A stretch of 42,875 bases of DNA from Acidobacteriaceae bacterium (GTDB taxonomy: Bacteria > Acidobacteriota > Terriglobia > Terriglobales > Acidobacteriaceae): positions 1 through 42,875 of the forward strand of contig JASHPM010000461.1 in NCBI GenBank assembly GCA_030038115.1, read 5' to 3'. The notes beneath the pieces are model-generated. The model saw only the letters and a program-made list of their open reading frames with translations. It did not search any database and was not told where the DNA came from. Positions 1-42,875 of this stretch are shown piece by piece (positions within the stretch are counted from its first letter, which is position 1; every line of letters starts with the position of its first letter). Made by a program: the position numbers and the translations under genes.

Positions 1-1155
1 TTCAATCCCACGCAGTTTGATCCTGACCAATGGATGCAGGCCATTCGCGCGGCGGGCGCGAAGTACGTGATCCTCGTCGCGAAACATCACGACGGCTTTT
101 GCCTCTGGCCGACCGCCCAGACTGACTACAGCGTTAAGGCCAGCCCATGGGAGGGAGGGAAAGGCGATGTGGTGGGCGATGTCGCACGAGCCGCGCGCAA
201 AAATGGGCTGCGCTTTGGGATTTACCTGTCGCCCTGGGATCGGCACGATCCGCGCTACAACGATGCCGCCGCCTATGATCGGTATTACAACGCGGAGCTT
301 GAGGAACTGGCACAGAACTATGGCGATCTTGTGGAGTTCTGGCTGGACGGCGCCGGCAGCGCGGGTCACGTCTACGACTTCAGGAAAATCATCGAGACCC
401 TGCGCACGTATCAACCCAACACCACTGTCTTTGCCGATACCGCGTTGTTTGAGTATGGCGACGCGCGCTGGGTGGGGAATGAGGACGGCCGTGTCCCGTA
501 CGAGAACTGGAATGTGATCGATCGCCACAGCTATTTGCGCTGGCGCCCGGTGGAGGCGGACACCCCGCTGCACGCAGGCCACTGGTTCTGGCACCCGAAC
601 GACGAGGCCTCTCTCAAGAGCGTGGCGGAACTGCTGACCACCTGGGACGAAACCGTGGGCCATGGCGCACAGTTGATGCTGGGCCTCGCGCCCGACCGCC
701 GCGGTCTGCTGCCGGAGAGCGACGTTGCACGCCTGGAGGAATTTGGCGAAGCGCTGCGCGAGCGGTATGCTCACGATCTGGCATTGCAACATGCACCGGC
801 TCCAGCCGACGTTGCCGCCGCGCTCGATGGCGACCCTGACACATTCTGGTCGGCTCCCACTGGTTCTCACCATTCCACGCTGGAAGTCGGCTTCGATAAA
901 CCCTTGACGTTCAATCGCGCGCTCACCATGGAGTGGCTGAACGACGGGCAGCGCGTCGAGAAATACGCCATTGAGATCTGGACCGGCGGCGCCTGGAAAG
1001 CCGTTGCCTCCGCACAGGCCATCGGGCATGAGAAGATCGATATCTTCCCCGCGGTGACGGCCCGCCGCGTTCGACTCAACATTCTGTCCAGCACGAATGG
1101 CGCGGCCATTCGCGAATTCCAGCTCTACAACGTTCAGGATTCCGGAGGACGATGA
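1..1155 (+). CDS. Alpha-L-fucosidase (GH29), 5' end cut by window
   Basis: Hydrolyses terminal alpha-L-fucose from glycans, probably outside the cytoplasm. The reading frame is open from base 1, so the N-terminus and any signal peptide lie outside the window. The visible start reads FNPTQFDPDQWM, followed by KYVILVAKHHDGFCLWPT, the conserved KHHDGF block of GH29. The likely catalytic nucleophile is the Asp of EFWLDGAG (codon 346-348). After the TIM barrel, residues from about 260 of the visible part form a small beta-rich domain (DTFWSAPTG, ATMEW-like and VRLNIL strands) resembling an F5/8-type carbohydrate-binding domain, as in many bacterial GH29 enzymes. The stop lies 4 nt before the GTG of the GH20 gene, so the two are probably co-transcribed. 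Family assignment is firm; substrate linkage cannot be read from the sequence. Confidence 0.93.
   Translation, partial: FNPTQFDPDQWMQAIRAAGAKYVILVAKHHDGFCLWPTAQTDYSVKASPWEGGKGDVVGDVARAARKNGLRFGIYLSPWDRHDPRYNDAAAYDRYYNAELEELAQNYGDLVEFWLDGAGSAGHVYDFRKIIETLRTYQPNTTVFADTALFEYGDARWVGNEDGRVPYENWNVIDRHSYLRWRPVEADTPLHAGHWFWHPNDEASLKSVAELLTTWDETVGHGAQLMLGLAPDRRGLLPESDVARLEEFGEALRERYAHDLALQHAPAPADVAAALDGDPDTFWSAPTGSHHSTLEVGFDKPLTFNRALTMEWLNDGQRVEKYAIEIWTGGAWKAVASAQAIGHEKIDIFPAVTARRVRLNILSSTNGAAIREFQLYNVQDSGGR
1144..1148 (+). promoter_or_regulatory. Shine-Dalgarno that sets the GH20 start
   Basis: GGAGG lies inside the last codons of the fucosidase gene, 11 nt before the GTG at 1160. It favours that GTG over the in-frame ATG at 1097, which would overlap the fucosidase gene by 59 bases and place a charged stretch before the signal peptide. 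Confidence 0.6.
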
Positions 1156-1159
1156 GCAG

Positions 1160-3271
1160 GTGACAACCTTCCTGGGCGCCCGGCGCCCGCTGTTTCCTCT
1201 GTTTTGGATCGCCCTTGCGCTTTTCGCTGCTCCTCCGGCCGGCGCTTCGCCGCGTCCGCCGCTGATCCCGCAGCCGCGGGAGTTCGCCGCGCGCGAGGAT
1301 CTTTCGCTTGCCGGCGGTGTGCGCATTGCCGCGCCGGGCGGCGACGCGGAAGACCGCTTTGCCGCCGGGGATTTAAAAGACGAACTGAATGCGCGCGGCA
1401 TACGGATGCGCGAATCCGCCACCGCCGTGCACATCTATCTGTTACGCGATGACACCACGCTGGGACGTCAGGTCCTGCGCCGCGAAAAGTTGGCCTTCGA
1501 TGAAGCAATGCGACCTGAAGGCTACGTGCTGATCACGGACAAGCGCGACGTATTCGTGATTGCCCACACTGCCGCCGGAATTTTTTACGGCGTCCAGACA
1601 CTAATACAGCTGGTGCGGCCGGGCACCGGCAAACCGCGGCTGGCCGGCGCAGCGATCCGCGACTGGCCGGCCATGCGCTGGCGGGGCGTTCACGACGATT
1701 TGTCGCGCGGACCCCTGCCGACCATCGAATTCCAAAAGAAACAGATCCGCACCTTCGCCGCCTATAAGCTGAACGTCTACTCGCCCTACTTCGAAAACAC
1801 CATGCAGTACGCTTCTAACCCGCTGCCGGCGCTGCCTGGAGGGTCCATCTCCGCGGAGGATGCGAAGGCTTTGGTCGAGTACGCAGAGAAATATCACGTG
1901 ACCATCATCCCGGAACAGGAAGCCTTCGGGCATCTGCACAAAGTCCTCACATGGCAGCAATACGCGCCGCTGGCGGAGATTCCAAACGGCGCGGTGCTGG
2001 CGCCGGGGCAGCCCGGATCGATGCAGCTGATCGCACAGTGGTTCGATGAGCTGGCGACGATCTACCCCGGACCGTTTCTGCACATCGGCGCGGATGAAAC
2101 ATTCGAGTTAGGACAGGGGCAGACAGCGAACGATGTGAAGCAGCGCGGCCTGGGCGCGGTGTACATCGACTTCCTCTCCGGTATTCATCAGGCGCTCGCG
2201 CCGCTGCATCGACGCCTGCTCTTCTGGGGAGACGTGGCGATGAACAGCCCGGCGCTGGTGCCGCAGCTGCCCCGCGACATGATCGCTGTGGCGTGGCAAT
2301 ACGATCCCGAGCCGCAGGGATTTCACCGCTGGCTCGATCCCTACGCGAACGCCGGTATGGAAACCTGGGTTGCGCCCGGCGTGAATAACTGGAACCGCGT
2401 GTGGCCGGATTTCGACCTAGCTCTGCGCAATATTCAGGGATTCGTTGCCGACGGACAGAGCGCCGGCAGCACCGGCATGCTGAATACAGTCTGGGATGAC
2501 GACGGCGAGGGGCTGTTCCTTGAGGATTGGTATGCAGTTCTGTTTGGCGCGGCGGCCGCGTGGCAACCTGGCGCGAGCGACATCGCGCAGTTCCAGCATA
2601 ACTATGGAGCCGTCTTCCACGGTGATGCGACCGGCGACATCGATGAGGCGCAGCTGGCGCTGATCGCCGCGCATGAGGCGCTCGCACAAGCCGGCCTTGG
2701 CGACGCGCGCGATGCTTATTTCTGGATGGATCCCTGGAGTCCCGAGGGCCAGCAGATCGCAGCAAAGATTCGTCCGGTGGGTGCTGAAGTGCGCCTCGAT
2801 GCCGAGCGCGCCCTGACGCTGATCGCCCAGGCAAAGGCTGCCGGTCCCCTGCGTGAGGCAGACGCGCTGGACGCGATGGATCTGGGCGCCCGCCGCATCG
2901 ATTTCCTCGCCTTCAAATTCCAGACCGCGGATGAAATTGCCGATGCCTGGCGCCGCCTTTACGACGGGCAGAAGACTCCGGAGATTGCCGCGCACATATC
3001 GCGCGATCTCTGGAATCTCTCCGGCGTGGACGGCCGCTGCGAGGATCTGCGCGACGGATACAGCTACCTGGGTTCGCGCTTCAGCGATGTGTGGCTCATG
3101 GAGAATCGTCCGTTCTGGCTCAACATCGTGATGGCCCGATATGACGCGGCAGCTCAGTTGTGGGTCGAGCGCAGCCAGAAGATCGCCGCCGCGCGCGGCG
3201 AGTGGAACCAGCAGCACACTTTACCGGCTCCTGAAGAAATCGGCATTCCGCAGGCGCCTGCCACCCCCTGA
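1160..3271 (+). CDS. Beta-N-acetylhexosaminidase (GH20), exported
   Basis: Removes non-reducing beta-linked GlcNAc or GalNAc by substrate-assisted catalysis. The chosen GTG start gives 703 aa beginning with a signal peptide (hydrophobic core LFWIALALFAAPPAGA). The GH20b-type N-domain opens with PLIPQPREF and includes GYVLITDKRDVFVIAHTAAG and the pre-barrel GVQTLIQL segment. The TIM barrel carries WRGVHDDLSRG, IIPEQEAFGHLH and the catalytic Asp-Glu pair D312-E313 in HIGADETFELG. Trp-rich subsite strands include FWGDVAMN and LNTVWDDDGEGLF. It sits between the GH29 gene and a symporter gene in one plus-strand run. With the NamZ-like protein two genes on, it could provide the GlcNAc-releasing step usually done by NagZ (GH3) in Bacillus. 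That role is inferred; the target could also be chitin, host glycan or glycoprotein. Confidence 0.92.
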   Translation: MTTFLGARRPLFPLFWIALALFAAPPAGASPRPPLIPQPREFAAREDLSLAGGVRIAAPGGDAEDRFAAGDLKDELNARGIRMRESATAVHIYLLRDDTTLGRQVLRREKLAFDEAMRPEGYVLITDKRDVFVIAHTAAGIFYGVQTLIQLVRPGTGKPRLAGAAIRDWPAMRWRGVHDDLSRGPLPTIEFQKKQIRTFAAYKLNVYSPYFENTMQYASNPLPALPGGSISAEDAKALVEYAEKYHVTIIPEQEAFGHLHKVLTWQQYAPLAEIPNGAVLAPGQPGSMQLIAQWFDELATIYPGPFLHIGADETFELGQGQTANDVKQRGLGAVYIDFLSGIHQALAPLHRRLLFWGDVAMNSPALVPQLPRDMIAVAWQYDPEPQGFHRWLDPYANAGMETWVAPGVNNWNRVWPDFDLALRNIQGFVADGQSAGSTGMLNTVWDDDGEGLFLEDWYAVLFGAAAAWQPGASDIAQFQHNYGAVFHGDATGDIDEAQLALIAAHEALAQAGLGDARDAYFWMDPWSPEGQQIAAKIRPVGAEVRLDAERALTLIAQAKAAGPLREADALDAMDLGARRIDFLAFKFQTADEIADAWRRLYDGQKTPEIAAHISRDLWNLSGVDGRCEDLRDGYSYLGSRFSDVWLMENRPFWLNIVMARYDAAAQLWVERSQKIAAARGEWNQQHTLPAPEEIGIPQAPATP

Positions 3272-3280
3272 GATTCGCCA

Positions 3281-4807
3281 ATGCCTTTAACGCCACCCCA
3301 TCCGTCGCGTTTGCGCTTGATCGATCTTGCGCTGGTGGGCGCGTATCTCGCGGGCATTACCCTCTTCGGGCTTCGCTATCGCAAATCGGCCGGCCGCTCC
3401 CTGCGCTCCTACTTCCTTGCGGATCGCAATATCCCCTGGTGGGCTATCTCGCTTTCCATTGTCGCTGCGGAGACCAGCACCCTCACCATCATCAGCGTGC
3501 CGGGTTTGGCGTTTGCGGGCGACTTCGGATTCCTGCAAGTTGCACTCGGCTACCTGCTGGGGCGAATCGTGATCTGTTTTCTCTTCCTGCCGCGCTATTT
3601 CCGCGGCGAGCTTTTGACCGCGTATCAGCTTATCGGCCAGCGCTTCGGTCCGCGCCTGCATCGCTTCACGGCCGGATTGTTTTTGATCATGCGGGCCGCG
3701 GCGGAGGGCGTGCGCGTCTTTGCAGTCGCCATCGTCGTGGGTCTCGCCATCGGAACGGGAGACGTGGCGTCGATCGCAATCCTTTCCGCGCTGACGCTGC
3801 TGTACACGTTTGAAGGTGGCATGGCCGCGGTAATCTGGACCGACGTAGTGCAGATGTTCCTGTATGTGGGTGGATCGCTGGTGGCGCTTGCGACCGTCTG
3901 CCACAACATCCCCGGCGGATGGAGCGCCCTGATTGCCGGCGCCTCTGCCGCGCACAAGCTGACCATGCTGCATTTTTCATGGTCCGTTACGGAGACGTAC
4001 ACCTTTCAGGCCGGCCTTCTCGGCGGATGTTTCCTGACCATGGCGAGTCACGGGACGGATCAGCTGATGGTGCAGCGGTTGCTGGCAGCAAAAAACCTGC
4101 GCGACTCTCGCGTGGCACTGCTGGCGAGCGGCGTGTTGATCTTTTTTCAATTCGCGCTGTTTCTGCTGATCGGAGCAGGTCTCTTCGTTTATTACAGAAG
4201 TGTGGGCAGCGCACCGAGCCTGGGAGCGGATCGCATCTTTCCCGCGTTTATCGTGCAGCAGATGCCCGCCGGCATCGCCGGGCTGATGATCGCGGCGATC
4301 CTTGCCGCAGCCATGTCGAATCTGAGCGCCGCTCTCAACTCGCTGGCTTCGACCGCGGTGGTGGACTTTTACCTGCCGCGATACCCGGACATTTCGGAGC
4401 GCATGCGCACCCGGCTTTCACGCCTGATGACGGTCGTGTGGGCTGCGGTGCTGTTCGCTCTGGCGATGTTCTCGCGCAGCGGCGGCCACGTGGTCGAGAT
4501 TGGCCTCTCCATCGCCTCAGTCCTGTGGGGGGCGATGCTGGGCGTCTTCCTGCTGGGTACGCTCAGCCGGCGAGCCGGCGAGCGCGGAACGATGATCGGC
4601 ATGGCTGCGGGAGTTGCAATCAATCTGCTGCTGTGGCTCCAGCCGCATCCTTTGGCGGTCCCGTTTGCCGGCCGGACGCTGATCCTTCCAAAAATCGCCT
4701 GGACGTGGTGGGTGCTCATCGGATCCCTCGTGACCTGCGCAGTGGGATACACGGCAAGCCTGCTGTTTCCCGAGCCGGCGATTCCAGGTGAGGGGAGGGT
4801 GCGGTGA
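3281..4807 (+). CDS. Sodium:solute symporter (SSS family)
   Basis: A 508-aa inner-membrane protein with about 13 hydrophobic segments, typical of the SSS/SGLT family, which couples Na+ entry to uptake of sugars, amino acids or vitamins. Family marks include SYFLADRNIPWWAISLS near residue 45, AAETSTLTIISVPG in the first discontinuous helix, GGMAAVIWTDVVQMFLYVGG near residue 180 and ASHGTDQLMVQRLLAAKN near residue 260. It starts 9 nt after the GH20 stop and overlaps the next gene by 4 nt (GTGA), so it belongs to the same operon. Context suggests import of a monosaccharide or amino sugar released by the neighbouring glycosidases. Substrate cannot be assigned from sequence alone. Confidence 0.92.
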   Translation: MPLTPPHPSRLRLIDLALVGAYLAGITLFGLRYRKSAGRSLRSYFLADRNIPWWAISLSIVAAETSTLTIISVPGLAFAGDFGFLQVALGYLLGRIVICFLFLPRYFRGELLTAYQLIGQRFGPRLHRFTAGLFLIMRAAAEGVRVFAVAIVVGLAIGTGDVASIAILSALTLLYTFEGGMAAVIWTDVVQMFLYVGGSLVALATVCHNIPGGWSALIAGASAAHKLTMLHFSWSVTETYTFQAGLLGGCFLTMASHGTDQLMVQRLLAAKNLRDSRVALLASGVLIFFQFALFLLIGAGLFVYYRSVGSAPSLGADRIFPAFIVQQMPAGIAGLMIAAILAAAMSNLSAALNSLASTAVVDFYLPRYPDISERMRTRLSRLMTVVWAAVLFALAMFSRSGGHVVEIGLSIASVLWGAMLGVFLLGTLSRRAGERGTMIGMAAGVAINLLLWLQPHPLAVPFAGRTLILPKIAWTWWVLIGSLVTCAVGYTASLLFPEPAIPGEGRVR

Positions 4808-7248
4808 ACCGCGCCGCTCGAGCATCCGTTTTGTTGCTGGCCCTCGCCGTCTCCGCATGTTCGGCGGGAGCGCAAAGCGACTTCTCGTCCATCGACTCGA
4901 TCGTCAACCGTGCCGTCGACGATCATCAGCTTCCGGGAGCGGTGGTGGTCGTCGGGCATGACGGCAAAGTCGTCTTTCGCCGGGCGTACGGCATGCGCTC
5001 GCTCGAACCAACGCAGGAGCGGATGACGCTCGACACCATCTTCGACATGGCGTCACTTACGAAGTGCCTGGCCACCGCGACAGCCGTGATGCAGCTGTAT
5101 GAGCAGGGCAAGATTGGACTGAACGACCCCGTTGCGAAATATCTGCCCGATTTCGCGGCCAATGGAAAACAGGACATCACCATTCGGAATTTGCTGACCC
5201 ACTATTCCGGGCTGCCGCCCGACCTGCCGCTCGACGAGCCGTGGGAGGGAAAAGAAGAAGGCTATCGACGCGCGTTTGCCATTACTCCACTGCGTCCGCC
5301 AGGTGAGCAGTTTCTTTACAGCGACATCAACTTCATCGTGCTGGGAGCGCTGGTGGAGAAGCTCTCCGGCATGACGCTGGATGAGTACACACAGCGCTTC
5401 ATCGTGGATCCGCTGGGCCTCACGCATACGCAATTCCTCCCGCCTGCGTCGTGGATCCCGCGCATCGCGCCGACGGAATACGAACACGACCCCATCTCCT
5501 CCGGCGTGCCAGGATCGAAGACGTTTCCCGGCGACGTGATGCTGCGTGGGGTGGTACACGATCCAACTTCGCGGCGCATGGGTGGCGTCGCAGGCCACGC
5601 GGGACTCTTCAGCACCGCGGAAGATCTGGCGATCTACGCGCAAAGCCTGCTGGATCGGCTAGCGGGCCGACCCAGCAAATTTCCTCTGTCGCGGATCGTG
5701 CTCCAGAAGATGGTCGCCCCTGAGCAGCCGGCGACCGGGACCGCGCTGCGCGGCTTTGGCTGGGACATCGACTCGCCGTACTCCAGCAATCGCGGCACGC
5801 TGTTCCCAGTTGGCTCCTTTGGCCACACCGGGTTCACCGGAACATCCCTTTGGATGGACCCGGTGAGTGACAGCTATGTGATTGTGCTGGCCAATTCGGT
5901 TCATCCGCACGGGCCGAAGAGCATCACGGCACTGCGCGGCAGGGTCGCCGACGCGGCCGCGGTGGCACTCGGCATTCACGCAGATGGCGGCGCGCTGGCG
6001 GCACACATCACCGGCTACAACGAATCGCTGAGCGGGATGCGCCGTTGGCCTGTCCGCAATGGGGAGGTGAAGACCGGCATCGACGTGCTGGAGGCCGATC
6101 ATTATAGGGAGCTCGCAGAGATGGCTCGCCGTCACGGCGGCAAACTGCGGCTCGGATTGTTAACGAATCAAACCGGAGTCGATGCCGAGGGCCGACGCAC
6201 CATTGACATCCTCCATCAGGATGCGGAACAGGCGGTGCCTGGGCTGACTCTGGACACATTGTTCAGCCCCGAACATGGCATCGGCGGCGCGTACGACGAG
6301 CCCAACGTACCGAACTCTACCGATCCTGCGACGGGACTGCCGGTGATGAGCCTATATGGGGCTAAAGATGCCGACCGTCGTCCCTCGCTCGCGTCACTGC
6401 GCAAACTGGACGCTGTCGGGATCGACTTGCAGGACGCAGGCGTGCGTTTCTACACCTACGAAGCCGTAGTTCGCTACTTTCTGGAGGCCGCGGCGCAGAC
6501 GGGAACGGAGATCATCGTGCTGGATCGTCCTGATCCGATCGACGGGTCATTTGTACAGGGGCCGATGTCCGATCCCGGCACGGAGAGTTACGTCAACTCC
6601 ATTCCGATTCCGGTGCGGCATGGCATGACGCTGGGCGAGCTGGCGCGCTACGACACGCAACAGCTGCAGTTACAAACCCAACTGACCGTGTTGCCGATGC
6701 AGGGCTGGCAGCGTGGGGACTGGTTCGACTCGACGGACCTGATATGGGTGAATCCGTCGCCGAATCTGCGCGATCTGGAAGAGGCGACGCTCTATCCGGG
6801 AGTCGGCCTGGTGGAGACCACGAACATTTCCGTTGGACGCGGCACAGATACGCCGTTCGAGATTCTGGGTGCGCCGTGGATTGACGCTCGCGCTCTCGCA
6901 CAGTTCCTGAATCGCCGCCAGCTTCCAGGATTGCGGTTCGTTCCCGTGCAGTTCACACCCGAGAAGCCCTATCCCTATGCTGGAGACGTCTGCCGCGGTG
7001 TGCGCATCCTGGTAATGGATCGAAATGTTCTGAACGCACCGGAGCTGGGCATTGAGATCGCCTCGGCTCTGCGCCATCTGTACCCGGAACAATTTGAACT
7101 GCACAAGATCAACACGCTGCTCGCGAATCGCGCCGTCCTTGACGCTATCGCCGCCGGGCGGGATCCGCAGCGCATCGCGGAAGACTGGCGTCCGGCGCTC
7201 GACGCCTTCGAGCTGCAGCGAGCGAAGGCGCTGATTTACGCGCCCTGA
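4804..7248 (+). CDS. Lipoprotein fusion: AmiE-like serine amidase + NamZ-like DUF1343 exo-muramidase
   Basis: One 814-aa chain joins two enzymes that are separate neighbours in the Bacillus subtilis MurNAc-recycling cluster (amiE and namZ). The N-terminus is a lipoprotein signal with lipobox V16-S-A-C19. Residues about 30-400 are a serine beta-lactamase/class C fold: nucleophile motif S84-L-T-K87, a YSDIN motif at 172-176, the GGVAGHAGLFSTAEDLA block near 260 and HTG at 341-343. Residues about 425-814 are DUF1343 (NamZ, GH171), with GLLTNQTGVD, the FSPEHG block (PEHG at 489-492), DLQDAGVRFYTYEA, VLDRPDPI, WVNPSPNLRDLEEATLYPG and the NISVGRGTDTPFE block. NamZ removes MurNAc from non-reducing ends and AmiE strips peptides from MurNAc. 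The GTG start overlaps the symporter stop (GTGA), with GGAGG at 4794-4798. Domain calls are firm; activity is inferred from the families. Confidence 0.9.
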   Translation: MNRAARASVLLLALAVSACSAGAQSDFSSIDSIVNRAVDDHQLPGAVVVVGHDGKVVFRRAYGMRSLEPTQERMTLDTIFDMASLTKCLATATAVMQLYEQGKIGLNDPVAKYLPDFAANGKQDITIRNLLTHYSGLPPDLPLDEPWEGKEEGYRRAFAITPLRPPGEQFLYSDINFIVLGALVEKLSGMTLDEYTQRFIVDPLGLTHTQFLPPASWIPRIAPTEYEHDPISSGVPGSKTFPGDVMLRGVVHDPTSRRMGGVAGHAGLFSTAEDLAIYAQSLLDRLAGRPSKFPLSRIVLQKMVAPEQPATGTALRGFGWDIDSPYSSNRGTLFPVGSFGHTGFTGTSLWMDPVSDSYVIVLANSVHPHGPKSITALRGRVADAAAVALGIHADGGALAAHITGYNESLSGMRRWPVRNGEVKTGIDVLEADHYRELAEMARRHGGKLRLGLLTNQTGVDAEGRRTIDILHQDAEQAVPGLTLDTLFSPEHGIGGAYDEPNVPNSTDPATGLPVMSLYGAKDADRRPSLASLRKLDAVGIDLQDAGVRFYTYEAVVRYFLEAAAQTGTEIIVLDRPDPIDGSFVQGPMSDPGTESYVNSIPIPVRHGMTLGELARYDTQQLQLQTQLTVLPMQGWQRGDWFDSTDLIWVNPSPNLRDLEEATLYPGVGLVETTNISVGRGTDTPFEILGAPWIDARALAQFLNRRQLPGLRFVPVQFTPEKPYPYAGDVCRGVRILVMDRNVLNAPELGIEIASALRHLYPEQFELHKINTLLANRAVLDAIAAGRDPQRIAEDWRPALDAFELQRAKALIYAP

Positions 7249-7251
7249 TGG

Positions 7252-9135
7252 CTATTCGACGGTGACGGACTTGGCCAGATTGCGCGGCTGATCGACATCG
7301 CACCCGCGACGCACCGCAATGTGATATGCCAGCAGCTGCAGCGGAATCACGTCGAGGATCGGGAGCAGCAGCTCCGGCGCACTGGGGACGAAGAGTACAT
7401 GGTCCACGAGCTGGCCGATATGGTCGTCGCCGCGCGTGGCGACCGCGATAACCTTCCCGGACCGCGCCGTTACTTCCTGGATGTTCGACAGCGTCTTCTC
7501 ATAGCGCAGCACCGAGTCGCGATTCGATTCGTCCTTCGTTGCCAGCACGACCACGGGCAGAGTTTCATCGATAAGCGCGTTAGGGCCGTGCTTCATTTCC
7601 CCGGCCGGATAGCCCTCGGCGTGGATGTAAGAGATTTCTTTCAGCTTCAGCGCGCCCTCGAGCGCGATCGGGTAATGAATGCCGCGTCCGAGAAAGAGGA
7701 AGTCGCGCGCGTTGGAGTACAAACGCGCCAGCGGCTCACACTCCTCGTCGCAGGTACGGAGAATCTCCTCAACTTTGCCAGGCAGATGGTTCAGCGCATC
7801 CAGCAGCACTCGGCTCTGGTCCTCGCTGATCGTGCCGCGCACCTGCGCGAGATGCACCGCAAAGAGGAACAAGGCGACGAGTTGGGCACTGAACGCCTTC
7901 GTGGAGGCCACGCCGATCTCCGGCCCCGCGTGCGTATAAATGGTGCCGTGCGCCTCGCGTGTAACCATGGCGCCGACCACATTGCAAACCGCGACGGTAG
8001 GCGCGCCCTTCTGGATCATCTCGCGCTGCGCGGCCAGGGTGTCGGCAGTCTCGCCCGACTGCGTGATCAACAGGCCGACGGTGTTCGCGTCGACGATAGG
8101 ATCGCGATAGCGAAATTCGCTGGCATAGTCAACTTCCACAGGCAGCCGGGCCAGCCGCTCGATCATGAATTTTCCGGCGGTCGCGGCGTGCCAGCTGGTT
8201 CCGCAGGCGGCGATGTGAATATTGCGCACCTTGCGAAAGGTTTCGTCCGGAATCTTCATCTCCGCGAGAAAGACCTTGCCGGTATCGAGCGAGATGCGGC
8301 CCATCGTCGTATCGCGGATCGCGCGTGGCTGCTCAAAAATTTCCTTGAGCATGAAATGCTTGTAGCCGCCCTTTTCCGCCTGAATCGGATCCCAGAGAAT
8401 GCGCTGCAGCGGCCGCTCGATCGGATTGCCGTCGAAATCGGTCAATTCGACGCCTTTTTGGGTGAGCACCGCCATATCGCCGTCGGCCAGGAAGTACAAA
8501 TCGCGCGTGTGATGCAGAATGCCCGGAACGTCCGAAGCCACGAAATACTCGCCATCGCCAACGCCGATGATGACAGGCGGCCCGTTACGGGCGGCGACAA
8601 TCTTGTTCGGCTCATCGGCGGACAGCACGCTGATGGCGAATGCCCCGGTGAGACGGTGGACGGTGCGGCGCACAGCGGCTTCCAGATGAATGGGCTTGCC
8701 GGAGCGAGCAGCCGCGGACTGCTCCTGCTCGATCAGGTGCGCAATGATCTCCGTATCGGTCTCGGTGACAAACTTGTGGCCCTGAGCGATCAGTTCCTGC
8801 TTCAGCGCGAGGTAGTTTTCAACGATGCCGTTATGCACTACCACCAAACGCCCGGTACAGTCGCGGTGAGGGTGGGCATTTTCTTCGGTCGGGCGTCCAT
8901 GAGTCGCCCAGCGCGTGTGGCCGATGCCGAAGGTTCCATGCAGCGGGCGCTCGTGGAGGACCTCCTCGAGCCGGCGCAGCTTGCCCGGCGCGCGACGCAA
9001 CTGCAGGCCGTCGCCGTTGCCACCCACGGCGATTCCCGCGGAGTCGTAGCCGCGGTACTCGAGCCTGCGCAGCCCCTCAATGATGATTGGGACCACTTCC
9101 GTACTGTTGCCGACGTATCCGACAATGCCGCACAT
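7252..9135 (-). CDS. glmS: Glutamine:fructose-6-phosphate aminotransferase (isomerizing)
   Basis: Makes glucosamine-6-phosphate from fructose-6-phosphate and glutamine, the first step to UDP-GlcNAc for peptidoglycan. The 627-aa protein begins MCGIVGYVG, and Cys2 becomes the N-terminal nucleophile of the glutaminase domain after Met removal. [19 protein letters not shown] is the glutamine-binding block. Two SIS domains follow: [18 protein letters not shown] with [13 protein letters not shown], then [40 protein letters not shown]. The C-terminus NLAKSVTVE is the conserved tail that carries the sugar-isomerase Lys. It is convergent with the AmiE-NamZ gene (3 nt apart) and follows purS on the same strand after 101 nt. 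No strong Shine-Dalgarno is visible upstream of the ATG. Confidence 0.97.
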
Positions 9136-9236
9136 AATCTTTTAACGTACCCCACGCAATCCGCTGAAAGCAGACGACGAAAGTTGTAGAGCACCACAGC
9201 CATCACGACCACGCCACAAGCGCCAGCCTGAGCGGA

Positions 9237-9479
9237 CTACTCCAGTCGAAAAGAAAACTCCTCAATCACCGGGTTGGTCAGCACCTCGCGCGCAATGCGC
9301 TCCACCTCAGCGCGGGCCGCGGTTTCCGGGATCCCATCCTCCAGCGTCAGCTCGAACTGCTTGCCCTGGCGCACATCGGCGACACCCGCATACCGCATCC
9401 TGCGCAGCGCATTGTGAATCGCCTGGCCCTGCGGATCGAGGACAGTTTTCTTCAGAGTGACATAGACATGGGCCTTCAT
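9237..9479 (-). CDS. purS: Phosphoribosylformylglycinamidine synthase subunit PurS
   Basis: Small 80-aa subunit that bridges PurQ and PurL in the FGAM synthase complex of purine biosynthesis. The sequence MKAHVYVTLKKTVLDPQGQ, then GVADVRQGKQFELTLE and a C-terminal ANPVIE-like segment (LTNPVIEEFSFRLE) are typical, and the length matches the family (80-85 aa). The start at 9479 gives the conserved MKAHV N-terminus. A longer frame runs 20 codons upstream but carries no family similarity. A TATAAT at 9487-9492 (minus strand) ends only 7 nt before this ATG, so the mRNA may be leaderless. purQ and purL are not adjacent, which is unusual. Confidence 0.9.
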   Translation of the reverse strand: MKAHVYVTLKKTVLDPQGQAIHNALRRMRYAGVADVRQGKQFELTLEDGIPETAARAEVERIAREVLTNPVIEEFSFRLE

Positions 9480-9486
9480 GGTGCCG

Positions 9487-9492
9487 ATTATA
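9487..9492 (-). promoter_or_regulatory. Perfect -10 box (TATAAT) directly in front of purS
   Basis: TATAAT on the minus strand ends 7 nt before the purS ATG, placing the expected transcription start at or next to the start codon. No convincing -35 hexamer is seen at 16-18 nt. The same stretch separates purS from the divergent ppa gene. Confidence 0.45.
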
Positions 9493-9563
9493 AATCCAGC
9501 TCGGTCCCGGACCGCCCCCGGTTGCCCCCGCGCATCCACGATTAAGAGATACTGGAATTACGT

Positions 9564-10121
9564 ATGACTAATTATCTGGAACTCCCCGTGGGCGACAAAG
9601 CGCCCGAGGTGTTCAACGTCGTGATCGAGATTCCGGCGGAGGGCATCAACAAATACGAATACGACAAGCAGCTCCACGTCTTTCGTCTGGACCGTAACCT
9701 CTACTCCCCGGTCCATTATCCCGGCGACTACGGCTTTGTGCCCTCCACACTCAGCGACGATGGCGACCCGCTCGACGTGCTGGTGCTGGTCGATGCACCC
9801 AGCTTTCCTGGCTGCGTGATGCAGGTGCGCCCCATCGGACTGCTCGAAATGCTCGACCAGGGCGTTCTGGATGAGAAGGTGCTGGCCGTGGGAAAGAATA
9901 ATCCGCGCTACCGGGACGTGTGGAATTATTCAGAGATTTATCCCCACATGCTGAAGGAGATCACCCACTTTTTCTCCATCTACAAGGACCTCGAAGGGAA
10001 GCGTGTGGAGATGAAGGGCTGGCAGGATGCCTCTCATGCGCGCGATCGTGTTATTTATGCCGCGCGGAATTTCCAGGAAACTCGGGAGAAGAAGGTCATC
10101 GAGGTCGTGACAAAGAGGTAA
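9564..10121 (+). CDS. ppa: Inorganic pyrophosphatase (family I)
   Basis: Hydrolyses PPi to phosphate in the cytoplasm, pulling biosynthetic reactions forward. The 185-aa length is typical for bacterial family I enzymes. Conserved blocks: VVIEIPAEGINKYEYDK, the YPGDYGFVPSTLSDDGDPLDVLVL signature with the D-G-D-P-L-D metal-binding motif, LEMLDQGVLDEKVLAV, and HFFSIYKDLEGK near the C-terminus. It is divergent from purS (84 nt between starts) and convergent with the permease gene (6 nt between stops). A GATACT hexamer at 9547-9552 is a weak -10 candidate. Confidence 0.97.
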   Translation: MTNYLELPVGDKAPEVFNVVIEIPAEGINKYEYDKQLHVFRLDRNLYSPVHYPGDYGFVPSTLSDDGDPLDVLVLVDAPSFPGCVMQVRPIGLLEMLDQGVLDEKVLAVGKNNPRYRDVWNYSEIYPHMLKEITHFFSIYKDLEGKRVEMKGWQDASHARDRVIYAARNFQETREKKVIEVVTKR

Positions 10122-10127
10122 GCCCAC

Positions 10128-11435
10128 TCAGTCGGTGGTTGCGGCAACAGTGCCGGGACGTTTACCCACCATTTTCGACAACACGTAGAACAGCGGCCCA
10201 CAGGCCGCGATTAATGCGCCGAGAGCCAGCGCCGGCATGTGGGCCATGCGCTCATAACGCGATGCGTAGTCCGCGTAGACGATGAGCAACGTCGGCAGTG
10301 CGCCGATGACGCATGCTGCGGCGAAACTGCCGGCCCGAAAGGGACGCGGCAGCTTCGGTTCACGCAGCCGCAGCACGATCAGCGCGATGAATTCAAGAAT
10401 CAAGCTGCTTCCATAGAGGATGAGATCGATGGAGATCAGCCGTTCGAAGCTAAAGCGCAGCGCCAGCGCCCACGCCGCTGCGCAGGCCAGCACCGCAAAC
10501 CACGGCACGTCGCGCCGGTTTCTGCGCGCCAGCACGGCCGGCAGCATCCCATCTTCAGCCAGCACCATGGGCAGGCGTACGTAGGACATGGTTAGCGCAT
10601 TGAACATACCCACCGACGTCAGCGTGCCGCCCACAACAATCGCGACGCCCAGCCACGGACCCACCGTCGTCCGTGCGACATCGGCCCAGGAGCCGGTGCT
10701 GAACGAACCCGCGGGAACCCCGGCATACGCCATCGCTGCCAGAGGAATCACATAGGTGACAGCCACCAGCGCGGCACTCGCCACCATCGCCCGGGGATAA
10801 TTCCGGCGCGGGTCGTCGACCTCGCGTGCCACCGTCGACGCATTGTCCCAGCCCATGTAGTTCCACATGGCGACAAGAATCGCAGTGCTCAGGCCGCTTT
10901 CTTCTCCCGATCGCGCCCACGAAATGTGGGCGGGCAAATGCGCTCCGTGCCAGACGGCCACAGCGACCAGCACGACAAACGGCGAGAGCAGCAGAACGAA
11001 TAAGCCGACCGATCCGTCGCCGACGGCGGGCGCGCCAAGCAGGTTCCACAGGCAACAGAGGCCGATGAGGGCCAGTTCCCATGCCGCTCCATGCCAGCCC
11101 GCTGTCCATGCCGGAAACAGTCTGCCCAGATACAGCACGAACAGCGTCGGATAAATCGCCATGTCGAAGATGCTGGCCGCGAGCGAAAGCCATGCCTCCT
11201 GATAGCCCCAGAACGGACCCATGGCGCGGCGCACCCAAACGTAAAATCCGCCCTCCTCGGGCAGTGCGCTGGCCAACTCGCCGATCATGAGCGAGGTGGG
11301 CAGGCTCCAGAGAAACGGCAGAGCCACCAAAATGATGAGCCCCTTCAGGTACCCGGCGTCGAGGATGTCTTCAATTCCATAGGGACCGCCGGAGACCATG
11401 AAATACGTGGCGGCGATGAGGGGCAGCAGCCTCAT
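10128..11435 (-). CDS. APC-family permease, polyamine/amino-acid (PUT/LAT-like)
   Basis: A 435-aa integral membrane protein with about 12 hydrophobic helices. The N-terminal run YFMVSGGPYGIEDIL, then LPFLWSLPTSLMIGELASALPEEGGFYVWVRRAMGPFWGYQEAWL, closely follows the pattern of plant polyamine uptake (PUT) and related LAT transporters within the APC superfamily (GGPYGIED, LPENGGYVVWV, GPFWGFQ). WNYMGWDNASTVAREVDDP is the conserved helix 6 loop. It probably imports polyamines or amino acids by proton symport. It stands alone, convergent with ppa. The start is the first ATG of the frame and lacks a well-spaced Shine-Dalgarno, so it is the least certain part. Confidence 0.88.
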   Translation of the reverse strand: MRLLPLIAATYFMVSGGPYGIEDILDAGYLKGLIILVALPFLWSLPTSLMIGELASALPEEGGFYVWVRRAMGPFWGYQEAWLSLAASIFDMAIYPTLFVLYLGRLFPAWTAGWHGAAWELALIGLCCLWNLLGAPAVGDGSVGLFVLLLSPFVVLVAVAVWHGAHLPAHISWARSGEESGLSTAILVAMWNYMGWDNASTVAREVDDPRRNYPRAMVASAALVAVTYVIPLAAMAYAGVPAGSFSTGSWADVARTTVGPWLGVAIVVGGTLTSVGMFNALTMSYVRLPMVLAEDGMLPAVLARRNRRDVPWFAVLACAAAWALALRFSFERLISIDLILYGSSLILEFIALIVLRLREPKLPRPFRAGSFAAACVIGALPTLLIVYADYASRYERMAHMPALALGALIAACGPLFYVLSKMVGKRPGTVAATTD

Positions 11436-11662
11436 TCCCCGAGCACGTTGAGTGGAGCTGGTGATTTCGTTTCCTCGGTTGGCGGAGTTGAAAATTCGAA
11501 TCTACTCTGCTTTGTTCGGCATGAAAAGTGAAAACGCCGCCGATTTGTGGGGCCATCCGCGGCGAACGTGGCCTGCGAACTGCATTCTGCGGATGCATGC
11601 GAAGCAGGCTGTTGCCCGAGCGACAGGAGTTGCGCGTGGAGCGCCGCCCAGGGGTCTTCCTA

Positions 11663-11668
11663 TATACT
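11663..11668 (+). promoter_or_regulatory. Probable -10 box of tRNA-Ser
   Basis: TATACT lies 16 nt upstream of the first base of tRNA-Ser, a usual distance for a stable RNA promoter with a short 5' leader. No good -35 hexamer is visible at 16-19 nt. Confidence 0.4.
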
Positions 11669-11684
11669 GGCCACAACCCAAGCC

Positions 11685-11778
11685 GGAGAGATGGCCGAGA
11701 GGCTGAAGGCGGCGGTTTGCTAAACCGTTATAGGGTTGAAAAGCTCTATCGAGGGTTCGAATCCCTCTCTCTCCGCCA
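11685..11778 (+). tRNA. tRNA-Ser (anticodon GCT)
   Basis: Reads AGC/AGU serine codons. The 7-bp acceptor stem pairs GGAGAGA (11685-11691) with TCTCTCC (11768-11774). The anticodon stem GCGGT/ACCGT (11712-11716 and 11724-11728) encloses loop 11717-11723 with anticodon GCT at 11719-11721. A long variable arm (class II tRNA) follows, then the T-arm GAGGG-TTCGAAT-CCCTC (11751-11767), discriminator G 11775 and an encoded CCA (11776-11778). An IS remnant begins about 150 nt downstream, and a 28-bp near-copy of bases 11717-11744 occurs inverted at 35679-35706. Confidence 0.97.
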
Positions 11779-11929
11779 TCCGTTTCAATCCGACAGACTT
11801 GAGATCTATTGAATTATTGAGGAGCCCGACTCCAAGGCATAGGCTTGGACGGCAGCGACCACGGCGGAAGAAACGAGTGTGCGCGGGACTTTAGCGGCAG
11901 ACAGGGAGCGGATTGCTTAGCCGGGCGCC

Positions 11930-12247
11930 TCAGAAGGGCTCGGGAACCTCGGCCCAGCCCAGCATCGGTCGCGAGCAGAACTCCGGCCTGTTGTCCGAAC
12001 GCAGACTCTCTGGACGACCATGCTCGGCGATCACTTCGTCCAGCACGCGCGTCACCAGACCACGGCCCAAACTCACGTCCGGTTCCAGCGCCAGGCACTC
12101 CCGCGTGAACACGTCGACTACGCTGAGGATGCGCACCATCCGTCCGTTCGCCAGCCCGTCCACGATGAAATCCATCGCCCACTCCTGGTTCGGTTGTGCC
12201 AGCCGCATCGAAGCCACCCCGGCCCGCTGCGACAAGACAATCCTGAA
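11930..12247 (-). mobile_element. IS3-family transposase (OrfB, rve domain) remnant
   Basis: Encodes only the central part of an IS3/IS407-type DDE transposase: PNQEWAMDFIVDGLANG with the first catalytic Asp, VVDVFTRECLALEPDVSL, then VIAEHGRPESLRSDNRPEF with the second Asp (family norm DNGPEF, here Gly changed to Arg). The frame then leaves family sequence at WAEVPEPF and stops, so the third catalytic residue (Glu), the C-terminal part, OrfA and both terminal repeats are missing. It is certainly inactive. It lies between tRNA-Ser and the first CRTAC1 gene, marking a past insertion at the edge of the accessory block. The upper boundary is approximate. Confidence 0.8.
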
Positions 12248-12283
12248 GTTGAACACACCGGGAAGAACAACGAAGCGCACGCC

Positions 12284-12289
12284 TATAAT
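12284..12289 (+). promoter_or_regulatory. Perfect -10 box (TATAAT) before the CRTAC1 gene
   Basis: TATAAT ends 11 nt before the ATG at 12301, so transcription would begin about 5 nt before the start codon. There is no Shine-Dalgarno in the gap and no clear -35. It lies at the edge of the transposase remnant. Confidence 0.4.
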
Positions 12290-12300
12290 GTGGACACCCT

Positions 12301-14082
12301 ATGCATCTGCCGCGGCGAAGTTTTCTTCGCAACTCTCTCGTGGTTTTTGGCGGCGCCCTGACCGAAGCTCTGGCAACTCCGCTGTGGAAAAGGAAGGGGC
12401 CGCTGGTGGTCAAGGCGGCAGAAGAGACTGAGACGCAGTCGCCGGTTCAGTATTTCGATGTGGCGGACAAGGCCGGATTAACCGCGCCAAATGTCTGGGG
12501 CGGCGTCTCTCACAAGAGATCCATCGTTGAGACCAAGGGCAGCGGCATCGCGTTCTTCGACTACGACAACGATGGCTGGATTGACATCTATCTGACCAAC
12601 GGAAACCGCCTGGATACGCAATGGCCGGCAGGCAAGGCGCCGATTGCCCACCTCTACCGGAACAACCGGGACGGCACCTTTACCGATGTTACAGAGAAGT
12701 CAGGCCTGGGGCGCACGGGGTGGCAGACCGGTGTGTGCATCGGCGACTACGACAGCGATGGCTGGGACGATCTGTTTTGCTGTTTCTGGGGACATAACAT
12801 TCTTTATCGCAACAATGGTGACGGAACTTTTACCGATGTTACACACAAGGCGGGGCTATATCAGGAGCGCGTGCGATGGGGCTCCGGTTGCACATTTCTG
12901 GACTATGATCACGATGGGCGTCTCGACTTATTTGTCTGCAATTACATTCAGCTCGATCCCGATAAGATTGCCACGGCCAGTAATACAAGCTATTGCCAGT
13001 GGAAAGGAATACCGGTAATGTGCGGCCCGCGGGGTCTTCCTGCGGACTCGAACATCCTTTATCACAATAACGGTGACGGAACTTTTACGGATGTTTCGGA
13101 GCGATCGGGCATTCTCAAGCCGGGCCCCCGTTACTCGATCACAGCCGTCTCGTATGACTTCGACAATGACGGATGGCCAGACATCTATATCGCAGTCGAT
13201 TCCGAGCCCAGCATCCTGTTTCGCAACAATCATGACGGAACGTTTACCGATGTCGCGGTGATGGCCGGCTGCGCCTATAACGACGACGGCCACGAGCAGG
13301 CGGGAATGGGCGTTGCCGTCGCGGACTATGACTGCGATGGATGGTTCGATATATTCAAGACTAACTTTGCGGACGACACCTGTAACTTGTATCACAGCAA
13401 TGGGGACGGGACGTTTACCGATGTCGCGCTGAGCGCGGGGGTTGGCACTAACACACAGTATGTCGCCTGGGGTTGTGGCTTTGTCGACTACGATAACGAC
13501 GGCTGGTCCGACATTATTCAGGTCAATGGGCATGTTTACCCGGAAGTTGATCAGTATAATTTTGGCGAGTCGTTCAAAAATCCTCGGCTGGTTTACCGGA
13601 ATCTCGGAAACGGGCATTTTCACGACGTGTCCGCGGAGATGGGGCCGGGCATCAGCGAGAGATTCTCCAGCCGCGGCGCCGCCTTCGGCGATTACAACAA
13701 CAATGGCGATATGGACGTTCTGGTTCTGAACATCAACGACCCGCCTTCCCTGCTCCGCAACGAAGGCGGAAACAAGCAGAACTGGATCAAGGTGAAACTC
13801 ATCGGGACACATTGCAACCGGACCGCAATCGGCGCGCGCGTGCGCGTCATGACTGGAAAACATATTCAGATGGACGAGGTGCACAGCGGGACCAGTGTCA
13901 TGTCGCAGAGCGACCTTCGGCTCCATTTCGGACTGGGGAAGGTTGCGACTGTAGATGCCATCGAAGTGAGGTGGCCGACGACCGGCAAACTGGAGCGGTT
14001 CACGCAGGTGGCGGCAAATCAGATCGTCACCATACGTGAGGGAGCGGGAATCGTGGGAACTTACAAGCCGCCTGCGACCTGA
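12301..14082 (+). CDS. CRTAC1-type protein: Tat signal, FG-GAP/VCBS propeller, ASPIC/UnbV domain
   Basis: A 593-aa protein of unknown function. The N-terminus has a twin-arginine signal (P-R5-R6-S-F-L-R, hydrophobic stretch, Ala-rich end), implying export of a folded protein. Residues about 75-480 contain at least six FG-GAP/VCBS repeats with calcium-type DxDxDG loops (FFDYDNDGWIDIY, DYDSDGWDDLF, DYDHDGRLDLF, DFDNDGWPDIY, DYDCDGWFDIF, DYDNDGWSDII), predicting a beta-propeller. Residues about 495-585 are an ASPIC/UnbV domain (CNRTAIGARVRVMTG, LRLHFGLGKVATVDAIEVRWP). It resembles the other two CRTAC1 proteins here in domain order. The ligand or binding partner is unknown. It is convergent with the TPR gene at 14120-15775 (37 nt between stops). 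Confidence 0.9.
   Translation: MHLPRRSFLRNSLVVFGGALTEALATPLWKRKGPLVVKAAEETETQSPVQYFDVADKAGLTAPNVWGGVSHKRSIVETKGSGIAFFDYDNDGWIDIYLTNGNRLDTQWPAGKAPIAHLYRNNRDGTFTDVTEKSGLGRTGWQTGVCIGDYDSDGWDDLFCCFWGHNILYRNNGDGTFTDVTHKAGLYQERVRWGSGCTFLDYDHDGRLDLFVCNYIQLDPDKIATASNTSYCQWKGIPVMCGPRGLPADSNILYHNNGDGTFTDVSERSGILKPGPRYSITAVSYDFDNDGWPDIYIAVDSEPSILFRNNHDGTFTDVAVMAGCAYNDDGHEQAGMGVAVADYDCDGWFDIFKTNFADDTCNLYHSNGDGTFTDVALSAGVGTNTQYVAWGCGFVDYDNDGWSDIIQVNGHVYPEVDQYNFGESFKNPRLVYRNLGNGHFHDVSAEMGPGISERFSSRGAAFGDYNNNGDMDVLVLNINDPPSLLRNEGGNKQNWIKVKLIGTHCNRTAIGARVRVMTGKHIQMDEVHSGTSVMSQSDLRLHFGLGKVATVDAIEVRWPTTGKLERFTQVAANQIVTIREGAGIVGTYKPPAT
12658..13432 (+). repeat. Five near-identical DNA repeats inside the CRTAC1 gene
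   Basis: The segment encoding N-x-D-G-T-F-T-D-V recurs near 12661, 12811, 13069, 13229 and 13396. The core GACGGNACNTTTACNGATGT is nearly unchanged at the nucleotide level, including wobble positions. Spacing is roughly 150-260 bp. The protein repeat is expected for VCBS propellers; retained DNA identity suggests recent duplication or gene conversion between blades. Confidence 0.7.
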
Positions 14083-14119
14083 GGAGCCTCGGCTTCTGCG
14101 GTGTGGATCGAAGTGATTC

Positions 14120-15775
14120 TTAGTGGTTCGACTGGGCAGCAGGCCGGGATGGCTGCGCGAAGAGGAACTGCTGAATGCTACGGCGCTGCCGGTCCACGGC
14201 ATCGGCCTGGGTCTTAGTAATCTGATCGTGCAACAGAAACTCCTGTCTGGCCTTGTCCGGTTCGCCGCTGCGGTCATACGCGACACCGAGCCGGTAATAG
14301 GCGTCACCTAACTGCGGATCGGAATCGATGGCCTTGCGGTAGTAATCGATCGCCATGGTGAAGTCGCGCCGTGCGGTGGCAAGGTTCCCCAGTTCAAACC
14401 ATGCGCGGGCATTGCGCACATCGGAGGCTACAGCCCGCCGGAAAAGGGCTTCCGCCTGGCCGGAGGCGCGCGGGTTGGGCGAGCGTTCCTGGGTCTTCAG
14501 GATGGCCATCGCATACAGATAGTCGGCCGTTGAATTGGTCGGCTGCGTCTGTGCGAATCGCGCCAACTTCGGCTCGATGCACGGCAGAGGATCAGGCGCA
14601 GCGATCTCGATTTGTCCCATGAACAGGTAGGGCTCGGGATCGGCCGGATTGAGGTCAGACGCGGCACACAGGCGCTGTGCAGCCTGGTCGTAGAGAGCGC
14701 CGGCGAAAAGGGCCGCGCCCAGACCGGTCTGCATCCTTACTGACGAAGGATAGGCATCGGCGCCTTGACGAAAGACCTCCTGCGCCTGCCAGATGGCGCG
14801 ATGGAGAAGCAGCTCGGAACCCCATGCAAAGTAATTCGGCTCGCTGGGATCGACTTCAACTGCCCGCTGGTAGTCGTGAACAGCCGCCAGCGGATCGCCA
14901 AGAGCCTCATCCAGATCGCCCGCAAGGCGAAGCCCGTCCGCATCGTCGCTGCGAGCCAGGAGTTCCGCCACGTGCGCGCGCGCCTGGCGGAGGTCGCCGA
15001 CTCCGCGGCAGGCGAGGGCCAGATCCATGGTGTTGGCATCGTTCTTCGGATCGATGCGCCAGGCGCTCTCAAGCAGCGGAAGGGATTGCCGGTAGTCGCC
15101 GCTGTGAAGATAAAAATCGCCGAGCCGACGATTGGCCTGAAAGCTGCCCGGCGACGCAGCGAGCGCGGCACGGAGCTGCATTTCGGTTTGGCTGTCTCGG
15201 GTACCCAAGCCGGCTGTGGGCGCACTCCCATTCAGCGGCTTGAGTGCCAGCGTTTCCCGTGCAAGATCCTCACTGGTGCGAAGGTTCGCGTCCGATCCAT
15301 GGCCGCCGACGGCGGTCCAGTCCGTGACGCCCGCGATCGTGAAGTCGGGCTGATCGGAAAACTGCAGAGCCGGGGTCTTCGAGGATTGCGGCGGCGGTGT
15401 CTGTAGCGTAAGCCGGATTGCGTTTGCCGCCGGTGATGGCACACTGAGCTTCACCACCTCGCTCCGCAGGCTGGATGCCTCTGCGCTAAGCAGATAATTG
15501 CCGTCACGAACGGAGGAGAAGACGAAGTCGCCGGACGCGCTTGTCCTGGACTGCCTCACGACGGCACCATTACTGCCCACGAGCCGCACGAACGCTCCCG
15601 GCACCGGGTTTCCTCGTACATCTACGACAGCTCCGCGGATTGTGTTTCCGGTCGGCGCCACGGTAGCGGTTTGCTGGCTGAAGGACGATTCCGAAGGCAG
15701 AAACGCGAGGGCACAGAGCGCTGCCGCGGGGATACAGCGGAGGAATAGACGGAGACGGTGGAAGCAGCCTCGCAT
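14120..15775 (-). CDS. Secreted TPR protein with carboxypeptidase-regulatory-like domain
   Basis: A 551-aa protein of unknown function. It has a signal peptide (hydrophobic FLRCIPAAALCALAFL). Residues about 43-115 form a CarboxypepD_reg-like/Cna-B-type beta-sandwich (IRGAVVDVRGNPVPGAFVRLVG, ASGDFVFSSVRDGNYLLSA). A Pro/Gln/Ser-rich linker leads to about eight TPR units from residue 195 to 530, ending in LGDAYYRLGVAYDRSGEPDKARQEF. TPRs mediate protein-protein contacts, and the beta-sandwich is the same type found at the N-terminus of Oar-like TonB receptors. Its ATG overlaps the stop of the upstream CRTAC1 gene by one base (TAATG), so the two are translationally coupled. It is the last gene of the minus-strand run. 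Confidence 0.85.
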   Translation of the reverse strand: MRGCFHRLRLFLRCIPAAALCALAFLPSESSFSQQTATVAPTGNTIRGAVVDVRGNPVPGAFVRLVGSNGAVVRQSRTSASGDFVFSSVRDGNYLLSAEASSLRSEVVKLSVPSPAANAIRLTLQTPPPQSSKTPALQFSDQPDFTIAGVTDWTAVGGHGSDANLRTSEDLARETLALKPLNGSAPTAGLGTRDSQTEMQLRAALAASPGSFQANRRLGDFYLHSGDYRQSLPLLESAWRIDPKNDANTMDLALACRGVGDLRQARAHVAELLARSDDADGLRLAGDLDEALGDPLAAVHDYQRAVEVDPSEPNYFAWGSELLLHRAIWQAQEVFRQGADAYPSSVRMQTGLGAALFAGALYDQAAQRLCAASDLNPADPEPYLFMGQIEIAAPDPLPCIEPKLARFAQTQPTNSTADYLYAMAILKTQERSPNPRASGQAEALFRRAVASDVRNARAWFELGNLATARRDFTMAIDYYRKAIDSDPQLGDAYYRLGVAYDRSGEPDKARQEFLLHDQITKTQADAVDRQRRSIQQFLFAQPSRPAAQSNH

Positions 15776-17607
15776 TAGGTCCTCGGAGCCGCCGCTCGCG
15801 CTGTCGGCGTGGGGCTTTCCGATTGCGCCGGTTCATCGATATTCACCTGCCGGTCGGCAGGGACGCTCAGCAGCACCTGCTGGATGCCACTGGGCCAGCG
15901 AATCTCGATGCGGTTGACCATGGTTGCAGTCCCGAGCCCGAAATGCAAGCGTGGATCGCTGGACGACATGTAGCCGCTCGCAGTACTTACGGTTGCCCAT
16001 TGATCGCCGAGGGCCGTGACAATCTTCACCTGGGCGCCAATTCCGTCGCGGTTGCTCTTATGTCCCGTCAGCTTCAGGGTGATCCAGTGGTTTCGCGTGT
16101 CGGTTTCGTTAATGAGAACATGCGCCGGGCCGCCGTTGGTAGAGACGACGGCGTCGATGCGGCCGTCGTTATTGATGTCGCCGATCGCCATGCCGCGGCC
16201 GACCCATGCGTCTTTGAATATCTCTGAAGAGACGCCAGAGACGTCCACAAACCGGCCATTCACGTTGCGCAGCAGCATCATCGGTTCCCTGTATCGAAGC
16301 TGGGGAAACATCAGCTGGATCGTGTCGAGGTCGTGGCCCTGAGCAATCAGCAGGTCTTTCCATCCGTCATTATCGTAATCGACGAAGCGGGCACTCCAGC
16401 CAGAGTGGAGCAAGGAGATCCCTCCCAGTCCGGAGCTGCTGGTGGCGTAGTTGAAGGTGCCGTCTCCGGCGTTCTCGTAGAGCGCATAGCGCTGATTAGC
16501 AAGGTCGGTGATAACCAGATCGGGCCAGCCGTCGTTGTTGTAGTCGGCGAAGTCCACACCCATGCCGGCATACGTCTGACCTTCGTCATTCACGGCCACA
16601 CCAGCCTCGAGCCCAACTTCTTCGAAGGTGCCGTCTTTCTTCTGATGAAAGAGAAACTCCTGCATCGAGTCGTTCGCAACGAAGAGGTCGATGCGGCTAT
16701 CCTGGTCGTAATCCGCGATGGCCAGCCCGAGCGCCTTCGCAGGTTTGTCGAGGCCGAGCTTGTGCGAGACCTCCGTGAAGTGTCCGTTGCCGTCGTTGTG
16801 ATACACGAGCATGCTGATGGGCGGAAAAACGTCGGGGTGACAGTAGCCGCGGTAGCCCGGCCGATGCTCGCCGCACCAGACGTCGTTCCAGTCCCACGTA
16901 ACGTAGCGCGCGACCACCAGATCGAGCAGGCCGTCGTTATCCAGGTCCACCCAGGCCGCAGATGAGGACCATCCGGAGCCGCCCACACCCGCCTGTTGGG
17001 TGACATCGGTAAAGGTGCAGTTGCCGTTGTTATGGTAAAGATGATTGCCGCCATAGCCCGTCACATATATGTCTTCATAACCGTCGTTGTCGTAATCGCC
17101 GACGGCGACCCCCATGTCGTAAAGGTCCCCCTTCAGTCCCGATTGTTCCGTGATGTCTTTGAAGTTTCCATCCGGCTCCTGATGGTAAAGGCGATCCCAG
17201 TATTGCGGGCCGGTCTTCTTCGGGATGAAGCCTTTTGGGGTCGGATCGTTATAGGGCGCGCCGTTGGGGAGGAAGATATCGAGACGCCCGTCGTTGTCGC
17301 AGTCGAATAACGCTACCCCGGACCCCATGGTCTCGATGAGATACTTCCGCGAAGTGTGGGGCGCCTGATGAACAAAATCGATACCGACCTCTTTGGTGAC
17401 GTCGACAAAGCGCGCAGGGACGAGATCGGCCGGATCATGGCCGGTGTCGCCGAAGACCATGATGGTGCAAAGAACGGTCGCGAGTGCGGCGGCCACGAAA
17501 ACTCCCCACGGCGTGAGGAGAGCGAGCAATGGCGGGAAACGCCACGCGGATCCGGACCGGTCGCGGCGCCAGCGGAACGCATGTCCTGGGGAGGAGCTTC
17601 GCCTCAT
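15775..17607 (-). CDS. CRTAC1-type protein: membrane-anchored FG-GAP/VCBS propeller with ASPIC/UnbV domain
   Basis: About 610 aa from the chosen ATG at 17607; an ATG at 17631 is equally possible, and the open frame extends further into the neighbouring gene without family similarity. A basic N-terminus (MRRSSS...RWRRDR) precedes one hydrophobic segment (FPPLLALLTPWGVFVAAALATVL), either a signal anchor or an uncleaved signal. FG-GAP/VCBS repeats occupy residues about 75-500 (LFDCDNDGRLDIF, DYDNDGYEDIY, DLDNDGLLDLV, DYNNDGWPDLV, DYDNDGWKDLL, DINNDGRIDAV). The C-terminal ASPIC/UnbV domain reads SNRDGIGAQVKIVTA, then LHFGLGTATMVNRIEIRWPSG. A Cys-containing insert (WCGEHRPGYRGYCHPDVF) is conserved in many CRTAC1 proteins. 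It is coupled to the downstream TPR gene. Function unknown. Confidence 0.87.
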   Translation of the reverse strand: MRRSSSPGHAFRWRRDRSGSAWRFPPLLALLTPWGVFVAAALATVLCTIMVFGDTGHDPADLVPARFVDVTKEVGIDFVHQAPHTSRKYLIETMGSGVALFDCDNDGRLDIFLPNGAPYNDPTPKGFIPKKTGPQYWDRLYHQEPDGNFKDITEQSGLKGDLYDMGVAVGDYDNDGYEDIYVTGYGGNHLYHNNGNCTFTDVTQQAGVGGSGWSSSAAWVDLDNDGLLDLVVARYVTWDWNDVWCGEHRPGYRGYCHPDVFPPISMLVYHNDGNGHFTEVSHKLGLDKPAKALGLAIADYDQDSRIDLFVANDSMQEFLFHQKKDGTFEEVGLEAGVAVNDEGQTYAGMGVDFADYNNDGWPDLVITDLANQRYALYENAGDGTFNYATSSSGLGGISLLHSGWSARFVDYDNDGWKDLLIAQGHDLDTIQLMFPQLRYREPMMLLRNVNGRFVDVSGVSSEIFKDAWVGRGMAIGDINNDGRIDAVVSTNGGPAHVLINETDTRNHWITLKLTGHKSNRDGIGAQVKIVTALGDQWATVSTASGYMSSSDPRLHFGLGTATMVNRIEIRWPSGIQQVLLSVPADRQVNIDEPAQSESPTPTARAAAPRT

Positions 17608-17723
17608 GGGTGAAATCAACCTGTGCTGCATTTGCCTTTGAAATCCGCCCCAATCGGCCCATCGGTCCCAGGCACCACTGAACCATATGCTTCCGGCGCC
17701 AAAGCGAGAGGCTTTCCGGCAAA

Positions 17724-18932
17724 TTAACCGACGGCAAGAGAAATCAGCTTCTGTATGTCCATCGGCGTGTTCGATTGTGTGCCGCGGGGCAAGGTGGGCG
17801 CAATGACCAGGGCCTGCTTGTGCCCTTCGAACCACGCGATGAATACAGACCGATCGTAACCCGGCAGCCGCTGTTGATTGATCCACTGATACCAGGCACC
17901 CATATCCGCGTCGACCAGAGAGCCGGCGGGATCCAGCTCAGGAGCGGCACCGGCGTTGGAGAGCATCTCGTTCATCGGCCGCTGGCGCTGCCGGGGCGCG
18001 AACCGGACCAGCATGGTGAGCGGCTGCGCTCGACGCAGGGCCTCGCGTGCCGTCCACTGAGCAAAGGTAGTGCTGAAGATCTGCGTTCCGGATCCCTCGG
18101 TGAGAATCTTCAGCTGAAAACGATCCAGCACCGGGTCGCTGTTCACGCCCATGCCGAGATCGGCAGGCTGCAGCTGAGCGAGGTTGGTGCGCAGTTGTTC
18201 AGGCCCCATGCCCGGTTGTTGAATCTGCTTCTGCATATAGTTCAGCAACGCCGATCGAACCGGCCGCAGGGCGGTCCAGGAGACGCAGGTGAGCCCATCG
18301 CTGTGATCAGCAAGGTCGCCGCCGTCGATATACCAGTGGCCAAACGGAACAGGATGCGCGCTGGCCCGGCTTTCAACCACGCCCAGAAGCGCCGCCAGCC
18401 CGTTCTCCGCCCCAACCTCACGGAACCAGGTTCCATGGGGGCGCAGATTGCGGAAGAGTGGCGCGTCCCACGTGGAAACTCCCTGGCCGACGAGCGCGAT
18501 TCCAAGTCTGCAAACCGGGAGCGGCGCCACGGCAACGGCGCTCTCAAGATGCGTTTGGTATTCCATGGCTGCAGCGCGAAACGCGTCCTGTTGCTGCGTC
18601 GTCCAAAGCCAGGCGGACTCCTCTTCGAGAAAGACGGCAGGACGCCCGGCCCAGTCCATGCGTTCCAGTTTCGGAGAAAGAGAGATCTTCGCAAACGGAG
18701 CGAACCACCCGTCGAGCTGACCCGGATCGAGAGAGCTCAGGCAGGAAAGCTCCTGATCGATCGCACGTCGCTCCTCCGGAAATCGGAAATCGTAATCGAT
18801 CACCTGCAGAAGCAATGAGGACAGAAAAGTGAGCGGCAGCTTCCGGAAGATCGGCAGATGCGCGACCGCGAGCTCTCTGGCCAGCGGGGGATACGCTGCG
18901 AAATTCTCGGGTTGCAGGTCGCTCGGCTGCAT
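17724..18932 (-). CDS. Unrecognised 402-aa protein in the CRTAC1/TPR operon
   Basis: I do not recognise this family. The start at 18932 (MQPSDLQPENFAAYPPLAREL) is preferred because it lies 7 nt after the stop of the AlkP-fold gene; an upstream in-frame ATG would overlap that gene. There is no signal peptide or membrane segment, so the protein is probably cytoplasmic while its operon partners are exported. Visible stretches include SLSPKLERMDWAGRPAVFLEEESAWLW (residues about 90-120), GHWYIDGGDLADHSDGLTCVSW, a Gln-rich helix (MQKQIQQPGMGPEQLRTNL), RFAPRQRQRPMNEML, and a C-terminal MGAWYQWINQQRLPGYDRSVFIAWFEGHKQALVIAP. The composition is that of a real gene and it is tightly packed in the operon, so it is likely functional. 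A link to the neighbours' assembly or regulation is only inference. Confidence 0.75.
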   Translation of the reverse strand: MQPSDLQPENFAAYPPLARELAVAHLPIFRKLPLTFLSSLLLQVIDYDFRFPEERRAIDQELSCLSSLDPGQLDGWFAPFAKISLSPKLERMDWAGRPAVFLEEESAWLWTTQQQDAFRAAAMEYQTHLESAVAVAPLPVCRLGIALVGQGVSTWDAPLFRNLRPHGTWFREVGAENGLAALLGVVESRASAHPVPFGHWYIDGGDLADHSDGLTCVSWTALRPVRSALLNYMQKQIQQPGMGPEQLRTNLAQLQPADLGMGVNSDPVLDRFQLKILTEGSGTQIFSTTFAQWTAREALRRAQPLTMLVRFAPRQRQRPMNEMLSNAGAAPELDPAGSLVDADMGAWYQWINQQRLPGYDRSVFIAWFEGHKQALVIAPTLPRGTQSNTPMDIQKLISLAVG

Positions 18933-18939
18933 GGCAACT

Positions 18940-20094
18940 CTAAAGAAGCTCGTTGATGGGTTTGCCCAGCGAGTCGACGGGCGAAAAACCCAGCATCGCT
19001 CCGAGGCTGGGAACCAGATCGATGGACTGTACGGGCCGGTCATACACCACTCCCGATCGAGCACCTGCTCCCATGACCATCATCCACGTGGTGCGGGAAG
19101 CGATATCTCCGGTGCGGTGGTGCTGGAATCCGTTTCCGCCGGAATCCTGGTCGGCATCGCGTCCAAAATCGGGCAGGATGAGAAGAGTGGTGTTGCCCGC
19201 GTACTCAGGCTCGCTCTGAACCGCGCGCCACAGCTCCGCGCAAAGCCGATCCGTGCGCTGGATCCCATCAATATAGAGGGAGTATGCGCCGGAGTGCGCG
19301 ATATCGATGTCGTGCATGGTGATCCACAACAGACTGGGCGCAAAGAGCGCCATTAGACGTTTGGCAATATACACCGAGAGCTCATCGGGGCTGGCGAGGG
19401 TGCGAGCGTGCGCAAGGAAATCCCCGACCGACAGCTTAAGGACGCTTTCCATCTGCTGCAGCTCGAATTCGTTGCCCTCCACCTGCGGAGTGTAGAGCGG
19501 GGTTTCATAGTTGTCGTGCAGCAGATGCTCGTAGTCAACCTGTGTGCCCGCGGTGGCTGCCTGCAGCAGCCGCTTGGGCAGCACCACCGTCGCGCCGGAG
19601 CCGTAGCGCCGGGAATCGCTTTCACCGATGCGGTTAAAGCCGTTGCTGGGGGCTACGACCCAGGCGTCGTCAGCCGGCCGGCGCAGATCCCTGCGAAAGT
19701 ACTCGAAAACCGTGGGGTGCTGCGGCGGTACTGCGGAGAAGTTGTTCAGGGTTTCGTAGACACCGGTAGCCAGACTGGCTGTCGCCACATAGTGGCCGAG
19801 AATGCCGCGATTCACCACCTGCGTGAAGAAGCTGGACTGCGGAATCAGTTCATTCAGCAGATGCGGAATGTTCTCCTGGCCTTCCGGTGCAAAAGTCTCC
19901 TGATCGCGCGCACCTCCGCCAAAGGTAATGACGATGACTTTGCGCCGGCGCCGGACCGATTCTGCGGACACGAAAGGGCTGGCGCTCATCAGCGCTGCGC
20001 CAAGGCTCAGGCCTGCGGCCTCGCGCAGGAAATCTCTGCGGCTGCGGCTTACGCTGCCGGCAATCGCGCGGGAACTCATGGTGTCTGCGCCCAT
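18940..20094 (-). CDS. Tat-exported alkaline-phosphatase-superfamily-like protein
   Basis: A 384-aa protein with a clear twin-arginine signal (S-R19? region reads SRSRRDFLREAAGLSLGAALM). Mature parts look like the alkaline phosphatase/sulfatase superfamily: a first strand KVIVITFGGGARDQETF carrying an early acidic ligand region, NIPHLLNELIPQSSFFTQV, GHYVATASLATGVYE, ITMHDIDIAHSGAYSLYIDGI, TTLLILPDFGRDADQDSGG with a D-F-G metal-site-like motif followed by FQHH, and the C-terminal SIDLVPSLGAMLGF typical of sulfatase-like enzymes. The usual Cys/Ser-x-Pro-x-Arg sulfatase motif is not visible, so substrate is open. It resembles the DUF1501 type of Tat proteins in layout. A second ATG at 20079 could be the start. 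It is 7 nt upstream of the unrecognised gene. Confidence 0.78.
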   Translation of the reverse strand: MGADTMSSRAIAGSVSRSRRDFLREAAGLSLGAALMSASPFVSAESVRRRRKVIVITFGGGARDQETFAPEGQENIPHLLNELIPQSSFFTQVVNRGILGHYVATASLATGVYETLNNFSAVPPQHPTVFEYFRRDLRRPADDAWVVAPSNGFNRIGESDSRRYGSGATVVLPKRLLQAATAGTQVDYEHLLHDNYETPLYTPQVEGNEFELQQMESVLKLSVGDFLAHARTLASPDELSVYIAKRLMALFAPSLLWITMHDIDIAHSGAYSLYIDGIQRTDRLCAELWRAVQSEPEYAGNTTLLILPDFGRDADQDSGGNGFQHHRTGDIASRTTWMMVMGAGARSGVVYDRPVQSIDLVPSLGAMLGFSPVDSLGKPINELL

Positions 20095-20190
20095 AACTGG
20101 AACTGCTTCTCCTGCCGGGAATTCACGTGATATTCCCGATCACTTCCGATTCCATGATCCCGAGCAAGTCGGCCGCAATGTGATTCAGGA

Positions 20191-21600
20191 TCACTGGGCG
20201 CCGCTGCTCTTTGCGGAATACAAAAACTGCTCGACCTCCGCACGTTCTTTGTCGTCGTCGGCGAGGTGTTCCGCACGCTGCTTCTGATAGACCGCGAATT
20301 CCTGGTCGGCGTGCTCCTTGTCACCGACATGAACATAGTCGGTGGCGAGGCGATAATGAGCATCCGGCTGATTCGGGTTCAGTTCGAGCGCGCGCTCATA
20401 TTCCGGAATTGAATCGCGGTAATCGTGCTGGTCCGCGTAGAGATTGCCCAGTTGCAGATGAGCGTCGGCGAGGTTCGGGTCCAAAGCTATGGCTTTTTGC
20501 AGAAGAGACTGCACCGTCCCGAGATCGGGGCTCGACTGCTCGAGCCGTTTTCCTTTCCACAGGCTCATCGCGTAATCATACTGCGCCTGGGCGACGCTGG
20601 GCTGCAGCGTTGCGTAACGCCGGAATCTCTCGATGACTTCCTCGGCCTGGCTCGGAGAGCGATCATAGGCGCGGGCGAGAAACTGATAGCAGCGCGGATC
20701 ACCGGGGCTGAGATCCACCGCCTTGAGGAGGGCCTCGACCGACTGCTCGTAGAGGCCGCGGGCGTAAAGCGCCATGCCCAGACCAATCTGGAGTCGGGGC
20801 GAACCGGGATAGCGCTCAGTGGCGAATTTGAAGACGTTGACGGCGGGCTCATAGGTCCTGTGCAGAAGAAGTTCGCCACCCCAGGCGAAGAGATTATCGT
20901 CGCTGGGATCGAGGTGCGCAGCCGTTTCATAATCGTGGGCTGCGGCCAGGTAATTTCCCTGCTTTTCGTCGACCTGGCCCAGCAGGTTGTGCATCTCGCC
21001 CGTCCGATCCTGCACCAGCAGGCTGGCAGCGACCTTGTGCGCGTCGTCGAGACGACCCGTGAGGAAATCGGCCATCGCCAGATCGTAGCCGTTGTCGTAG
21101 GCGACGGGGTTGATCTGTTGCGCTCGCGCGAGCAGCGGACAGGCCTGCGCGAGATTGCCGGCCCGGATATAGAACTCACCCAGATTATGGTTGGCGGTGT
21201 AGTTATTCGGCTCCAGTTCGAGCGCTTTGCGGAATTGTTCCCCGGCGAGCTTCACTTCTCCGGCGTGGGTAAGGGTAGCGGCCAGGTTCGTCCGGGCCGC
21301 TGCGTAATCCGGCCGGATGCGCACCGCAGCTTCGAGCTGGTCGATGGCCTTTGCATCCTCCGAAAGCGCAGCGTAGCTCATCCCCAGCAGCTCGTGCACT
21401 TCAAAGTTATTCTTCACCCTGGGCAGGAGCTGTTCCAGTTGTGTTGCCGCCTGAGCATAGCGTCCGGCGTTGTAGTCCGCCGCCGCCGACTGAAACTGCC
21501 GATCCAGTTCCTTTGCCTCGGTGTCCGCGGGTCTCGCGGAGGTCACCCATACCAGAAGAAAAAAAGCAGTCGCCAGCCGGAATGGGGCCCACCTGCTCAC
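20191..21600 (-). CDS. Secreted TPR protein
   Basis: A 469-aa protein with signal peptide (FRLATAFFLLVWVTSARPA) followed by about ten tetratricopeptide units from residue 30 to 455, for example YAQAATQLEQLLPRVKNNFEVHELLG, DAKAIDQLEAAVRIRPDYAAARTNLA, and near the end YRDSIPEYERALELNPNQPDAHYRLA. It presumably acts as a periplasmic scaffold. The GTG start is supported by GGAGG at 21607-21611, 6 nt upstream. It begins the downstream part of the minus-strand run (TPR, AlkP-fold, unknown, CRTAC1, TPR) and is separated from the TonB receptor by a terminator-like hairpin. Its repeats resemble those of the TPR protein at 14120-15775 (both have a W/AWG-x-ELLLHR segment), so the two are probably paralogues. 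Confidence 0.87.
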   Translation of the reverse strand: MSRWAPFRLATAFFLLVWVTSARPADTEAKELDRQFQSAAADYNAGRYAQAATQLEQLLPRVKNNFEVHELLGMSYAALSEDAKAIDQLEAAVRIRPDYAAARTNLAATLTHAGEVKLAGEQFRKALELEPNNYTANHNLGEFYIRAGNLAQACPLLARAQQINPVAYDNGYDLAMADFLTGRLDDAHKVAASLLVQDRTGEMHNLLGQVDEKQGNYLAAAHDYETAAHLDPSDDNLFAWGGELLLHRTYEPAVNVFKFATERYPGSPRLQIGLGMALYARGLYEQSVEALLKAVDLSPGDPRCYQFLARAYDRSPSQAEEVIERFRRYATLQPSVAQAQYDYAMSLWKGKRLEQSSPDLGTVQSLLQKAIALDPNLADAHLQLGNLYADQHDYRDSIPEYERALELNPNQPDAHYRLATDYVHVGDKEHADQEFAVYQKQRAEHLADDDKERAEVEQFLYSAKSSGAQ

Positions 21601-21606
21601 AGCTCA

Positions 21607-21611
21607 CCTCC
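21607..21611 (-). promoter_or_regulatory. Shine-Dalgarno supporting the GTG start of the TPR gene
   Basis: GGAGG on the minus strand lies 6 nt upstream of the GTG at 21600 and fixes that non-ATG start. Confidence 0.6.
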
Positions 21612-21640
21612 ATCATTGGCGCGTGAGCGAAGCGCATCGT

Positions 21641-21683
21641 AAAAATAGCTCCGGAAAGGCGCCGCACAGGCGGGGCCTTTCCG
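21641..21683 (-). terminator. Intrinsic terminator-like hairpin after the TonB receptor gene
   Basis: On the minus strand a perfect 9-bp stem (CGGAAAGGC at 21675-21683 pairing with 21652-21660) with a GC-rich loop that can form an inner 3-bp stem is followed, six bases later, by a run of five T. It lies 19 nt after the receptor stop and 40 nt before the next gene, so it could end or attenuate readthrough into the TPR gene. Confidence 0.6.
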
Positions 21684-21701
21684 AGGTCACTTGATCTTAC
21701 C

Positions 21702-24700
21702 TCAGTAGTACAGCTTCAGAGCAAACTGGATCTCACGCGGGTCGTAGGGATCGAAGCGGGTGGATCCGATCTCGCCGAAGGTCGTGCTGTTGTACGTCCC
21801 GGAGCCCCCAATCGATACCACACCGTTGCCTCCGAAGTTTGGCGCGTTGAAGGTCGGATGGTTGAGGATATTGAAGAACTCCGCCCGGAATTGCGCCGAC
21901 CATCGCTCGTTGAGCTGGATCGCCTTAAAGGTGGAGAAGTCGAAGGTGCGCAGACCGGGCCCCGGAATCTGCCCAGCCGTCTGGCCCAGAGCTGCGGCGC
22001 CGGTCAAAGCAACGCATCCCGTCGGCGTGGGCGGCGAAACCCCCAGCTCGCAGGGCTGGTTAAAGGCGGCTGCGTTGCCAATCCAGTTCAGTTGCCCATT
22101 CTTGTCCTTGTAGAGTCCGAGTTTGGGATCGCCAGTCAGCAGATCGTTGCAGCCCAGGCCCGCCGCTGTCCCGTCGGGACAGCCGAAATTGATCGGTTGG
22201 CCACCCTGCAGGGTCGTGATCCAGTTCACTGACCAGCCGCCAATGAAGTCGTTTCCGACTTTGCCGACACTGTTGGCCAGCATTTTGCCCTGGCCGAAGG
22301 GCAACTGATACAGGCCGCTGAAGTGGAGCACCTGACGGACATCAAAATCGGCCAGAGCCCAATCGAACGGCAGACCCAGGCCTGGGACATCCAGGGCGCG
22401 TACCGTATTGGTACTTCCGCCGTTCAGCAGGTCGCCGGCGTCGGTCAGGGTCTTCGAATAGGTGTAGCCGAAGAGAAATTGGAGGCCATTCTGGAGCTGC
22501 TGGACCGCCTGGATCTGGACGCCGTTGTAGTCGCTCCTTCCGATCGTCTCCTGATAGCTCATCCCGTGCGAGAAATCGGGCCACGGAACCGCATTCGTCG
22601 TACTGGCGGTAGCCGCCAGAATCTGACTCACGTTGTTGGTGCTCAAGCCGGTCTGGAGATCCTCACCCTGCGTGAAGACGTATCCGATCTGAGCAGACAA
22701 ACCGCGGTTGATGGCGTACTGGAACGTGAGGTTCGCGTTCTGATTGCGCGGAGTGACCCAGTTGAACTGAGCCCCCTCCAGCCCAAGACCCTCGGCATTC
22801 ACGTCGGCGGGTGTGAACCCGATACACGACATCCCGGACTCAAGGGTATACGTGCCGCCGGGGCTCGCGGTCTTGCAACCGGACCAGGGCGTGTTGTACC
22901 CGATGGGGGAAACATCCTGTAGTCCGTTCGGACTGCCCGGTGGAACTTCCGGACTGTATGAGAAGTTGTACACGAACGGGTAATTCTCGCCGATGTTCGG
23001 AGAGTACCCTTGATTCTCAAACGAGTTGTAGAAGATGCCATAACCGCCACGTATTACCAGCTTCGGCGTCAACTGGAATGCAAAGCCGACCCGGGGCGCA
23101 AAATTGTCCTCCTGGGTCAGCACCAGCCCGCGCCCGTACTTGTTGGTCTCCTCCAGGTCGATTCCGTCTTTCGCCAGCAAATCGATAAACCCTTCGCCGG
23201 CCAGCGACGGATTGTTGGCCGTCGAAGATAAAGTGCGGTTATCCTTCCCGGTGGCCGGGATCAGGTACGTCGGCGTACCGCCGTTCAGTGCGCTGGGCAC
23301 GAAGTTTGCCTGGCCGCCGTTGGTTTCCTGAATCGGTCCGAAGTAATCCCAGCGCAGACCCAGATTCAGCGTCAGCTTCGGTGTCACCTTCCAGTCGTCC
23401 TGCAGGTAAAGCGCCGTATACGTCTTGTAATCATAGGTCGTGTTGATGTTGGAGGCATTGATCGAGTCCGACCCGCCCGAGTAATTGACGCCGTTTGGAA
23501 CCGTCGCCGTGGTCGGGCTGATCAGAAACTGTCCGATGCCAACGTTGCCTTCGCTCGTGTTTGGTACGTCCACGAACTGGCCGTTATAGTCGAAATTCCC
23601 GCGCGAAAATGCCGGTTGCAGCGTGTCGAATTTGATGTGCTGCGACTCGACTCCCATCTTGAAGTTGTGCTGCCTCCAGATCCGCGTGAAGTCGTCGGTC
23701 AGTTGCAGCGTTTGGCTGATTTCGTCGGAAGGCAGGAATGAATTGCTGCCCAGCGTGGACATGCCGCCAATATCGTACTCGGGAAGGCCGCCGTTCTCCG
23801 TCGACTGCGGAATGCCCTGGATGCCAAATTCCCCCGGGAGGCCGGAGACGTCGCCCTCCGGACCGTAACGGGTGGTGTGCAGGTGGTTGAAGCCGACACG
23901 CGCCACATTGATCGTGTTGGACGAAAAGACGTGCGTCCATGCTCCAGCCGACTGGTTGGAGTGCGCTGTCTGGATGCCCTCCTGGAATCCGCCGCCGTCG
24001 GCGATGCCGCCGAAGGGCCCGGGAATGTATTGCGGATCGTCCACGTAGCTCAGACGGTAGAAAACCTGGTTTTTTGTCGAGGGATCGTAGTCTCCACGGA
24101 TATCGAAGGCGTTGCGGTGCTCGAACAGGTTGGGGTGTGACGTGAAATTATCAAACGTGGCGCCCGTTGTCGGCGCCGGATACACATTCAGCAGCTTAAC
24201 GGCATTGGCATCCAGCCGCGCTCCTGGAATCTGATTCAGGTCAGCACACGTGGAGAGATTGTAGGTCATTGTCCCAGGTCCGCAATCCGTGCTGAAGGCG
24301 TCACGCACGTAGCCTGTCGTTGTGGCAACCAGCCCGGATACCGGATCCACCGAACCCGCTGTGACCGATCGCGTGGTGGCCGGATCGAGGATGGTGCCCT
24401 GGGCGAAACTACGACCCAGATCGTCCGTCAAAGGCGCAGCGCTGGTCTGTGCTGAGATCAGCTGCGACAGGTTGGTATAGCCGCTGGCGGTCATTTGCGC
24501 GGTGGGCACCGTAATGCCGGACTCGACCTGACCCAGTACGCGCCGCAGTCCTTCATAGTCGCCGAAGAAGAAGACCTTGTTCCTGACGATAGGGCCGCCG
24601 ATGGTGGCTCCGAACTGATTCTGCTGCAGGGCGCCCTTGGCAAGTCCATTCTGGTCTTCAAACCAGTCGGCCGCGTCGAGTACGCGGTTGCGGAAGAATT

Positions 24701-25508
24701 CCCACACGTCCCCATGCACCTCGTTGGTGCCGGCTTTGATCGTCGCGTTCAGCACCGCCCCGCCTGCTCGTCCGAGCTGGGCACTGAAGTCCGCCGTCTG
24801 CACCTGGAATTCCTGAATCGCATCCACAGGAGGCAGAACGATGAAGTTGGTTCCGTTCAGGAAATCCACCGTGTCGGAATTGTTGTCAATTCCATCCAGC
24901 AGGTAATTGTTCTGAGCGGGTCGCAGACCATTGGCGGAAAAGGCTCCGTTCGCCGCGTTGCCGCGCGTATCAGCCTGGGGCGTCTGCATGCCGGCGCCCA
25001 GCTGCGCCAGAAAGGTGAAGTTCCGCCCGTTCAGGGGCAAAGAGTTCACCTCCGTGGATCCGATGGTGGCGCCTACGGAGGATTGCTCCGTCTGCAGCAA
25101 CGGGGGCGCGCTCGTCACCTCGACGGTTTGGGTGGCCGTGCCGGGCTTCAGGGCTATGTTGATTTGAAGGGTCTGGTTGACGGTCAGGGTGACGTTGGTC
25201 TGCGTCGTAGTCGCAAATCCCGGGGCCGCTACGGTGACGTGATACTGCCCGATCCTGACTGGCGAGAAAGTGTAGACGCCGGCGCCGTTCGTTCTTGACT
25301 GCAGAGCCAGGCCGATGTCGGTATTCAGAAGCGTCACCTGTGCTCCGGGCACAACTGCACCGGTTTGGTCCGCAACGACTCCGGTGATGGTTCCTTCATC
25401 GACCTGGGCAAAGGTTTGTCGCTCGGACAGCAACAGTAAAGACAAACCAGCTAGAACAACGCAGCCAGACTTACCGATCCAACGCACAGAATTGCGCCGT
25501 GTGGCCAT
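21702..25508 (-). CDS. TonB-dependent receptor, Oar-like, with N-terminal carboxypeptidase-regulatory domain
   Basis: A 1268-aa outer-membrane beta-barrel for energised uptake, of the Oar-like/carboxypeptidase-regulatory type abundant in Acidobacteriota. The ATG at 25508 is chosen because GGAGGAG precedes it by 6 nt; upstream in-frame codons give no family similarity. Signal peptide: SGCVVLAGLSLLLLSERQTFA. Residues about 36-120 are the beta-sandwich (GTITGVVADQTGAVVPGAQV, GVYTFSPVRIGQYHVTV, PGFATTTQTNVTLTVNQ). The plug follows (VNSLPLNGRNFTFLAQLG, NNYLLDGIDNNSDTVDF, DAIQEFQVQTADFSAQLGRAGGAVLN). The rest is barrel, ending in aromatic residues (FALKLYY) expected for BAM recognition. No TonB box could be placed. 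A promoter with a LacI-operator-like site lies about 200 nt upstream. The ligand is unknown, and carbohydrate is an inference. Confidence 0.93.
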   Translation of the reverse strand: MATRRNSVRWIGKSGCVVLAGLSLLLLSERQTFAQVDEGTITGVVADQTGAVVPGAQVTLLNTDIGLALQSRTNGAGVYTFSPVRIGQYHVTVAAPGFATTTQTNVTLTVNQTLQINIALKPGTATQTVEVTSAPPLLQTEQSSVGATIGSTEVNSLPLNGRNFTFLAQLGAGMQTPQADTRGNAANGAFSANGLRPAQNNYLLDGIDNNSDTVDFLNGTNFIVLPPVDAIQEFQVQTADFSAQLGRAGGAVLNATIKAGTNEVHGDVWEFFRNRVLDAADWFEDQNGLAKGALQQNQFGATIGGPIVRNKVFFFGDYEGLRRVLGQVESGITVPTAQMTASGYTNLSQLISAQTSAAPLTDDLGRSFAQGTILDPATTRSVTAGSVDPVSGLVATTTGYVRDAFSTDCGPGTMTYNLSTCADLNQIPGARLDANAVKLLNVYPAPTTGATFDNFTSHPNLFEHRNAFDIRGDYDPSTKNQVFYRLSYVDDPQYIPGPFGGIADGGGFQEGIQTAHSNQSAGAWTHVFSSNTINVARVGFNHLHTTRYGPEGDVSGLPGEFGIQGIPQSTENGGLPEYDIGGMSTLGSNSFLPSDEISQTLQLTDDFTRIWRQHNFKMGVESQHIKFDTLQPAFSRGNFDYNGQFVDVPNTSEGNVGIGQFLISPTTATVPNGVNYSGGSDSINASNINTTYDYKTYTALYLQDDWKVTPKLTLNLGLRWDYFGPIQETNGGQANFVPSALNGGTPTYLIPATGKDNRTLSSTANNPSLAGEGFIDLLAKDGIDLEETNKYGRGLVLTQEDNFAPRVGFAFQLTPKLVIRGGYGIFYNSFENQGYSPNIGENYPFVYNFSYSPEVPPGSPNGLQDVSPIGYNTPWSGCKTASPGGTYTLESGMSCIGFTPADVNAEGLGLEGAQFNWVTPRNQNANLTFQYAINRGLSAQIGYVFTQGEDLQTGLSTNNVSQILAATASTTNAVPWPDFSHGMSYQETIGRSDYNGVQIQAVQQLQNGLQFLFGYTYSKTLTDAGDLLNGGSTNTVRALDVPGLGLPFDWALADFDVRQVLHFSGLYQLPFGQGKMLANSVGKVGNDFIGGWSVNWITTLQGGQPINFGCPDGTAAGLGCNDLLTGDPKLGLYKDKNGQLNWIGNAAAFNQPCELGVSPPTPTGCVALTGAAALGQTAGQIPGPGLRTFDFSTFKAIQLNERWSAQFRAEFFNILNHPTFNAPNFGGNGVVSIGGSGTYNSTTFGEIGSTRFDPYDPREIQFALKLYY

Positions 25509-25514
25509 CCGAGT

Positions 25515-25521
25515 CTCCTCC
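25515..25521 (-). promoter_or_regulatory. Strong Shine-Dalgarno of the TonB receptor gene
   Basis: GGAGGAG on the minus strand, 6 nt before the ATG at 25508. It decides the start among several in-frame ATGs further upstream. Confidence 0.75.
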
Positions 25522-25530
25522 ATAAACTGC

Positions 25531-25569
25531 GTGAGCCCTGATCGTGAGCCCTGATCGTGCGCCCTGATA
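25531..25569. repeat. Three tandem 13-bp repeats in the receptor 5' leader
   Basis: The unit GTGAGCCCTGATC occurs at 25531-25543 and 25544-25556, exactly, and at 25557-25569 with two changes (GTGCGCCCTGATA). It sits 10 nt upstream of the Shine-Dalgarno of the TonB receptor gene, within its predicted 200-nt leader. Confidence 0.9.
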
Positions 25570-25635
25570 CTGTTGTTTTTGTTCGATTCTGTTCGAATGG
25601 CCTCAACTGGGGACACAGGGGAAGGCAATCGAAAC

Positions 25636-25647
25636 AGAACGCGTTCT
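25636..25647. promoter_or_regulatory. Perfect 12-bp palindrome in the receptor leader
   Basis: AGAACGCGTTCT is a perfect palindrome in the divergent intergenic region. Its core AACGCGTT recurs at 32530-32537 upstream of the GH2 gene. A further imperfect inverted pair (TTCTGTTCGA at 25587-25596 with TCGAAACAGAA at 25629-25639) adjoins it. Possible regulator site or RNA structure; no regulator can be named. Confidence 0.4.
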
Positions 25648-25689
25648 CTTCTTACCGCTGCGGGGTTCCTGCCCTGAGTACAGCCTGCA

Positions 25690-25703
25690 TGGAAACGGTT
25701 ACA
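25690..25703. promoter_or_regulatory. LacI-family operator-like site at the receptor promoter
   Basis: TGGAAACGGTTACA matches the LacI/CcpA-type consensus TGWAANCGNTNWCA at all fixed positions but one. It lies about +7 to +20 relative to the expected start of the minus-strand receptor promoter, a place where a repressor would block transcription. A perfect match to the same consensus lies over the GH2 start codon. Confidence 0.4.
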
Positions 25704-25716
25704 CTCAAGCGGCAAA

Positions 25717-25746
25717 ACTGTAGTACACACAGCGACCCCTTGTCAA
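25717..25746 (-). promoter_or_regulatory. Sigma-70-type promoter of the TonB receptor gene
   Basis: On the minus strand: -35 TTGACA (25741-25746, perfect), 18-nt spacer, -10 TACAGT (25717-25722, 4/6). Expected start near 25710, giving a leader of about 200 nt that contains the operator-like site, the 12-bp palindrome and the tandem repeats. Confidence 0.55.
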
Positions 25747-25917
25747 TCGAAAGGTGGAGACGAACCTCCTCCTCCCGTCTTCTGCGGCTTCGCACGCGCC
25801 CGGAATGCGGGCCGAAAAATTGGCTGAACGGCCCCGCGCACAACACGTAAAGCGGCCGGAAACGATAAGCGCTCCGAGGGTGCTATCCTGCGTGAGCCAC
25901 AGGTGCTCAAATCCAGG

Positions 25918-28900
25918 ATGTCGGCGCCAGGAGATAAAACCCAGACCATTTCACGGCGGAATCTGCTGAAGGGCATGGGACTCGCGCCGCTGCTCCTCCG
26001 GCCAGCGTCTTTTCGAGGGTTCCCGTTCCTCTCCCGAATTCCAGAGACCGCTTTGGAATTTGCACTCCCTTATGCGGACATCCGCCTGACGCCGCACTAT
26101 CCGGCACAGTCTCCACTGGCCGATCTTTTTCGCCTCGTTCCTGCCGGTTCGGATAATTACCCCACCGAGAAGTACGCGGTGGAAATCGAATCGCACTTAC
26201 ACGAATGGAGCAGCAATCTGAGATCTTCGTCGCGCGATGTCGCGTCGCTTGCCCCGTATCTGGATTCGGCGGTCGAAGCCTGCTGCCTCGATCCCTCTAA
26301 AGAGACCCTGTTGCGTTCCGGTTTCGGATTTGACGTGGTCAGAAGAGAGTTCGGTGCAGCGGTTCAGTCCGGACGTGACCCATTTCTGGCGCAGCTGAAG
26401 ACCTGGCTGGAACCAGCAGCGTCAGTGGAAACGGCCGAGTTCGAAATCTACGGCATCGAGCAAACCGGCAGCGAACCCCTGACCGTGCGCGCGGACATTC
26501 GCTACGACATCGCCGCCACCCGGCACGATGGACGTCGTGAGGAACGCGCCGGGGCGTGGCGAACCGAGTGGGTTTGCGCCACGCCGGGAGCGTGGAAGGC
26601 TCGCCAATGGCAGGCGAGCGAGGAAACGCTCAGCGTCGCCAGTGGTCCGGTTTTTCTGGACGTGACCCCACAAGCCATGGCGGGCGCTGATTCCTGGAAG
26701 ACCCAGCTGGCCCACGGTGTGGATTACTGGAGGACCGTACTCGACGGGGCCTGCGGGGTCGACATTTACAACAACTCCGGGGTGGCCGTGGGAGACTTCG
26801 ACAACGACGGCTTCGACGACTTCTACATTTGCCAACCGGCCGGGCTTCCCAACCGCCTGTACCGAAACCGTGGCGACGGCACGTTTGAAGATGTGACTGA
26901 CCGAGCCGGCGTCGGGGTGCTGGACAACACGCCCTGCGCGCTGTTCGCCGATTTCCGTAACGTGGGGCTGCAGGATTTGGTCGTGGTAACCGCAGCCGGG
27001 CCGCTCCTGTTCCTGAATCAAGGCGACGGAAGTTTTTCGCTCAGGCGGGACGCGTTTCAGTTTGCGCGGCCTCCTCAGGGCTCTTTCACCCATGCCGCGG
27101 CCGCGGACTATGATCGCGACGGCCGGCTCGATCTCTACTTCTGCACATACATGTACTATCTCGGCCTCGACCAGTATCACTATCCGGTTCCCTACTACGA
27201 CGCGCGAAACGGGCCGCCCAACTGTCTGCTGCGCAACCAGGGGAACGGAACGTTTGTAGAGACGACGGCCGCGGCGGGCCTCGACGCAGAGAACAATCGC
27301 TACAGCTTCGCCTGCGCGTGGGGCGATTCCCGCGGAAACGGCCTGCCCGATCTCTTCGTCGCCAACGATTTCGGAACCTCGCAACTCTACCGCAATAACG
27401 GCGATGGCACCTTCAGTGATGCTTCAAAAGCTGCCCAAGTGGAGGGCGTGGGCGCGGGCATGAGCTGCGCATGGTCCGATTTCGATAACAGTGGGCGCCA
27501 GAGCGTCTACGTGGCAAGCATGTGGGAGGCGGCAGGGCAAAGGATCTCCATGCAGAAGCAGTTTCATGCTGCGGCCCCGGAGACCATTCGCGCACTCTAT
27601 CGGCGCCACGCGCGCGGCAACGCGCTCTACGGCAACCAGGGCGATGGCACTTTCCGCAACCTGGGGCACGAAGCCGGCGTGGAGATGGGGCGATGGTCGT
27701 GGTGCTCGGATTTCTGGGACTTCGATCACGACGGATATCCGGATCTCTACGTCGCCAACGGCTACATCTCCGGGCCGGACCTGGGAGATCTTGCCAGCTT
27801 CTTCTGGCGTCAGGTGGTGGCGAAGTCGCCCGAGGACGCTACCCCCAACGAAGGCTACGAACGGGGATGGAGCGCCATCAACGAACTGATCCGATCGGAC
27901 AGTACGTGGCACGGCTACGCGAGAAACGTCATGTTTGCGAACAATCGTGACGGGACTTTCTCTGAGGTTTCCGCGCCTGCAGGTTTGGACTTTCGCGACG
28001 ATAGCCGCGCCTTCGCTCTCGCTGATCTGGATCATGACGGGCGCCTGGAGATCATCCTGAAGAATCGCAATGCTCCCCAGTTGCGCATTCTGCACAACGC
28101 CCTGCCGGATATCGGCGCGTCGGTCGCGTTTCGTCTCCGCGGGCAAACCAGCAATCGCGACGGCATTGGCGCAGCCGTCACAGTGGAGTCGGGAACGCTT
28201 CGCCAGACAAAATACCTTCAGGGTGGTTCGGGCTTTCTCGCCCAGCACTCCAAAGAGGTTTTCTTCGGCGTGGGAAAGACGCAGTCAGGCGTGCAGACGA
28301 CGGTTCGCTGGCCCAGCGGCCTTACGCAGAAATTCGAGAACCTGCCTGTTAACCATCGAATTGAGCTGGAGGAAGGCTCGAATTCCTTTGTAGCGAAGCC
28401 GTACTCCGCAACGCCCGTTGCCTGGTCGCAGGCCGGCGCGCCGCAGCCGGTGGAGAGGCTGCCCCACCGCGCTGACAGCTGGCTGCTGGAGCCGCTGACA
28501 GCTCCGGATTTTTCCGCGCCGGACGCGACCGGGAGAACGCACGATCTGCGCAGCCTGCGGGGCAGCTTCGTACTTTTGCATTTCTGGGCAACGACGAACC
28601 CGCAGTGCCGCGAGCAGCTTAAGGCGCTCCAGCTGCATCGGTTCGCTCTCGCGGCCGGACGAGTGGAGATACTGGCGGTGAATCTTGACGATCCCGCCGC
28701 ACAGGAGTCAGCGAAACTGCTGGCCGCGCAGGAGGGGCTTAGTTTTCCAGTTGTATTCGCCAGCGAAGAGTTAGCAGGCATCTATAACATCACCTGCAGC
28801 TACCTGTTCGACCGGCGCAGGGATCTGGTTATTCCCACATCGCTCCTCATCGACCCACAGGGACGAATCATCAAGGTGTATCAGGGCGCTATTGATCCAG

Positions 28901-29757
28901 TTCAACTGTCCGAGGATGCGCGGACGGCTCCTCACACGGCCGCCGAGCGCATGCGGCGAGCGCTGCCATTTCGCGGAGAGCTTTTGCAGGGCTCCTTTCT
29001 GCGCAATGACTTCACCTATGGCGTAGCTCTTTTTCAACATGGCTATCTGGATCAGGCCGAGCTGTCTTTCCGTGAAGTTCTCGCGCACAAGCCCGACGAT
29101 CCCGAGGCGTACTACAATCTCGGGACGCTAAGTCTGCGACGAAATGATTTGCAGCAGGCGCGAAAGTATCTGCAGCAGACTGTGAAACTGCGGCCCGACT
29201 ACCCCGAGGCGTGGAATAACCTCGGCATGATCTCGGCTCAGGTGGGTGAACCGGACGAAGCGGTGCGGGATTTTGAGCAGTCGTTGCTGCTTCGTCCAGG
29301 CTACGCCATCGCATTGTTGAACCTGGGCAACGTGTACCGGCGCCAGAGAAATTTCGCCAAAGCCGAGCAGTGTCTGCAAGAGGCGGCTGCCACGCAGCCG
29401 GACGATCCAGCAGTGAATTACAGCCTCGGAATGCTATATGCCGGGCAGAATCGGGAACAGACCGCGGTCGCCTATTTCAACAAGGCGATCGCTCTGCGCC
29501 CCGACTATCCCCAGGCGCTCAATAATCTCGGGGTTCTGTTGGTTCACATGCAGAATTACGAGCAAGCCGAGGTGCAGTTCCGAGCCTGCATCCGACTGGT
29601 ACCCGCATTTGATCAGTCATATCTGAACCTCGCCGGCCTCTACGCGATGCGCGGTGAGACACTGCAGGCGAAGGAAGTATTGCAGCAGCTGTTGCGCATC
29701 CAGCCCGGCAACCAGAGCGCGCGGCAGGCGCTGGGAATGCTACAATCGGCGCGCTGA
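25918..29757 (+). CDS. Tat-exported CRTAC1-thioredoxin-TPR fusion protein
   Basis: A 1279-aa multidomain protein of unknown function. Start ATG 25918; an in-frame GTG at 25903 is an alternative. The Tat signal is S-R13-R14-N-L-L-K-G then a hydrophobic stretch. Residues about 30-270 are an unrecognised region. Residues about 280-730 are FG-GAP/VCBS repeats (GDFDNDGFDDFYI, DYDRDGRLDLYF, DFDHDGYPDLYV, DLDHDGRLEII). Residues about 740-810 form the ASPIC/UnbV domain (SNRDGIGAAVTVES, VFFGVGKTQSGVQTTVRWPSG). Residues about 850-990 are a redoxin/TlpA-like fold (APDFSAPDATGRTHDLRSL, SFVLLHFWATTNPQC, SLLIDPQGRIIKVYQG). There the usual WCxxC is N894-P-Q-C897, so only one redox Cys remains. Residues about 1020-1270 contain about seven TPRs. 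It is divergent from the TonB receptor and 24 nt before a TPR gene. Confidence 0.88.
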   Translation: MSAPGDKTQTISRRNLLKGMGLAPLLLRPASFRGFPFLSRIPETALEFALPYADIRLTPHYPAQSPLADLFRLVPAGSDNYPTEKYAVEIESHLHEWSSNLRSSSRDVASLAPYLDSAVEACCLDPSKETLLRSGFGFDVVRREFGAAVQSGRDPFLAQLKTWLEPAASVETAEFEIYGIEQTGSEPLTVRADIRYDIAATRHDGRREERAGAWRTEWVCATPGAWKARQWQASEETLSVASGPVFLDVTPQAMAGADSWKTQLAHGVDYWRTVLDGACGVDIYNNSGVAVGDFDNDGFDDFYICQPAGLPNRLYRNRGDGTFEDVTDRAGVGVLDNTPCALFADFRNVGLQDLVVVTAAGPLLFLNQGDGSFSLRRDAFQFARPPQGSFTHAAAADYDRDGRLDLYFCTYMYYLGLDQYHYPVPYYDARNGPPNCLLRNQGNGTFVETTAAAGLDAENNRYSFACAWGDSRGNGLPDLFVANDFGTSQLYRNNGDGTFSDASKAAQVEGVGAGMSCAWSDFDNSGRQSVYVASMWEAAGQRISMQKQFHAAAPETIRALYRRHARGNALYGNQGDGTFRNLGHEAGVEMGRWSWCSDFWDFDHDGYPDLYVANGYISGPDLGDLASFFWRQVVAKSPEDATPNEGYERGWSAINELIRSDSTWHGYARNVMFANNRDGTFSEVSAPAGLDFRDDSRAFALADLDHDGRLEIILKNRNAPQLRILHNALPDIGASVAFRLRGQTSNRDGIGAAVTVESGTLRQTKYLQGGSGFLAQHSKEVFFGVGKTQSGVQTTVRWPSGLTQKFENLPVNHRIELEEGSNSFVAKPYSATPVAWSQAGAPQPVERLPHRADSWLLEPLTAPDFSAPDATGRTHDLRSLRGSFVLLHFWATTNPQCREQLKALQLHRFALAAGRVEILAVNLDDPAAQESAKLLAAQEGLSFPVVFASEELAGIYNITCSYLFDRRRDLVIPTSLLIDPQGRIIKVYQGAIDPVQLSEDARTAPHTAAERMRRALPFRGELLQGSFLRNDFTYGVALFQHGYLDQAELSFREVLAHKPDDPEAYYNLGTLSLRRNDLQQARKYLQQTVKLRPDYPEAWNNLGMISAQVGEPDEAVRDFEQSLLLRPGYAIALLNLGNVYRRQRNFAKAEQCLQEAAATQPDDPAVNYSLGMLYAGQNREQTAVAYFNKAIALRPDYPQALNNLGVLLVHMQNYEQAEVQFRACIRLVPAFDQSYLNLAGLYAMRGETLQAKEVLQQLLRIQPGNQSARQALGMLQSAR

Positions 29758-29781
29758 ATCGGCGCCGGAAAGCGGCCTGCG

Positions 29782-32310
29782 ATGGAGACGGAGACCTTGC
29801 ACCAGCAACAGAATAACGCCGGGAGGAGCGCATGGCGTGTGGCTGGGGCCCTGCTCCTGATTCCCGTTCTGCTTTCGGACCGCGGGACAAACGCGCAGGC
29901 TCAAAGCGCGGGTACTTCTAAAGAGCTGCAGGCCATTGAAGTTCAGGTGCGCCAGGGAAATCTCGATCAGGCCAAATCCACGCTCCTCGCAGTCATCGCG
30001 CGGAACCCCTCCAGCGTCGAAGGCTATAACCTGCTGGGAATCATCGACAGCGAACAGCAAGATGATGGGGGAGCGCTCGCGGCATTCGAAAAAGCCCTGC
30101 AGCTGGCGCCCGGCTCGGTTCGGACACATAACAATTTGGGAAATTTGTATCTGAGCGAGAAACATCTCGACCTGGCGGAGCAGGAGTTTCGGACCGCCAT
30201 TCGTCTGGATCCGCGCGATCCGGACAGCAGCTTCAATCTGGCCTCGCTGCTCATGGCGCGCGGAAAGCCGCGGGAGGCAGTCATTTACTTCGAGCGGGTG
30301 CATCCCGCAGACCGCGAGTCGCGTCTGGGGCTGATCGAGGCCTGCCTGCGTAGCGGTCGCACAGCCGACGCCCTGCGCATCGCCGCGTCGCTTTCCGCTG
30401 ATAACGGCAGTGACGTCAAGCTCCACTTTACTCTCGGAGTTCTGCTCGCCGGCCAGGGGCAGTACCCTCCAGCGGAGCTGGAACTGCAAAAAGCCGACGC
30501 TCTGCAGCCCGATACTTTTGAGATTATCTTTAACTTAGGCCAGGCCTATCTTCTCGATAAGCAGTATTCCAGGGCAGAGCTGCAACTGACCCAGGCGCTC
30601 CGGCTTCAGCCGGATTCCATCTCCGCGCTCTATCTGCTCGCGGAAACGCACTGGAAGCAGTCGCAGCCGCTGGATGCTCTGGAGTTACTCGTGAAGGCGC
30701 ACAAGCTCGCGCCGAAAAATACTGACATCGTTCTCCTCATGGCGCAGATCAGCATGGCACAGGGTTATTTCGAGGATGCGATTCCTCTACTGCAAGGCGG
30801 TCTCGAGATTGATCCGCAGCGGTCTGATCTTCGATCCGCGCTCGGCGAGAGCTACTTCAAGGCCGATCAGATGGAGAAGGCGATCCACGAATTCCAGACA
30901 GTAGTAGCCAGCGACCCATCGCCCCGCGCGTACTCCTTTCTCGGTCTGGCTCATACCTATCTCGGACAGTATGACCTCGCAAAGCAGGATTTTCGGAATG
31001 GACTCCGCCTCGATCCCCACAGCAGTTTTTGCATGTTCAATCTCGGCTATATCGCCGAAAGGCAGGGCGATACCACGACCGCCGCTGCGACCTTCCGGCA
31101 GGTACTCGCCTCGGACCCACACTTTGCGGATGCTCTGCTCGAGTTAGCCAGCCTGGATATCGAATCAGTACACTACGCGGAAGCTGAGGCTTTACTCACA
31201 CGGTATATCAAGGTTAGTAACACCCCCGCACCCGGATACTACAAGCTATCCGTCGTGGAGAGGAAACTGCACAGACCGGCCGAGGCCAACCGCGCTCTCG
31301 CACAGTTCGAATACTCTTCGCGCAGCGCTGCGACCAATTCCTACCTTTATGAGGACTTATTCGACTATCTCGACAATCGATCAAAACTTTCCGCGGGGGC
31401 ACGGGAGCAGCAGGATCTCGCCCAGCTGATCGATCAGAGTAAAAAGCATCCCGACCAGCCGGAGATTCTCTATATGCTGGCGCAGGCTTACCTGCGCACC
31501 GGGAATGTGGACGAGGCGAGGAATACAATCGCCCTGCTCGACCAGCTGCGAGCCGGCGACTACCGAACTCTGACCGGCGCGGGCGTGCTTCTCGCGCGCT
31601 TTCGTCTGTACGATGATGCCATCCGTCAGTTCGACGCCGCGCTCCAGTCGAATCCTGATTCCGACGACGCGAAGTTCGACCTTGCCAATGCCCTTTTCCG
31701 CAAGGGCCAGTATGCGGAAGCCCTCGATGTCTGCCAGCGCGTTTCCGACCAGGAGCGCGGCGACGACGCCTACCTCGCGCTGGTCGGCGATATTTATGCC
31801 CATCTGGGGCAGACGGCGCGTGCAGAGCAGAACGATCGCGGCGCAATCGAGCGCAGCCCCGACAACGACCAGAATTATCTTTCTCTGGCGTTGCTCCAGT
31901 TTCGCGAAGGTGACTTTGCCGCTGCGAAGCATACCCTGCTGGAGGGCCAGGCGCACGTGCCCGCCTCTGGAAAAATTCTTTGGGGGCTGGGGGTCGCTTC
32001 GGTGATGCAGGGCGATACTGCCGCCGCCGCGAAGGATTTCGAAAAAGCTGTGGATTTGCTACCGGAGTGGCCGGGAAGCTATTCGATGCTGGGCATCTTT
32101 TATTTTCAGACCGGCCAGATCACGCAGGCCAGAGAAGTGCTGGATCGCTTCCGCCAAAGCGGCGCACAAGGAGGTCTGGACGTGAGTCGCATCGAACAGG
32201 TTCTGGACGCGGCGCCGCAGACCAATGCTTCCGCCAACTCTCCGTTGCCCATGGAGAAACGCGAACAGCTGTTGCAGATGGCTCTGCTCCTCGCCGGACG
32301 GACCCTCTAG
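29782..32310 (+). CDS. Large secreted TPR protein
   Basis: An 842-aa protein made almost wholly of tetratricopeptide repeats, roughly twenty, after an N-terminal signal peptide (WRVAGALLLIPVLLSDRGTNAQA). Clear units include GNLDQAKSTLLAVIARNPSSVEGYNLLG, LAEQEFRTAIRLDPRDPDSSFNLA, YSRAELQLTQALRLQPDSISALYLLA and AAAKDFEKAVDLLPEWPGSYSMLG. It probably serves as a periplasmic or surface scaffold for the upstream CRTAC1-Trx-TPR protein, with which it is co-oriented at 24 nt. The ATG start has only a weak Shine-Dalgarno; GGGAGGAG at 29821-29828 could instead serve an in-frame GTG at 29839, but that would remove the basic n-region of the signal. Function unknown. Confidence 0.87.
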   Translation: METETLHQQQNNAGRSAWRVAGALLLIPVLLSDRGTNAQAQSAGTSKELQAIEVQVRQGNLDQAKSTLLAVIARNPSSVEGYNLLGIIDSEQQDDGGALAAFEKALQLAPGSVRTHNNLGNLYLSEKHLDLAEQEFRTAIRLDPRDPDSSFNLASLLMARGKPREAVIYFERVHPADRESRLGLIEACLRSGRTADALRIAASLSADNGSDVKLHFTLGVLLAGQGQYPPAELELQKADALQPDTFEIIFNLGQAYLLDKQYSRAELQLTQALRLQPDSISALYLLAETHWKQSQPLDALELLVKAHKLAPKNTDIVLLMAQISMAQGYFEDAIPLLQGGLEIDPQRSDLRSALGESYFKADQMEKAIHEFQTVVASDPSPRAYSFLGLAHTYLGQYDLAKQDFRNGLRLDPHSSFCMFNLGYIAERQGDTTTAAATFRQVLASDPHFADALLELASLDIESVHYAEAEALLTRYIKVSNTPAPGYYKLSVVERKLHRPAEANRALAQFEYSSRSAATNSYLYEDLFDYLDNRSKLSAGAREQQDLAQLIDQSKKHPDQPEILYMLAQAYLRTGNVDEARNTIALLDQLRAGDYRTLTGAGVLLARFRLYDDAIRQFDAALQSNPDSDDAKFDLANALFRKGQYAEALDVCQRVSDQERGDDAYLALVGDIYAHLGQTARAEQNDRGAIERSPDNDQNYLSLALLQFREGDFAAAKHTLLEGQAHVPASGKILWGLGVASVMQGDTAAAAKDFEKAVDLLPEWPGSYSMLGIFYFQTGQITQAREVLDRFRQSGAQGGLDVSRIEQVLDAAPQTNASANSPLPMEKREQLLQMALLLAGRTL

Positions 32311-32319
32311 CCGTGAAGA

Positions 32320-32332
32320 CCGAGAACCTCGG
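32320..32332 (+). terminator. Short hairpin after the large TPR gene
   Basis: CCGAG-AAC-CTCGG forms a 5-bp hairpin starting 9 nt after the stop, but no T-run follows. Weak terminator candidate at best. Confidence 0.2.
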
Positions 32333-32481
32333 CTGGGCCTGCCGCGCAAAATCCTGAATGAAATCCGGAATGATCGGACAAACACGTCGATGGACTTGTT
32401 GGCTGGCACGAGAGCCGTTAGCAACTGGGAGAACCCCTGGCTCTGGACTTTGGGGTGTCGCGGATAAAGTTGATGGGCGTT

Positions 32482-32487
32482 TATACT
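32482..32487 (+). promoter_or_regulatory. Possible -10 box for the GH2 gene
   Basis: TATACT lies 93 nt upstream of the GH2 ATG in the 270-nt gap after the TPR gene. No convincing -35 at normal spacing. The palindrome AACGCGTT at 32530-32537 would lie in the leader. Confidence 0.25.
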
Positions 32488-32580
32488 TGCGTCGCTCTGA
32501 ATTGTGCCTGAAGAAGGGGCCAATTTGTGAACGCGTTGCGTTGGTTGCGCTCGCGAGACTGACGACTGCCTGGAGACGAA

Positions 32581-35565
32581 ATGAAAACGGTATCACGCCG
32601 GGACATGTTGAAGGCCGGGTTGCTTGCACCCGTGGCGGCGGCGGCACAGGGGATGGGTCCAATCGGCGCGGTTGCGATGCATGCGGCGGCGCAACAGGAA
32701 CCGGCGCCGCTTGCAATGGGTGAGCGCGCCGAATCCGTAAATCCAGGCGCAGGGCGCGAGCGGCTTCTCCTGGATTTTGGGTGGCGCTTCCACTTCGGCA
32801 ACGCGAACGATCCCGCTATGGATTTCGGCTTTGGGGGCGGGCGCGGCGGCAATTTCCAGAAGACGGGCGGCTTTATTGCTGCCAGCTCGCTGGCCTTCGA
32901 CGACGGCGACTGGCGCGAGGTGGATTTGCCGCACGACTGGGCGATCGAGCTGCCTTTCGAAAATGATCCGGCGCTGGCCAGCAAGGGATTTTATCCGCTG
33001 GGACGAAATTATCCCGAAACCAGCGTGGGCTGGTATCGGCGGGTGTTTGAGATTTCCGCTGCGGATGCGGGCAAGAGAATCAGCCTGGAATTCGATGGCG
33101 CCTACCGCGAAACCATGGTGGTGTTCAACGGTTTCTACATCGGTGTGCACAGCGGCGGATACGATCCCTTCCACTTCGACGTAACCGACTTCGTCTATCC
33201 GGGCCGGAAGAACGTCCTGCTGGTGCGCGTGGATGCCACACTGAGCGATGGCTGGTTTTACGAGGGAGCGGGCATCTATCGCCACGTATGGCTGGTTAAA
33301 AAGCATCCCGTGCATGTGAAGCAGTGGGGAACATTTGTATCCGCTAACGTTACGAATGGCGACGCGACCCTCTCGATCCGAACCGAAGTGAACAACGACG
33401 GCAAGGATGTGCAAACCGCGCGCGTGACCTCAACGATTCTCGATCCCTCCGGTACGCCCGTAGCAAGAGCGGCGGCGCCTCCGGTGTCTATCGAATCAGG
33501 GGGAGACCAGACTTACGAGCAGACGATCGTGGTGGGACGGCCGCTGCTGTGGTCGCTCGAAGAGCGCAACCTCTACAAGCTGGTGACCGAAGTGAGCGCG
33601 CGGGGCGAGATCGTGGATCGCTGTGAAACGCCGTTTGGCATTCGCACCATCGAATTCAATCCGCACAAGGGGCTCTTTCTGAACGGCAAATCGGTCAAGG
33701 TGAAAGGCACCTGCAATCACCAGGATCACGCCGGGCTGGGTGCCGCGCTGCCCGATGCCGTCCAGTACTATCGCGTTCGCAAGTTGCAGGAGATGGGCTG
33801 CAACGCGATGCGCACCTCGCATAACCCGCCCACGCCGGAGCTGTTAAATGCGTGCGACGAACTGGGGATGCTGGTGTTCGACGAGACGCGGATGATGTCG
33901 TCGAATCCCGAGGGCCTGGCCCAGTTCGGCGATCTGGTGAAGCGCGACCGCAATCATCCCAGCGTCTTCATGTGGTCGATGGGAAATGAAGAAGGCCAGG
34001 CGAACACGGACACGGGACTGCACATCCTGACCGCGATGAAGGCTGTGGCCACCGCGTACGACGGCACCCGCCCTGTGTCCATCGCGCCTATCCGCGCGAT
34101 TGGCGTGGGCGGCCTGGTGGAGTGCGACGTGATGGGCTACAACTACATGGACCCGCAGGCCGAGACTTATCACAAGGCGCATCCCGACAAGCCGGTGATC
34201 GGTACGGAAACCGTGAGCGCGGTGGGCACGCGCGGGATTTACGTTACGGATTTCGAGAAGGGCTTCGTGGGCTCGTACGATCCTTACACCACGACCGGAC
34301 GTGCGTCGGCCGAAGGCTGGTGGCGCTTTTGCAATGCACAGGAGTGGCTGGCCGGAGGGTTCGTGTGGACGGGATTCGATTATCGCGGCGAGCCCTCGCC
34401 CAATGGATGGCCCAACATCAGCTCGCAGTACGGCATCATCGACACCTGCGGTTTCCCCAAGGATTCGTTCTTCTACTACCAGTCGTGGTGGACTGCGTCG
34501 CCCGTGCTGCACCTTTTTCCCCACTGGAACTGGCAAGGGATGGAAGGCAAAGAGATCGCGGTGTGGGTGTATTCGAATCTCGACAGCGTGGAGCTGTTTC
34601 TGAACGGAAAGAGCCTGGGCGCAAAGGATGTCAGGAAGGATTCACACGTGGCCTGGGTTGCCCCCTGGGCGCCCGGCGCGATCGAGGCTCGCGGCTCGAA
34701 AGGCGGCCAGGTGGTGATGACCGCGAAGCGCGAGACGACCGGTGCTGCCGTCAGCCTGGTGCTGAAACCCGACCGGCAGGAGTTGTCGGCCGATGGCGAG
34801 GACGTGGCTATGTTCACGGTCGGAGTGCAGGACGCCCAGGGCCGCGTCCTGCCCATAACCGACAACGTCGTGAAGTTTCGCGTCGCGGGGGCCGGAAAGC
34901 TGATTGGGGTCGGGAATGGAGATCCCACCGATCACGAATCGGACCGGGGCACTGTGCGCAAAGCGTTCTGCGGGTATTGCATGGCGCTGGTCCAGTCCGC
35001 GAAGACGGCGGGAAGCATTACCGTGGAGGCCGAGTCTGCGGGACTCACTGCAGCCAGCGCGACCATTCAGGCGAAAGAGGTGCCGCTGCGTCCGCAGATC
35101 GCCCCATGGAAGCGGGAGGTCCCGGTGGGCCCGGGCATCACGGGCCTGTGGAGACCGATCGCAGGTTCGAGCGGCGCGACTGGGCTGCTGGCATTCTTCG
35201 TCGGCGACGGGACGACTGTATTTACGCTCCGGCAGCAGGGAAGCACGCTCACGGGCAGCGTGGAGGGCGCGGGCGGCGGGTTCTTCGGCGGAAGCGATGC
35301 AGGCATCCCGATCACCGACGGCAAGGTGGATGGCAACAACGTCTATTTCAAAGCCGGAAACAACACGTACTCGGGAACGGTGGAGGGAGATCAGATCGAG
35401 TTGCAGCGCGCGGTGGAACTGGGCTTTCCATTGTCACAGCCAGAGGGGCCTCTGGGAGCGCGCCCGGCAGTTGGACCGCCGCCCGACGGATCGGATCCAT
35501 CGAGGAGTCCAAACATGCGATTCCCCACCAGCATATCGGTGGTTTTGCATCGGGTGGAGCGCTAA
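32581..35565 (+). CDS. Beta-galactosidase-type GH2 glycoside hydrolase, Tat-exported
   Basis: Retaining GH2 enzyme (beta-galactosidase/beta-glucuronidase class), 994 aa. The N-terminal Tat signal is S-R-R-D-M-L-K then an Ala-rich hydrophobic stretch. The sugar-binding jelly-roll contains FDDGDWREVDLPHDWAIE and YPETSVGWYRRVF, the Ig-like domain follows, and the TIM barrel starts with KVKGTCNHQDHAGLG. The acid/base is E470 in MGNEEGQ (codon 33988) and the nucleophile E543 in IGTETVSAVG (codon 34207). C-terminal DUF4982-like and Ig-like domains follow. The last part (about residues 855-950) is a small beta module with LTGSVEG, ITDGKVDGNNVYF and YSGTVEGDQIELQ strands, often appended to secreted enzymes in this phylum. 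GGAG lies 5 nt before the ATG, and a LacI-type operator consensus covers the first codons. It stands alone between the TPR gene and a broken gene. Confidence 0.92.
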   Translation: MKTVSRRDMLKAGLLAPVAAAAQGMGPIGAVAMHAAAQQEPAPLAMGERAESVNPGAGRERLLLDFGWRFHFGNANDPAMDFGFGGGRGGNFQKTGGFIAASSLAFDDGDWREVDLPHDWAIELPFENDPALASKGFYPLGRNYPETSVGWYRRVFEISAADAGKRISLEFDGAYRETMVVFNGFYIGVHSGGYDPFHFDVTDFVYPGRKNVLLVRVDATLSDGWFYEGAGIYRHVWLVKKHPVHVKQWGTFVSANVTNGDATLSIRTEVNNDGKDVQTARVTSTILDPSGTPVARAAAPPVSIESGGDQTYEQTIVVGRPLLWSLEERNLYKLVTEVSARGEIVDRCETPFGIRTIEFNPHKGLFLNGKSVKVKGTCNHQDHAGLGAALPDAVQYYRVRKLQEMGCNAMRTSHNPPTPELLNACDELGMLVFDETRMMSSNPEGLAQFGDLVKRDRNHPSVFMWSMGNEEGQANTDTGLHILTAMKAVATAYDGTRPVSIAPIRAIGVGGLVECDVMGYNYMDPQAETYHKAHPDKPVIGTETVSAVGTRGIYVTDFEKGFVGSYDPYTTTGRASAEGWWRFCNAQEWLAGGFVWTGFDYRGEPSPNGWPNISSQYGIIDTCGFPKDSFFYYQSWWTASPVLHLFPHWNWQGMEGKEIAVWVYSNLDSVELFLNGKSLGAKDVRKDSHVAWVAPWAPGAIEARGSKGGQVVMTAKRETTGAAVSLVLKPDRQELSADGEDVAMFTVGVQDAQGRVLPITDNVVKFRVAGAGKLIGVGNGDPTDHESDRGTVRKAFCGYCMALVQSAKTAGSITVEAESAGLTAASATIQAKEVPLRPQIAPWKREVPVGPGITGLWRPIAGSSGATGLLAFFVGDGTTVFTLRQQGSTLTGSVEGAGGGFFGGSDAGIPITDGKVDGNNVYFKAGNNTYSGTVEGDQIELQRAVELGFPLSQPEGPLGARPAVGPPPDGSDPSRSPNMRFPTSISVVLHRVER
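32582..32595. promoter_or_regulatory. Perfect LacI/CcpA-type operator consensus over the GH2 start codon
   Basis: TGAAAACGGTATCA fits TGWAANCGNTNWCA at every position. It begins at the T of the ATG and covers codons 1-5. A repressor bound here would block initiation or elongation. A one-mismatch site lies at the TonB receptor promoter. It could also be chance codon use. Confidence 0.35.
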
Positions 35566-35631
35566 TCGAGATCAACTCCCGATTGTGACAGCAACTCTGC
35601 TTTCATCACCCGAAGTGATCTCAATAGTCAA

Positions 35632-35904
35632 TTACAGGACACCGCATGGGACACTGGAAATACTCGCAATTGTGCCTCGCTTTTCAACCCTATGGCGGTT
35701 TAGCAATTCTCTCTCTTCCCCGGCTCCAGCGTAATCTTGAAATTCGATGACGAAATTGACCCCACCCGTGGTCATGTATGGCTCGCTGATCGCAGCGACA
35801 GCGGCCGCGAAACCCTTGTAGTGCTTTTCGTCCACCACATCGAACTCCAGGTAGACATGCGAGAAGGTTCCAGGAGCGAAGATGCCAGCCTGCGCTGTAT
35901 GCAT
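35632..35904 (-). pseudogene. 5' fragment of a DyP-type peroxidase gene
   Basis: The frame starts with MHTAQAGIFAPGTFSHVYLEFDV and continues with AISEPYMTTGGVNFVIEF. This is like the N-terminus of YfeX/DyP-type haem peroxidases (Q-x-GIFA-x-GT-x-SH-x-YLEFD, then EP-x-TT-x-GGVN). Family members run about 300 aa; here similarity ends after about 60 residues, near 35720, and the frame runs on through a 28-bp tRNA-Ser piece to a stop. The catalytic GxxDG block, distal Arg and proximal His are all missing, so no peroxidase can be made. The break marks a recombination junction. Family assignment rests on a short stretch. Confidence 0.5.
35679..35706 (-). repeat. 28-bp fragment of tRNA-Ser(GCT), inverted relative to the intact gene
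   Basis: On the minus strand, 26 of 28 bases match tRNA-Ser positions 11717-11744, from the first base of the anticodon loop through the 3' anticodon stem into the variable arm. The only differences are TT to CC at 11728-11729. Neither the 5' half nor the T-arm and acceptor are present, so it is not a tRNA gene. It sits at the end of the truncated DyP sequence. Confidence 0.9.
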
Positions 35905-35910
35905 GCCAGA

Positions 35911-35916
35911 AGTATA
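35911..35916 (-). promoter_or_regulatory. -10 box directly before the truncated DyP gene
   Basis: TATACT on the minus strand ends 6 nt before the ATG at 35904; TTAACT (4/6 to the -35 consensus) lies 18 nt further up. Transcription would begin at the start codon, giving a leaderless message. Confidence 0.35.
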
Positions 35917-36229
35917 GCGAGCACGTTGTCATAGAGTTAACGACACAGACGAGAGAAGCCACGAAGCAAGTCCACATTCTGACCGAGGTAACATGAATTT
36001 GGCCTATTTCGGACTTCAAAGAAAGTCGGTGACGAAATCCGGAATCAGAAGCGGCTGGTTCTATAGAGATCACGCGTCGAGTAGTGGCATATGCAACTAA
36101 AGAAGGATTGGGAGTAACACCTCTATTGGGTAGCATTTAGCTGACTCCGCGTGATTCCCCCAGGAAACGTGAGAGAAGTCCCTCGCTGCGAAGATTTCAC
36201 GCGAGTCAAACCTGTCTGAGAAGAGAATC
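35917..36229. other. Intergenic stretch without a recognisable gene
   Basis: About 310 bp of noticeably more AT-rich sequence between the broken DyP gene and the HD-GYP gene. Open frames here have no family similarity. The only candidate signals are the DyP promoter at its left edge and a weak promoter at 36108-36136. Confidence 0.5.
36108..36136 (+). promoter_or_regulatory. Weak promoter candidate for the HD-GYP/ABC operon
   Basis: TTGGGA (36108-36113), 17-nt spacer, TAGCAT (36131-36136); each hexamer matches the sigma-70 consensus at 4 of 6 positions. It lies 94 nt upstream of the GTG start. Confidence 0.25.
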
Positions 36230-38224
36230 GTGCCGACCCGTGTCAAGGCTCTCGTCGGGGTTGTTGTGGCTGGGGCCATCGCGAGTTTGTCCGTCGTTCG
36301 CGGGTATCCCGCACAGCACTGGATTTACTTCTCCGTTTATCTCGTCGTGATCCTTCTCAGCTCCGGCATGAAGGTTGCTATGCCAAAGAGCGAAGGGACC
36401 ATGTCAGTCAATTTCCCCTTCATCTTTCTGGGAATTCTTCAGCTCTCTCCAATTCAGGCGGTCTGCCTCGCAGTCTGCAGCGTGATCGCGCAGTGCCGAT
36501 TCCGAGTTGTAAAGTCGTTCACCATCGTTCAGATTCTCTTTAACGTTGCGAATGTCACAACGGCAACCACCCTCGCCTGGTGGACGTTTGCCGCCGTCAT
36601 TCGCGTACACGCGGAGAGTGCGCCGGTGCTGGCTCTCGCGGCCAGTGTCTACTTTCTGGCCAACACGGTTCCTGTAGCCGTGGTGCTGGGATGGGTCTCG
36701 GATACGTCGCCATTCATGCACTGGCGCCAGGAATTCCTGTGGTATCTGCCTTTTTATCTTGTGGGCGCCATGCTGGCGGTGCTGGCCGACTTCATCGGCA
36801 TCCATTTCGGCTGGCTCACTTCTCTGCTGTTGATCCCAATGGTCTACACAGTGTATCGGGCTTATTGCGCCCAGATGGCAATGGTGCACGACCGCGAAGA
36901 ACATATCCGGGAAGTTGAAGCGCTGCACATGCGTACCATCCAGGGTCTTTCGATGGCCATAGAAGCGAAGGACGAGGGCACGCACGATCACCTGATGCGG
37001 GTGCGTGTCTACGTTGAGGAACTCGGCAGGATCATGAACCTCGAGCCATCGCTGATCCAGGCGCTGCATACGGCGGCATTTCTCCACGACATCGGCAAGT
37101 TAGCGGTTCCGGAGTACATCATCAACAAGCCAGGCAAGCTTACTCCGGACGAATTCGAAAAGATGAAGATTCATCCTGTGGTGGGCGCCGAGATTCTGGA
37201 GCGGGTTAAATTCCCCTATCCGGTGGTTCCGATTGTCCGGGGTCACCACGAGGCGTGGGACGGCAGCGGGTATCCCGACGGCCTCAGGGGCGAAGAAATT
37301 CCAATTGGAGCGCGCATCCTGACCGTCGTCGACTGCTTCGACGCCCTCGCCTCCGAGCGCCCCTACCGGAGAGCGTTGCCGATTGAGGAAGCGATGGCTA
37401 TCGTCAGCAGCAAGGCAGGAGCCCAGTTCGACCCGGCGATTGTCCGGCTGCTGGCGACGCATTATCAGGAACTGGAGAAGCTGGCCTGCAAACGAAGCCG
37501 TGAGATCGAGCCACTCAAGACCGGTATCTTCGTCGAGCGCGGCGCAGCTCCAGGTGCGGGATTTGAAGCCGGTCAAACCAGCGTAGCGGCGGGGCCGGGC
37601 GGCATCCCCGCTGCTTCGGCTGCCCGGATGCGATCACGCTACAACTCGCTTTCAGCTCTTGCCTCCGCTGTTCGCAAGCTGGGCATCGTCTTCGAAGACC
37701 GCCGCACCGGCAAGTCTTTGGGGGTTCGCGATCTTAGTGCCATGATGTCTGCGTGCCTTCGGCCGCTGATCGCCTTCGACTGCTTTGCAGTTTTCCATAA
37801 GTGCAACGACAGCGCGATTCTGCTCTATAAGAACGGCCCCTGGGCCGAAGCCTTCTCCGATGGCCCTCTCCCGGTGGGAACAGGACTCTCCGGCTGGGTC
37901 CTCGAAAGCGGACACCCGATAATAAACGGAAATCCGACCGTCGAGAGAAGTCTGCTGACAGGAGCCGGGCCGTTCTCGGCAAATAGCTCGGCACTCTCCA
38001 TACCGCTCCTGGACTTAAGCGGTTCTATCTTTGGCGCTCTCACGCTCTATTCCCGTCACCCTGCGGCTTTCTCCAAAGAGCATCTGCTGATGCTGCAGGC
38101 GATTCAGGGCGAATTCACGCTGGCGCTGCAGAAGGCTCTTCCCGGCACGACCAAATCGCATCCGGTCGGCGAGCGCGTCGCGGACGCAGTTGAATCTCCA
38201 CTGGCAGGGCTAACCACGTCATGA
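36230..38224 (+). CDS. Membrane HD-GYP phosphodiesterase with C-terminal GAF domain
   Basis: A 664-aa protein predicted to degrade cyclic di-GMP (or a related cyclic dinucleotide) at the inner membrane. Residues about 5-215 contain about seven hydrophobic helices (a MASE-like sensor, family not identified). The HD-GYP domain spans about residues 235-415: HD pair H286-D287 in FLHDIGKLAVPEYIINKPG, then H339-H340-E341 and G347-Y348-P349 in HHEAWDGSGYPDGLRGEEI. These are the metal and signature residues expected for an active enzyme. Residues about 470-640 form a GAF domain (FDCFAVFHKCNDSAILLYKNG, PVGTGLSGWVLESGHPIING, LDLSGSIFGALTLY). The start is GTG, as no in-frame ATG precedes the membrane part. 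Its stop overlaps the first permease gene by 4 nt (ATGA), so signalling and transport genes are coupled. Confidence 0.9.
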   Translation: MPTRVKALVGVVVAGAIASLSVVRGYPAQHWIYFSVYLVVILLSSGMKVAMPKSEGTMSVNFPFIFLGILQLSPIQAVCLAVCSVIAQCRFRVVKSFTIVQILFNVANVTTATTLAWWTFAAVIRVHAESAPVLALAASVYFLANTVPVAVVLGWVSDTSPFMHWRQEFLWYLPFYLVGAMLAVLADFIGIHFGWLTSLLLIPMVYTVYRAYCAQMAMVHDREEHIREVEALHMRTIQGLSMAIEAKDEGTHDHLMRVRVYVEELGRIMNLEPSLIQALHTAAFLHDIGKLAVPEYIINKPGKLTPDEFEKMKIHPVVGAEILERVKFPYPVVPIVRGHHEAWDGSGYPDGLRGEEIPIGARILTVVDCFDALASERPYRRALPIEEAMAIVSSKAGAQFDPAIVRLLATHYQELEKLACKRSREIEPLKTGIFVERGAAPGAGFEAGQTSVAAGPGGIPAASAARMRSRYNSLSALASAVRKLGIVFEDRRTGKSLGVRDLSAMMSACLRPLIAFDCFAVFHKCNDSAILLYKNGPWAEAFSDGPLPVGTGLSGWVLESGHPIINGNPTVERSLLTGAGPFSANSSALSIPLLDLSGSIFGALTLYSRHPAAFSKEHLLMLQAIQGEFTLALQKALPGTTKSHPVGERVADAVESPLAGLTTS

Positions 38225-39078
38225 AGGCCGCCATCGCCGCCGTGCATTGGCTGGGAAGAATGCTCGTCATCGTGTTGCTGGTGGTCGTGGGATCGACGAT
38301 TCTGGTACGCTTTGCGCCAGGCTATCTGACTGATGCGCGCGAGATGGACAGCCGCTACGCGGCTGCAGCACGGTCGGAGCTTTCAGCGGAAGCCGCCCGC
38401 AGCCGGTCGATTCCTCAAATGCTGCTGGCCGAGATGAGAGATGCCACCCATGGCGACTTCGGAACTTCCCGCCAGTTTGCAGTCCCCGTCTCAGAACTGA
38501 TCGAGCCGCGGTTGGCAGTCAGCGGTGGTCTTCTTGCGCGTGGAATCGGCCTCGCGTGGATGGTGGCGCTGTGTGCCGCCTTGCTTTCCAGCGCCGGGCG
38601 GAAGCCGTCGCTGCTTCGGCGAGCACCCGCAACCGTACTGCTGGCCATCCCCACAGCTGCTCTGGCGACGTTTTGCCTGCTGGCAAATTGGGGAGGACCC
38701 GTGTTCGTGATGGCTCTGTTGCTGGCCGCGCGGGACTTCAAGTTCCTCGATCGCGCTCTGCGCACGGCATGGCAGGAACCTCATGTTCTGCAGGCGAGGG
38801 CCCAGGGCATTGGTACAAAACGTCTGCTCGTGGCACATATTGCACCCTCGCTGACGCCCCAGCTCGGCGCTCTGGCCTCTCTCTCCATCGTTACGGCGCT
38901 GAGCGCCCTGGTTCCCGTGGAAGTGATTTTCAACGTCCCGGGTGTTGGCGAGCTGGCGTGGAATGCCGCCCTCAACCGTGACCTGCCGGTACTGCTGGCG
39001 GTGATGATGGCGATGGCCGTGGCAGTTACATGCAGCGGAATGGCAACGCCGCGCGCCGCGGAGTGGGAGAGCGCATGA
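38221..39078 (+). CDS. Oligopeptide/dipeptide-type ABC permease (DppB-like)
   Basis: A 285-aa inner-membrane permease of the BPD transport family. An N-terminal helix (MLVIVLLVVVGSTILVRFAPGYL) precedes a periplasmic loop, as in DppB/OppB, and five further helices. The cytoplasmic EAA loop reads HVLQARAQGIGTKRLLVAHIAPSLTPQLG, the contact point for the ATPase. It is followed by VEVIFNVPGVGELAWNAALNRDLPVLLAV, the DppB tail pattern. It is somewhat shorter than typical DppB (about 310-340 aa). It overlaps the HD-GYP stop and the next permease start by 4 nt each (ATGA), so translation is coupled. Confidence 0.87.
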   Translation: MKAAIAAVHWLGRMLVIVLLVVVGSTILVRFAPGYLTDAREMDSRYAAAARSELSAEAARSRSIPQMLLAEMRDATHGDFGTSRQFAVPVSELIEPRLAVSGGLLARGIGLAWMVALCAALLSSAGRKPSLLRRAPATVLLAIPTAALATFCLLANWGGPVFVMALLLAARDFKFLDRALRTAWQEPHVLQARAQGIGTKRLLVAHIAPSLTPQLGALASLSIVTALSALVPVEVIFNVPGVGELAWNAALNRDLPVLLAVMMAMAVAVTCSGMATPRAAEWESA

Positions 39079-39863
39079 GGCTCCGTTATCCGATTCTCTG
39101 GCTGTTGCTGGGTCTGTTTGTGGCCGCGTCGGTCATCGTGTCGATGCCGGGCGCAGGTTATGCCCGGCAGGATCGCGATGCGACGCTGGCACCGGCATCG
39201 GCAAGCCATCCTGCCGGTACGGACGCGCTGGGCCGCGACCGGCTCGTGCGTGTGGCAGCCGCTTTCCTGCTCAGTCTTGCCGGCTCGGTTATCGCTTCTG
39301 CGCTGACCACGGTGGCTGCTGCGGGAGTGGGAACGCTGGCAGCGTTTGGTCGCGCCTCCATGGGATGGAGCTCGATGGTGGTCTGCGATGTGTTCCTCGC
39401 GCTGCCGTGGATGTTCCTGCTCATGATGGTGCGGTCGGCGTTGCCTCTCACTGCGTCGCCGGCGCGATCGGCGACGATTACGTTCCTGGTGCTCGCAGCA
39501 CTGGGATGGCCAGCCAGCGCTCGTGCCGTTTACCACGGAGCCCTGCAGCTAAAGAGCTCGGACTGGATGCTCTATGCGCGTGCCGCGGGTCTGGACCGCG
39601 CCGGGATTGTCCGCCACGTCATTCCGAGTCTGTTCCATCTTCTGGTGCCGCAGTTCCTGATCACCATTCCCGCATTTGTCATGGCGGAGGCGAATCTCGG
39701 AGCCCTTGGCCTCGGGGTCGGAGAACCCCTGCCGTCGTGGGGTGGGATGCTGTTCGAGCTCAACAACTCCCCGATGCTGATGCAGACTCGTTGGGTCTAC
39801 TTTCCCGTGGCCCTGCTCGTTGTGGTCTTGCTCCTTCTCGAAGGAGTGGCCGTGGAGGCCTGA
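39075..39863 (+). CDS. Oligopeptide/dipeptide-type ABC permease (DppC-like)
   Basis: A 262-aa partner permease. The start at 39075 overlaps the previous stop (ATGA) and gives a normal N-terminal helix (YPILWLLLGLFVAASVIVSM). The family block HPAGTDALGRDRLVRV follows, as the HWLGTDxLGRDxxSR pattern of DppC/OppC. The EAA loop is MLYARAAGLDRAGIVRHVIPSLFHLLVPQF, and EANLGALGLGVGEPLPSWGGML matches the C-terminal DppC signature. It ends 4 nt before the binding-protein gene. Confidence 0.9.
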   Translation: MRLRYPILWLLLGLFVAASVIVSMPGAGYARQDRDATLAPASASHPAGTDALGRDRLVRVAAAFLLSLAGSVIASALTTVAAAGVGTLAAFGRASMGWSSMVVCDVFLALPWMFLLMMVRSALPLTASPARSATITFLVLAALGWPASARAVYHGALQLKSSDWMLYARAAGLDRAGIVRHVIPSLFHLLVPQFLITIPAFVMAEANLGALGLGVGEPLPSWGGMLFELNNSPMLMQTRWVYFPVALLVVVLLLLEGVAVEA

Positions 39864-39867
39864 TCGC

Positions 39868-41502
39868 ATGCTTTCCGCTCGTCGCATCCTCATCGTTTTT
39901 TCCGCGTTGCTGCCGATCGGACCCGCCACCATCGGTGCAGCCCAGGCGGCGCCGCGTCAGCCGGGAGAGCTGGCGTGGACGATTGGTTATGACCCGAAAA
40001 CCTTCGATCCGGCAAAAGTGGACGATGAGGAATCGGAAACGGTGCGGTACCTCACCGCCGGAGTCCTGCTCCGATTCAATCGCCTCAGCCAGAAAGTGGA
40101 ACCGGAGCTGGCACAGGCCTGGAGCATTTCGCCCGATCGAAAGACGATCACCTTCTCCCTTCGCCCGGGTCTCGAGTTTTCGGACGGAAGTAGCCTGACC
40201 GCGCGCGATGTAGCCTGGTCGCTGCGTCGCGTTCTTTCTCCGGTTACCGCCGCACCGGTGGCCGAGGAGTTCGTCTCGCCTGCGGGCGTCACGGTGGACG
40301 CACCCAATGACAAAACCGTCATTGTCCACCTCCCCCAACCGGTAATCGCTATCGAGAAGGTCTTCGACGAAATCGCCATTGAGCCCGCCGGCCGTCCCTC
40401 CGAGGGACGCGTTACCTCCGGACCATTCGTCGTCGCTGACTATCGCCGCTCCCTCTATGTCCGCCTTCACCGCAATCCTCACTTCGCGGAGAAAGACTCC
40501 TCCGGCAACCCGTTCCCTTACGCCACGGGCGTGCGCCTCGACATTCTGGAGAATACCGAGCAGGAAATCCGGCTTCTGCAGCGCGGCGACTACGATCTCA
40601 TCGACAGCCTTCCACCGGACTATTTCGAGCTTCTGCGGAAACGAGCTCCCGCCCTGGTGCGTGACCTTGGCCCGTCTCTGAATACCGAACAGATGTGGTT
40701 CAACCAGGCGCCTTCTTCTCCGTTGCCCGCGTGGGAGCGGGAATGGTTTCAGAGCCGGGCCTTTCGGGTTGCCGTTTCGCAGGCCATCCATCGTTCCGAC
40801 CTGGCGCGGATCGCCTATCTGGGCCATGCTACGCCGGCTTATTCGTTTATCTCTCCTGCGAATACAGTGTGGTACAACCGCTCTCTCGCCACTCCGCGCA
40901 CTGGCCTTGAGGCGGCCAAGACTGGATTGGCAGCGGCGGGCTTCCGGCTGCAGGGAACGGTGCTCACTGACGCCGCCGGCCATCCGGTGAAGTTTTCGCT
41001 TCTCACTAATACCGGCAATGCGGCCCGCGAGAAGATGGCGACTCTAATCCAGCAGGATCTCGCTGCTCTGGGTATGCAGGTCACCGTCGTGACTCTGGAC
41101 TTTCCCGCGCTCATCGAGCGGCTGATGCACACGCAGGACTACGAAGCGTGCCTGCTCGGCATCGAAAACGTCGATCCCGAACCGAACGCCATGATGAACA
41201 TCTGGCTGAGCTCGTCACCCAACCATCAATGGAATCCTTCTGAGAAATCGCCGGCCACACCCTGGGAAGCCGAAATCGATCGGCTGATGAATCTGCAGGC
41301 CGCGAGTGCGATGGATTCGGAGCGAAAACAGGCGATCGATCGCGTGCAACAGATCGTCGCCGACCAGCAGCCCTTCATCTATCTCGTTTATCCCAATGCG
41401 CTCGTTGCTGTTTCGCCAAAGCTGCTGGGCGTACAGCCGGCAGTTCTGGAACCGCGGCTGACGTGGAACATCGAACAGCTTCGCATACAGGGGGCCCGGT
41501 GA
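39868..41502 (+). CDS. ABC transporter substrate-binding protein (SBP_bac_5, DppA/OppA-like)
   Basis: A 544-aa periplasmic binding protein that delivers peptides, nickel or oligosaccharides to the permeases. Start ATG 39868, giving a signal peptide (MLSARRILIVFSALLPIGPATIGAAQA) without a lipobox Cys. Family blocks: LAWTIGYDPKTFDPAKV, VEPELAQAWSISPDRKTITFSLRPGLEFSDGSSLTARDVAWSLRR, RAFRVAVSQAIHRSDLARIAY, and a lobe II segment AREKMATLIQQDLAALGMQVTVV. Cluster 5 proteins of this type bind varied ligands, so the substrate stays open. A subtilisin-like protease gene just downstream of the operon would suit peptide uptake. It overlaps the ATPase gene by 4 nt. Confidence 0.9.
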   Translation: MLSARRILIVFSALLPIGPATIGAAQAAPRQPGELAWTIGYDPKTFDPAKVDDEESETVRYLTAGVLLRFNRLSQKVEPELAQAWSISPDRKTITFSLRPGLEFSDGSSLTARDVAWSLRRVLSPVTAAPVAEEFVSPAGVTVDAPNDKTVIVHLPQPVIAIEKVFDEIAIEPAGRPSEGRVTSGPFVVADYRRSLYVRLHRNPHFAEKDSSGNPFPYATGVRLDILENTEQEIRLLQRGDYDLIDSLPPDYFELLRKRAPALVRDLGPSLNTEQMWFNQAPSSPLPAWEREWFQSRAFRVAVSQAIHRSDLARIAYLGHATPAYSFISPANTVWYNRSLATPRTGLEAAKTGLAAAGFRLQGTVLTDAAGHPVKFSLLTNTGNAAREKMATLIQQDLAALGMQVTVVTLDFPALIERLMHTQDYEACLLGIENVDPEPNAMMNIWLSSSPNHQWNPSEKSPATPWEAEIDRLMNLQAASAMDSERKQAIDRVQQIVADQQPFIYLVYPNALVAVSPKLLGVQPAVLEPRLTWNIEQLRIQGAR

Positions 41503-42347
41503 ACGACGACGCTCTGCTGCGGGTTCACCTCTCCGCCGGTTATTCCACCAGGGCCACGCTCTCCCGGATCCATTTCGAGTTACAGCAGGGCGAGGTTCTT
41601 GGTCTGGTTGGTTCCAGCGGCGCCGGGAAGAGCACGCTGGTCCTGTCCTTGTTGGGCTTGCTGCCGTGGCGGGGCGGACGAGTCACCGGTGAGGTGCTGC
41701 TGGGTGGACGAAATCTGCTGGAACTCTCTGAAAAGCAGTTGCGCAGCATTCGCGGCAGGGAGATTGCGCTCATTCCGCAAAGCCCCATGACCGCCCTCAA
41801 TGCATCCATCAGCCTTCGGAGGCATTTTGAGGAGGCGTGGAATGCCCATGAGAAGCGGGGTCGCGCCGCTCTGGAGGAAAGAGTGCGGGGGCTGATGGCC
41901 GAGTCGCAGTTACCCTCCGATCCGGAATTCCTGCGCCGCCGGCCGCGCGAGATCAGCGTGGGACAGGCGCAGCGTGTTCTTATCGCACTGGCGCTTCTGC
42001 ATCGCCCCGCACTCATCATCGCCGACGAGCCCACCAGCGCTCTTGATCCGGTGACGCAGTCGCAGATCGTCACTCTGCTGAGGAGCCTGAATCGCACGCA
42101 TGGCATGACGCTCCTCTATATCTCGCACGACCTGATCTCCGTGATCCAGCTCTGCGATCGCGTTGCTGTTCTTCACCAGGGAGCAATCGTCGAGAACCTG
42201 CCCGTGGGACAACTTGGCGAAGCCCGGCACCCAGCGTCCCTGGCCCTCCTTAACGCTCTCCCGGTTTCCCCGGAAACTCTGCTGCGTTTTCGAGACAATG
42301 CCGTCGCCGACGCATTACCGCAGACACTCGATTACCTGCATAGATAA
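41499..42347 (+). CDS. ABC transporter ATPase (DppD-like), single copy
   Basis: A 282-aa ATP-binding subunit. The GTG start overlaps the binding-protein stop (GTGA) and leads straight into the domain. Walker A is G38-SSGAG-K44-ST, the Q-loop is LIPQSPMTALN, and the ABC signature is ISVGQAQR where LSGGQ is normal. Walker B is ALIIADEP, followed by the D-loop SALD and H-loop Y-I-S-H. Dipeptide transporters normally have two different ATPases (DppD and DppF) with C-terminal iron-sulfur Cys motifs. Here only one is present, it lacks that Cys-rich tail, and the next gene is unrelated. A homodimer or a partner encoded elsewhere is possible. Confidence 0.9.
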   Translation: MNDDALLRVHLSAGYSTRATLSRIHFELQQGEVLGLVGSSGAGKSTLVLSLLGLLPWRGGRVTGEVLLGGRNLLELSEKQLRSIRGREIALIPQSPMTALNASISLRRHFEEAWNAHEKRGRAALEERVRGLMAESQLPSDPEFLRRRPREISVGQAQRVLIALALLHRPALIIADEPTSALDPVTQSQIVTLLRSLNRTHGMTLLYISHDLISVIQLCDRVAVLHQGAIVENLPVGQLGEARHPASLALLNALPVSPETLLRFRDNAVADALPQTLDYLHR

Positions 42348-42507
42348 CCGAGGTCCGGAGCACTTACCACGAGCTTGTCATTGCTCGCCTTCACCACTCG
42401 ACGTACTTTACGACATGTGTAGGGCGGGCATCGTTCGTGGCCTCCCCAGAGGCAGATGCAGCCCGCGCGATCGACCCAGCAAGTTACCTCGGTGACTCGG
42501 AGATCGT

Positions 42508-42875
42508 ATGATGTCTTGTTCCAGTGTTCGTCTGCCTATCGTTCTTGGTTGCCTCGCTGCTTTCACAGCGACGGCCTTTGCACAGGGGTCCTCTGTTCCC
42601 AACAGCAAAATCTCGCCCGATCTGGCCGCCTCCTCGTCTTCGACGGCGCAGCCGGTCATTATTCAGTACTACAATCCGCCATCTTCTCAGGAGACCGGAT
42701 TGCTTGGCCTGCTGGGCGGCCTGCTCAACACTGTTCTGGGCACGATTAACGCCGTGGTCGCCAACGTCGTGCCGGCCCAGCTGAACACCATCGCCGCCGA
42801 TCCCAACGTGAAATACATTTCGCCGGATCGATCTCTCGGTGCGAGCCAGGCGGGCACCATCACCTCGGCCGAGTT
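42508..42875 (+). CDS. Probable subtilisin-like (S8) protease, N-terminal propeptide only (cut by window end)
   Basis: The frame opens at ATG-ATG (42508/42511) with GGAG about 5 nt upstream, and is still open at the end of the window (122 codons). It starts with a signal peptide (LPIVLGCLAAFTATAFA). The following stretch VIIQYYNPP, then a Gly/Leu-rich helix and LNTIAADPNVKYISPDRSLG, resembles the inhibitor-I9-like propeptide of secreted S8 proteases (the VxxIxxDPxVxYVSPDR pattern). The catalytic domain lies beyond the window, so the call rests on the propeptide alone. It begins 160 nt after the ABC operon. Confidence 0.55.
   Translation, partial: MMSCSSVRLPIVLGCLAAFTATAFAQGSSVPNSKISPDLAASSSSTAQPVIIQYYNPPSSQETGLLGLLGGLLNTVLGTINAVVANVVPAQLNTIAADPNVKYISPDRSLGASQAGTITSAE

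Follow-up and report, generated by a model that had tools for sequence, protein, structure and literature searches.

An inverted fragment of tRNA-Ser(GCT) in an acidobacterial genome, a probable relic of an integrase attachment site

Islands integrated at tRNA genes are recognized by the presence of a tRNA gene together with a nearby fragment of itself, and the attP of the element carries a fragment of the tRNA. In the Islander table, anticodon-centred subsites are common (2083 of 3919 islands), and a minority of the islands (159 of 3919) is known to have 5′ fragments (PMC4383910). Integrase reading frames that cross attP are exemplified by Mx8 and SSV, both named in the same work. In Thermococcus, the integrase IntpTN3 drives inversion between tRNA sites; a tRNA segment is present there in inverted copies on a single chromosome, near a rearrangement, and the minimal site is 43 bp long (PMC5495485).

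The locus analyzed here resembles both systems in part. The window, that is, the whole stretch of 42,875 nucleotides from a draft genome of an Acidobacteriaceae bacterium, contains a tRNA-Ser(GCT) gene and, 24 kb away, an inverted 28-bp copy of a segment of it. As in the Islander islands, a tRNA gene is accompanied by its own fragment, the interval (24 kb) lies between the 2 and 200 kb that Islander accepts, and the fragment overlaps no protein domain. However, the interval contains no listed integrase match, the fragment is internal to the gene, and its orientation is inverted, three features that the Islander filters, as set out in PMC4383910, remove. The inverted copies near a rearrangement recall IntpTN3, whereas the copy has 28 bp instead of 43, the genome is bacterial, and the contig has no integrase among the matches listed. 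Moreover, an inversion of the type described for IntpTN3 (PMC5495485) would truncate the tRNA of the window: the part of the gene from the anticodon loop to the 3′ end has 62 bases, of which the fragment holds only 28, so that the gene would lose that end.

The intact tRNA-Ser(GCT) gene, the putative target, lies at 11685–11778 on the plus strand (ARAGORN; Rfam RF00005, 58.4 bits) and is the only tRNA gene that ARAGORN finds in the window. Upstream of it, the order glmS–PPase–permease is common to the congeners, whole or in part. The fragment (35679–35706, minus strand), read from 35706 to 35679, is identical to positions 11717–11744 at 26 of 28 bases. It corresponds to positions 33–60 of the 94 of the tRNA; its start coincides with that of the 7-base anticodon loop (TTGCTAA) and its end falls within the variable arm, as the initial annotation had described. 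The two mismatches are adjacent (TT in the tRNA, CC in the fragment) and separate identical runs of 11 and 15 bases. The annotation had also observed that the ACCGC of the fragment would pair better in the anticodon stem, and on reading the sequence the C of the fragment does replace a G-U pair by a G-C pair at the foot of that stem. Only two places in the window match the 28-mer with at most three mismatches, the tRNA and the fragment. None of 100 dinucleotide shuffles of the window gave such a match, a BLAST against the whole 4.9-Mb genome gives E = 6.5e-5, and a uniform-base count predicts 2.8e-7 such matches in the window, so that the 1e-4 put forward earlier was conservative. These figures exclude a chance origin, and the inverted copy is real, far beyond chance. 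The two minus-strand and one plus-strand open reading frames of at least 90 aa that run across the fragment match no Pfam family.

To judge from sequence comparison, the donor of the fragment is a tRNA-Ser(GCT) of the same or a very near genus. When the two mismatched positions are treated as open, the 28-mer occurs with at most two further mismatches in 11 of 61 genomes (10 of the 12 in the genus, including its own, plus G029), and with at most three in 8 of 399 genomes of the class, again including its own. All these places except the fragment read TT or TC at the open positions; the CC version was found nowhere else among the 61 or the 399 genomes. The exact CC 28-mer is also absent from the genome_contigs and viral_contigs collections, which may omit this genome or very near ones. 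A different tRNA-Ser allele, which had been proposed as the source, is accordingly rejected, and the simplest view is that the CC change arose within the relic or its attP. A phage donor is rejected as well, as the 28-mer with TT occurs in no viral contig. A 22-bp core does occur in six of them; according to ARAGORN, five contain the whole tRNA-Ser gene, and in the sixth (L171) the tRNA gene runs off the contig end. In none of the six does GTGTCCC/GGGACAC lie within 400 bases of the core.

Elements integrate at tRNA-Ser(GCT) in this acidobacterial genus. Integrases directly adjoin it in at least two congeners, on the 3′ side in G001, where the integrase frame starts about 100 bp after the tRNA, and on the 5′ side in G009. 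In the latter, the frame ends in the anticodon loop, with the TAA of GCTAA, which resembles the frames of Mx8 and SSV (PMC4383910), although it is a feature of the relative and not of the window. Contig C80 of G009 carries a displaced 5′ half of the tRNA, severed immediately past the loop, together with its native upstream side. In this G009 element (L042, 8241–9531; L150, 6728–6792), the 5′ half is the displaced one and the integrase frame enters the restored tRNA. Among the 3′ flanks of tRNA-Ser in 11 genomes (1.1 to 12 kb each), the pair G005 and G006 is the only one for which blastn finds matches of at least 80 bp. Visual comparison of G009 with G010 shows that some 50 bases immediately following the tRNA are also alike, in degenerate form; hence, these flanks are not wholly unrelated. 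The tRNA of G002 seemed short by about 28 bp, but the gap reads NN and the case was dropped.

A further integrase is found in G008 (L153, 253–1536), with an adjoining 26-bp 3′ fragment of tRNA-Ser, upstream of tig-clpP-clpX. The latter genes were considered as the native right neighbor of the tRNA and rejected, since neither nine stretches near tig nor contig C60 of G008 contain a tRNA gene. In these nine stretches (from the genome itself and eight congeners, that of G002 covering only 272 bases) there is neither a tRNA gene nor the 26-bp fragment; with G005 and G006 left out, the fragment occurs near tig only in contig C60 of G008. The HD-GAF and GH2 loci were likewise rejected as tRNA sites, as 16 stretches scanned contain no tRNA.

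The closest parallel to the window is found in G008. Two of its contigs, C99 (with the permease and the 5′ half of the tRNA) and C83, run into the core TTTGCTAAACCGTTATAGGG and end there, with their differences confined to the part 5′ of the anticodon loop, which is expected of a split tRNA. On C83 there is a gene for an N6 DNA methylase, together with a Methylase_S match that is weak and falls short of the Pfam cut-off. The two contigs part at TTTGCTAA, and the window fragment starts at TTGCTAA, the same edge within a base; the edge of the fragment is thus the edge of elements at tRNA-Ser, both in G008 and in G009, where the tRNA half on C80 breaks off directly behind the loop. The G008 site is split across the ends of draft contigs, and its full attachment site lies outside view. 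Among the 12 genomes of the genus, a shortened pattern of the core recurs at a second place only in G008 and in the genome of the window; the only match in G002 is a place with one mismatch on C180.

The resemblance to G008 extends beyond the core. Positions 35607–35654 (plus strand) contain a motif, made of GGACACC/GGGACAC repeats and AATAGTCAATTA, that we regard as a candidate arm-site region of an integrase. It is identical at 39 of 48 positions to a stretch of G008 that lies beside the tRNA core (C83, 88–135), and when the 82-base side that includes it is aligned to G008, the score is 30.6 for a shuffle mean of 11.2, with none of 2000 shuffles as good. Among the 61 genomes the motif is present in two, that of the window and G008. 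Among 150 genomes of the family, which do not include G008, it is again present in two, that of the window and G035, the latter match lying inside a coding gene and being probably a chance hit. The frame that contains it resembles PolX. A shorter form of the motif is found in 14 viral stretches that are unrelated by inspection and contain none of three short tRNA-core strings. The idea that GTGTCC repeats mark the arms of CP4-57-type integrases was not borne out on E. coli CP4-57. The bases 5′ of the window core do not resemble the G008 arm significantly (210 of 2000 shuffles do as well), and on its 3′ side there is no likeness to the tRNA beyond the 28 bases (1732 of 2000).

We think that positions 35607–35706 are probably the decayed attachment site of an element whose tyrosine integrase targeted the anticodon loop of tRNA-Ser(GCT). 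The link between the fragment and such attachment at the loop, made in the initial annotation, is upheld in that elements of congeners part there and G008 shares the adjacent motif. The attP of the element would have duplicated the tRNA, beginning with the loop, beside the arm sites of the integrase, and the integrase with most of the element would since have been lost. If both arms of attP had the motif, the site in the window would read arm-core-arm, the order of attP or of the junction in a tandem or circular form. A rearrangement, rather than the inversion of a captured island, would then have moved the site 24 kb away from the tRNA and into the opposite orientation. Several observations speak against the decayed site, two of them above all. 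The match ends in the variable arm, and is too short to restore the 3′ end of the gene, which a working attP or a displaced 3′ half should reach. The shortness of the copy leads us to classify the site as a relic instead of a working site, decay presumably accounting for the missing part. In addition, the motif lies on opposite sides of the core in the two genomes, 65 bp away on the 5′ side in G008 and 24 bp away on the 3′ side in the window. Further points against it are the weak likeness of the 5′ bases to the G008 arm, the split state of the G008 site, the near-absence of the motif from the 150 family genomes, an integrase listed beside the tRNA in no more than two genomes, and the lack of a listed integrase match in the contig.

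The contig of the window has no PF00589 integrase among the matches listed (E ≤ 0.001), whereas the rest of the genome has eight at this threshold, two of them on C490. For the five other integrase contigs, tRNA-Met and tRNA-Asp were found in the stretches of C5 and C283, and no tRNA in those of C52, C106, and C448. Because the genome is 91% complete, the integrase of the element may have been lost or may simply be unassembled.

The surroundings of the fragment are consistent with a disturbed region. The junction between the GH2 gene and the HD-GAF gene (35566–36229) has 664 bases with 50% GC, versus 60–62% in the flanking segments, and looks like an old rearrangement junction. It contains the motif, the tRNA fragment, a cut Dyp gene, and a scrap of another gene. 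The Dyp-type peroxidase gene (35739–35959, minus strand) is reduced to its first 56 codons plus 55 bp upstream and is 89% identical (196 of 221 positions) to an intact copy on contig C172 of the same genome, with a longest identical run of 27. The other scrap (51 bp, 35970–36020, plus strand) is 83% identical to a stretch of G051 that encodes the C-terminus of an ORF, with E = 2.7e-5 among the 61 genomes, which makes it weaker than the other scraps. In the 671 bases around the fragment, the copies of the tRNA and of Dyp are the only second matches within the genome. The right flank, which starts with the HD-GAF protein gene (36230–38224, plus strand), is on a contig other than that of the tRNA in G004, G007, G008, G009, and G010; these being drafts, a location on separate contigs points to distance without proving it. 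The reading frames upstream of it differ in each of the five.

The 24 kb between the tRNA and the fragment had been presented as a unit bracketed by the two. On present matches it is composite, not one unit, because its parts match different contigs of the congeners. Next to the tRNA there is debris of a transposase (11930–12280, minus strand; rve, PF00665, E = 1.8e-13), of which 270 bp (11947–12216) are 87% identical to contig C439 of G002. A block of CRTAC1, TPR, and TonB-type genes on both strands follows (12301–32310), and is collinear in G009 (C10, ~80% identity), G008 (C129), and G006 (C10) (~69–75% in both), with partial matches in others. In these three genomes a GH2 paralogue (~47–50% identity) is found within 7 kb of the block. 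The GH2 gene of the window (32581–35565, plus strand) is itself 89.6% identical over 3 kb to contig C85 of G008, where it has other neighbors. At the left end of the window, positions 34–7248 contain what we take to be a GH20/symporter/beta-lactamase-DUF1343-like cluster. This cluster adjoins glmS in the window, G005, and G006; in G009 it lies beside the inverted block, and its last gene is matched in the second half only.

That the block was captured at tRNA-Ser and later inverted, the fragment being a flipped attachment repeat, was first offered as one explanation for the locus. Integrases do adjoin tRNA-Ser in congeners, its 3′ flank varies, the fragment lies at a synteny junction, and in G009 (C10) the block and the GH20-symporter cluster have opposite relative orientations to those in the window, which indicates that rearrangement has occurred in the genus. 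However, there is no tRNA core in the examined stretch of that contig, nor beside the block in those of G008 (C129) and G006 (C10), and nothing seen links the G009 rearrangement to the sites of the tRNA and the fragment. Furthermore, in no examined stretch other than the window is the block at tRNA-Ser, in either orientation, its content matches separate contigs of congeners, the fragment reaches neither end of the tRNA, and the contig lacks an integrase among the matches listed. The comparison with congeners that had been suggested thus revealed integrases at tRNA-Ser and rearrangement within the genus, but not an inversion of the block between the tRNA and the fragment, and we regard capture followed by inversion as very improbable. 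An artefact joining unrelated contigs at the tRNA repeat is highly unlikely. The draft is fragmented (568 contigs), the flanks are on separate contigs in relatives, and the adjoining Dyp stretch has a second genomic copy; yet the identical runs, at most 15 bases for the tRNA and 27 for Dyp, are short for the usual overlaps of assembly, and the 671 bases around the fragment have otherwise no second match in the genome.

Ectopic debris of a tRNA is a more substantial alternative, though an unlikely one. The fragment would then be a scrap from a break or from a decayed duplicate, without any integrase, and its boundary at the loop would be a coincidence. This would fit with the presence of at least two other scraps in the junction, with the internal position of the fragment, and with the 50 bp on its 5′ side, which hint at likeness to the 5′ end of the tRNA (98 of 2000 shuffles as good for the G008 flank, 208 of 2000 for that of the genome itself). 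It leaves to chance that the fragment starts within a base of the G008 edge, in the loop where the G009 5′ half is cut, and that the adjacent motif recurs beside the G008 tRNA core. Finally, the high likeness to a tRNA over 28 bases could reflect a functional RNA or a regulatory piece, such as a tRNA mimic or an antisense RNA, which is extremely unlikely. At the gathering cut-off, Rfam matches only the tRNA-Ser, and the folding z-scores of the fragment region (−0.13 for 91 nt, −1.11 for 46 nt) contrast with −3.11 for the tRNA. There is no terminator-like site, there is one promoter-like site versus 0.5 expected, and except for the contig end of G008 no congener has a second copy.

As a decayed attachment site, the inverted scrap of tRNA is explained by the scarring left by mobile elements and is ordinary in kind. 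It also calls for caution, as a tRNA gene and its fragment do not by themselves delimit an island. By analogy with the integrase of Thermococcus, attachment-site relics of tRNA-Ser elements could be endpoints of large rearrangements, with integrases shuffling core and accessory loci between the tRNA and attP-like relics; the 3′ fragment of tRNA-Ser with its integrase at tig-clpP-clpX in G008 would be a second possible case. We consider this very improbable. If such relics do prove to be rearrangement endpoints, a link would be established between integrases and the way in which the genus has lost its gene order.
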